33,640 bases of DNA from Planctomycetia bacterium. GTDB taxonomy: Bacteria; Planctomycetota; Planctomycetia; Gemmatales; Gemmataceae. The DNA lies in contig SYHD01000308.1 in NCBI GenBank assembly GCA_005799265.1, forward strand, positions 1 through 33,640. The letters run 5' to 3'. Position 1 is the first letter of the stretch, and each line of letters opens with the position of its first letter. Of this stretch, positions 1-33,640 are shown one piece after another. Made by a program: the position numbers and the translations under genes. The notes below the pieces were generated by a model that saw only the letters and a program-made list of their open reading frames with translations, was not told where the DNA came from and ran no database searches.

Positions 1-58
1 CGTTTAGCGCTCGCGTCGCAGCGCCGGGTGAACGGCGCTTCGACGCGAGCGCTAAACG
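1..58. repeat. Long perfect-arm palindrome
   Basis: Positions 1-18 are the exact reverse complement of 41-58. Positions 20-25 pair with 34-39 after one mismatch, leaving an 8-nt loop, so nearly the whole segment can form a single hairpin of about 24 pairs. It begins 15 bases past the rsfS stop on the minus strand. It has no T-run, so it may be a factor-assisted 3' end or a dispersed palindromic repeat rather than a classical terminator. It may continue left of the window. Confidence 0.75.
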
Positions 59-73
59 CCAAGCGGCTGTACG

Positions 74-460
74 TTAGCGATTCCATTCGACGCGTTTGGC
101 GTCGGCCCACAGGTCTTCGAGCGCGTAATATTCGCGCGAGTCCTGATCGAAGACGTGGATGACGAGATCGCCGTAATCCTGCACGATCCAGCGGCTCGAC
201 TGGTAGCCCTGGATGTTCTCACGCGTCTCGCCCTCGCTGCGCAGAAAATCGTCGATCTCCTCGGCAAGCGTGTGGATCTGCCGACGGCTGGCGCCAGTCA
301 TGATGACGAAGTAATCGAAGATGGGCGTGATGCCGCGCAAGTCCAAGACGACGATGTCTCTGGCTTTATTGTCGTCGCCGATGCGAGCGCACTGGATGGC
401 TTGCGCGCGGGTGAGTTGGGCGCGGGTGGATTTCTCGGCAACGGTCGCTTGTTCGCTCAA
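74..460 (-). CDS. rsfS: Ribosomal silencing factor RsfS (YbeB/Iojap family)
   Basis: This 128-residue protein matches the RsfS/Iojap family. RsfS binds ribosomal protein L14 (uL14) on the 50S subunit and blocks subunit joining when translation must be reduced. Family hallmarks are visible: the segment DIVVLDLRGI, the FDYFVIMTG core, the stretch running from SSRWIVQDYGDLVIHVF, and the terminal REYYALEDLWADA motif. The length is usual, with a roughly 25-residue N-terminal extension. The start codon is TTG (458-460), supported by an AGGAG Shine-Dalgarno at 466-470 five bases upstream; no better ATG is available. In many bacteria rsfS sits beside nadD; here only a palindrome follows and the divergent upstream gene is unrelated. 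Family assignment is very secure. Confidence 0.95.
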   Translation of the reverse strand: MSEQATVAEKSTRAQLTRAQAIQCARIGDDNKARDIVVLDLRGITPIFDYFVIMTGASRRQIHTLAEEIDDFLRSEGETRENIQGYQSSRWIVQDYGDLVIHVFDQDSREYYALEDLWADAKRVEWNR

Positions 461-770
461 AGGATCTCCTGAGGGTTGCCTCGCTTACACGGGACGGCGG
501 CAAAGCGAGTGGGCTTCCTATTAATTTAGAAAAGAGGGACAGGCAAGCCCAGCACGGAGTTCGCGCTTTCCCGAACCCGCCGTGCTTGTCCTCCTTTTGT
601 ATTTTACCGCGAATCCCGGCGAAGTGAGGCCAGGAAATTTCAGAATTCCAAACTCGACTGGTTCGCGGTCGCGGCATGGATTATACCCGTTGACACAATC
701 TTACGAGTCGCGACCTGACGGTCGCGGCTCGTAGAAACAATCGCCTTAATCGTGCAGACGGGTATTTCAC
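461..770. other. Divergent intergenic region with hairpins
   Basis: This 310-base stretch separates rsfS from the divergent gene at 771. It contains the rsfS Shine-Dalgarno and an imperfect hairpin (551-557 pairing with 580-586, with extra pairing of flanking gaca/tgtc) followed on the plus strand by a pyrimidine-rich, T-rich run. A short copy of the acgagccgcgacc palindrome lies at 702-733. I see no convincing reading frame or clear sigma70 promoter. Confidence 0.5.
702..733. repeat. Short acgagccgcgacc palindrome (copy 1)
   Basis: The arms 702-715 and 720-733 pair over 14 bases with one mismatch around a 4-base loop. The core is shared with the larger palindromes at 4009-4068 and 5559-5615, so this is the shortest member of a dispersed family within the window. 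It lies just upstream of the gene at 771. Confidence 0.7.
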
Positions 771-1175
771 ATGCGCAAACGACTCGGTATCGCGGCGGTC
801 GCCTTGGTGCTCGTCGGCGTCGGCTACTGGTGGCAATCGTTCGACACGCACCCAGACCTCGATCCATCCAGAATCCTGGCAAACTCCCTCCCGAATAACG
901 ACGGCGACGCGGAATCGTGCGACGCCATCGAGCCGCTCGTCGTTGATCGTGCCGCGCGGGGACTGGCCGCACTGCCCGCACCGCGCGCCGTCGAGATGGA
1001 GGCGTTGCCGCGTGTCGTCCAGGCGCCGGGCATGACGCAACCGCCACGGCCGGACGCCGATTCGGGCGCGGCGCGGCGCATGCCCTATGCGGATGAAGAC
1101 GAACCAAATGCGATCTATCGCGAGATAATTGACAAGGTGAACAAGACAAGAGGAGGGAATCTTCTTCGGAATTGA
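771..1175 (+). CDS. Small membrane-anchored or secreted protein of unknown function
   Basis: I do not recognise this 134-residue protein. Residues 5-20 form a single hydrophobic segment after a basic N-terminus (MRKR), reading as a signal anchor or uncleaved signal peptide. The remainder is low-complexity, rich in Ala, Pro, Asp and Glu, with an acidic-to-basic C-terminus. No clear Shine-Dalgarno precedes the ATG, which is not unusual in this lineage. A competing 173-codon minus-strand frame (681-1202) covers the same bases but encodes an Arg-rich shadow-like protein without domains, so the plus frame is preferred. It is followed 70 bases later by the aldolase gene in the same orientation. The function is unknown, and it could be non-coding. 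Confidence 0.55.
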
Positions 1176-1245
1176 AAAGTCAAAGCCGCCATTCGTGCCC
1201 ATTCATACAATCCCCATCTACACTCATCTTCTTGGGGAGCGCATC

Positions 1246-2316
1246 ATGAACATCACCGATATCGAACGCCTACTCGGCTCCGACGCCCGCACTTTGCTCG
1301 ATCACAAGCCGAAGATCTCCAAGGACCGTTTGTACGTCCCCAGTCCCGATTTCGTCGATCGCGTTTGGGTCAACACCGATCGCACGCCGAACGTGTTGCG
1401 TAATTTGCAATCGCTCTTCGGTGCGGGCCGACTGGCGAACACCGGCTACGTGTCGATCCTGCCAGTCGATCAAGGAATCGAGCACTCCGCCGGCGCCAGC
1501 TTCGCGCCGAATCCCGATTACTTCGACCCGCTCAACATCTGCGAGCTGGCCCTCAAAGGCGGCTGCAACGGTGTCGCGTCCACGCTCGGCGTTATGGGCG
1601 CCGTGGCGCGCAAATACGCCCACAAGATTCCGTTCGTGCTCAAGATCAATCACAACGAGTTTCTCTCCTATCCTAATAGCCACGATCAAATTATCTTTGC
1701 CAACGTCAAGCAAGCCTTCGACATGGGCTGCGTCGGCGTCGGCGCGACGATTTACTTCGGCTCCGCGGAGTCGAAACGGCAGATTCAGGAGATCTCGCAC
1801 GCCTTCCAGATCGCCCACGAGATGGGCATGTTCACAATCCTGTGGTGCTACATCCGCAACAACGCTTTCAAGACGAAGGAGAAGGACTTCCATGTGTCCG
1901 CCGACCTCACCGGGCAAGGAAATCATCTCGGCGTCACGATCGGCGCGGACATTATCAAACAAAAGCTGCCCATGAATAATGGCGGGTACAAAGCGCTTTC
2001 GACGAAGGAAAAGCCCTGGGGCAAAACGCACGACAAGGTTTACACCGATCTGTCTTCGGACAACCCAATCGATCTGACGCGCTACCAAGTCGCCAACTGC
2101 TATATGGGCCGCTGCGGGCTCATCAATTCCGGCGGCGAATCGAAAGGCGTCGGCGACCTTGAGGAAGCCATCCGCACCGCAGTCATCAACAAACGCGCCG
2201 GCGGCATGGGCCTGATCTCCGGCCGCAAGGCGTTTCAAAAGGAGCTGTCCGAAGGGATCAAGCTCTTGAATTCGATCCAGGACGTTTACCTGTCCAAGGA
2301 AATCACTATCGCGTAG
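1246..2316 (+). CDS. fbaB: Class I fructose-bisphosphate aldolase (FbaB/DhnA type)
   Basis: The 356-residue product cleaves fructose 1,6-bisphosphate to glyceraldehyde 3-phosphate and dihydroxyacetone phosphate in glycolysis, and makes it in gluconeogenesis, in the cytoplasm. It belongs to the bacterial/archaeal DhnA-type class I family, which uses a Schiff-base lysine and no metal. Seen here: the early LPVDQGIEH motif (residues 72-80), the KINHNEF segment (133-139), the [10 protein letters not shown] strand (164-173) and the [10 protein letters not shown] motif, where K238 is the expected Schiff-base lysine. The C-terminus has the phosphate-binding INSGG and GLISGRK segments. The ATG at 1246 is chosen over a frame opening at 1195 because GGGGAG lies at 1234-1239 with good spacing and family N-termini begin here. 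It appears monocistronic. Confidence 0.95.
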
Positions 2317-2583
2317 CAGATTCTTTTACACACATTGCAATATGTGGTAGGAGATGGCGGCGCTGGGCCGGTCGTCGTCAGGGTTCTGCGCGAATTGCTC
2401 CATGGCGTGGATGACGTTGCTCCGGGCACGAGAGAATCCGCTTTAGACTTCGCTCGCCTTTGAAGCTCCACACCGGGTGGCGTAGGCGGGAGCCTCGGCT
2501 GAGGCGGGCCTTACGCATCATCGCAGGGAACCATCGCTATTGTCCCAAGCGGATGCGATCCTTGAACCGATTTCATGGGCGAG
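2317..2583. other. Intergenic region between convergent genes
   Basis: This separates the plus-strand aldolase gene from the minus-strand gene ending at 2584. A near-palindrome centred at about 2338 (cacacattgcaatatgtgg) directly follows the aldolase stop. A small GC hairpin (2492-2496 with 2501-2505) lies further on. A 38-codon open minus-strand stretch ending at 2328 reads like a protein tail but has no start, so it is not called a gene. Confidence 0.4.
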
Positions 2584-3924
2584 TCATTTTGAGGCGCCAG
2601 GCGCTTCGGGAAACACGATCTCGCGGACCAGTTGCAGGTCGCGCGCGCCGAGGTCCCCCACGTGCTGCGGGTCGATCGAGAACGTGACGCTGACTTGATC
2701 GCCGCCCGTGCCGACAATCAAGTAAAAAATCTGCGTGACCGCGCGGCCGTCGAGTTCGCCCGAAGCCGCGACCTTATAGACAGTGTGCTGTCCTCTGGGG
2801 CCGTCGGGAAGCTTTTCCCGCTGGTTTTCCTCGCGCTCGATCCAGCCAGGCGTCGCACGCATCTCGGCGGCGAATTGCTCGAGCGCCATTACATTCTTCA
2901 CGTCAATCTTCTTCAACGGCATGATGGTCGCCTGGCCGATGAACTGGCCGCGCTCCAGATAACGCATGACCAGCTGTGGAGCTCCATCTGGGCTGGTGAT
3001 GTGCCAGTTGCGCGGGTAGTTGAGCGCGTAGCGTTTGTCGGAATGCTGTATGTTCGTCAATTCACTCGGCGGCGTTCTTCCATTCGGCACGCGGGCGCCG
3101 ATGATGATGTTGTTCAAGTCGCCGGGCACGTCGATCGGCGCTCGCTTCAATTTGATGACGACATCCGCGGAGAGCGCCGGCGTGATCGGGCCTTGTTGAC
3201 GTGCGTCGGTTTCCTCCCAAACCAGACCGACGATGCGCTGCTCCCGCGTGTCAAATTCGAGCCGGGCGTGCACGAGCACCTTGACCGAGGCGCCGAGGTT
3301 GATCCCCTCGGCCGTTCCCGCGATGCTGATGTGCGCGATGTTTTCCTTGACGGCTTCGAGCTTGCCTTCGAAGGTGTGCTTGGCCAGGCGGAAATCACAC
3401 AGGGCGGCGACGACGTTGTTGGCGATGGGCCAGTTCTTGCCGACCTCGATTTGCTTGCCAGGCAGCAAACCGGAGATGGCCTGGGTGTCGAAGTGTTCCG
3501 TGAGATCCACTTCATCGCGAGTCAAGGCGCCGTTCGGGCTGTAGCTGACGATCTGATCGTTATGCCGATGCGCCACCATGAATCGTCGTGCTTCGCGCAA
3601 CGTTCGTTTTGGGGGATTCTTGTCATTATCAAACGTGATCGTGCTCTCGGCTGTCGTGTAGATGCGGGCGGCCTTGTCGGAAACCGCGCCGTTGATGTCA
3701 AGGAAGCGCTCCACGTAGTCGTGCTTGGCCTCGGCCTTGTGCGGATAGACGACCTCCTTGCCGTCCTGGTTGACCGTGATCTTGCCCGTAAGGCTCATCG
3801 TCAATTCGTTCCGCACGCACCGGTCGGCCAATGGCGCCTCGGTCAGATTGACGGCCTGGGCTTTCACCCCCCCCGCGACGATGAGATTGACCACGACGCA
3901 CAGTGCGGCTTGTCGAGTGAACAT
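2584..3924 (-). CDS. Secreted two-part protein of unknown function
   Basis: The 446-residue product begins with a cleavable signal peptide (MFTRQAALCVVVNLIVAGGVKAQA), so it should be exported. Residues of about 25-280 form a mostly beta region resembling uncharacterised lipoprotein-like domains (a possible DUF6263-type relation, from general resemblance only). The last ~150 residues start with the NYPRNWHI segment and have the alternating pattern of PsbP/Mog1/DUF1795-like proteins (YPxxW start, VTFSID near the end). The ATG at 3924 is preferred over the frame opening at 4044 because TGGAGAT lies just upstream and the signal peptide starts there; the longer version would also run into the palindrome at 4009-4068. 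The substrate and role are unknown. It follows the parvulin-like gene in the same direction but palindromes separate them. Confidence 0.85.
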   Translation of the reverse strand: MFTRQAALCVVVNLIVAGGVKAQAVNLTEAPLADRCVRNELTMSLTGKITVNQDGKEVVYPHKAEAKHDYVERFLDINGAVSDKAARIYTTAESTITFDNDKNPPKRTLREARRFMVAHRHNDQIVSYSPNGALTRDEVDLTEHFDTQAISGLLPGKQIEVGKNWPIANNVVAALCDFRLAKHTFEGKLEAVKENIAHISIAGTAEGINLGASVKVLVHARLEFDTREQRIVGLVWEETDARQQGPITPALSADVVIKLKRAPIDVPGDLNNIIIGARVPNGRTPPSELTNIQHSDKRYALNYPRNWHITSPDGAPQLVMRYLERGQFIGQATIMPLKKIDVKNVMALEQFAAEMRATPGWIEREENQREKLPDGPRGQHTVYKVAASGELDGRAVTQIFYLIVGTGGDQVSVTFSIDPQHVGDLGARDLQLVREIVFPEAPGASK

Positions 3925-4008
3925 CGGACTGATCTCCAAAGAGGGCTTCCGTTTCAGGATTTCGTCGCTCGCGTGAAACTGCCAGAGACTCGCCGCACAC
4001 ACGAGACT

Positions 4009-4068
4009 ACGAGCCGCGCCCGTTAGGGAGCGTCTCGCAGCCACCGCTCCCTAACGGTCGCGGCTCGT
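4009..4068. repeat. acgagccgcgacc palindrome (copy 2, full length)
   Basis: The arms 4009-4032 and 4045-4068 are reverse complements over 24 bases with a single mismatch, around a 12-base loop. The outer half matches the copies at 702-733 and 5559-5615. The element lies between two minus-strand genes and could act as a 3' stabilising or attenuating hairpin for the upstream gene, or simply be a dispersed repeat. Confidence 0.85.
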
Positions 4069-4085
4069 GAAGAGTTTGCCAAACG

Positions 4086-4114
4086 CTCGTTCCCAAACGG
4101 AGTTTGGGAACGAG
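4086..4114. repeat. Perfect 13-bp palindrome ctcgttcccaaac
   Basis: Positions 4086-4098 are the exact reverse complement of 4102-4114, with a 3-base loop. The sequence differs from the neighbouring 4009-4068 palindrome, so two repeat families lie side by side in the 212 bases between the parvulin-like gene stop (4137) and the next gene start (3924). It begins 23 bases past the upstream gene's stop and may serve as its 3' hairpin. Confidence 0.8.
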
Positions 4115-4136
4115 GGGATCAACAAGCGACGCGCTG

Positions 4137-5411
4137 CTACTTCTTCGTTTCCGGCAGCGGGATGACGACTCCCGGCGGTAGCCCGATGGGCATGGGAGGC
4201 TGCTCGATCGTGGGCGTTCGGGCCGGCGGTGGCGTGCTATCCACCGGCGGCCGATTGATGTCGGGCGCCTTCAGCGGCGCGTCCGGCAACACCACCTTCT
4301 GGCCGTCATTCGGCACGATCGCCATTGGCTTGAACTCCGGCATTTTGACCGGCGGCAACGTGGTCGGTTCGAGATTCCGCGCCTGACTCACGGGCATCGT
4401 CGGCGGCCCCTGATACGACGCGTGCTGTACCTGATTCGCCAAGATCGGCCGCGGGTTCGCATCCTGGCGCAGCTTGGCGAACGCTTCCGGAATCCGCTGG
4501 GCGACGCGCAGCTCGTGCATTTCCTTGATCAGTTTTTCGCGATGGTCCACAAATCGCTCCGCCGCGTTGGCCGGCAGCTGCTTCTCGCACAATAGGATCA
4601 CATACGTCCCGTCCTTCATTTCGAGCAGCGGGCTAATCTCACCGGCCTTCAAGGCGAACGCGGCGTCCTCAAGCTGCTGGTCGCCGAAGTGTTTGTGGAT
4701 CGGCGGCACCTTGCCGGCGACCGAGGCCAGGCTGGGAATGAATTGCTTGGTGGCTTCCACCAGGAAGTCGGCCTGTCCCTTGCGCGCGTTTTCCCATACC
4801 TTCAAGCCGAACTGGCGCTGCCCCTTGTCGATCACGATCATGCGGCATTCGGCCTTGGGTCCAAAGCGAGCCTCGAAGCCTTCGCGCAGGTCGTTCTCGG
4901 TGATCTTGACGCTGGATTGCACCAGCTTCTCCATGAGGATCTTGGGCCGAATCACGTCCTCGCGCCATTCGTATTCGGTCTTGCCGAACTTGCGCAAGAC
5001 GTTGTTGACGAACTCGACGGGAGTGAGCTTGGTCGGCCCACTGAAGCTTTCGACATCTTTCAGAAAACGCGCTTGGACTTCCATGTCGGTGGCGACGATG
5101 TTGTGTTTGGTGCACTCCATCTCGACGATCTTGCGGTTGATCATGAATTCGAGCCGCTCGACGCCGAGGCGATTGATGAGGTAATCGCCGAATTCCGCGC
5201 GCGTGACGGGGATGTTGTTGTAAACGTAGGCGACGGCGCGCGTGTTCGCATCGCCATCTTTGTCGCCAGAGCCGCCGGCTGTCACATGGACGCCCGACTG
5301 ACGACGGCCGAACCAGAAACTGCCGGCGCCGACGACGACAACCATGACGAGTACGGCCAGCCTTTTCGTCAGCCAGGGATTGGCTTTCATCAAGTCGATA
5401 CACTTCCGCAT
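4137..5411 (-). CDS. Membrane-anchored SurA/parvulin-like peptidyl-prolyl isomerase
   Basis: The 424-residue product has an N-terminal membrane anchor (residues ~17-35, AVLVMVVVVGAGSFWFG) and then a periplasm-facing body. Residues ~60-190 resemble the SurA N-terminal chaperone region (INRKIVEMECTKHNI, then helical repeats with KLTPVEFVNNVLRKFGKTEYEWRED). The segment before the tail resembles a PpiC-type rotamase core (ITENDLREGFEARFG; AAFALKAGEISPLLEMKDGTYVILLCEK). The last ~85 residues are Pro-rich and look disordered. Such proteins help fold outer-membrane or exported proteins. The ATG at 5411 has a strong GGGAGGAG upstream; the frame opening at 5534 would put a Cys-rich non-homologous tail before the anchor. 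The rotamase core is divergent, so enzymatic activity is uncertain. Confidence 0.85.
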   Translation of the reverse strand: MRKCIDLMKANPWLTKRLAVLVMVVVVGAGSFWFGRRQSGVHVTAGGSGDKDGDANTRAVAYVYNNIPVTRAEFGDYLINRLGVERLEFMINRKIVEMECTKHNIVATDMEVQARFLKDVESFSGPTKLTPVEFVNNVLRKFGKTEYEWREDVIRPKILMEKLVQSSVKITENDLREGFEARFGPKAECRMIVIDKGQRQFGLKVWENARKGQADFLVEATKQFIPSLASVAGKVPPIHKHFGDQQLEDAAFALKAGEISPLLEMKDGTYVILLCEKQLPANAAERFVDHREKLIKEMHELRVAQRIPEAFAKLRQDANPRPILANQVQHASYQGPPTMPVSQARNLEPTTLPPVKMPEFKPMAIVPNDGQKVVLPDAPLKAPDINRPPVDSTPPPARTPTIEQPPMPIGLPPGVVIPLPETKK

Positions 5412-5558
5412 AACCTCGCTCCTCCCGGTTTTGGTCCGGATTCTGGTCCCGAAGAATAAAGCGGGTCCGCTATAACGAATCAATTTCGGGCAAACAAGAG
5501 GAGTTGCCTCACGTGAACATGAGCCACGGATCAATCACGGAGTGAAAAAATGCCAGAA

Positions 5559-5615
5559 ACGAGCCGCGACCGTAAGAGCGGAGGGACTTCCCACTCCCTT
5601 ACGGTCGCGGGTCGT
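5559..5615. repeat. acgagccgcgacc palindrome (copy 3)
   Basis: The arms 5559-5576 and 5598-5615 pair over 18 bases with one mismatch. The inner part (gagggacttcccactccc) can extend the stem imperfectly. It shares its core with the elements at 702-733 and 4009-4068. It sits between two minus-strand genes, 79 bases past the stop of the polysaccharide export gene. Confidence 0.8.
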
Positions 5616-5693
5616 AATGAAAGTGCGCATTTCGAGCGTGCGGAGTAGTTCTCCTATTCCTCCCCTTTTATCCGTATTCGATACGTGGTTCTG

Positions 5694-6455
5694 CTACGGT
5701 TGGCTCAGCTTGTCATTCGTTTGACTCGCCTTCACGCCGGCAAAGGTGTGATAGACGCCCAGAAAAACGGGAGGAATCGCCCTCTCGATCTGGGCGCGGC
5801 GCGTGGCGCCGACAAAGATCTGATCGAACGGCAACAGCCGAACGTTCGTGCGCGGATCGTTCTTCACAACGATCGCGTTCAAATCGACATGAATGACCTC
5901 CGGGCGCTGGCTCTCTCCCAGGTGTGGCCGGACGACGTATACGTCTGTCGGCTCGGCGCCGGCGGTGATGCCGCCCACGCGCCGCAAGAGATCGAGCACC
6001 GTCTCCGGACCCTGATACGACACGCTGCGTTGATGGCCGATCACCTCGCCGAACAGCAACAAGTACTGCCCGCGATATTCACGCACGCGCATCGACACAT
6101 CCGCCGGATTCACGCCGACATCGACCGCAATCAACTCGGCAACCTGGGCAAGCGTACGTCCTTCAACGCGCGGTCGGGCGTAATCAATCAGATCGATTCG
6201 TCCGTCAGGCCCGACGACGTAGCGTCCGTTAAGCTCCGGCCGGGACGCGACCTCGACTTCAAGAACATCCGGACAGCCGACGCGGTAATGTTGGGCGACT
6301 TCATCATTGCCTTGAGCGGGCGGCTGTGCCAGCAAGTTTTTTTCGACGAAATGGCGATCCTTGACGCAGCCAGTCAAATGGGGCAAGAGGGGCAGCAATA
6401 CCAGGAGGCAGGCCGTGCGAGCTTTCCAGGATGACCAGCGCAGGCCAGTCTTCAT
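5694..6455 (-). CDS. Wza-type polysaccharide export lipoprotein
   Basis: The 253-residue product fits the polysaccharide biosynthesis/export family (Poly_export plus SLBB domains), which forms the outer-membrane channel for capsule or exopolysaccharide. It starts with a lipoprotein signal peptide ending in a perfect lipobox LTGC (Cys30). Residues ~48-125 carry the Poly_export pattern (YRVGCPDVLEVEV, then YVVGPDGRIDLIDYARPRVEGRT). An SLBB-like segment follows (QYLLLFGEVIGHQRSVSYQG, LLRRVGGIT). The ATG at 6455 is chosen because it gives a compact signal peptide; an earlier ATG at 6509 lies in frame but has no Shine-Dalgarno. No polymerase, Wzc kinase or glycosyltransferase genes are nearby, so it is either a stand-alone exporter component or works with genes elsewhere. 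It is divergent from the mutase gene. Confidence 0.88.
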   Translation of the reverse strand: MKTGLRWSSWKARTACLLVLLPLLPHLTGCVKDRHFVEKNLLAQPPAQGNDEVAQHYRVGCPDVLEVEVASRPELNGRYVVGPDGRIDLIDYARPRVEGRTLAQVAELIAVDVGVNPADVSMRVREYRGQYLLLFGEVIGHQRSVSYQGPETVLDLLRRVGGITAGAEPTDVYVVRPHLGESQRPEVIHVDLNAIVVKNDPRTNVRLLPFDQIFVGATRRAQIERAIPPVFLGVYHTFAGVKASQTNDKLSQP

Positions 6456-6574
6456 AGATTTTCTAGGTCCTAGGCCGATGCGAGCCGACAAGATCGATGT
6501 AGCCTTCATCGGCGTGCGACTCTACCGACCTTGAAGCGTTTGTGGCGTATGACGTGACCCGCACGAGGAAATTC

Positions 6575-7930
6575 ATGGCCCAGGCATCGAATGACCTGAT
6601 CGTCAGCGTCTCCGGCATCCGCGGGATCATCGGCGCGGGACTGTCGCCGGGCGCGGCACTAGCGTTTGCACAGGCGCTCGGCACCTTCGTCCAAGGCGGC
6701 CGCGTCGTACTGTCACGCGACTCTCGACCGAGCGGGCTGATGCTGCGCCACGCGGTCATCGCGGGGTTAAGCTCGTGCGGCTGCGCGATTCACGATCTGG
6801 CGATCGCGCCCACGCCGACCGTCGGCCTTTCGGTGCGGCAACTCGACGCCGTCGGCGCCATCCAGATTACAGCGAGCCACAACCCCGCCCCGTGGAACGG
6901 CATGAAGCTCTTCGGGTCCGACGGCGCCGTCCTCCCCGCCGCCAAGGGACTCGAGATCAAGAATATCTTCGATACGAATTCATTCGTATCGGTCCCTCAC
7001 GACAAGCTCGGCGGCGTCCAGGACTGCCGCGAGGCCGAGGATTGGCATCGCGCGCGCGTCCTGCAACTGGTGGACGTGACGCGCATCCGCGCGCGCAACT
7101 TTCGCACGCTGCTGGACGCCAACGGCGGCGCGGGCGGGCCGCTCGGCAACGCGCTGCTCGGCGCCTTTCACGCGCGGCCCGTCGTCATCGGCGGCGCTCC
7201 TAATGGCGACTTCGCGCATCCGCCGGAGCCGTTGGCCGAGAATCTCACCTCGATCCTGCCGCTCGTTCCCCAACAAAAGGCCGACCTCGGCTTCGTGCTT
7301 GACCCCGACTCGGATCGGCTCGCGCTCATCGACGAAACGGGACGCTACATCGGCGAGGAGTTGACGCTTGCCCTCGCCGTCCTGTGTCGGCTCAAGCAGG
7401 AACGCGGGCCGCTCGTCATCAACATGTCGAGTTCGCGCGTCACCGAGGACATCGCCAAGCAGTTTGGCGTGCCGTGCTGGCGTTCAGCGGTCGGCGAGGC
7501 CAACGTCGTCGCCAAGATGCGCGAAGTCGGCGCCGTAATCGGCGGCGAAGGCAACGGCGGCGTCATCGACCCGCGCGTCGGCTGGGTGCGCGATCCTTTC
7601 ATCGGCATTGGTTTGATCCTGCAACTCCTGGCGGACACGGGCAGGACGCTCAGCCAGATTGTCGCTGACTTGCCGAGTTACGCCATCGTCAAGGACAAGT
7701 ACACGGTGCCGCGCGAACGCCTGCCGAAGCTGAACGCCGCGCTGCAAGATCGCTGGCCCGATGCGAGTTGGAACGAGCTCGACGGCCTGCGTGTGGATTG
7801 GCCCGATCGCTGGGTCCACGTGCGGCCGAGCAATACCGAGCCGATCGTTCGCGTTATCGCCGAGGCCCCGAACGCTGCCGACGCTGAGCGCCTGTGCAAG
7901 GAAGTCGGCGCGATCCTCATGACCGTGTAA
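6575..7930 (+). CDS. glmM: Phosphohexomutase, GlmM/phosphomannomutase type
   Basis: The 451-residue product is an alpha-D-phosphohexomutase, converting hexose 6-phosphate to hexose 1-phosphate in the cytoplasm. All four active-site loops are visible: the catalytic phosphoserine loop TASHNP (S101), the metal-binding DPDSDR (243-248), the sugar-specificity loop GGEGNGG (323-329), and the phosphate-binding RPSNTEP (417-423). The N-terminal VSGIRGIIG is also typical. The GGEGNGG loop and overall resemblance favour phosphoglucosamine mutase (glucosamine 6-phosphate to 1-phosphate, toward UDP-GlcNAc), but phosphomannomutase or phosphoglucomutase cannot be excluded, so the symbol is provisional. The ATG at 6575 has GAGG upstream and removes eleven non-homologous residues from the longer frame. 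The divergent export lipoprotein gene may share the promoter region. Confidence 0.9.
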   Translation: MAQASNDLIVSVSGIRGIIGAGLSPGAALAFAQALGTFVQGGRVVLSRDSRPSGLMLRHAVIAGLSSCGCAIHDLAIAPTPTVGLSVRQLDAVGAIQITASHNPAPWNGMKLFGSDGAVLPAAKGLEIKNIFDTNSFVSVPHDKLGGVQDCREAEDWHRARVLQLVDVTRIRARNFRTLLDANGGAGGPLGNALLGAFHARPVVIGGAPNGDFAHPPEPLAENLTSILPLVPQQKADLGFVLDPDSDRLALIDETGRYIGEELTLALAVLCRLKQERGPLVINMSSSRVTEDIAKQFGVPCWRSAVGEANVVAKMREVGAVIGGEGNGGVIDPRVGWVRDPFIGIGLILQLLADTGRTLSQIVADLPSYAIVKDKYTVPRERLPKLNAALQDRWPDASWNELDGLRVDWPDRWVHVRPSNTEPIVRVIAEAPNAADAERLCKEVGAILMTV

Positions 7931-7984
7931 CCGTGTTAACCCCTGAGGGCAACAAGACCGTGCTGGGGGGATCAGTGGATTGCA

Positions 7985-8088
7985 ATGGAATATGGTCAAT
8001 GGAAAATGGCTAATGGACAATTTCGAGCGTCGGCTTTCATATTGACCATTAGCCATTAGCCATTAGCCATTGACCATTTTCGGTTTTC
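7985..8088. repeat. Tandem ccattag repeat within an imperfect inverted repeat
   Basis: The 7-base unit ccattag is repeated three times plus a partial copy at 8046-8071. Upstream, 7994-8022 carries the complementary-sense words ggtcaatgg, aatggctaatgg and acaat. The two sides can therefore pair as an interrupted hairpin whose arms differ by the number of units. The element fills most of the gap between the mutase and LRR genes and is AT-richer than its surroundings. Confidence 0.8.
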
Positions 8089-8153
8089 ATTGACCTATGC
8101 CAAATAGGTTAGACGCCGATACGCCTACGAGACAAGGCCCACGGAACGCTGCC

Positions 8154-9323
8154 ATGCCGCCGCGCATCCTGTTCCCGCTGATCGTTCTCGCGACGTGTGC
8201 CGGGTTCCTTTGCGCCGACGAGGCCGAGGACAAAGCTGCCCTCGCCATCGAAAAGCATGGCGGCAAGTTCACGCGCGACGCCAAGGCGAACGGCAACCCC
8301 GTCGTTCGCGCCAGCCTTGTTTACGGTCGCGTCACCGACGCGCAGCTTCAATTTCTCCGCGACCTCGGTAAACTCGAAGAACTCGATCTCTTCGGCGTCA
8401 AGCTCAGCGACGCCGGCTTGAAGCATCTACACGGCCTCAAGCATCTGCACACGCTCAATCTTGGCTTCGCGACCGAGATCACCGACGACGGACTCAAGGA
8501 GTTGCGTGGCCTCACCAAGCTGCATACGCTCACCCTCAGCAGCACGAAACTCACGGGCGTCGGCCTGGACGGGCTCGCGAGTTTGCGTTCGCTCGACCTC
8601 GAAAACGTCAAGCTGACCGACGCCGGCGCGAAGGCGCTCGGCCAACTCAAACTGCTGCAATCCCTGAATCTCACGAACACGCCGTGCACGGACGTGCACG
8701 TCAAGGAATTGCGCGCCCTGACCAGCTTGAAATCAATCGATCTCAGCGATACCAAGCTGAGCGATACGGGCGTCAAGGAGCTGCGCGACATCAAGAGCCT
8801 CGAGGAGCTCTTGCTTTTCAACACGCGCGTCGGCGTCGTCGGCGCCATGGAACTTGCGGCCCTCGCGAACTTGCGGAAGCTCTCCTTGCAGCAGACCGAC
8901 ATCACCGACGCCGGTCTGGTCGGCATTCGCGATTTGACGATGCTTCGCGAGCTGAATCTGAGCGCTACCAAGATCTCCGATTTGAGCCTGAAAGAGTTGG
9001 GCAAGCTCGAAAACTTGCAAACGCTTGACCTGACTGGCGCCAAGATTACCGATCTCGGCCTCAAGGAGCTGCGCGTGCTGTCGAAGTTGCAAACGCTTCA
9101 CCTGGGCTATACGCAGATCACCGACAAGGGCCTGAAGGAGTTGCGCGATCTCAAGGATTTGCACGTCCTCAATCTCGCCGGCACGACGATCTCGGACTCG
9201 GGATTGCGAGAGTTGCACGATCTCAAGGTGCTGACGACGCTCGATCTGAACGGTGTCAAGGTGACTGACGCCGGCTTGAAGGCGTTGCGCGTGGTGCTGC
9301 CGAAGGTGGCAATCTTGCGTTAG
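8154..9323 (+). CDS. Secreted leucine-rich-repeat protein
   Basis: The 389-residue product starts with a signal peptide (MPPRILFPLIVLATCAGFLCA), so it is exported. From about residue 60 to the end it is built of roughly thirteen 23-25-residue leucine-rich repeats with the pattern L-xx-L-xxLxLxxT-x-ITDxGLKELRxL. This is the LRR class, common in planctomycete genomes, with Asp/Gly at the TDxGL turn, and it forms a curved protein-binding solenoid. No catalytic domain is seen. The ATG at 8154 is chosen because the signal peptide begins there; 19 residues upstream in the longer frame are polar. Its stop codon overlaps that of the convergent haloperoxidase gene by 4 bases. The ligand is unknown; repeat-unit recombination is possible given the near-identical units. 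Confidence 0.9.
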   Translation: MPPRILFPLIVLATCAGFLCADEAEDKAALAIEKHGGKFTRDAKANGNPVVRASLVYGRVTDAQLQFLRDLGKLEELDLFGVKLSDAGLKHLHGLKHLHTLNLGFATEITDDGLKELRGLTKLHTLTLSSTKLTGVGLDGLASLRSLDLENVKLTDAGAKALGQLKLLQSLNLTNTPCTDVHVKELRALTSLKSIDLSDTKLSDTGVKELRDIKSLEELLLFNTRVGVVGAMELAALANLRKLSLQQTDITDAGLVGIRDLTMLRELNLSATKISDLSLKELGKLENLQTLDLTGAKITDLGLKELRVLSKLQTLHLGYTQITDKGLKELRDLKDLHVLNLAGTTISDSGLRELHDLKVLTTLDLNGVKVTDAGLKALRVVLPKVAILR

Positions 9324-10567
9324 CGTGGCCGCAGCGTGTTGCGATACACGTATTCGCCGAGCGAGCGGCCTACCCGCAGCCCCTCGGTGTTGTCGAACTG
9401 CCAGTGGATGCCGCCGTAGATACGGCTCATGCCGGCTTCCTCGGCGGCGGCCCACAGGCTGTCGAATTTGCGCGTCATGCCGGGCAGATCGTCCGCGGTC
9501 GTCGCGAAGCGGATCTTGTCCGTGCCGAACGATTGCGCCAGCACGCTTGCCGCGGCCGAGCTGAACGTGCTGTGTCCGGAAACGTACGCGGGGAACGGCG
9601 GCGTGTTCAGGAGCGGCATCCAATCGTCGCGGCGCTCGGTGTAAGCGATCGCGGAGATCGGCCGCCAGAAGTCGAACGTGAACTTGATGACCCAGCACAG
9701 AATGCCCGCGTCGGCAAGACTGAGGTTCAGATGCGCGAACAGCCGAGCGTTTTCGACCAGGGTGTTGCCGCGCTCGAGCGCGATCGTTTGGGCAATCTTG
9801 TTCCAGTGCCCCGGCGGCGTGACGGTTCCCGCGTCGTCGGCCCAGAAATGCGCGATTTGCGTTTGCTCCTCGGTTCGCTGGGCGCTGTCTTTGCCGCCGA
9901 TACGCCGGACTTCGTCGAACGCGGTTCGATAGGCGTCGCTCGACAGCGACGGCGGAGCGGGCGGGCGATACTGCGTTCCCTTCTGAATCGCGAAAGGCCT
10001 GACGCGGCCCCAGTCCGGCAAGAGCGCGTCCTTGAAGTGCGGCGCCGTCGGCTGCCAGGCGCCCGGACTTCGTTTATAAGAATAATGACCTATCTCGTCC
10101 GAACCGTCGTCGCGGCGTGCTTGCAGGGTACGGTCGGCGACAAGCCGCCCCAACGCGGCGCCGTCGTCGCGCGCGGTACCGATCGGCAGGGCGTTCAGGC
10201 AGCGCAGTAGGCCCTCATCGAAAAACTCTCGTTGCTTCGGAAAAAGCGCAACCAACGCCCAGTGCGCCGCGGCCGCCGCCGCTGCATCCATCGACGCTCC
10301 GGGAGGCGCCGTCGCGTTGACAAGGTACGGCTCGTGCGTGCGCGCGATCGCCATCACCGCGTCGTAGATGGATGCGTGCACGATCGCCAGATTGCGGGCG
10401 GCGACTGGCGGCGACGTCTTATCGGCACGAATCGCCGCGAGTGTCGCCTCGTTCCACTTGATGACCAAGTCCGCCTGCGCGGGTTCGATCTGCCCGTGCA
10501 CCTGCGGCGGCACGATTTGCCCGAGCGTCGTCGGCGTCGTCAATAAGATCAGTGCGAGCGTATTCAT
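9320..10567 (-). CDS. Vanadium-dependent haloperoxidase-like PAP2-superfamily enzyme
   Basis: The 415-residue product carries the full vanadate/phosphate-binding set of vanadium haloperoxidases: K295 and R302-P303 in KFTFDFWRP, S330-G331-H332 in YVSGHSTFS, and R382 and H388 in SRIYGGIHW. The K-to-R (7) and R-to-H (6) spacings equal those I recall for Curvularia chloroperoxidase (K353/R360, R490/H496). Such enzymes use H2O2 to oxidise halides; the same fold also serves acid phosphatases, so activity is inferred. An N-terminal hydrophobic stretch (MNTLALILLTTPTTLGQ) suggests export. The ATG at 10567 has GGAGG at ideal spacing; the frame runs on to 10999 only through an intergenic repeat. It converges on and overlaps the LRR gene stop by 4 bases. 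Confidence 0.88.
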   Translation of the reverse strand: MNTLALILLTTPTTLGQIVPPQVHGQIEPAQADLVIKWNEATLAAIRADKTSPPVAARNLAIVHASIYDAVMAIARTHEPYLVNATAPPGASMDAAAAAAAHWALVALFPKQREFFDEGLLRCLNALPIGTARDDGAALGRLVADRTLQARRDDGSDEIGHYSYKRSPGAWQPTAPHFKDALLPDWGRVRPFAIQKGTQYRPPAPPSLSSDAYRTAFDEVRRIGGKDSAQRTEEQTQIAHFWADDAGTVTPPGHWNKIAQTIALERGNTLVENARLFAHLNLSLADAGILCWVIKFTFDFWRPISAIAYTERRDDWMPLLNTPPFPAYVSGHSTFSSAAASVLAQSFGTDKIRFATTADDLPGMTRKFDSLWAAAEEAGMSRIYGGIHWQFDNTEGLRVGRSLGEYVYRNTLRPR

Positions 10568-10924
10568 GTTGGCCTCCGCGTGGTTCTTGTTGCCATGGTA
10601 ATTCATGGCGACCTGAGTGACAACCAAGTTCCGGATGGAATGGCGGCAACGGTCGGGCCGAATTGAGAGATTCTGCCGGTTGTAGCGATTGTAGCGCCCG
10701 CATGTAAGCTCACGCAAAGGCGCAAAGGCGCAAAGAAAATTGGATGACTCGGTAGCGTCAACCGTCTCAGCAAGCGCCCACGGTATACGAGCTGGGCATT
10801 TTCTTTGCGCCTTTGCGCCTTTGCGTGAGATCATGAACGAAAAGCGATTTTCCTTTCCTTCACGCCTCGCGCCGGGTAGTTTGACGAAACAAACTTCCGT
10901 GCGTTTACTCCGAGGAGGCTCCCC
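10568..10924. other. Divergent intergenic region with repeat
   Basis: This 357-base gap lies between the divergent haloperoxidase and CehA-like genes. It contains both Shine-Dalgarno sites (minus strand near 10575; plus strand GAGGAGG at 10912-10918) and the large inverted repeat at 10709-10829. I found no separate gene. The open frames here translate the repeat and are judged spurious. Confidence 0.6.
10709..10829. repeat. 32-bp perfect inverted repeat of gcaaaggc units
   Basis: Positions 10709-10740 are the exact reverse complement of 10798-10829. Each arm contains two copies of the unit aggcgcaa and ends in an A/T-rich edge. The 57-base spacer is unrelated sequence. Translated, the arms give the peptides SRKGAKAQRK and LCAFAPLRE, which I recall as frequent artefacts of spurious ORFs over this repeat in planctomycete and other genomes. 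The structure resembles a small mobile or MITE-like palindrome, but no target duplication is evident. Confidence 0.85.
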
Positions 10925-13411
10925 ATGTTCCGATATCCCCTTCGCTTCGGCGTGGCAATCGTAGTCGCCTTCGTCGGAGCCGCGAGCGCGAACGCCCAAC
11001 CGATCGATGTTGAAGGCCAGCCGCTTGCCGAGAATGTGTTGCGTCTGCTCCGGGCGCTAGATAGTCTCGGCCAGCCGCTATCCGACGAGCAATCGAAAGC
11101 GATCACCGCCGCCGCCAGGAAGCAGGACGCGCGGAAACTGCAAGAGCTGCTTGATCCGCACGTTCTCTTGCTTGTGCATCTTAATCCCGAAGCACGCGTC
11201 AAGGTCAAGCGCGGCGACGCCCCGACCGTGCTCCAGCAAGGCGGATACACGCCGTTCCTTGTCAAGGTGCATAACGAGAGCACCGTCACCAAGCCGATGC
11301 GCATCGGCAGCCCGCAGGCATTGCCGATCTTTTCGGGCGGACGCTCGAAGAACAAGCCGGAAGCGCTGACCGAGGACGACCTCAAGAATCGCTTCCTCGA
11401 TCTCGAACTTTACACCAGTCCGCCGATGACCGACAAACTCAGCGGCCTCAAGGTCGAGTACGCGCTGGCACTGATTCACAGCAGCCGGGCCGGCGCGGAA
11501 AAAACCAAGGACGGCAAGATCGTTCCCAAGGCCGGCAAGCTCGAAGCGACCCTCGTCATTGACGTCGGCCAGGGAACGCAGGATCTCGGCAGCCGCGGCG
11601 AGACGCCGGTGCTTTTCAATGTCAAGCCCGCCATCCGCGTCAAGCTGCTCATCGCCGATTTCGACGGCACGCCGACCACCGGACGATTTACTTTCAAGGA
11701 TCAAGCGGGCCGCGTCTATCCTCCGAAAGCGAAACGGCTCGCCCCCGATTTCTTCTTCCAAGACCAGGTCTATCGGCACAACGGCGGCGTTGTGCTACTG
11801 CCGCCGGGGGACTTCACCATGACCTATGGCCGCGGGCCGGAGTATCGCCAGCTCACCTCCAGGATCACCGTCCCTGAAAAAGGCGACGCCGTCATCGCCG
11901 TCAAGCTGGAACGCTGGATCAATCCCGCGAACTACGGCTTCTATTCGGGCGATCATCACATCCATGCGGCCGGTTGCTCGCATTACGTCAATCCCACGGA
12001 AGGCGTTTTCGCGGAGGACATGTTCCTGCACGTCAAGGGCGAAGGGCTGAACGTAGGTTGCAACCTGACGTGGGGCCCGTGCTACGATTTCCAACGGCAA
12101 TTTTTTGAACCCAACGCTCACCGCATCAGCGAGCCGTTCACCGTGCTGAAATACGACGTCGAGGTCAGCGGCTTCGGTTCGCAGGCACTGGGCCACGTCT
12201 GCCTACTCAATCTGCGCGATCAGACGTATCCCGGCTCGGATGGGACGAAGACGAAAGGCTGGCCGACCTGGACGACGCCGCTCATGCGCTGGGCGAAAAA
12301 CCAGGGCGCCTACACCGGCTACGCACATTCGGCCAGCGGTCTGGGCATCAATGCCGAGGCCGCGACGGAACGGCTCTTCGTCCAGCTCTCTCTCCTCGAG
12401 GACAACAAGGCGAAGGACAAGAAGGGCAAACGCATCGAGCGCGACCGCAAGGAACTCGAGCGCCTCAAGGTCTCCGAGAAGAAAGCCGACGCCATCGCGC
12501 TGCCGCTCGACTACGACGACGTCGACCTCAACAACGACGGCTTCATCACCTGGGATGAACTCGTCGATGCGCATAAACGGGCCGCCAACAAACTCCCGAA
12601 CTACGCCGTTCCGGAGATGAACGGTATCGGCGCCCAGGAGATTTGCGTCACCGTCGCGCAAGACCTGTGCGACTTCATCAGCGCCATGGACACCAATCGC
12701 GTCCCCGAATGGAACTGCTGGTATCACATCCTCAACTGCGGCTTTCCATTGAAAGTCTCCGGAGAGACCGATTTCCCGTGCATCACTGATTCGCGCGTCG
12801 GCCAGGGGCGCGTTTACGTCCAGATGGGCAAGATCGACAAGATCAACTTCAAGGACTGGGCCGAGGGACTCGCCAAGGGAAGATCGTACGTCAGCGACGG
12901 CTACGCGCACGCCCTGCGTTTCAGCGTCAACGACAAGGTCTGCGGCGAGAAAGTCAAGTTGCCCAAGCCGGGCAACGTGCGGGTGCAAGCGCGCGTCGCC
13001 TTCGCCGCCGACGTCGCCTTGGGCACGGCTCAGGGAGGGCAGACGCCGAAGGGGAAGGAGCGTCTGGTCGAGTTGATCGTCAACGGCCAGGTCGTCGCAA
13101 CGCAGATGGTCCCCGCGGACGACAAGGAGCACGACCTGGAATTCAAGGACGTGGCCATCGAACGCAGTTCATGGGTGGCGCTGCGGCATTTCCCGCAGAT
13201 GCACACCAATCCGGTGGACGTGATCGTCAACGACGCGCCGATCCGTGTGTCGCGAAAGAGCGCCCAGTGGTGCGTCAGCGTGATTGAGCAGCTCTGGCGC
13301 GTGCGCAACGGCGTCATCGCGGAAGAGGAACGCACGGAGGCAGAACGCGTTTTCAACTGGGCGATCCAGCGCTATCAACGAATCGCGCAAGACGCGCCGC
13401 CGGGGAGATGA
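10925..13411 (+). CDS. Large secreted CehA/McbA-like protein with EF-hand
   Basis: The 828-residue product has a cleavable signal peptide (MFRYPLRFGVAIVVAFVGAASANAQ). Residues ~30-330 are beta-rich and unassigned. Residues ~336-480 start with a DxHxH metal-binding motif (D343, H345, H347 in YSGDHHIHAAG), as in the CehA/McbA branch of the PHP superfamily. A highly charged linker (~485-520) leads into a canonical EF-hand loop at 534-545 (D534, N536, D538, T542, E545). The C-terminal ~230 residues resemble the later part of CehA/McbA-type proteins (ITDSRVGQGRVY; YVSDGYAHALRFSVND). A metal-dependent hydrolase acting outside the cytoplasm is likely, substrate unknown. The ATG has GAGGAGG 6 bases upstream. 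The EF-hand insertion within the hydrolase module is the odd point. Confidence 0.85.
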   Translation: MFRYPLRFGVAIVVAFVGAASANAQPIDVEGQPLAENVLRLLRALDSLGQPLSDEQSKAITAAARKQDARKLQELLDPHVLLLVHLNPEARVKVKRGDAPTVLQQGGYTPFLVKVHNESTVTKPMRIGSPQALPIFSGGRSKNKPEALTEDDLKNRFLDLELYTSPPMTDKLSGLKVEYALALIHSSRAGAEKTKDGKIVPKAGKLEATLVIDVGQGTQDLGSRGETPVLFNVKPAIRVKLLIADFDGTPTTGRFTFKDQAGRVYPPKAKRLAPDFFFQDQVYRHNGGVVLLPPGDFTMTYGRGPEYRQLTSRITVPEKGDAVIAVKLERWINPANYGFYSGDHHIHAAGCSHYVNPTEGVFAEDMFLHVKGEGLNVGCNLTWGPCYDFQRQFFEPNAHRISEPFTVLKYDVEVSGFGSQALGHVCLLNLRDQTYPGSDGTKTKGWPTWTTPLMRWAKNQGAYTGYAHSASGLGINAEAATERLFVQLSLLEDNKAKDKKGKRIERDRKELERLKVSEKKADAIALPLDYDDVDLNNDGFITWDELVDAHKRAANKLPNYAVPEMNGIGAQEICVTVAQDLCDFISAMDTNRVPEWNCWYHILNCGFPLKVSGETDFPCITDSRVGQGRVYVQMGKIDKINFKDWAEGLAKGRSYVSDGYAHALRFSVNDKVCGEKVKLPKPGNVRVQARVAFAADVALGTAQGGQTPKGKERLVELIVNGQVVATQMVPADDKEHDLEFKDVAIERSSWVALRHFPQMHTNPVDVIVNDAPIRVSRKSAQWCVSVIEQLWRVRNGVIAEEERTEAERVFNWAIQRYQRIAQDAPPGR

Positions 13412-13670
13412 CCGACCAGCACTCAAGCATTTGCGCCAGTGGTGAAGATGCGATTACGACGATTTTTCTCGGCGCTTCCGACAATAGTCCTGCGTCGCCG
13501 GATATGAAGGCCCGCCAGAAACGCGCGGAATGCCTCCCGAACCATAGCCCGTTCTGAAGCTGAGAATGAGGCCAAATGACAGTGGACTGGCCACCGGTGC
13601 GGCAATAGGATTAGGCCGAGTCATTTTTGCAATACAGTCTGTGTTCGCACCGAAAAAAGGTTGGCTACTT

Positions 13671-14936
13671 ATGGGAAAACTTACGCCCGCCCTGCTGGAG
13701 AAGGCGTCGAAGGCTGCCGACGTGCAAAGGAAGATGATGGCAGATGTCAAGGACTCTGCCGACGAGACCGGCCTATTCTACATCGCCACCAAGGAATTCA
13801 CGATCGGCGGCGAAGGTATTCCGCTGTTCATCTTGACGGCGAGTTCCTCTCACGTCGGCGATTTCATAAAGATCATCAAGGCGCAGGACGGTGCCCCAGT
13901 TGGCAAGGGGACTTGCGATGTGATCACGGATGGCACCGCGCGCAAGGTCGTGTTCGACAACGGCGGCGGTCTGAATGACCAGCTGGTGATGCAGATCATC
14001 AAGAAAGTAGCCAAAATTGCGGGAATCACCAAGGCCGAGGAGGAAAAAGCCAGAAAGAGCAAGGCCAGGGAAATGGCCGACAAGAGCCATGCCGTGGCCC
14101 GCATGGAGGGGAAACTGGATTGGAAGTTCAAACCGACCACGTCGGCGGTGAAGGCGCTGGACGACGCCAGCCAAGAGTGGAACGAGTTCAAGAAATTCAA
14201 AGGGAATTTCATGAAATTCTTGAGCGACAATGGGTTGCCGAAGGACGAAAACCCGTCAACGATCTGGAAAAAGCTCCTTCGGGGCCTGGTTGCCTCGGGC
14301 TACGTGAAAGATGCCATCCCCAAGGCAGCAGACCAGACAAGCTTCATCCTTGGCTTGGAAGGTACGGATGGCAAGGTGGTCCGCGAAAAGTTGCTGGCGC
14401 AGGCGATGGCGGGACTCGAGCCGTTCATCAAGCACGCCGGGAAATACCTTGACAAGGTGGCGACAGCGGCCAGCGGCAAGACCTGGGCTTTCTGGTCGGG
14501 GGCAGGCGCCTTGGATTCGGCCAAGGCGTCCGGCGGGATCTCGCTGGAAGGCACGGTGGGGTCGTTCTTCGACAAATATGAGAACGAGTACACTAATTTT
14601 CCGAAGCTCACCGGCGTCGAAGACATGGCGATTTGGACGGCCATGTCGGAAATGTACGCCGAGAAGGCCGCCGCGCACATGGCCAAGTTCAAAATCATCG
14701 GTTTCGTCGGGCCGGGCGCCACGCGCGATCAGAGCGTTTTCAATAAAATCGAACAACCGGTTTTTATTGAAGTACTGACGGTCAAAATGAAGGCGACCCC
14801 CCCCGATATCGAGTGGTATGTGGTGGATTGTGAAAAAAACAGCACCGACAAGTGGGAGTGGACAAAGAAAGCCCCCAAGAAGTTCGGTGATCGCACCGCG
14901 GCGTTGAACGAAGTCAAACGTCGCTATGGCTCGTAG
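13671..14936 (+). CDS. Candidate CD38/ADP-ribosyl cyclase-like NADase with novel N-terminal region
   Basis: The 421-residue product has no signal peptide or membrane segment, so it is probably cytoplasmic or exported by a non-Sec route. Residues ~30-118 form a compact beta-alpha unit I do not recognise (GLFYIATKEFTIGGEGIPLF start). Residues ~120-265 are Lys-rich and helical. Residues ~270-390 show the residue pattern of the CD38/ADP-ribosyl cyclase family: W275 in FWSG, E293 in LEGT, W322 in IWTAMSEMYAEKA, and E361 in SVFNKIEQP. Human CD38 has W125, E146 in LEDT, W189 in FWKTVSRRFAEAA and E226. That family hydrolyses or cyclises NAD. The ATG at 13671 is preferred to an in-frame ATG at 13566; only a weak AGG precedes it. 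It is Lys-rich compared with its neighbours, and no immunity-like partner is adjacent. Confidence 0.8.
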   Translation: MGKLTPALLEKASKAADVQRKMMADVKDSADETGLFYIATKEFTIGGEGIPLFILTASSSHVGDFIKIIKAQDGAPVGKGTCDVITDGTARKVVFDNGGGLNDQLVMQIIKKVAKIAGITKAEEEKARKSKAREMADKSHAVARMEGKLDWKFKPTTSAVKALDDASQEWNEFKKFKGNFMKFLSDNGLPKDENPSTIWKKLLRGLVASGYVKDAIPKAADQTSFILGLEGTDGKVVREKLLAQAMAGLEPFIKHAGKYLDKVATAASGKTWAFWSGAGALDSAKASGGISLEGTVGSFFDKYENEYTNFPKLTGVEDMAIWTAMSEMYAEKAAAHMAKFKIIGFVGPGATRDQSVFNKIEQPVFIEVLTVKMKATPPDIEWYVVDCEKNSTDKWEWTKKAPKKFGDRTAALNEVKRRYGS

Positions 14937-14951
14937 CCGGTCCTTCTGAGC

Positions 14952-14976
14952 CAGGTGCGGAGAACTGGCGCACCTG
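14952..14976. terminator. Possible hairpin between convergent genes
   Basis: Positions 14952-14959 (caggtgcg) pair perfectly with 14969-14976 across a 9-base loop. The hairpin lies between the plus-strand NADase-like gene (stop at 14936) and the minus-strand pseudopilin operon end (15080), where a bidirectional terminator would be expected. No strong T-run follows on either strand, so intrinsic activity is uncertain. Confidence 0.4.
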
Positions 14977-15079
14977 AGGCGTCTTGATTGGCGGGACAAG
15001 GTCGGCTGATCGCGTGACGGCAGCAACGGCGACAAAGCCAAATGTCGTCCATTTTTCTGATTCACGAAGTGCGGCAGGG

Positions 15080-15460
15080 TCAAGGTGATGGAGCAAAAGT
15101 AACCGGAAGGGCCGGCGGAGTTTCGCCAGGGGGTGTCGGCACGGCGGCCACCAACCAATTGGTTCCGCCTTCGGAAGTGAACGTCACCGTATAGGAATGC
15201 GGGCCCGTCGAGGTGACGATGGTAACAGCTCCGACGTAGGGGCTAGTCGGCGGCAAGCCGGTTTCCAAAAGAGCCAGACCGCGCGCCAGCGCGTGAACAC
15301 TACCTTCATCCCGCTCTACCTGCTGGACACGGGTTGATTCAATGCGAAGAGCAGCGCCGATCTGACGAAAAGCAATGCCCAGTATCGCCAGGAACAATAG
15401 GACGAACGCCAGCACCAACAACATGGCGTAGCCGGGGCGTGAGGAAGAACGTAGCCTCAT
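15080..15460 (-). CDS. GspK/PilX-like minor pseudopilin, short form
   Basis: The 126-residue product has a basic leader followed by a hydrophobic N-terminal helix (PG/YAMLLVLAFVLLFLAILGIAF), the architecture of a minor pilin. The position that is Glu5 in most pilins is Leu, as in GspK-type tip pseudopilins, which lack Glu5. Gene order (last after GspH/I/J-like genes) also fits GspK. It is far shorter than typical GspK (about 300 residues) and lacks the SAM-like domains, so it is either a reduced GspK or a PilX-like protein. Its ATG overlaps the stop of the upstream gspJ-like gene (ATGA, 15457-15460), indicating translational coupling. Last gene of the operon. Confidence 0.8.
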   Translation of the reverse strand: MRLRSSSRPGYAMLLVLAFVLLFLAILGIAFRQIGAALRIESTRVQQVERDEGSVHALARGLALLETGLPPTSPYVGAVTIVTSTGPHSYTVTFTSEGGTNWLVAAVPTPPGETPPALPVTFAPSP

Positions 15461-16038
15461 GGGTCCCTCGCGATCAAGGTGTACGTTTGCGTAATCCCGC
15501 GATACTGAAACGTGATCTTGAGTTGAACCCGATCCCCCATATCTTGCACGTCCAGTTGTTGCACATAGTTGGCTACCGTGTAGCTGGTGCTGGAACTCTG
15601 ATCCCAGCGAACGAGGCGATTATCTTGGACTTCGTAGATAATCACCGTATCCGGTGAGCCCCAGTCAGCGATTCCATTGGGAGTGGCGCTGCCGTCGAAG
15701 CAGAGCCATAGTTGGTTATTGGAGGGTTGCATCCGCCCGACGAAACGGAACTGGGTTTTGGTACCGATCCTTCCCTCCGGGTTGGGCAGACTACCGGCCA
15801 AATCACGCACCAAGGAGGCGGCGGCGAGGTTGGCTTCCTGAGCGAGGCGCGTGCGGTGGACCAGGTCTGCTGTGGGCCGCACGAGACCGGACCAGGTTGC
15901 GGACAGCAGTAGAGTCAAAAACGCCAGAAGGAACGAGACCACCGTGACTTCGAGCAGCGTGAAGCCACGGCGATGGTTGGTGAGTGGTGATTGATGCAAC
16001 ATGGCATGCCTTCTTGTACCCGAATTAAATAGCAACAT
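15457..16038 (-). CDS. GspJ-like pseudopilin
   Basis: The 193-residue product (from 16038) contains a class III prepilin signal: RRG/FTLLEVTVVSFLLAFLTLLLSATW, with cleavage after Gly25 and Glu at mature position 5. The remaining beta-rich domain and size fit GspJ-type minor pseudopilins, and gene order (after gspI-like, before gspK-like) agrees. Two in-frame ATGs, 16038 and 16002, are preceded by nearly the same bases (aagaagg, then tgccATGttgc), so either could be used; leaders would be 25 or 13 residues. The product is processed by a prepilin peptidase encoded elsewhere and assembles near the pseudopilus tip. The downstream gene overlaps by ATGA. Confidence 0.85.
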   Translation of the reverse strand: MLLFNSGTRRHAMLHQSPLTNHRRGFTLLEVTVVSFLLAFLTLLLSATWSGLVRPTADLVHRTRLAQEANLAAASLVRDLAGSLPNPEGRIGTKTQFRFVGRMQPSNNQLWLCFDGSATPNGIADWGSPDTVIIYEVQDNRLVRWDQSSSTSYTVANYVQQLDVQDMGDRVQLKITFQYRGITQTYTLIARDP

Positions 16039-16064
16039 GGCAACCCTTCTTTCTCACCACTCAT

Positions 16065-16844
16065 TCATTGCGGCACCTTTACGGTAATCGCCACATGGAC
16101 GGTGACGTCCTGACTCGTCAGCGATTTTTCCACCGCTACGATGTGCACGAGGTTGTACACGGGGACCAGGCGGACGCCGTCGGCAACAACACGGCCGTCG
16201 GCATCATCGCTCAGAATCACTGTGGCGGCGCCGCTGCTGATGGAGACCGTCGCCAGGCTCTGCCAGGACACATCGCCAAACAGCGGACCGGCAGGAGCCT
16301 TGAGCTGGTTCACGAGGTAGACGCCTCGCAGTATCGCTGCATCGTAAACCTGGTAGGGAGCATTGCTCGCGCGATTGCCACTCGCCAGCCAGGTGACTTG
16401 AACATCGTACCATCCCGGCGGAATGCCCGTGAACTGCCAGGTCGCTGTGTTTTCGCCGGTCCCGGCCGGGTGCCACCGAAGGGTTTCCTGAAACGCTTTT
16501 TTCTGGGTCTCCGCACCCCAACCGGAGCCCGCTTCCACGTAGCCGTATTCTCCGTTGTCAATCAACAATACCGGCGGCGGGGGTCGCACGCCCGGATTCT
16601 GCGTTTGAATCGAAGCAACCGCACCCAGTTTGCGCGCCCACTCATCACTCGAAGGCACCAGGTAGTAGGTGGTTTTGGGGCTGACCCAGCCATCGATTTT
16701 TTTCGCCTGTTTCGACTGCATCACCACCAGAGGATAGAGACCCATCAAAGCCACGGCGAAAACGACCAGGGCGACTTGGACATCCAGAAACGAGAACCCC
16801 TGTCGGCACACTTCCTGTGGCGGTCGCTTGGAATCTATACGCAT
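16065..16844 (-). CDS. GspI-position pseudopilin with Golvesin-like domain
   Basis: The 259-residue product starts with a prepilin-type leader and helix: RQG/FSFLDVQVALVVFAVALMGLYPL. Cleavage is expected after Gly16, and mature position 5 is Asp21, not the near-invariant Glu. From about residue 95 to 235 the body has the pattern of Golvesin/xanthan-lyase-associated beta-sandwich domains: GIPPGWYDVQVTWLASGNRASNAPYQVYD, here only its key words cited (WYDVQVTW, NRASNAPY), and VILSDDADGRVVADGVRLVP (key word VADGVRLVP). Such domains accompany carbohydrate- or surface-active proteins. Typical GspI is ~120 residues, so this is an enlarged pseudopilin with an insert. The ATG at 16844 has GAGAGG upstream; it follows the gspH/G-like gene by 11 bases. 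Whether it is a true GspI or a specialised adhesin pilin is open. Confidence 0.82.
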   Translation of the reverse strand: MRIDSKRPPQEVCRQGFSFLDVQVALVVFAVALMGLYPLVVMQSKQAKKIDGWVSPKTTYYLVPSSDEWARKLGAVASIQTQNPGVRPPPPVLLIDNGEYGYVEAGSGWGAETQKKAFQETLRWHPAGTGENTATWQFTGIPPGWYDVQVTWLASGNRASNAPYQVYDAAILRGVYLVNQLKAPAGPLFGDVSWQSLATVSISSGAATVILSDDADGRVVADGVRLVPVYNLVHIVAVEKSLTSQDVTVHVAITVKVPQ

Positions 16845-16855
16845 GCTTGCACCTC

Positions 16856-17305
16856 TCAATGAAATCCCGGTGTGATTGCAGTTTCACCACTGGCCTGGAT
16901 TGAGCCGGCCATGGCTCCGGTTTGATCGATGGTGATTTGTCCCGCCCATTTACTGCTGCCCGTACGTGTGGCCGTGACGGTGAACGTATTGTTGTCCACC
17001 ACGCTGATCGTGTACGTATAGGGCGTGCTCGCAGCGGCGATACTCGGATCCAGCATGCTTTGCAAGTCGCTCAAGTTACTGGCGAAGCTGCGGTTGTCTA
17101 GCCAGTAGAACCGTTGCGTGGACCAGATCGCACGCAGGTTGGCGGCGGCGATATCGGCTTGCGCCTGCTCCGTGGCCCGGCGAAACGACGGTGCGCTCAG
17201 GGCCACGAGAACGCTCACGATGGCGAGCACCAGCACGATCTCGAACAACGAGAATCCGCACCGGCGCAGCTTCTTTCGATGATCGTGCGGCCTCTGCAAT
17301 TGCAT
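16856..17305 (-). CDS. GspG/GspH-like pseudopilin
   Basis: The 149-residue product has a prepilin leader and helix: RCG/FSLFEIVLVLAIVSVLVALSAP, with cleavage after Gly17 and Glu22 at mature position 5. The helix is followed by a short globular domain with a FYWLDNRSFASNLSDL segment, similar to the alpha-helical beginning of small pseudopilins. Position in the operon after the platform gene and before GspI/J/K-like genes suggests GspH, although a GspG-type role is possible. The ATG has AGGAG 7 bases upstream and the gene starts 15 bases after the GspF stop, so the genes are co-transcribed. Confidence 0.85.
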   Translation of the reverse strand: MQLQRPHDHRKKLRRCGFSLFEIVLVLAIVSVLVALSAPSFRRATEQAQADIAAANLRAIWSTQRFYWLDNRSFASNLSDLQSMLDPSIAAASTPYTYTISVVDNNTFTVTATRTGSSKWAGQITIDQTGAMAGSIQASGETAITPGFH

Positions 17306-17319
17306 GATCCCGCTCCTGG

Positions 17320-18414
17320 TTAGTTGACCTTGCCAGCCATCTCAAACATGGGCAAATAGATCGCCAACATGATGCCGGCGATGGTAATACCCATGCCCAT
17401 GATGATGATGGGTTCCATCAACTTCGTCGCTTTGCCAATGAGGCCTTCCATTTTTTCTTTGTAGTAGGGGGCAATCTGTTCCATGACCGGGGCCAGCTGT
17501 CCGGATTCCTCGCCGACGCGCACCATATTGGTCATCATGCTGGTGAATAGACCGGTTTCCTCAAGAGAGGTCGCCAGCGGTCGGCCGGCCGCGACGCGAT
17601 CCTGGGCACGCCCGATCGCGTCTCGATAAATGGGATTGGTGTGGAAGACGCCTCCCATCACCTCCAACGCCTCCAGCATGGGGATGCCGCTCTTGAGCAA
17701 CAGGGCTATGTTGGAGGCAAATCGATACATGGCCGATTGCACCATGAGTTCACCGAAGAGGGGTGTCACCAGGCAGAGGCCGCCAACGCGTCGCCTCCCC
17801 GTCTCTGTCGTCATGTACTGGCGGAACCCCACCACCGCGGCGATGATGCCGACGAGGATGTAGATGCCGTACACGACGATGAAGTTCGAAGCATCGACCA
17901 CGAACTGCGTGATCCCAGGCAATTCCGCGCCCATTTCCTTGAACATGTTGGCGAAGGTCGGCACGACCAGCCAAAGCATGACGCTCACGGCGATGATGGC
18001 CACCACCGTCAAGATGATCGGATACATCATGGCGCCGACGATCTTGCGCATGGTTTCCCGTGACTCCCGGATTTGCCGATTGAGTTCCACAAGCACGGGG
18101 CCCATCTGTCCCGTGATTTCTCCCGTGCGAATGACTTCGATCCAGTGATGTTCAAAGATGGCTGGGTAGTTGGCGGCGGCGCCGTGTAAGGTGCTGCCCG
18201 CGGCCACGCGCCCCGCGATTTCGCTCAATATTTGCTGCAATTTGCTGCTTTGGCTCTGCTCCGCGCCGATGTTCAGCGCTTGTAGGAGCGGCGTCCCCGA
18301 GCAAACGAGCGTGGACAGCTGCTGAAAGAAGGTCATCTTGTCGTCCATGCTGACTTTCTTGTGCATACTGCTCGACACCCGAGCATGCTCGATCACCCAA
18401 TCTTCAAAAGCCAT
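17320..18414 (-). CDS. gspF: GspF/PilC inner-membrane platform protein
   Basis: The 364-residue product has two tandem T2SSF domains. The first (residues ~30-150) contains FFQQLSTLVCSGTPLLQAL and ends at the first membrane segment (IILTVVAIIAVSVMLWLVVP). The second (~230-355) contains the matching repeat FASNIALLLKSGIPMLEAL and ends in the last membrane helix (IIIMGMGITIAGIMLAIYLP). A central hydrophobic segment (FIVVYGIYILVGIIAAVVGF) completes the usual three. The protein anchors the ATPase to the pseudopilus assembly site. The ATG at 18414 has GAGGAG 6 bases upstream; the longer frame to 18534 reads into the preceding kinase gene. It is slightly shorter at the N-terminus than many GspF proteins. 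It sits 68 bases after the kinase-PilZ stop. Confidence 0.95.
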   Translation of the reverse strand: MAFEDWVIEHARVSSSMHKKVSMDDKMTFFQQLSTLVCSGTPLLQALNIGAEQSQSSKLQQILSEIAGRVAAGSTLHGAAANYPAIFEHHWIEVIRTGEITGQMGPVLVELNRQIRESRETMRKIVGAMMYPIILTVVAIIAVSVMLWLVVPTFANMFKEMGAELPGITQFVVDASNFIVVYGIYILVGIIAAVVGFRQYMTTETGRRRVGGLCLVTPLFGELMVQSAMYRFASNIALLLKSGIPMLEALEVMGGVFHTNPIYRDAIGRAQDRVAAGRPLATSLEETGLFTSMMTNMVRVGEESGQLAPVMEQIAPYYKEKMEGLIGKATKLMEPIIIMGMGITIAGIMLAIYLPMFEMAGKVN

Positions 18415-18482
18415 GAGATACTCCTCGATGTCTTTGGACTGGCGTCCCAGGTTGTTCCCGCGATAAAAATGCTCGATTGGCT

Positions 18483-19679
18483 TTACCGCAAAGACTGCAA
18501 TTCGTTGTTCGTCAACACACGATGAAAGGTACAATCCAACAACCAGCCTTGGGCGGCAACGGCCTGAACTCTCCGAACTCCGCCGAACAACGTGGGGGTG
18601 CCGTCTTGCTGACCTTTCCAGAACAATTGCAACTGAGCGCCTAATTCAAATCGACGCGGTAGAATCAGACCGATGCCGATAGGGGAAACATTCACGATCT
18701 TCGCAGCCCATTTGACCTCGGCATCGAACCCAACGTAACACCCAGCTTCCGGATTACAGGGAAAACGAGTTGTCGCTCGTCGTTCGCGTGTGCGCTCCCC
18801 TGCGAGTACTTTGTTTCCTTGAATATCTGGCGTCAGGGGCGGAAATGAGTTTTTGCCTGTCAGCATGGAAAAGAATTCAAGGCAAGACGATGGACGGTGG
18901 TTCGGCTCTGGCCGCAGGGCCATGCGAATGGCGAAATCGATTCGCTTGCTCAATTCAGGCGCCAGTTGAACAGCCGGGGGAATATCATCGGTCAGCTTTT
19001 TTTTCAGAATGCCAATGGTGGAAGGCGATTCAAACGGCACCTTACCCGTTACCGCCATGTACAAGGTCGCGGCCAGCGAGTAAACATCAGCGCGCCGGTC
19101 CACATTACTGGCGTCTTCGAATTGTTCGGGGGCCATGAAGTTGGGAGTTCCTAACCCCAATCGTGCGGGCGTCAAGGTAACGTCGACTTTAGTATTCTTG
19201 GCCAAGCCAAAGTCGATTAACTTGGCATCGTTGTTGTCCGCCAGAACGATATTGCTCGGCTTGATGTCACGATGAATGACGCCGTGCTTATGGACGTAGT
19301 GCAATGCATCGGCAATCTGGATGATGATGTGAACTGCATCCGCTTCGGCCAGCTTGCCGCCGCGTTTGAGACGTTGCGCCAAGTTCAGCCCTTCCGCGAG
19401 TTCCATGACAATGTAGGGGGAGGAATTCATCATGCCGTGGTCCAAGGAACGCAAGAGACGTGGATGATTGAGCAGACGCGTGGCGCCGTACTCTCGTCTG
19501 CTGCGTTGCGCCAACACGGGATGCTCATTGATGGTGGCGCTCGAGAGCTTGATAGCCACGAGTTCCCCCGTGTCGCGGTGGCGAGCCTTATAGACAACAC
19601 CCATGGCGCCGCGGCCAATTTTTTCCACCACCTGATAGGCGCCGATAGTTTGGCAAGCGGGAACGGTTATTTTCGACAT
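18483..19679 (-). CDS. Ser/Thr protein kinase fused to a PilZ domain
   Basis: Residues ~13-275 of this 398-residue protein form a complete Hanks-type kinase: glycine loop GRGAMG (22-27), K44 in VAIKL, catalytic HRDIKPSN (136-143), DFG (156-158) and APEQ (183-186). Residues ~296-395 form a PilZ domain with both cyclic-di-GMP binding motifs: R301 and R305 (RxxxR) and N330-V-S-P-I-G335 (NxSxxG). No membrane segment is seen, so the protein is cytoplasmic. The gene lies between the GspE/PilB ATPase (32 bases upstream) and GspF (68 bases downstream), so it is probably a dedicated regulator of this machine, phosphorylating a component in response to cyclic-di-GMP. That role is inference. The ATG has AAGGA upstream. 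Confidence 0.92.
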   Translation of the reverse strand: MSKITVPACQTIGAYQVVEKIGRGAMGVVYKARHRDTGELVAIKLSSATINEHPVLAQRSRREYGATRLLNHPRLLRSLDHGMMNSSPYIVMELAEGLNLAQRLKRGGKLAEADAVHIIIQIADALHYVHKHGVIHRDIKPSNIVLADNNDAKLIDFGLAKNTKVDVTLTPARLGLGTPNFMAPEQFEDASNVDRRADVYSLAATLYMAVTGKVPFESPSTIGILKKKLTDDIPPAVQLAPELSKRIDFAIRMALRPEPNHRPSSCLEFFSMLTGKNSFPPLTPDIQGNKVLAGERTRERRATTRFPCNPEAGCYVGFDAEVKWAAKIVNVSPIGIGLILPRRFELGAQLQLFWKGQQDGTPTLFGGVRRVQAVAAQGWLLDCTFHRVLTNNELQSLR

Positions 19680-19710
19680 GGCTTGTTTCCTTTGCTCGTT
19701 AGGCTTACTT

Positions 19711-21450
19711 TCAATCCCCTTCCGCCATCGTGACGCTTAAGGCCTCCTCCAGACTGGTCATGCCGACGCGGACTTTGTCGATCGCGCTATCGGTCAGCAA
19801 CTTCATCCCTTGCTCCGAGGCGGCGCGGCGCAGTTCCGAAACCGGGGTCCGACTCTGAATCAGGTTTGCCATCCGAGGCGTAATGCGGATCACTTCAAAA
19901 ATTCCGACGCGCCCACGGTAGCCGGAGTTTCGGCAGCTGGCACATCCTTTGGGGCGATACAGCATTCGTCCGGGTTCCAGACCGTGCCGCCGCGCGGTCT
20001 CTGGGTCGCAGTCATAGGGTTCCTTGCAATCCTTGCACAGCCGGCGGATCAGGCGCTGGGCCTCCACCACGCGCATCGTGGAAGCTAACAAGAACGGCTC
20101 GATGCCCATGTCCTGCAACCGGCTGACCGACGACAGCGAGTCGTTGGTGTGAATGGTGGACAGGACGAAGTGGCCAGTCAGGGCGGCCTTCAAGCAAATC
20201 TGGGCGGTCTCCTGATCGCGCACCTCGCCGACCATGATCACATCGGGATCCTGCCGCAGGAAGGCGCGCAAGGCGCTGGCGAACGTCAGTCCCACCTGTG
20301 TCTTTACTTGCACCTGGTTCATGCCCTTGAACTTGTATTCGACGGGATCCTCCACCGTGCAGATGTTGGTGTCCGCTTCGTTCAACAGATTGAGGCAGGC
20401 ATAGAGCGTGGTGCTTTTGCCGCTACCGGTGGGTCCGGTGACCAGCATGAGGCCGTGCGGCAGCGCGATGGATTCGACGAGGTCGGTGGATTGCCGTTCG
20501 TCAAAACCAAGGCCCGTCAGTTGCAGGGGAATCGCCCCTTTGTCGAGGATACGCATGACCATCTTTTCGCCGTAGACGGTGGGAACCGTGTTGACACGCA
20601 GATCGACGCGTTTGTCCCCTTGTCGCAGCGCGATGGCGCCGTCTTGGGGGATGCGCTTTTCGGCGATGTCCATCTTGGCGAGAATCTTGAAACGCGACAC
20701 AATTGGCAAGAACAAGGCGCGCGAGGGAGGCGCGATTTCCTGCAGCAAGCCATCGACACGGAAGCGGATCTTGCAGGAATCCTCGAACGGCTCCAGGTGA
20801 ATGTCGCTCGCGTTGTTGCGCAGCGCTTGCTCCAGGACCTGGTTCACCAGGCGAATGATTCGGCCATCGCGGCCCGGCGGCGGCGGCTGATCGAGGTGAA
20901 GGATTTCACCGTCCTGGTCCGAGGCCCCCTCGTCGTCGTCCTCATCCTCTGCTTCGAATTCCTTGGCCCCGGCAGAAAAATCGTCCGTGGCGGCGCCGGT
21001 GCCATAAAGAGTTTCAAGTAGTCCCTCGACGACGCCAAGGGGAGCGATGAAAGGCCGAACGGGCATGTTCGTGAGAAGCTGGACCTCATCGATGATCAGC
21101 ATCTCATTGGGCGTGACAAAAATGAGGTCCAAGGTTTGGTCGTGTATAGCCACGGGGACAATCAGTTGGTCCCGGCAGAGTTTCTCCGGCAGCAAGCGGC
21201 GCAGCGCCGGATCCACTTGCAATTCGCTTTTGGCCGGCTCAAAAAGCGGTAGGGCCAGATGCTCGGCATAGGCCGCGGCAATGTCCTGCTCGGTGGCGAG
21301 TTCTTTCTTGAGAATAAGCCGCTCGATCGGTCCGTTTTCCTTGGCATGCGCCTCGCGCAGAATCTCCAGCTTTTTCGCGTCCAGTAGCCCTTTTTCTTGT
21401 AAGAGCTTCAGAATCAAGGTCTCCAGCGGGTCGGTCATGATGTTGGCCAC
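19711..21450 (-). CDS. gspE: GspE/PilB assembly ATPase
   Basis: The 579-residue product powers pseudopilus extension on the cytoplasmic side. Seen in order: an N-terminal MshEN/GspE_N-type domain (residues ~10-150, LPLFEP, LCRDQLIVPVA), an acidic linker (~165-182), and the ATPase core with Walker A GPTGSGKST (339-347), Asp box (TVEDPVEY, 365-372), Walker B (DPDVIMVGEVRD, 401-412) and His box (HTNDS, 434-438). The tetracysteine zinc site is present (C472, C475, C503, C506). MshEN domains can bind cyclic-di-GMP; whether this one keeps those residues I cannot decide by eye. The start is GTG at 21450 with AGGAG 9 bases upstream; an ATG at 21438 is the alternative. Confidence 0.95.
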   Translation of the reverse strand: MANIMTDPLETLILKLLQEKGLLDAKKLEILREAHAKENGPIERLILKKELATEQDIAAAYAEHLALPLFEPAKSELQVDPALRRLLPEKLCRDQLIVPVAIHDQTLDLIFVTPNEMLIIDEVQLLTNMPVRPFIAPLGVVEGLLETLYGTGAATDDFSAGAKEFEAEDEDDDEGASDQDGEILHLDQPPPPGRDGRIIRLVNQVLEQALRNNASDIHLEPFEDSCKIRFRVDGLLQEIAPPSRALFLPIVSRFKILAKMDIAEKRIPQDGAIALRQGDKRVDLRVNTVPTVYGEKMVMRILDKGAIPLQLTGLGFDERQSTDLVESIALPHGLMLVTGPTGSGKSTTLYACLNLLNEADTNICTVEDPVEYKFKGMNQVQVKTQVGLTFASALRAFLRQDPDVIMVGEVRDQETAQICLKAALTGHFVLSTIHTNDSLSSVSRLQDMGIEPFLLASTMRVVEAQRLIRRLCKDCKEPYDCDPETARRHGLEPGRMLYRPKGCASCRNSGYRGRVGIFEVIRITPRMANLIQSRTPVSELRRAASEQGMKLLTDSAIDKVRVGMTSLEEALSVTMAEGD

Positions 21451-21498
21451 GGCGATTCACTCCTTACGTTGGGCAGACGCTTGGCATTCGCTGTCGGC

Positions 21499-22071
21499 CT
21501 AATTTCGGGTCTCGTTCCCCTTGGCTAGTTTGCGGTCGGTCTTGGCCGACGAAGTACCTTTGCCGTCCTTGGCGCGGTATTTCAGTTCCACTTGTGCGCC
21601 TTGATGCTTCAGCAAAACGGTGTCCGCATGGATCTCGGCGATCAACACAGGCGATTTGAGTGTCCCTGACTTTAGAGCCTCTCCCTCGGCATAGATACGA
21701 TCGTTGATCATGGCCAAGCGGCGCTCCCCGCTCAGAAAGGTTCCCTTGAGGGCAAGGCCGGCGAGGAGCTTCGTCAATTCTTCCGAGGCAATCGCTGTCT
21801 GCTTGGAGGCTACCGCCTTGGCTGTCTCTTTCGGCGCCGGCGCTTTCTTCGCGAGACCTCCAATCGGATCACGCTTCTTCGCGGGACCTTCAAACGGATC
21901 ACGCATTGGCAACGGTGCTGTCGTCGGCGCTAACAATATCTGGCTGATTTCACGTTTCTTGTCCTTGCCCTTGTCCTTGTTGAGCGATCCCTCGGCGCCA
22001 GGCCAACTACAGTAGCCCAGGACCGCCAGCACGGCCAACGTGGGGACAACTTTTTTGATCCAGAGATTCAT
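21499..22071 (-). CDS. PilP/GspC-like inner-membrane protein
   Basis: The 190-residue product has one N-terminal hydrophobic segment (residues ~7-22), a Lys/Pro-rich linker, and a C-terminal domain of about 70 residues (LAGLALKGTFLSGERRLAMINDRIYAEGE, only key words GLALKGTF and GERRLAMI cited) resembling the homology region of GspC/PilP, which links the inner-membrane platform to the secretin. The charged tail (KDGKGTSSAKTDRKLAKG) is probably disordered. Its ATG overlaps the stop of the PilO-like gene (ATGA at 22068-22071), which points to coupled translation. The position after PilM-PilN and PilO matches pilP in the classic pilMNOP order. Assignment by position and domain resemblance is moderate to good. 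Confidence 0.85.
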   Translation of the reverse strand: MNLWIKKVVPTLAVLAVLGYCSWPGAEGSLNKDKGKDKKREISQILLAPTTAPLPMRDPFEGPAKKRDPIGGLAKKAPAPKETAKAVASKQTAIASEELTKLLAGLALKGTFLSGERRLAMINDRIYAEGEALKSGTLKSPVLIAEIHADTVLLKHQGAQVELKYRAKDGKGTSSAKTDRKLAKGNETRN

Positions 22072-22607
22072 GATCCCATGACCCCCATGAAATTCAACTG
22101 CATCACGAGCACCCCGCTTACCTGCCGGTGCGGGGCGATATTTATGGCATCAACGCGAAAAAATCGCTCATTCGTTTCCAACCAGTACAAAAACGAGTGC
22201 AGATCCTGAAATCGACCTTCCAACTCGATACGCAACACGACGGCCTTGTACGGCCCCACGTCTTGGGGGGGCCGGGAATCCAATAGCGTCAATTTCACCG
22301 GAAAACTGCGAATGGCGCCGAGTACGTATTGCATCCATTCATTGGAATCAGTCTTCTGAGGCAGGCGATGTTGAAAACTCCCGTACTGGACACGCAATTG
22401 CTCGAGTTGGCGGACGAGAGCCATACGTTTTTTTTCAGCAATCAACTGCGCGTCAGTCTCGGCAATGTCGTTGCCGAGCGGCAGGTAGATGCCGACATAG
22501 CCAACCACGACGACCATGACGGCGACGAAAATGCGCAGTTGAAGCGGGTCTTTGAGCCGAGCCAAGAGCTGGATTTTCCAGTTCGTTTTGTTCGCGCTGT
22601 GCGTCAT
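22068..22607 (-). CDS. pilO: PilO/GspM-like alignment protein
   Basis: The 179-residue product has a short cytoplasmic tail, one membrane helix (FVAVMVVVVGYVGIYLPLG, ~residues 25-43), a coiled-coil (ETDAQLIAEKKRMALVRQLEQL) and a ferredoxin-like periplasmic domain (LTLLDSRPPQDVGPYKAVVLR, RFQDLHSFLYWLETNERFFRV, key word LHSFLYWLE). These are typical of PilO, partner of PilN in the inner-membrane alignment complex. The start at 22607 is set by an ATGA overlap with the upstream pilMN stop; the open frame extends to 22682 only by reading the Lys-rich end of that gene. It overlaps the next gene by ATGA as well. Confidence 0.9.
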   Translation of the reverse strand: MTHSANKTNWKIQLLARLKDPLQLRIFVAVMVVVVGYVGIYLPLGNDIAETDAQLIAEKKRMALVRQLEQLRVQYGSFQHRLPQKTDSNEWMQYVLGAIRSFPVKLTLLDSRPPQDVGPYKAVVLRIELEGRFQDLHSFLYWLETNERFFRVDAINIAPHRQVSGVLVMQLNFMGVMGS

Positions 22608-24148
22608 GATTTTTCCGCCTGCTTCTTTCCCTTTTTTTCGCCCTTGCCTGAGGAACCGGGTTTTTCCACCTTCGGCAAGCAAAGCACGGTAAAGGAAGCC
22701 ATTGATTTCATGCCGGCGCTGGCTTCCGTCGACTTGATGTCCGCCAACTCGACGACGTGAAAATCGCGTTTGAGCAAGGGGTGCTCACGCAGGGTTCCCA
22801 TGAACCCGTCGATCTCCTGGGGCATCAAGCCGTTTTGCGCCATGGGCACGGCGGCCCGCAAAATAAAGGACTTTTTCGGTTTGACGGTGTTTGACTTTTT
22901 TTCGCCGCTCTCCAACTCACACTGGCCCTGCAAGGAACTGAGGGACACGGTGGCGGGCAGGCGCAGCGAGACGTCATGCGTGTAGGCCGACCAGACAATG
23001 CGCGTGTCGAGAAAACGCTGGATCGCCTCCACCTTCTGAGTCAGATCTTTCATTTCTTTGTCCAGCTGGGCCGTCGGCACCGATTTGGACCAATCACGGC
23101 GTGCATTCTCACTCGCGACGGCCTGGTGCTCCGCGTGCAAGTTCTGCGAGCGGGCAAAGAGGAAAAATCCCATGCAGAGCAAAATGGCAATGTGCACGGT
23201 CAATTCGCCCCAGGGAAAGATGTCGCGAAACGCCGGAGGCGGCTTGAGCGTGCGTGCCAAGTCGAAGTTTTCACCGGACTGGCTTATGCCGCCCAACGCC
23301 AAGCCGTAGGCGATGGAGGTTTGGTCCAGAGTGGGATCGTCATGACAGATCACTGGCATGCCCAGGTCCGCCTGGAATTCTTTGGTTTCCAGCAGGTCAC
23401 GCCAGGGGCCGCGACCATGGATCAGCACCGCGTCCAATGCCGAGTCGATGCCGCAGTGTTTGAGCACGGCTTGCAGGGCGCGCACCACGGCGCGGATGGC
23501 GGTCGGTTCTTCGCCAGGAGGCAGATCAAGAAAACGCCATACCACAGGCAGATCGCCGGCGGCGACCACGGCGAACCCGTGCTCTCTACCAACAAAAATC
23601 CGCAGCACCACCTTCGCCCGCCGCGGCAATCGATACTGCAGGATTGCCGACCGCAACAAAGCGCACGGCGTCGGCTCAACGCGAGGAAACTCGACGCCGC
23701 TCTCCTTCAGCGCCACCAACAGACCGCTCAAATACTTCTTGCGGCACGATACGATGCTGGCAAGCGGCCGTTTGCCAGGCTGGCTGCGGATCGACTCCAC
23801 GGCCATTTCGTCGATGGAGATGGTCGGCGATTGCAGCACTTCGTGCAGCAGCGTCTGCGGCGTGGCGTCGCTGTTGGCGTTGCGAATGGGTCGCGTCGAA
23901 AAGAAAACCCGCAACGTCGGCAGACCCACCACCACGGGTAGCCGGCAGCGCTGGCGCCGGTCCAGCCACGAGGCAAGCAATCGCTTGAGGACTTCACCAA
24001 GTTGCTCCGGCTCATACGCCTCGCGGCGGCGGGTCAACTCGACGGGGCCCAGCGGTGTGGCTGCTACCTCGCTGAGAGTGATCTCCTGATCGTCGATGAG
24101 CAGGCCAATCGCTCTTTGGCGACTGAATTTAGCCAGGAGTGCTTTCAT
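22604..24148 (-). CDS. PilM-PilN fusion (GspL-like)
   Basis: In this 514-residue product the N-terminal ~300 residues resemble the actin-like PilM/GspL cytoplasmic domain (AIGLLIDDQEITLSEV start; SIAYGLALGGI near its end), though the nucleotide-binding motifs are degenerate. It is followed by a membrane helix (LTVHIAILLCMGFFLFA, ~residues 316-333), a coiled-coil and a PilN-like periplasmic domain (LRLPATVSLSSLQGQC). In most pilus systems PilM and PilN are separate; a single chain is the GspL organisation. A Lys-rich tail ends the protein. It lies downstream of the pilin terminator and is translationally coupled to pilO. The ATG at 24148 has AGGAG upstream. Confidence 0.88.
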   Translation of the reverse strand: MKALLAKFSRQRAIGLLIDDQEITLSEVAATPLGPVELTRRREAYEPEQLGEVLKRLLASWLDRRQRCRLPVVVGLPTLRVFFSTRPIRNANSDATPQTLLHEVLQSPTISIDEMAVESIRSQPGKRPLASIVSCRKKYLSGLLVALKESGVEFPRVEPTPCALLRSAILQYRLPRRAKVVLRIFVGREHGFAVVAAGDLPVVWRFLDLPPGEEPTAIRAVVRALQAVLKHCGIDSALDAVLIHGRGPWRDLLETKEFQADLGMPVICHDDPTLDQTSIAYGLALGGISQSGENFDLARTLKPPPAFRDIFPWGELTVHIAILLCMGFFLFARSQNLHAEHQAVASENARRDWSKSVPTAQLDKEMKDLTQKVEAIQRFLDTRIVWSAYTHDVSLRLPATVSLSSLQGQCELESGEKKSNTVKPKKSFILRAAVPMAQNGLMPQEIDGFMGTLREHPLLKRDFHVVELADIKSTEASAGMKSMASFTVLCLPKVEKPGSSGKGEKKGKKQAEKS

Positions 24149-24176
24149 GACACCATTACTCGCTTGCCGTTGTGTG

Positions 24177-24208
24177 AAAAAAAGGGGGGCGTCAGTAAGG
24201 ACGCCCCC
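24177..24208 (-). terminator. Intrinsic terminator after the major prepilin gene
   Basis: On the minus strand the bases 24208-24200 and 24193-24185 form a 9-bp GC stem with a 6-base loop (24194-24199), followed by a run of seven T residues (24183-24177). It lies 32 bases past the prepilin stop and 29 bases before the pilM-pilN start, so it can separate abundant pilin transcript from the machinery genes by partial termination. Confidence 0.88.
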
Positions 24209-24239
24209 TCTCGTGGTGACTCGGCGAATCAGGACGATC

Positions 24240-24740
24240 CTAGCTCATGGGACTGACGTCGGCGACGATCGTGCTGGAGGTGCTGTAGCCGTCCTCGGTG
24301 AACACCACGGTGTATTCACCGTAGCCGCCCGATGCTCCCGTGCGAGTAAGGGTCAATGTCCAACTATTTTGGATGCCCGTAGGGCCTGCGGAGACGACAT
24401 TGCCTGCGGGGACGCTGAAGTAGCGCGGCACGGACATATTGATGTCCAGTTTGTCGATGTCATCGGCGTAGGTGCCTTCGCGGGCTTGATAGCGTTCCTG
24501 GGCGGCGCGAACCGCGGACAGATAGGCGAACGCTTCCGCCGCTTTGGACCGCTCGACCGATTTCAAGAATCGCGGTACGCCGAAGGCCGCCAGCACGCCG
24601 ATGATCACGATGACCACGGCCAATTCCACGAGGGTGAACCCCTTGCGGGCTTCCTTCTGCATGTATTGATGCAGACGCGTCGGTACCGCAAAGAACCGGA
24701 CCACGGGGGTTTTCACAGCTTGCAACGGATTGAACAACAT
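24240..24740 (-). CDS. Major prepilin/pseudopilin (GspG/PilA type)
   Basis: The 166-residue product has a class III prepilin signal (ARKG/FTLVELAVVIVIIGVLAAFGVPRFL) with cleavage after Gly34 and Glu39 at mature position 5. The following helix (AAEAFAYLSAVRAAQERYQAREGTYAD, key word AAQERYQAREGTYAD) and short beta domain fit a GspG-like major pseudopilin or PilA. The leader of 34 residues is unusually long and contains basic residues. The ATG at 24740 has AGGAGG 5 bases upstream. A strong terminator follows directly, consistent with high independent expression. No disulfide Cys pair is seen in the C-terminus, unlike classical type IVa pilins. Confidence 0.93.
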   Translation of the reverse strand: MLFNPLQAVKTPVVRFFAVPTRLHQYMQKEARKGFTLVELAVVIVIIGVLAAFGVPRFLKSVERSKAAEAFAYLSAVRAAQERYQAREGTYADDIDKLDINMSVPRYFSVPAGNVVSAGPTGIQNSWTLTLTRTGASGGYGEYTVVFTEDGYSTSSTIVADVSPMS

Positions 24741-25072
24741 GGGAACCTCCTGAGGGCACGAGTAAAGAACCTTGAACACAGAACCAAGATAGATCAACGC
24801 TACACAGCGTTTGAACTTCGAGCTAAGGCCTACGGGCTAGAGAGACGTTGACAATTCAGTCATCTTGGGCAAGCTCATTCTCTCTTGTCTCGTTTTCTCT
24901 CACCGTCTTGTTGGGCTCACAATGAAGAACGAAATCCGCGCCGCATGTCCGCCAAAGTTTTTCTTTTTTTTCCGAAAGATGTGTTTGGCCGCTCACGCCA
25001 CGCTGGTCGTCGGTCAATTCACTCGGCGCAATATCCCTTGGCAAGCATCTCGGTCAGCCGCGGGATAGAGTG
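24741..25072. other. Leader and promoter region of the prepilin gene
   Basis: This ~330-base gap lies upstream of the prepilin gene and downstream of the terminator at 25073-25108. It should hold the pilin promoter. I could not identify a convincing -35/-10 pair or sigma54 site. Short open frames on both strands lack domains or Shine-Dalgarno support and are not called. Confidence 0.45.
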
Positions 25073-25108
25073 GGACAAAAAGAAAGGGGCGTCCGCAAGG
25101 AACGCCCC
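25073..25108 (-). terminator. Intrinsic terminator after the kinase-module gene
   Basis: On the minus strand 25108-25099 pairs with 25094-25086 (ggggcgt core, one bulged base), followed by a T-rich run (tttcttttt). It is 37 bases past the stop of the gene at 25145. The stem resembles the terminator at 24177-24208 (same ggggcgtc and cgcccc arms), so the two may share origin. Confidence 0.78.
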
Positions 25109-25144
25109 GGGAAACGGATTTGATTAGGATATGCAGTGCTTGGA

Positions 25145-25552
25145 TTAGAGCCTCGGCAGGCGTGATGGGAATCGCGGAAGGGAAATCGTGCAGGGCCAGC
25201 CGGACGTGTCCACGCCGTAGCGCTGTTCATATTCCGCCGGCGCGGGGTCTTCCCCTCGTTCGCGGCGTTGGCGATATTCTTCAAAGGCGACTTCCTGTAC
25301 GCCCTGGGGGTCGAGAAAGAACTCCGGGAAGAGCTGGCGGTAGTCGTCGAGTGTCGTGAGTCTGCGAGAAGTGCTCTGGTACTCCAGATCAACGCGAATC
25401 AGTTCCTGCAAGATCAAGGCATAAAGTGGATGTTCGCGGCACGGCAGGAATTCGCGGAGGTCGATTTCCCGCCCCTGCCGCTGTGCCCTTTCAAAAGCCT
25501 CCAGGTATAGATCGATTGCCAGCCAATCGGCCAGGATTCTCTTCGTTGTCAC
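25145..25552 (-). CDS. Free-standing kinase N-terminal module without catalytic domain
   Basis: The 135-residue product matches the region that precedes the catalytic domain in many planctomycete Ser/Thr kinases: a helical segment with REFLPCREHPLYALILQELIRVDLEY, then repeated short motifs TLDDYRQLFPE and DPAPAEYEQRYGVDTSGWP. In those kinases the last motif normally leads straight into the kinase domain; here the protein ends 18 residues later and a terminator follows, so the catalytic domain is absent. The start is set at GTG 25552 because AGGAGG (25559-25564) is 6 bases upstream; an ATG two codons earlier has the site immediately adjacent. It overlaps the sigma-factor gene, so the two are co-expressed and the product may modulate that sigma factor or an unlinked kinase. 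Confidence 0.75.
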   Translation of the reverse strand: MTTKRILADWLAIDLYLEAFERAQRQGREIDLREFLPCREHPLYALILQELIRVDLEYQSTSRRLTTLDDYRQLFPEFFLDPQGVQEVAFEEYRQRRERGEDPAPAEYEQRYGVDTSGWPCTISLPRFPSRLPRL

Positions 25553-26159
25553 GGTCATCCTCCTGTAGCAACCGCGTCCGCAATTGAACTAGCGCTTCCT
25601 GAAGAATTCGTTCTACCGTGCGTTTCGATCGTCCAACTTGTTGGGCGATCTCGGCTACTTCCAAACCCTCCAGGCGCAATTTGATCACGCGACCAAAGTG
25701 TTCGGGGAGCGTCTTGAGGGCTTCTTCGACCCCTTCACGCAACAAAGACGATGCGAAACTGGAATGAGAAAATGAAGTCAACTCGTTGAGCGCATCCATG
25801 TTCACATTCCGGCGCACGTCGCGTTTGCCGGCGCGCTGAAAAACTTCTTCCGTCCGCAGGCGATTGAGCGTGATAACCAGCAAGACGCTCCACAACTCCT
25901 CGTCCGTGGGGCAGTCATAATTTCCATTGCCGGTCGCTTCGAAAAATCGGCGGAAAACCGATTGCACAATGTCGTCAGCGTCCAAGCGGCTCCGCAAGAG
26001 TTTCGAGAACTTGGCATGGGCCAGCTGCCGCAAGCGCCCAGCAAACCGATGGTAAAGCTGGTCGGCGGCCTTTTGGTCGCCGTTGCGAAACTGCGCGACC
26101 AACAACACCCCGGACGGCGTTTCCAACGGTTGGGGAGTGTTTTCGTTCGCCACGTCCAT
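25491..26159 (-). CDS. ECF-type RNA polymerase sigma factor
   Basis: The 222-residue product has both ECF domains. Sigma2 covers residues ~20-100 (AKFSKLLRSRLDADDIVQSVFRRFF; the DADDIVQSVF stretch is region 2.2/2.3). Sigma4 covers ~135-195 (LKTLPEHFGRVIKLRLEGLEVAEIAQQVGRSKRTVERILQEALVQLR, with helix-turn-helix VAEIAQQVGRSKRTVERIL). It resembles ECF groups expanded in planctomycetes, which are often paired with Ser/Thr kinases rather than anti-sigma factors. No anti-sigma gene is present; the partner is the overlapping kinase N-terminal module gene. The ATG at 26159 has GGGAG upstream. It lies between the secretin and prepilin genes in the same direction, so it may control this locus. Confidence 0.93.
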   Translation of the reverse strand: MDVANENTPQPLETPSGVLLVAQFRNGDQKAADQLYHRFAGRLRQLAHAKFSKLLRSRLDADDIVQSVFRRFFEATGNGNYDCPTDEELWSVLLVITLNRLRTEEVFQRAGKRDVRRNVNMDALNELTSFSHSSFASSLLREGVEEALKTLPEHFGRVIKLRLEGLEVAEIAQQVGRSKRTVERILQEALVQLRTRLLQEDDRDNEENPGRLAGNRSIPGGF

Positions 26160-26450
26160 TCCTGTCTCCCTACTAAAAAGAACCAAAATCCTCCCGCATG
26201 ACCGCCAGATCTTTCATGAGTTTTCGATGAGAACACGGAAGAGGATATGCATCTATAGCCCGAAATTTACGAGGAGTCAAATGAGGGCTGCCGATCGATA
26301 ATTCCATGCTTGGGTGTTTCTCCTGCCGCGCAAGGATTTCCTATCTATCTGGGGTATGAAAGGGTCGAGCAAGCGGCGCGACGGACGTGATTCGCGGGAA
26401 ATGCGCAGTGTGCGGGCCGTGTCGTTTGGTATGAAAGCAAATAGATCGTT
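26160..26450. other. Intergenic region upstream of the sigma-factor gene
   Basis: This 291-base gap separates the secretin stop from the sigma-factor start on the minus strand. I saw no gene, strong hairpin or clear promoter in it. Confidence 0.4.
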
Positions 26451-28244
26451 CTACTTGCTGGAAGGTGGCGTTAGTAATTTCTGGTTCGGCACGGCAGGAA
26501 TCGTCCCAGCCGGTGCCGGGCCCATGTTCATCACTCCCGTGTTGGGGTTCCAGATGCGGGGCGTTAGCAACACGATCAATTCAGTCTTGGTGTTTGTCTG
26601 AAATCTTTCGCGAAACAAAGCGCCGACCCATGGCAGGTTACTCAGGTAAGGAATGCCATTTTGGTCCTTGCGCGAGAAATTCTCGATTAGCCCGCCGATG
26701 ACGATGGTGGCGCCGTCCGGCACCATCACGTTGGTGGTTAGCTGGGTGGTGTTCGTCTGCGGAATCTGGGTGACCGGGTCCAAGCTGCCGGAGCTTCGTT
26801 CCGGATGGATTTCCATGCGAACCATGCCGTCGCTGGAAATGAACGGGCGGACGCGCAACTGCGTGCCGATGTCGAGAAACTGGACTTGCGAAGTCGAGCT
26901 GACCTGCGTCTGGCTGGTGAGGGTCGCATAGCCCAGTCGATCACCGAGTTGAAATTCCGCCAGCTGTTTGTTGAGCACGAGCAAGCGCGGCGAGGCGAGA
27001 ACTTCGGTCTTACCGAGGGTCTCCACTGCACGGAGAAAACCCTGGATGTTGTTGCTCGAAAAGCCGAAACTGCCCCCGTACTGGTCCTTGGCGAAACCAC
27101 TACCAGACGTCCCCTTGACCAGACCACCGGCGTTCACGAGAGTTGCCGGCGTAAAACCGACGGCGGTATTTAGCAAGGCGCCATTGCCCACCACCGAGAG
27201 GACTTTGCCCGCGCTGTTGACCACGGCGAAGTTGATGCCGAATTCCTTCCCTTTTTCCAGTTTCACCTGCATAATCACGACTTCGATGAGAACCTGGGAT
27301 GGTTGCACGTCGAGCTGGGCGACGAGCGGCTCGATGGTCTTGAGTATCTCCTCGCGATCTTGGATGATGACAACCTCGCCGCTGGCAAGCGAATCGCCAC
27401 CGGTCGCGGAGCCGCCCGATCCACCGCCAGGCGCCGCACCACCGCCGCCGCCGGGTACGCCTCCTCCCGGTGTAGCGGCGCCTCCTCCCGCAGGACTTCC
27501 GCTACTACCCGCCGATGTAGACTCAATGCCGACGGCACTGGACGGCGAAGTCGTGAGCTTTCCTTTAGGACTCAAGAAAGGCTTGATCATTTTTTCCAGA
27601 TCGACACTCCTGATGTAATTCAGACGGTACATTCGAATCGGGAGTTTATCATCGCCAAGGCGGGCAAATTCCTCCGGGGTGTAGATGTAGATGATCCCTT
27701 GATCCCTTCTGGAGATCAGGTTGGCAGACTTCAAAAGGGCATCGAACGCCTGCTCCAGGGTAACCCCTTTCAAGCTGATCGAAATCTTGCCTGAAACCGC
27801 GGGCGAGACCAGAATGTTCAGGGCTCCTTCTTTGCCCAGGAGTTCAAAAGCCTTACGAACTTCCACTTCATCCAAGGTCAACGTGATAGGTTTGCCGAGG
27901 TCCAATTTGCGGGGCTGGGGCAATTCGTCCTTGCCTTGGAAGGTCCCCGTTCTGACCTGGTGTGCGCGGTTCGGCAAAGACGCGTCGGGCCCGTCGTCCT
28001 CGCCGGGATGCACTTCGACGACGCTGGGTTTTTCAAACCGGACGGGAACATCAGTGGCGAGGGCGACCTCGTGTTCGAAGGGATTGGTAACGTTGTTTGC
28101 CTTCTTAGGGGCGGCGTTCGTTGCGAACGATGTAACCGCCGGGGACCGGTCCGACTGGACCAGTCTCCGCAGCGGGCCATCCTGGGCGCAGCCCGCGGCG
28201 AAAAGCCAAAGGCACATGCCCGCAATGACTTGCAAGCTCTTCAC
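26451..28244 (-). CDS. gspD: Secretin (GspD/PilQ-type outer-membrane channel)
   Basis: The 597-residue product starts with a lipoprotein-like signal peptide (MKSLQVIAGMCLWLFAAGC, Cys19; the -3 residue is Ala rather than Leu, so the lipobox is imperfect). Residues ~110-185 form an STN/N0-like domain (PITLTLDEVEVRKAFELLGKEG, key word VRKAFELL; GVTLEQAFDALLKSANL). A secretin N1-like domain (LPIRMYRLNYIRSVDLEKMI) is interrupted by a ~65-residue Gly/Ser/Pro-rich insert. Residues ~330-575 are the secretin core (QVLIEVVIMQVKLEKGKEFGINF; LASPRLLVLNKQLAEFQLG; VPDGATIVIGGL; ending LPWVGALFR). The start is GTG 28244 with GGAGG 5 bases upstream; an ATG at 28295 would add an unrelated tail. It provides the outer-membrane gate for this locus. 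Confidence 0.93.
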   Translation of the reverse strand: MKSLQVIAGMCLWLFAAGCAQDGPLRRLVQSDRSPAVTSFATNAAPKKANNVTNPFEHEVALATDVPVRFEKPSVVEVHPGEDDGPDASLPNRAHQVRTGTFQGKDELPQPRKLDLGKPITLTLDEVEVRKAFELLGKEGALNILVSPAVSGKISISLKGVTLEQAFDALLKSANLISRRDQGIIYIYTPEEFARLGDDKLPIRMYRLNYIRSVDLEKMIKPFLSPKGKLTTSPSSAVGIESTSAGSSGSPAGGGAATPGGGVPGGGGGAAPGGGSGGSATGGDSLASGEVVIIQDREEILKTIEPLVAQLDVQPSQVLIEVVIMQVKLEKGKEFGINFAVVNSAGKVLSVVGNGALLNTAVGFTPATLVNAGGLVKGTSGSGFAKDQYGGSFGFSSNNIQGFLRAVETLGKTEVLASPRLLVLNKQLAEFQLGDRLGYATLTSQTQVSSTSQVQFLDIGTQLRVRPFISSDGMVRMEIHPERSSGSLDPVTQIPQTNTTQLTTNVMVPDGATIVIGGLIENFSRKDQNGIPYLSNLPWVGALFRERFQTNTKTELIVLLTPRIWNPNTGVMNMGPAPAGTIPAVPNQKLLTPPSSK

Positions 28245-28550
28245 TCCGCCCTCCCCCAAGGCCAGCGACGCTCGCGCCGGGCTTTCGACAAGCAAGAACG
28301 ACAGATTCTTTGACAGGATGAAAGTTGAGCCTTTTACGCGCGTGCAGCGATACTGTCAAGGGCAGAAACGGCGAGAGGGGAAGGCTTTTCGCTTTCGCAC
28401 GGCCGGGAAAATCCGCCGCCGTGCCAGAAAATCACGTGCTATACTCTTTGGACGCGCCAACCTCGCTCAGTGGCCAGTCATTGGAAAAATCCGGGTTTCT
28501 CCTTCAGACCATGGGCAACTGAATAATGGCAGGCAGGGAGGGCGACTTGC
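28245..28550. other. Divergent intergenic region upstream of the secretin gene
   Basis: This ~306-base gap separates the secretin gene from the plus-strand DUF5658-like gene. It must contain at least the secretin promoter. I saw no repeat, strong hairpin or supported small gene in it. Confidence 0.4.
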
Positions 28551-29192
28551 ATGTGGGTCTACATTTGGCTGAGGCTGGTGTTTGTCGTTGGCGTCGTGAT
28601 CACATGCCTTGCGTGGCGCTGGCACGGTGCGTACGTCCAACCATGGTTTGCCCTGCCTTTGGTGGCTTGCGCAGGTGGGCTATGGTGGTGCTTCGCCGTT
28701 TCACATCGCGCAGGAATGAGTGGGACGGGCGAATCTGAAGAGAAGCGAAATTCGTCGGATCGGCGGAGAAACGCCACGAGTTTCTGGGACGTAGTTCGCG
28801 GGACGGGCCGCCGAATGCGAAACCGTCGCGCGGGCGAGCATGATTTGCCTTACTTCGTGGAGCGCTTTTCCCTGGTCGAGTTGGTCTTGGTCATCCTATT
28901 CTTGGTCTTCACGCTGGCGGACGGCATCCTCACCGTACGGCTTCTCGACAGCAATTGTGAAGAAGTGAATCCTTTGATGGATTTCTTGCTCCGCCAGGGC
29001 CTGGAATCCTTTTTTATTGGCAAATACGTGCTCACTGCCGCCGGTTTGCCATTCTTGTTGATCTTCAAGCACTGGTATCTGTTCAACACGCGTCTGCGCG
29101 TGGGACATGTTCTTCCTATCTTCGTACTCATGTACGTGGCGCTGCTGGCGTACCAATCCTATCTATTCAGCCAGCTTCCGCCGATGGGATGA
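28551..29192 (+). CDS. DUF5658-like membrane protein
   Basis: The 213-residue product has two N-terminal membrane helices (residues ~7-22 and ~30-52), a charged Arg-rich cytoplasmic loop (residues ~60-100, RRRNATSF, RRMRNRRAGEHD) and three C-terminal helices (~108-128, ~150-170, ~182-205). The C-terminal half fits DUF5658: FTLADGILTVRLLDSNCEEVNPLMDFLLRQG (key words FTLADGILT and EVNPLMDFLL), then FFIGKYVLTAAGLP. Family function is unknown to me; these genes often accompany other envelope genes. The ATG follows GGAGGG by 8 bases. It is convergent with the kinase-REC-HD-GYP gene, whose stop is 26 bases beyond. Confidence 0.82.
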   Translation: MWVYIWLRLVFVVGVVITCLAWRWHGAYVQPWFALPLVACAGGLWWCFAVSHRAGMSGTGESEEKRNSSDRRRNATSFWDVVRGTGRRMRNRRAGEHDLPYFVERFSLVELVLVILFLVFTLADGILTVRLLDSNCEEVNPLMDFLLRQGLESFFIGKYVLTAAGLPFLLIFKHWYLFNTRLRVGHVLPIFVLMYVALLAYQSYLFSQLPPMG

Positions 29193-29217
29193 TTGACGCA
29201 GGGTATCAAGCAAACGC

Positions 29218-31488
29218 TCAGTCCGGATGGGCCTTGTACACCTGCGCGAAGTCGTCCGCGCAGATCTGAAAGACGTGGAGCAATGCCGGGTCAAATTGAC
29301 CTTGCGAGGATTCCAACATGACTTCGACAGTGGCAACGTGCGGCAGGGCCGGCTTGTGCGGGCGGCGCGAACGCAGCGCGTCGTAAACATCGGCGATGCT
29401 GACGATACGGGCTGCCAACGGAATGTCCTGATCGCGCAAGTGATCGGGATAACCCTTGCCATCCCAGCGTTCGTGATGATGGCGCGTGATGTCGATCGCC
29501 ATCTGCAAGAATGCAATCGCGAATCCGTGCGCGTGGGCGACTTTCTGCAGGATGTCCGCGCCGATGGTCGCGTGTTGCCGCATCAGGATCCGTTCTTCGT
29601 CGGAAAGCTGGCCCGGCTTGAGGATGAGATGGTCCGGCAGACCGATCATGCCGACGTCGTGCAGAGGCGCGGTGCTCGCCAGAAGCTCGATGAAATGCTG
29701 GTCCATGGTGCCTTGCAGGGCGGGGGTGGCTGCCGCTTCTTCCGCGAGATGGCGCACGTATTTTTGCATGCGCTGCAAATGCGCGGAGGTTGCGACGCCG
29801 CGATAGGCCACCAACTCCGCGATTGCCAAGGTCAAGGCGTTGCGGGCGCCCACCAGATCGCTGTCGCGCGCGCGCAAGGTTTGTTCCAGCTGCTGATTCA
29901 AACCGAACAGCGAGCGGGCCAGCGCATCGGTCCGATCTTGCGCCTCCTTGAGGCGCAACGCGGCTTTCACCCGCGCCACCATCTGCACAAGGCTGAATGG
30001 TTTGGCCAGGAAATCGTCAGCCCCGGCCAGCATCATGCTCGACATTTCCTCGGTCGATACTCGGCCCGACGTCATGATGATCTTCAGGTTCGGCACGGGC
30101 GGATCGTTGCGCAGTTGCCGCAGCACTTCGTCGCCGCGCAATTTTGGCAGTTCGACGTCTAGCAAAATGAGATCGTAGGGCTTGGATCGAACCATCTGGA
30201 TCGCCTCAAGACCGTCCGCCGCTTCCTCGCATTCGAATCCTTCTGGGGCGAGGCAGTGCCGGGCGACCACAAGCATCATCTTCTCATCATCGACCAGCAG
30301 AAGCCGGCGTTTCTCGGAATTCTGCAGGTCGCGATCGCAGCTCAGCTTCGCTGATCGCTCGTTCGACTCGCGTGGATTCAGGTATGCGGATTCGCCTGAC
30401 TGAGAGCGCAGCAAGGGGAGCAAGGCACGCATGACCGCTTGCGGCGTCGGATAGCGTTCATCGGGATTCGTCGCCATCAAGCGTGAAATGATGCTGTCCA
30501 GCTCCAGCGGGACTTCCGTACGGGATTGACTGACTGATGGAGGTGTCTGCACGGAGCGGGCGACGACCCGCTGCCTGAATGGAGCTTGCGATGGAAAGGG
30601 GACCTTCCCGGTCAGCGCCCAAAAGAGGGTCCCGCCGAGACTGTAGATGTCGGCACGAATGTCCACGGCGCGGGCATCGTTTGCTTGCTCGGGCGCCAAA
30701 TAATCGATGGTGCCGAGGACCATGCCCTGCTGCGTGTGCCGATTCTCCGCGTTGCACGCCAGACCGAAATCAAGCAGCTTGGCCTGGCCTTCCGGTGTTA
30801 CCAGAATGTTGGACGGCTTGATGTCGCGATGCACCAGGCCGTGTTTGTCGGCTTCGACCAGGGCGCTGGCGATTTGGTAGGCAAGATCACAGGCGTGGGA
30901 AACGGACAGCGGACCGCCGTTTTGAACCAAGCGCTCTAAATCTTGACCAGGCACATATTCCATGACGTGGTAGTAAAGCACCGGCGCGTCGAGTCCATCG
31001 CCAGGGATTTCTCCCGTGTCGATGGCCCAGACGATATTCGGATGCTGCAACTGGGCGATCACGCGAATTTCATTGAAAAACCGCGTCAACAGCGGCCCAT
31101 CCAACTCGCTGCCAGAGTAAAGGGGCAGAATCTTGATGGCCGCCAGGCGCCGCAAATGGATGTGCTCGGCCAGGAAAACCACCCCCATGCCACCGACGCC
31201 CAGGCGATCGAGCACTCGATAACTGCCCATGAGCATGCCATAGGTTGTTCCCGCCTCGATACGATCCGCTTGATAGCGGGTCAAGAGTTTCGCTTCCACC
31301 AGCCGTCCCAACAGCTGGCTAACTTTCGTTTCCCCTTCGAATTCGTTGCGCACCGTATCCGGCACTCTTAGCCAGTCTTCGCGATGAATGAATGAGTTTT
31401 GCAGACAAAAATCCAAAAGCGAAGCCGGACTGGCGCTCTCGTGCCGAGTGGCCGAAAAGGAAGAGTCGGGTTGGAAACGGCGCGTCAT
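29218..31488 (-). CDS. Ser/Thr kinase-REC-HD-GYP fusion protein
   Basis: The 756-residue product joins three modules. Residues ~89-360 are a Hanks-type kinase: LGVGGMGVV, K119 in AAIKIL, HRDIKPSN (220-227), DFG (240-242), APEQ (265-268). Residues ~395-510 are a receiver domain with acidic pair D400/D401, phosphoacceptor D444, S474 and K496. Residues ~555-755 are an HD-GYP-type domain: H610-D611, H639, H670-H671-H672, GYP at 679-681, D700. HD-GYP proteins hydrolyse cyclic-di-GMP. One deviation is Met614 in HDVGM, where the family normally has Lys (HDIGK). The ATG at 31488 has GAGGA 7 bases upstream; the frame extends to 31818 through non-homologous sequence. Receiver phosphorylation, by the fused kinase or by a histidine kinase such as the one at 32099, may gate phosphodiesterase activity (inference). 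Confidence 0.93.
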   Translation of the reverse strand: MTRRFQPDSSFSATRHESASPASLLDFCLQNSFIHREDWLRVPDTVRNEFEGETKVSQLLGRLVEAKLLTRYQADRIEAGTTYGMLMGSYRVLDRLGVGGMGVVFLAEHIHLRRLAAIKILPLYSGSELDGPLLTRFFNEIRVIAQLQHPNIVWAIDTGEIPGDGLDAPVLYYHVMEYVPGQDLERLVQNGGPLSVSHACDLAYQIASALVEADKHGLVHRDIKPSNILVTPEGQAKLLDFGLACNAENRHTQQGMVLGTIDYLAPEQANDARAVDIRADIYSLGGTLFWALTGKVPFPSQAPFRQRVVARSVQTPPSVSQSRTEVPLELDSIISRLMATNPDERYPTPQAVMRALLPLLRSQSGESAYLNPRESNERSAKLSCDRDLQNSEKRRLLLVDDEKMMLVVARHCLAPEGFECEEAADGLEAIQMVRSKPYDLILLDVELPKLRGDEVLRQLRNDPPVPNLKIIMTSGRVSTEEMSSMMLAGADDFLAKPFSLVQMVARVKAALRLKEAQDRTDALARSLFGLNQQLEQTLRARDSDLVGARNALTLAIAELVAYRGVATSAHLQRMQKYVRHLAEEAAATPALQGTMDQHFIELLASTAPLHDVGMIGLPDHLILKPGQLSDEERILMRQHATIGADILQKVAHAHGFAIAFLQMAIDITRHHHERWDGKGYPDHLRDQDIPLAARIVSIADVYDALRSRRPHKPALPHVATVEVMLESSQGQFDPALLHVFQICADDFAQVYKAHPD

Positions 31489-31745
31489 CGGACGGTCCTC
31501 ATTCCGATTCCTGCGAGGTCGCGGTTGGCGCTCAGGCGAGGCGTGCTCAAATATATCATACGGCAACGCCAAGCATAGATCGGGCGACAGTTTTTTGAAT
31601 GAAGGAACATGAATACGCTCGTAAACGGATGCTCGACCCTGAAAAAGGAAAATTGCGGCGGATATCCTCCTTGGATTCGGTTCATTACAGTATCGAGCAA
31701 CGACATAAGCATTCCCCAGGGGGTGGTCATGTCGGGGTTCTGGAA

Positions 31746-31949
31746 ACGCGACCCGTCGGCGTGGCGCTGTTCGGGCACTACCGCGATCGCGTCGGGCGCA
31801 AGAAGGCGCTGGCGGCATCCAGCATCCTCTTGGTCATACCGACCACGCTCATCGGCGTTTTGCCCACCTATGGCCAAGTGGGACTCCTGGAGCCGATTCT
31901 CGTGATCGTGATGCGCCTGGCCGCCCTACATTGGAGCCAGGCGACCTGA
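31746..31949 (+). pseudogene. Remnant of an MFS (MHS-type) transporter
   Basis: This ~67-codon stretch reads RPVGVALFGHYRDRVGRKKALAASS and continues LLVIPTTLIGVLPTYGQVG (only these key words). It matches the second and third membrane segments of major facilitator proteins of the metabolite/H+ symporter type, with the loop-2 signature DRxGRKKAL. A full transporter has about 430 residues; here both ends are missing, no start with Shine-Dalgarno is nearby, and the frame stops after MRLAALHWSQAT. It lies between the kinase and histidine-kinase genes, so it is interpreted as a decayed insertion or remnant of an ancestral gene. Confidence 0.65.
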
Positions 31950-31987
31950 ACGTTGGCGATTGCCAATGGCGTCAAGTAATCATTTAT

Positions 31988-32034
31988 GCACGCACGATAG
32001 GCCCAATCGCTCATTGTGGGCGTAAAGTGCGTGC
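31988..32034. promoter_or_regulatory. Two-part hairpin upstream of the sensor kinase gene
   Basis: Positions 31988-31995 (gcacgcac) pair perfectly with 32027-32034, and within them 32001-32005 (gccca) pair with 32017-32021. The element ends 64 bases before the ATG of the sensor kinase. It could be a leader hairpin, an operator or a repeat; its function is not determinable here. Confidence 0.4.
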
Positions 32035-32098
32035 GTTACATACATGGTTCTTGCCACAACTCTGAATGGCTACTGGACGGTACCAAAGGAGAGACGCT

Positions 32099-33640
32099 AT
32101 GTCCCAACTTGCCCTTCAAGACGGCACGGAACAAGCACGTTCAGCGTGGTTTGCTGTCCTTACCGCCAAAGCGCGGGTGAGGCGGCTTGTGGCAGTCACG
32201 CTGTTGGTGTTGGCCGTAGGGCTTGGTTGGCTCGGACTGAGACAACAGTGGTTTCAACTCGATACAGAACCGCATATTTGCACTGCTATTATCGCGGTGG
32301 TCCTTCTGGCGATGCTCGGGACCATTAGCTCGCTGGAACAACGCATGCACTGCGTCGAGGCCATGGACCGGCGCTTCAATCACTTGTTCGAAGCAACTCC
32401 TGGATGCAGTGTATTGGTGATGGATGGTAATGGGAGAATCCGATCGGTTAACGGGTTTGCTGCGGAAATGTTTGGCTTTGAGCCTGGCTCCTTGCTCGGA
32501 CTGCCCTGCAGCGCCATTCTGCCACAGGGCACACCTGGAAACATCGATGCCGATCAGGGGCGACTCCAGGAACATATCGGACGGCGCAGAGACGGCAGCG
32601 ATATTTTTCTGGAGATCGGCCGCAGCAGCGCGGTCATGGCGGATGGAGATCGGCTTACAACCCTGATCATCCGGGATATCAGCGGCAAAAGGCGTTTCCA
32701 GCAGGCTCAGTGGGAACGCGAGGCACATCTCGGCCTCATGGTCGAGCAAATGCCGGCAATCCTCTGGACGACGGACCATGACTTGCACATCACGTCGTCG
32801 ATGGGCGCCGGCTTGGCCGCGCTCAATCTCAAGGCCGACGAAATCATCCGCTTGACGATGTCGACCAAGCTGGATCACCGTACGCAAGAGTCTACCAGGA
32901 TCACGGCCTATCACGACGCCTTGCGCGGAAAATCGGTCAGCTACGAGATGGGACACAAGGATCACGTTTTTCAGGTTCGCATCGACCCGTTGCGGAACAC
33001 CGACAAGGCGATCACGGGAACAATCGGCATTATGCTCGACATCACCGACCGCAAGAAGACGATGCGGGAACTTCAGGACCGGGCGCGTCAACAAGCGGCG
33101 GTCGCTCGGCTTGGCCAGGAAGCACTATCGGACAAGAGCCTCAAGGTCGTACTCGATGCTGCGGTCTCCTTGGTCCAACAAACCCTGTGTGTCGATTACT
33201 GCTGTGTCGCTATCCCGTTGCAGGATCAGCCGGGCGCGCGCATGGTGAGCGGCCTCGGCTGGAACGCTCGTTTTCCCGTGGGGACGGTTCTTGACGAAAG
33301 CATCGATTCGCTTATCGCGCATACGCTGGAAAACCAGCAGTCGGTTTGCCTGATTAACCTGCCCAAAGATGACCGTTTCCGCGGCTCCAAAATGCTGGAG
33401 GAGCATGACGTATCGAGCGGATTGAACTTTCTCTTGCGCGGCAAGACGAAAATCCACGGCGTCATCTGTGCTTTTTCAAAGACGCCGCGCAGTTTCAGTC
33501 AGAACGACGCCAATTTCCTGCACGCGGTCGCCAATATTCTTGCCGCCTGCATCGAGCAGTCCACTGCCGAGGAACTCAGGCTGAGCCTTGAGGAACGGCT
33601 AAGGCAATCACAGAAGATGGAAGCCGTCGGCCGGCTAGCC
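32099..33640 (+). CDS. PAS-PAS-GAF sensor histidine kinase (3' end cut)
   Basis: The open frame runs from ATG 32099 (AAGGAG upstream) through the window end, giving 514 codons. Residues ~30-48 and ~62-78 are two membrane helices. A PAS domain follows (~90-205; RRFNHLFEATPGCSVLVMD, then GRRRDGSDIFLEIG), ending in DISGKRRFQQAQ. A second PAS (~212-325) starts LMVEQMPAILWTTDHDL and ends MLDITDRKKTM. A GAF domain (~340-490) contains CCVAIPL and FSQNDANFLHAVANILA. The final residues (EERLRQSQKMEAVGRLA) are the usual beginning of a HisKA dimerisation helix, just before the phospho-acceptor His, which lies beyond the window. The first loop between the helices is short, so the sensing is mainly cytoplasmic. 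It could be a hybrid kinase. Confidence 0.88.
   Translation, partial: MSQLALQDGTEQARSAWFAVLTAKARVRRLVAVTLLVLAVGLGWLGLRQQWFQLDTEPHICTAIIAVVLLAMLGTISSLEQRMHCVEAMDRRFNHLFEATPGCSVLVMDGNGRIRSVNGFAAEMFGFEPGSLLGLPCSAILPQGTPGNIDADQGRLQEHIGRRRDGSDIFLEIGRSSAVMADGDRLTTLIIRDISGKRRFQQAQWEREAHLGLMVEQMPAILWTTDHDLHITSSMGAGLAALNLKADEIIRLTMSTKLDHRTQESTRITAYHDALRGKSVSYEMGHKDHVFQVRIDPLRNTDKAITGTIGIMLDITDRKKTMRELQDRARQQAAVARLGQEALSDKSLKVVLDAAVSLVQQTLCVDYCCVAIPLQDQPGARMVSGLGWNARFPVGTVLDESIDSLIAHTLENQQSVCLINLPKDDRFRGSKMLEEHDVSSGLNFLLRGKTKIHGVICAFSKTPRSFSQNDANFLHAVANILAACIEQSTAEELRLSLEERLRQSQKMEAVGRLA

Follow-up and report, generated by a model that had tools for sequence, protein, structure and literature searches.

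The gene at positions 13671-14936 of a planctomycete contig raises two questions: whether its product is an ADP-ribosyl cyclase (ARC, CD38-like) enzyme, as a first-pass annotation had proposed for its C-terminal ~150 residues, and, if so, on which cell it would act. The window analysed here is the whole of contig C281, 33,640 bases, from an assembly of 6.47 Mb in 372 contigs rated 87% complete. The open reading frame (13671-14936, + strand) encodes 421 residues. The longest ORF of that frame starts at 13566; the start at 13671 is supported by sequence comparison with a collinear, full-length relative (L061), which begins at the matching position. G+C content (0.563) and GC3 (0.756) are both inside the range of the 16 other ORFs of the window, so that composition gives no sign of a recent insertion. 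The features used below are the following.

13671..14936, + strand: gene of the ARC-domain protein, 421 residues, start backed by the collinear L061
13671..14117, + strand: residues 1-149, N-terminal region, a helix and a small alpha/beta part followed by a long helix (low-confidence model); no known family, conserved in L061
14118..14483, + strand: residues 150-271, helical, leading into the ARC core; conserved with L061 and L071, the last part with the wider branch
14484..14786, + strand: residues 272-372, predicted ARC (CD38-like) catalytic core (profile, alignment, model)
14493..14495, + strand: codon of W275, aligned with CD38 W125 and ARCtox W273
14547..14549, + strand: codon of E293, by homology the cADPr-hydrolysis glutamate, aligned with CD38 E146, Tac1 E516 and ARCtox E299
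14634..14636, + strand: codon of W322, aligned with CD38 W189, Tac1 W540 and ARCtox W323
14751..14753, + strand: codon of E361, by homology the essential catalytic glutamate, aligned with CD38 E226, Tac1 E573 and ARCtox E356
14787..14936, + strand: residues 373-421 and stop, a beta/helix extension at the C-terminus that L061 and L071 conserve and the giant relatives keep more loosely

The CD38 numbers W125 (for W275) and W189 (for W322) are those of the first-pass annotation.

The four residues on which the CD38 comparison had been built, W275, E293, W322 and E361, are present, with spacings of 18, 29 and 39. The protein has two cysteines only, C82 and C387, so a CD38-like disulfide set is indeed absent. 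Searched alone, the protein stayed below the cut-offs of Pfam and NCBIfam, and PHROGs, PADLOC and PDB sequences yielded no convincing match. PF02267 matched neither the protein nor anything else in its genome, and the sub-threshold Pfam matches of the protein or its C-terminal domain (AbpA-like, E 0.83; Ycf34, E 0.12; ElaD-SseL-like_C, E 0.17) were rejected as below cut-off. Such failures are what would be seen if the resemblance to CD38 were fortuitous.

As the single protein remained below every library cut-off, its first three motifs were taken from the window and written as a degenerate DNA pattern (FWxG..LExT..WxxxSxx[FY]A), which matched the window once and 100 shuffles not at all. Of the 58 stretches that the pattern found in genome_contigs, 54 were in frame within ARC-like ORFs, and matches included Streptococcus parasanguinis, the host of the solved toxin Tac1; it had no match in viral_contigs. 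Four stretches (L054, L055, L067, L083) were left out as out of frame, and 19 of the 54 in-frame rows were removed as redundant at 80% identity, including L084, the frame of which stops short of E361. The non-redundant set of 35 comprised 33 diverse outside ARC domains plus L061 and L071.

Although the pattern made no demand on it, the E361 glutamate was found in all 33 outside representatives. The columns of W275, E293, W322 and E361 were invariant in the aligned sequences (36 of 36) and are those mutated in ARCtox and Tac1. The tryptophan four positions before the E361 glutamate, nearly invariant in the 33 ARCs, is F357 in the window protein. Thirty of the 33 match PF02267 at E≤0.1, the first of them below the Pfam cut-off. 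A profile of the 33 ARCs retrieved 9ouf, 9ro8, Aplysia cyclase and CD38 from PDB sequences, and on the window's genome it found one place at E≤1, the ARC gene (E 3.5e-9). In profile-profile comparison (hhalign), the window family (window protein, L061, L071) aligned with the 33 ARCs with a probability of 97.4 and an E-value of 1.3e-11. Because the rows had been chosen by a window-derived pattern, a masking control was run: once the 11 columns of the pattern had been masked, the alignment was confined to the surroundings of E361, in the same register and weak (hhalign E 0.0082, probability 4.9), this masked match concerning a region outside the pattern selection.

A first model, from the single sequence, had a pLDDT of 38 and was set aside. 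In the AlphaFold model made with relatives, the ARC region is for the most part confidently predicted, and its closest structures by VIA-align were the two solved bacterial toxins, 9ouf, taken from its title and organism to be Tac1, and 9ro8. Foldseek alone on this second model gave no match at E≤0.001, and the predicted ARC fold, which we regard as supported, rests on VIA-align. The CD38-like assignment is thereby borne out by profile, tree (see below) and predicted fold. The resemblance to CD38 exceeds chance; with these results, and with E361 conserved outside the search pattern, coincidence becomes a negligible explanation. The protein is very probably an ARC-fold NAD enzyme.

Its closest relatives are few. 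L061, from Planctomycetaceae UBA6172, is a full-length relative of 417 residues (38% identity over 434 alignment columns). L071, of 600 residues, is 54% identical to the window protein over 305 columns, has a different N-terminus and has no Pfam match; its record is titled uncultured proteobacterium, and its phylum is presumably Myxococcota. Among 329 genomes of that phylum, alignment A1 matched 10: L071's own, eight others with ARC motifs, and one (G740; L117/L127) that was dropped, its frame being without motifs. An unrooted tree of 44 ARC domains set the window family and the eight relatives (11 sequences) apart from the 33 others with a branch support of 100/100, and the four catalytic residues are kept in all 11. 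By sequence comparison, the window protein belongs to an ARC branch that is separate from that of Tac1 and ARCtox and sparsely sampled.

Five of the eight other members of this branch form one giant-protein family, and L124-L126 are shorter frames (206, 473 and 375). In L120 (4171-11670, + strand), a frame of 2500 residues encodes in one chain, besides the ARC domain, an eCIS (extracellular contractile injection) core (PF13699, E 3.5e-25) and a protease of the calpain type (PF00648, E 3.7e-21). In L119, L121, L122 and L123 the frame is cut upstream by the contig end, and it is collinear with L120 beyond the eCIS core of the latter; calpain is also present in L121 and L123, and none was found in the L119 and L122 frames. 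Compared directly, the window protein and L120 are 30% identical over 123 columns (E 1.6e-11). The giant relatives have in common with the window protein the ARC branch and the helical lead-in, and its FNKIEQP motif is identical in L119 and L120. However, they are frames of 1103-2500 residues bearing the eCIS core (L120) and/or calpain (L120, L121, L123), whereas the window protein has 421 residues and an unrelated N-terminus. eCIS core proteins and contractile sheath genes are present in the genomes of L071, L120 and L121; PF13699 (eCIS core) and PF04984 had no match in the window's genome (87% complete) or in that of L061 (G442).

Residues 1-265 had been proposed to serve in targeting or sensing. 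From about residue 246 onwards the window protein and L120 have sequence in common, and the matches of two relatives to the family model begin at positions 163 and 165; part of this region therefore goes with the enzyme. Residues 1-120, which match no known family and are conserved in L061, may still have such a role. A single N-terminal domain shared by the window protein and L071 was not supported (hhalign E 0.22, probability 0.3). No fused trafficking domain (PAAR, VgrG, LXG, CdiA, Rhs) was recognised in the protein or in residues 1-270 with Pfam, NCBIfam and PHROGs.

Bacterial ARC toxins are already known (Tox-ARC in 2012; Tac1 and ARCtox in 2025). Tox-ARC was predicted in Actinobacteria, Bacteroidetes, Cyanobacteria, Firmicutes, beta- and gamma-proteobacteria and spirochaetes, in association with T2SS, T5SS, T6SS and T7SS and with Imm74/Imm63 (PMC3482391); the description of Tac1 and Nac1 dates from July 2025 (PMC12356396), that of ARCtox from September 2025 (PMC12605009). 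Tac1, a T7SSb ARC toxin of S. parasanguinis, has the ARC core fold, the catalytic and cADPr-hydrolysis glutamates and the tryptophans found in the window protein (PMC12356396). It differs by its LXG domain and its Imm74 partner, neither of which is recognised for the window protein, and by its spacings (24 versus 29 in the window protein between E and W, 33 versus 39 between W and E); the window protein stands apart from it by a helical lead-in, a C-terminal extension and a separate tree branch. ARCtox, the C-terminus of PANA_2924 (PAAR/T6SS; PDB 9ro8), has a PAAR carrier and a cognate immunity protein (PMC12605009), and again neither is recognised for the window protein. With human CD38, BST-1 and Aplysia cyclase (PF02267), the window protein has in common the predicted fold and the four active-site residues; unlike them, it has no disulfide set, a shorter E-W stretch and no PF02267 match.

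The reported mutants of the two toxins indicate what each residue may do. In Tac1, E573A abolished activity and E516A released cADPr (PMC12356396); in ARCtox, the four alanine variants were all non-toxic in E. coli, although NAD was still depleted by the one at E299 (PMC12605009). By analogy with Tac1, the glutamate indispensable for catalysis would be E361, and E293 would drive hydrolysis of the cyclic intermediate; by analogy with Tac1 and ARCtox, W275 and W322 would hold the dinucleotide. Because E293 is kept, the main product is expected to be linear ADP-ribose rather than cADPR, and from the same analogies we think it quite probable that the enzyme is mainly a hydrolase. As an effector, it would poison another cell by draining its NAD(P) pool.

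The surroundings of the gene offer no partner. Upstream, on the same strand, lies a CehA/McbA metallohydrolase of 828 residues (10925-13411, + strand), which contains an EF-hand-like calcium motif below threshold. The opposite strand carries, downstream of the ARC gene, a pilus/type II-secretion-like cluster (pilin-type protein, T2SSF, kinase-PilZ protein, T2SSE). The ORF that follows downstream (15080-15460) is likewise encoded on the other strand, next to pilus-type genes; on the strand of the ARC gene, no ORF of at least 80 aa starts within about 390 bases downstream. A Pfam scan of the neighbours recognised no immunity family (Imm74 or other) and no secretion or delivery marker adjoining the gene, in agreement with the earlier remark that no immunity gene was visible beside it. 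None was recognised among the scanned neighbours of L061 and L071 either. This argues against a classical polymorphic toxin; it would be compatible with a target that differs from the producer, with self-inhibition through the N-terminal region, or with an enzyme of the Nac type.

The last of these is the main rival to an effector: a non-toxic orphan cyclase that makes cADPR or tunes the NAD of its own cell. Nac1 of Actinophytocola oryzae is, like the window protein, an ARC enzyme without a recognised immunity neighbour, and Nac enzymes were defined by absent toxin context (PMC12356396); that no immunity gene is recognised next to the window gene, or among the L061 and L071 neighbours scanned, speaks for this reading. 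However, Nac1 has an alanine at the position of E293 (Tac1 E516) and is predicted to have a signal peptide; the window protein retains E293 and shows no signal peptide by eye. The sister sequences, moreover, sit in eCIS-type cargo. We judge a Nac1-like cyclase unlikely, though the most serious of the alternatives.

NADases are common as defence effectors, and a free-standing protein with no recognised immunity gene might also be an intracellular, abortive-infection NADase, with residues 1-150 as sensor. The ten neighbourhood proteins, the ARC protein itself included, gave no PADLOC match at E≤0.01 (PADLOC-DB of 2023), however, and the annotated neighbours are metabolic, LRR or pilus-type, which makes a defence role improbable.

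The eCIS-type relatives are the reason for proposing an effector, and a role of this kind appears somewhat better founded than a housekeeping one. Taken as a whole, we consider it likely that the protein is an NAD(P)-consuming ARC-fold enzyme of a distinct branch, acting as an effector on another cell. In the sister group, the ARC domain is part of eCIS-type (contractile injection) cargo; the window protein and L061 are free-standing, and their carrier could possibly be the type VI system of the genome. Type VI sheath genes are present in the genomes of the window and of L061, and also in 27 of the 58 other genomes of the relatives sample, so that a link with the ARC gene is not above the base rate. 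The sheath (VipB/TssC) genes of the window's genome (G000) lie elsewhere, on contig C322 (14119-20747), and encode a protein 51% identical to that of the L061 genome.

In the samples searched, the family is rare. Among 58 relatives, no credible member was found besides the window (13 weak matches, E 0.10-0.96). With alignment A1, no credible member emerged from the remaining 391 genomes of a phylum sample that overlaps with these; two weak matches near E 0.008 (G088, G317) were without the motif set and were dropped. Another search of the 391 gave weak matches in 10 (E 0.005-0.1). Nor was a credible member found in the other 97 genomes around that of L061. When 43 loci (L002-L043, L104) were read on both strands, the motif set was seen only in the window's own (L018). 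PF02267 over the phylum sample matched 33 of 392 genomes at E≤1, with none above the cut-off. These counts cover the named samples, and the pattern scan demands exact motifs.

Further searches gave nothing more. None of the stretches hit by back-translated peptides (14 in genome_contigs, 4 in viral_contigs) could be confirmed, and alignment A1 confirmed nothing in viral_contigs. L071 as query had no match in plasmids and phages. Two Salmonella records matched weakly (E 5-7) in the phage and plasmid searches, and matches to a Sulfitobacter phage (E 0.3) and an Arthrobacter plasmid (E 1) were rejected on reading as chance.

A sparse distribution, with no credible member in the 58 relatives or the other 391 phylum-sample genomes, could point to a decayed or inactive ARC domain. 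Nevertheless, the window protein and L061 retain the four catalytic residues and an intact frame despite an identity of 38%, and decay is very improbable. The window protein is thus apparently an intact predicted NADase without a recognised immunity partner.

How much of this is new depends on the literature that can be searched. The ARCtox paper (PMC12605009) lists PAAR, RHS, FIX, LXG, EsxA, TPS, pyocins, Flp pilins and Fn3; a Pendulispora protein appears in its Figure 5, the accessible text giving no architecture for it, and "eCIS" is absent from the main text of the paper. The accessible part of an eCIS toxin paper (PMC11297309) mentions NADase twice, and CD38, cyclase and calpain are absent from it. 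No paper combining ADP-ribosyl cyclase with extracellular contractile injection was found in the open literature, a search that leaves subscription papers and preprints mostly or wholly outside; a search for ADP-ribosyl cyclase with Planctomycetes found no description of a planctomycete ARC protein of such kind in the partly accessible open literature. Within this searchable literature, the separate branch, the eCIS link and the form without recognised partner appear undescribed.

The known range of CD38-fold enzymes is thereby widened beyond the Tac1/ARCtox branch, and the CD38 fold is linked to contractile injection cargo. A broader proposal, which we put forward tentatively and hold at somewhat less than even, is that bacterial CD38-fold enzymes include a second deep branch whose members are eCIS payload, packed with calpain in giant cargo, and that the planctomycete form is free-standing, has an N-terminal domain of its own and lacks an immunity partner, acting either as an effector on cells needing no self-protection (such as eukaryotic hosts or prey) or as a native regulator of cADPR/NAD. 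With one small orphan ARC protein in hand, the question of toxin versus cADPR signal becomes directly testable for orphan bacterial ARCs.

Three minor observations may be added. In the pilus/type II-secretion-like cluster of the window, a Pkinase domain is fused to PilZ, of the c-di-GMP binding type (18483-19679, - strand). A Golvesin C-terminal domain protein (16065-16859, - strand) is encoded beside the pilin-type gene. Finally, among the ARC toxins collected, domains identical from FWSG to the stop occur in genomes filed as different species (L050 and L066; L052, L057, L060, L065, L073, L090 and L099; L047 and L062), which suggests recent transfer.
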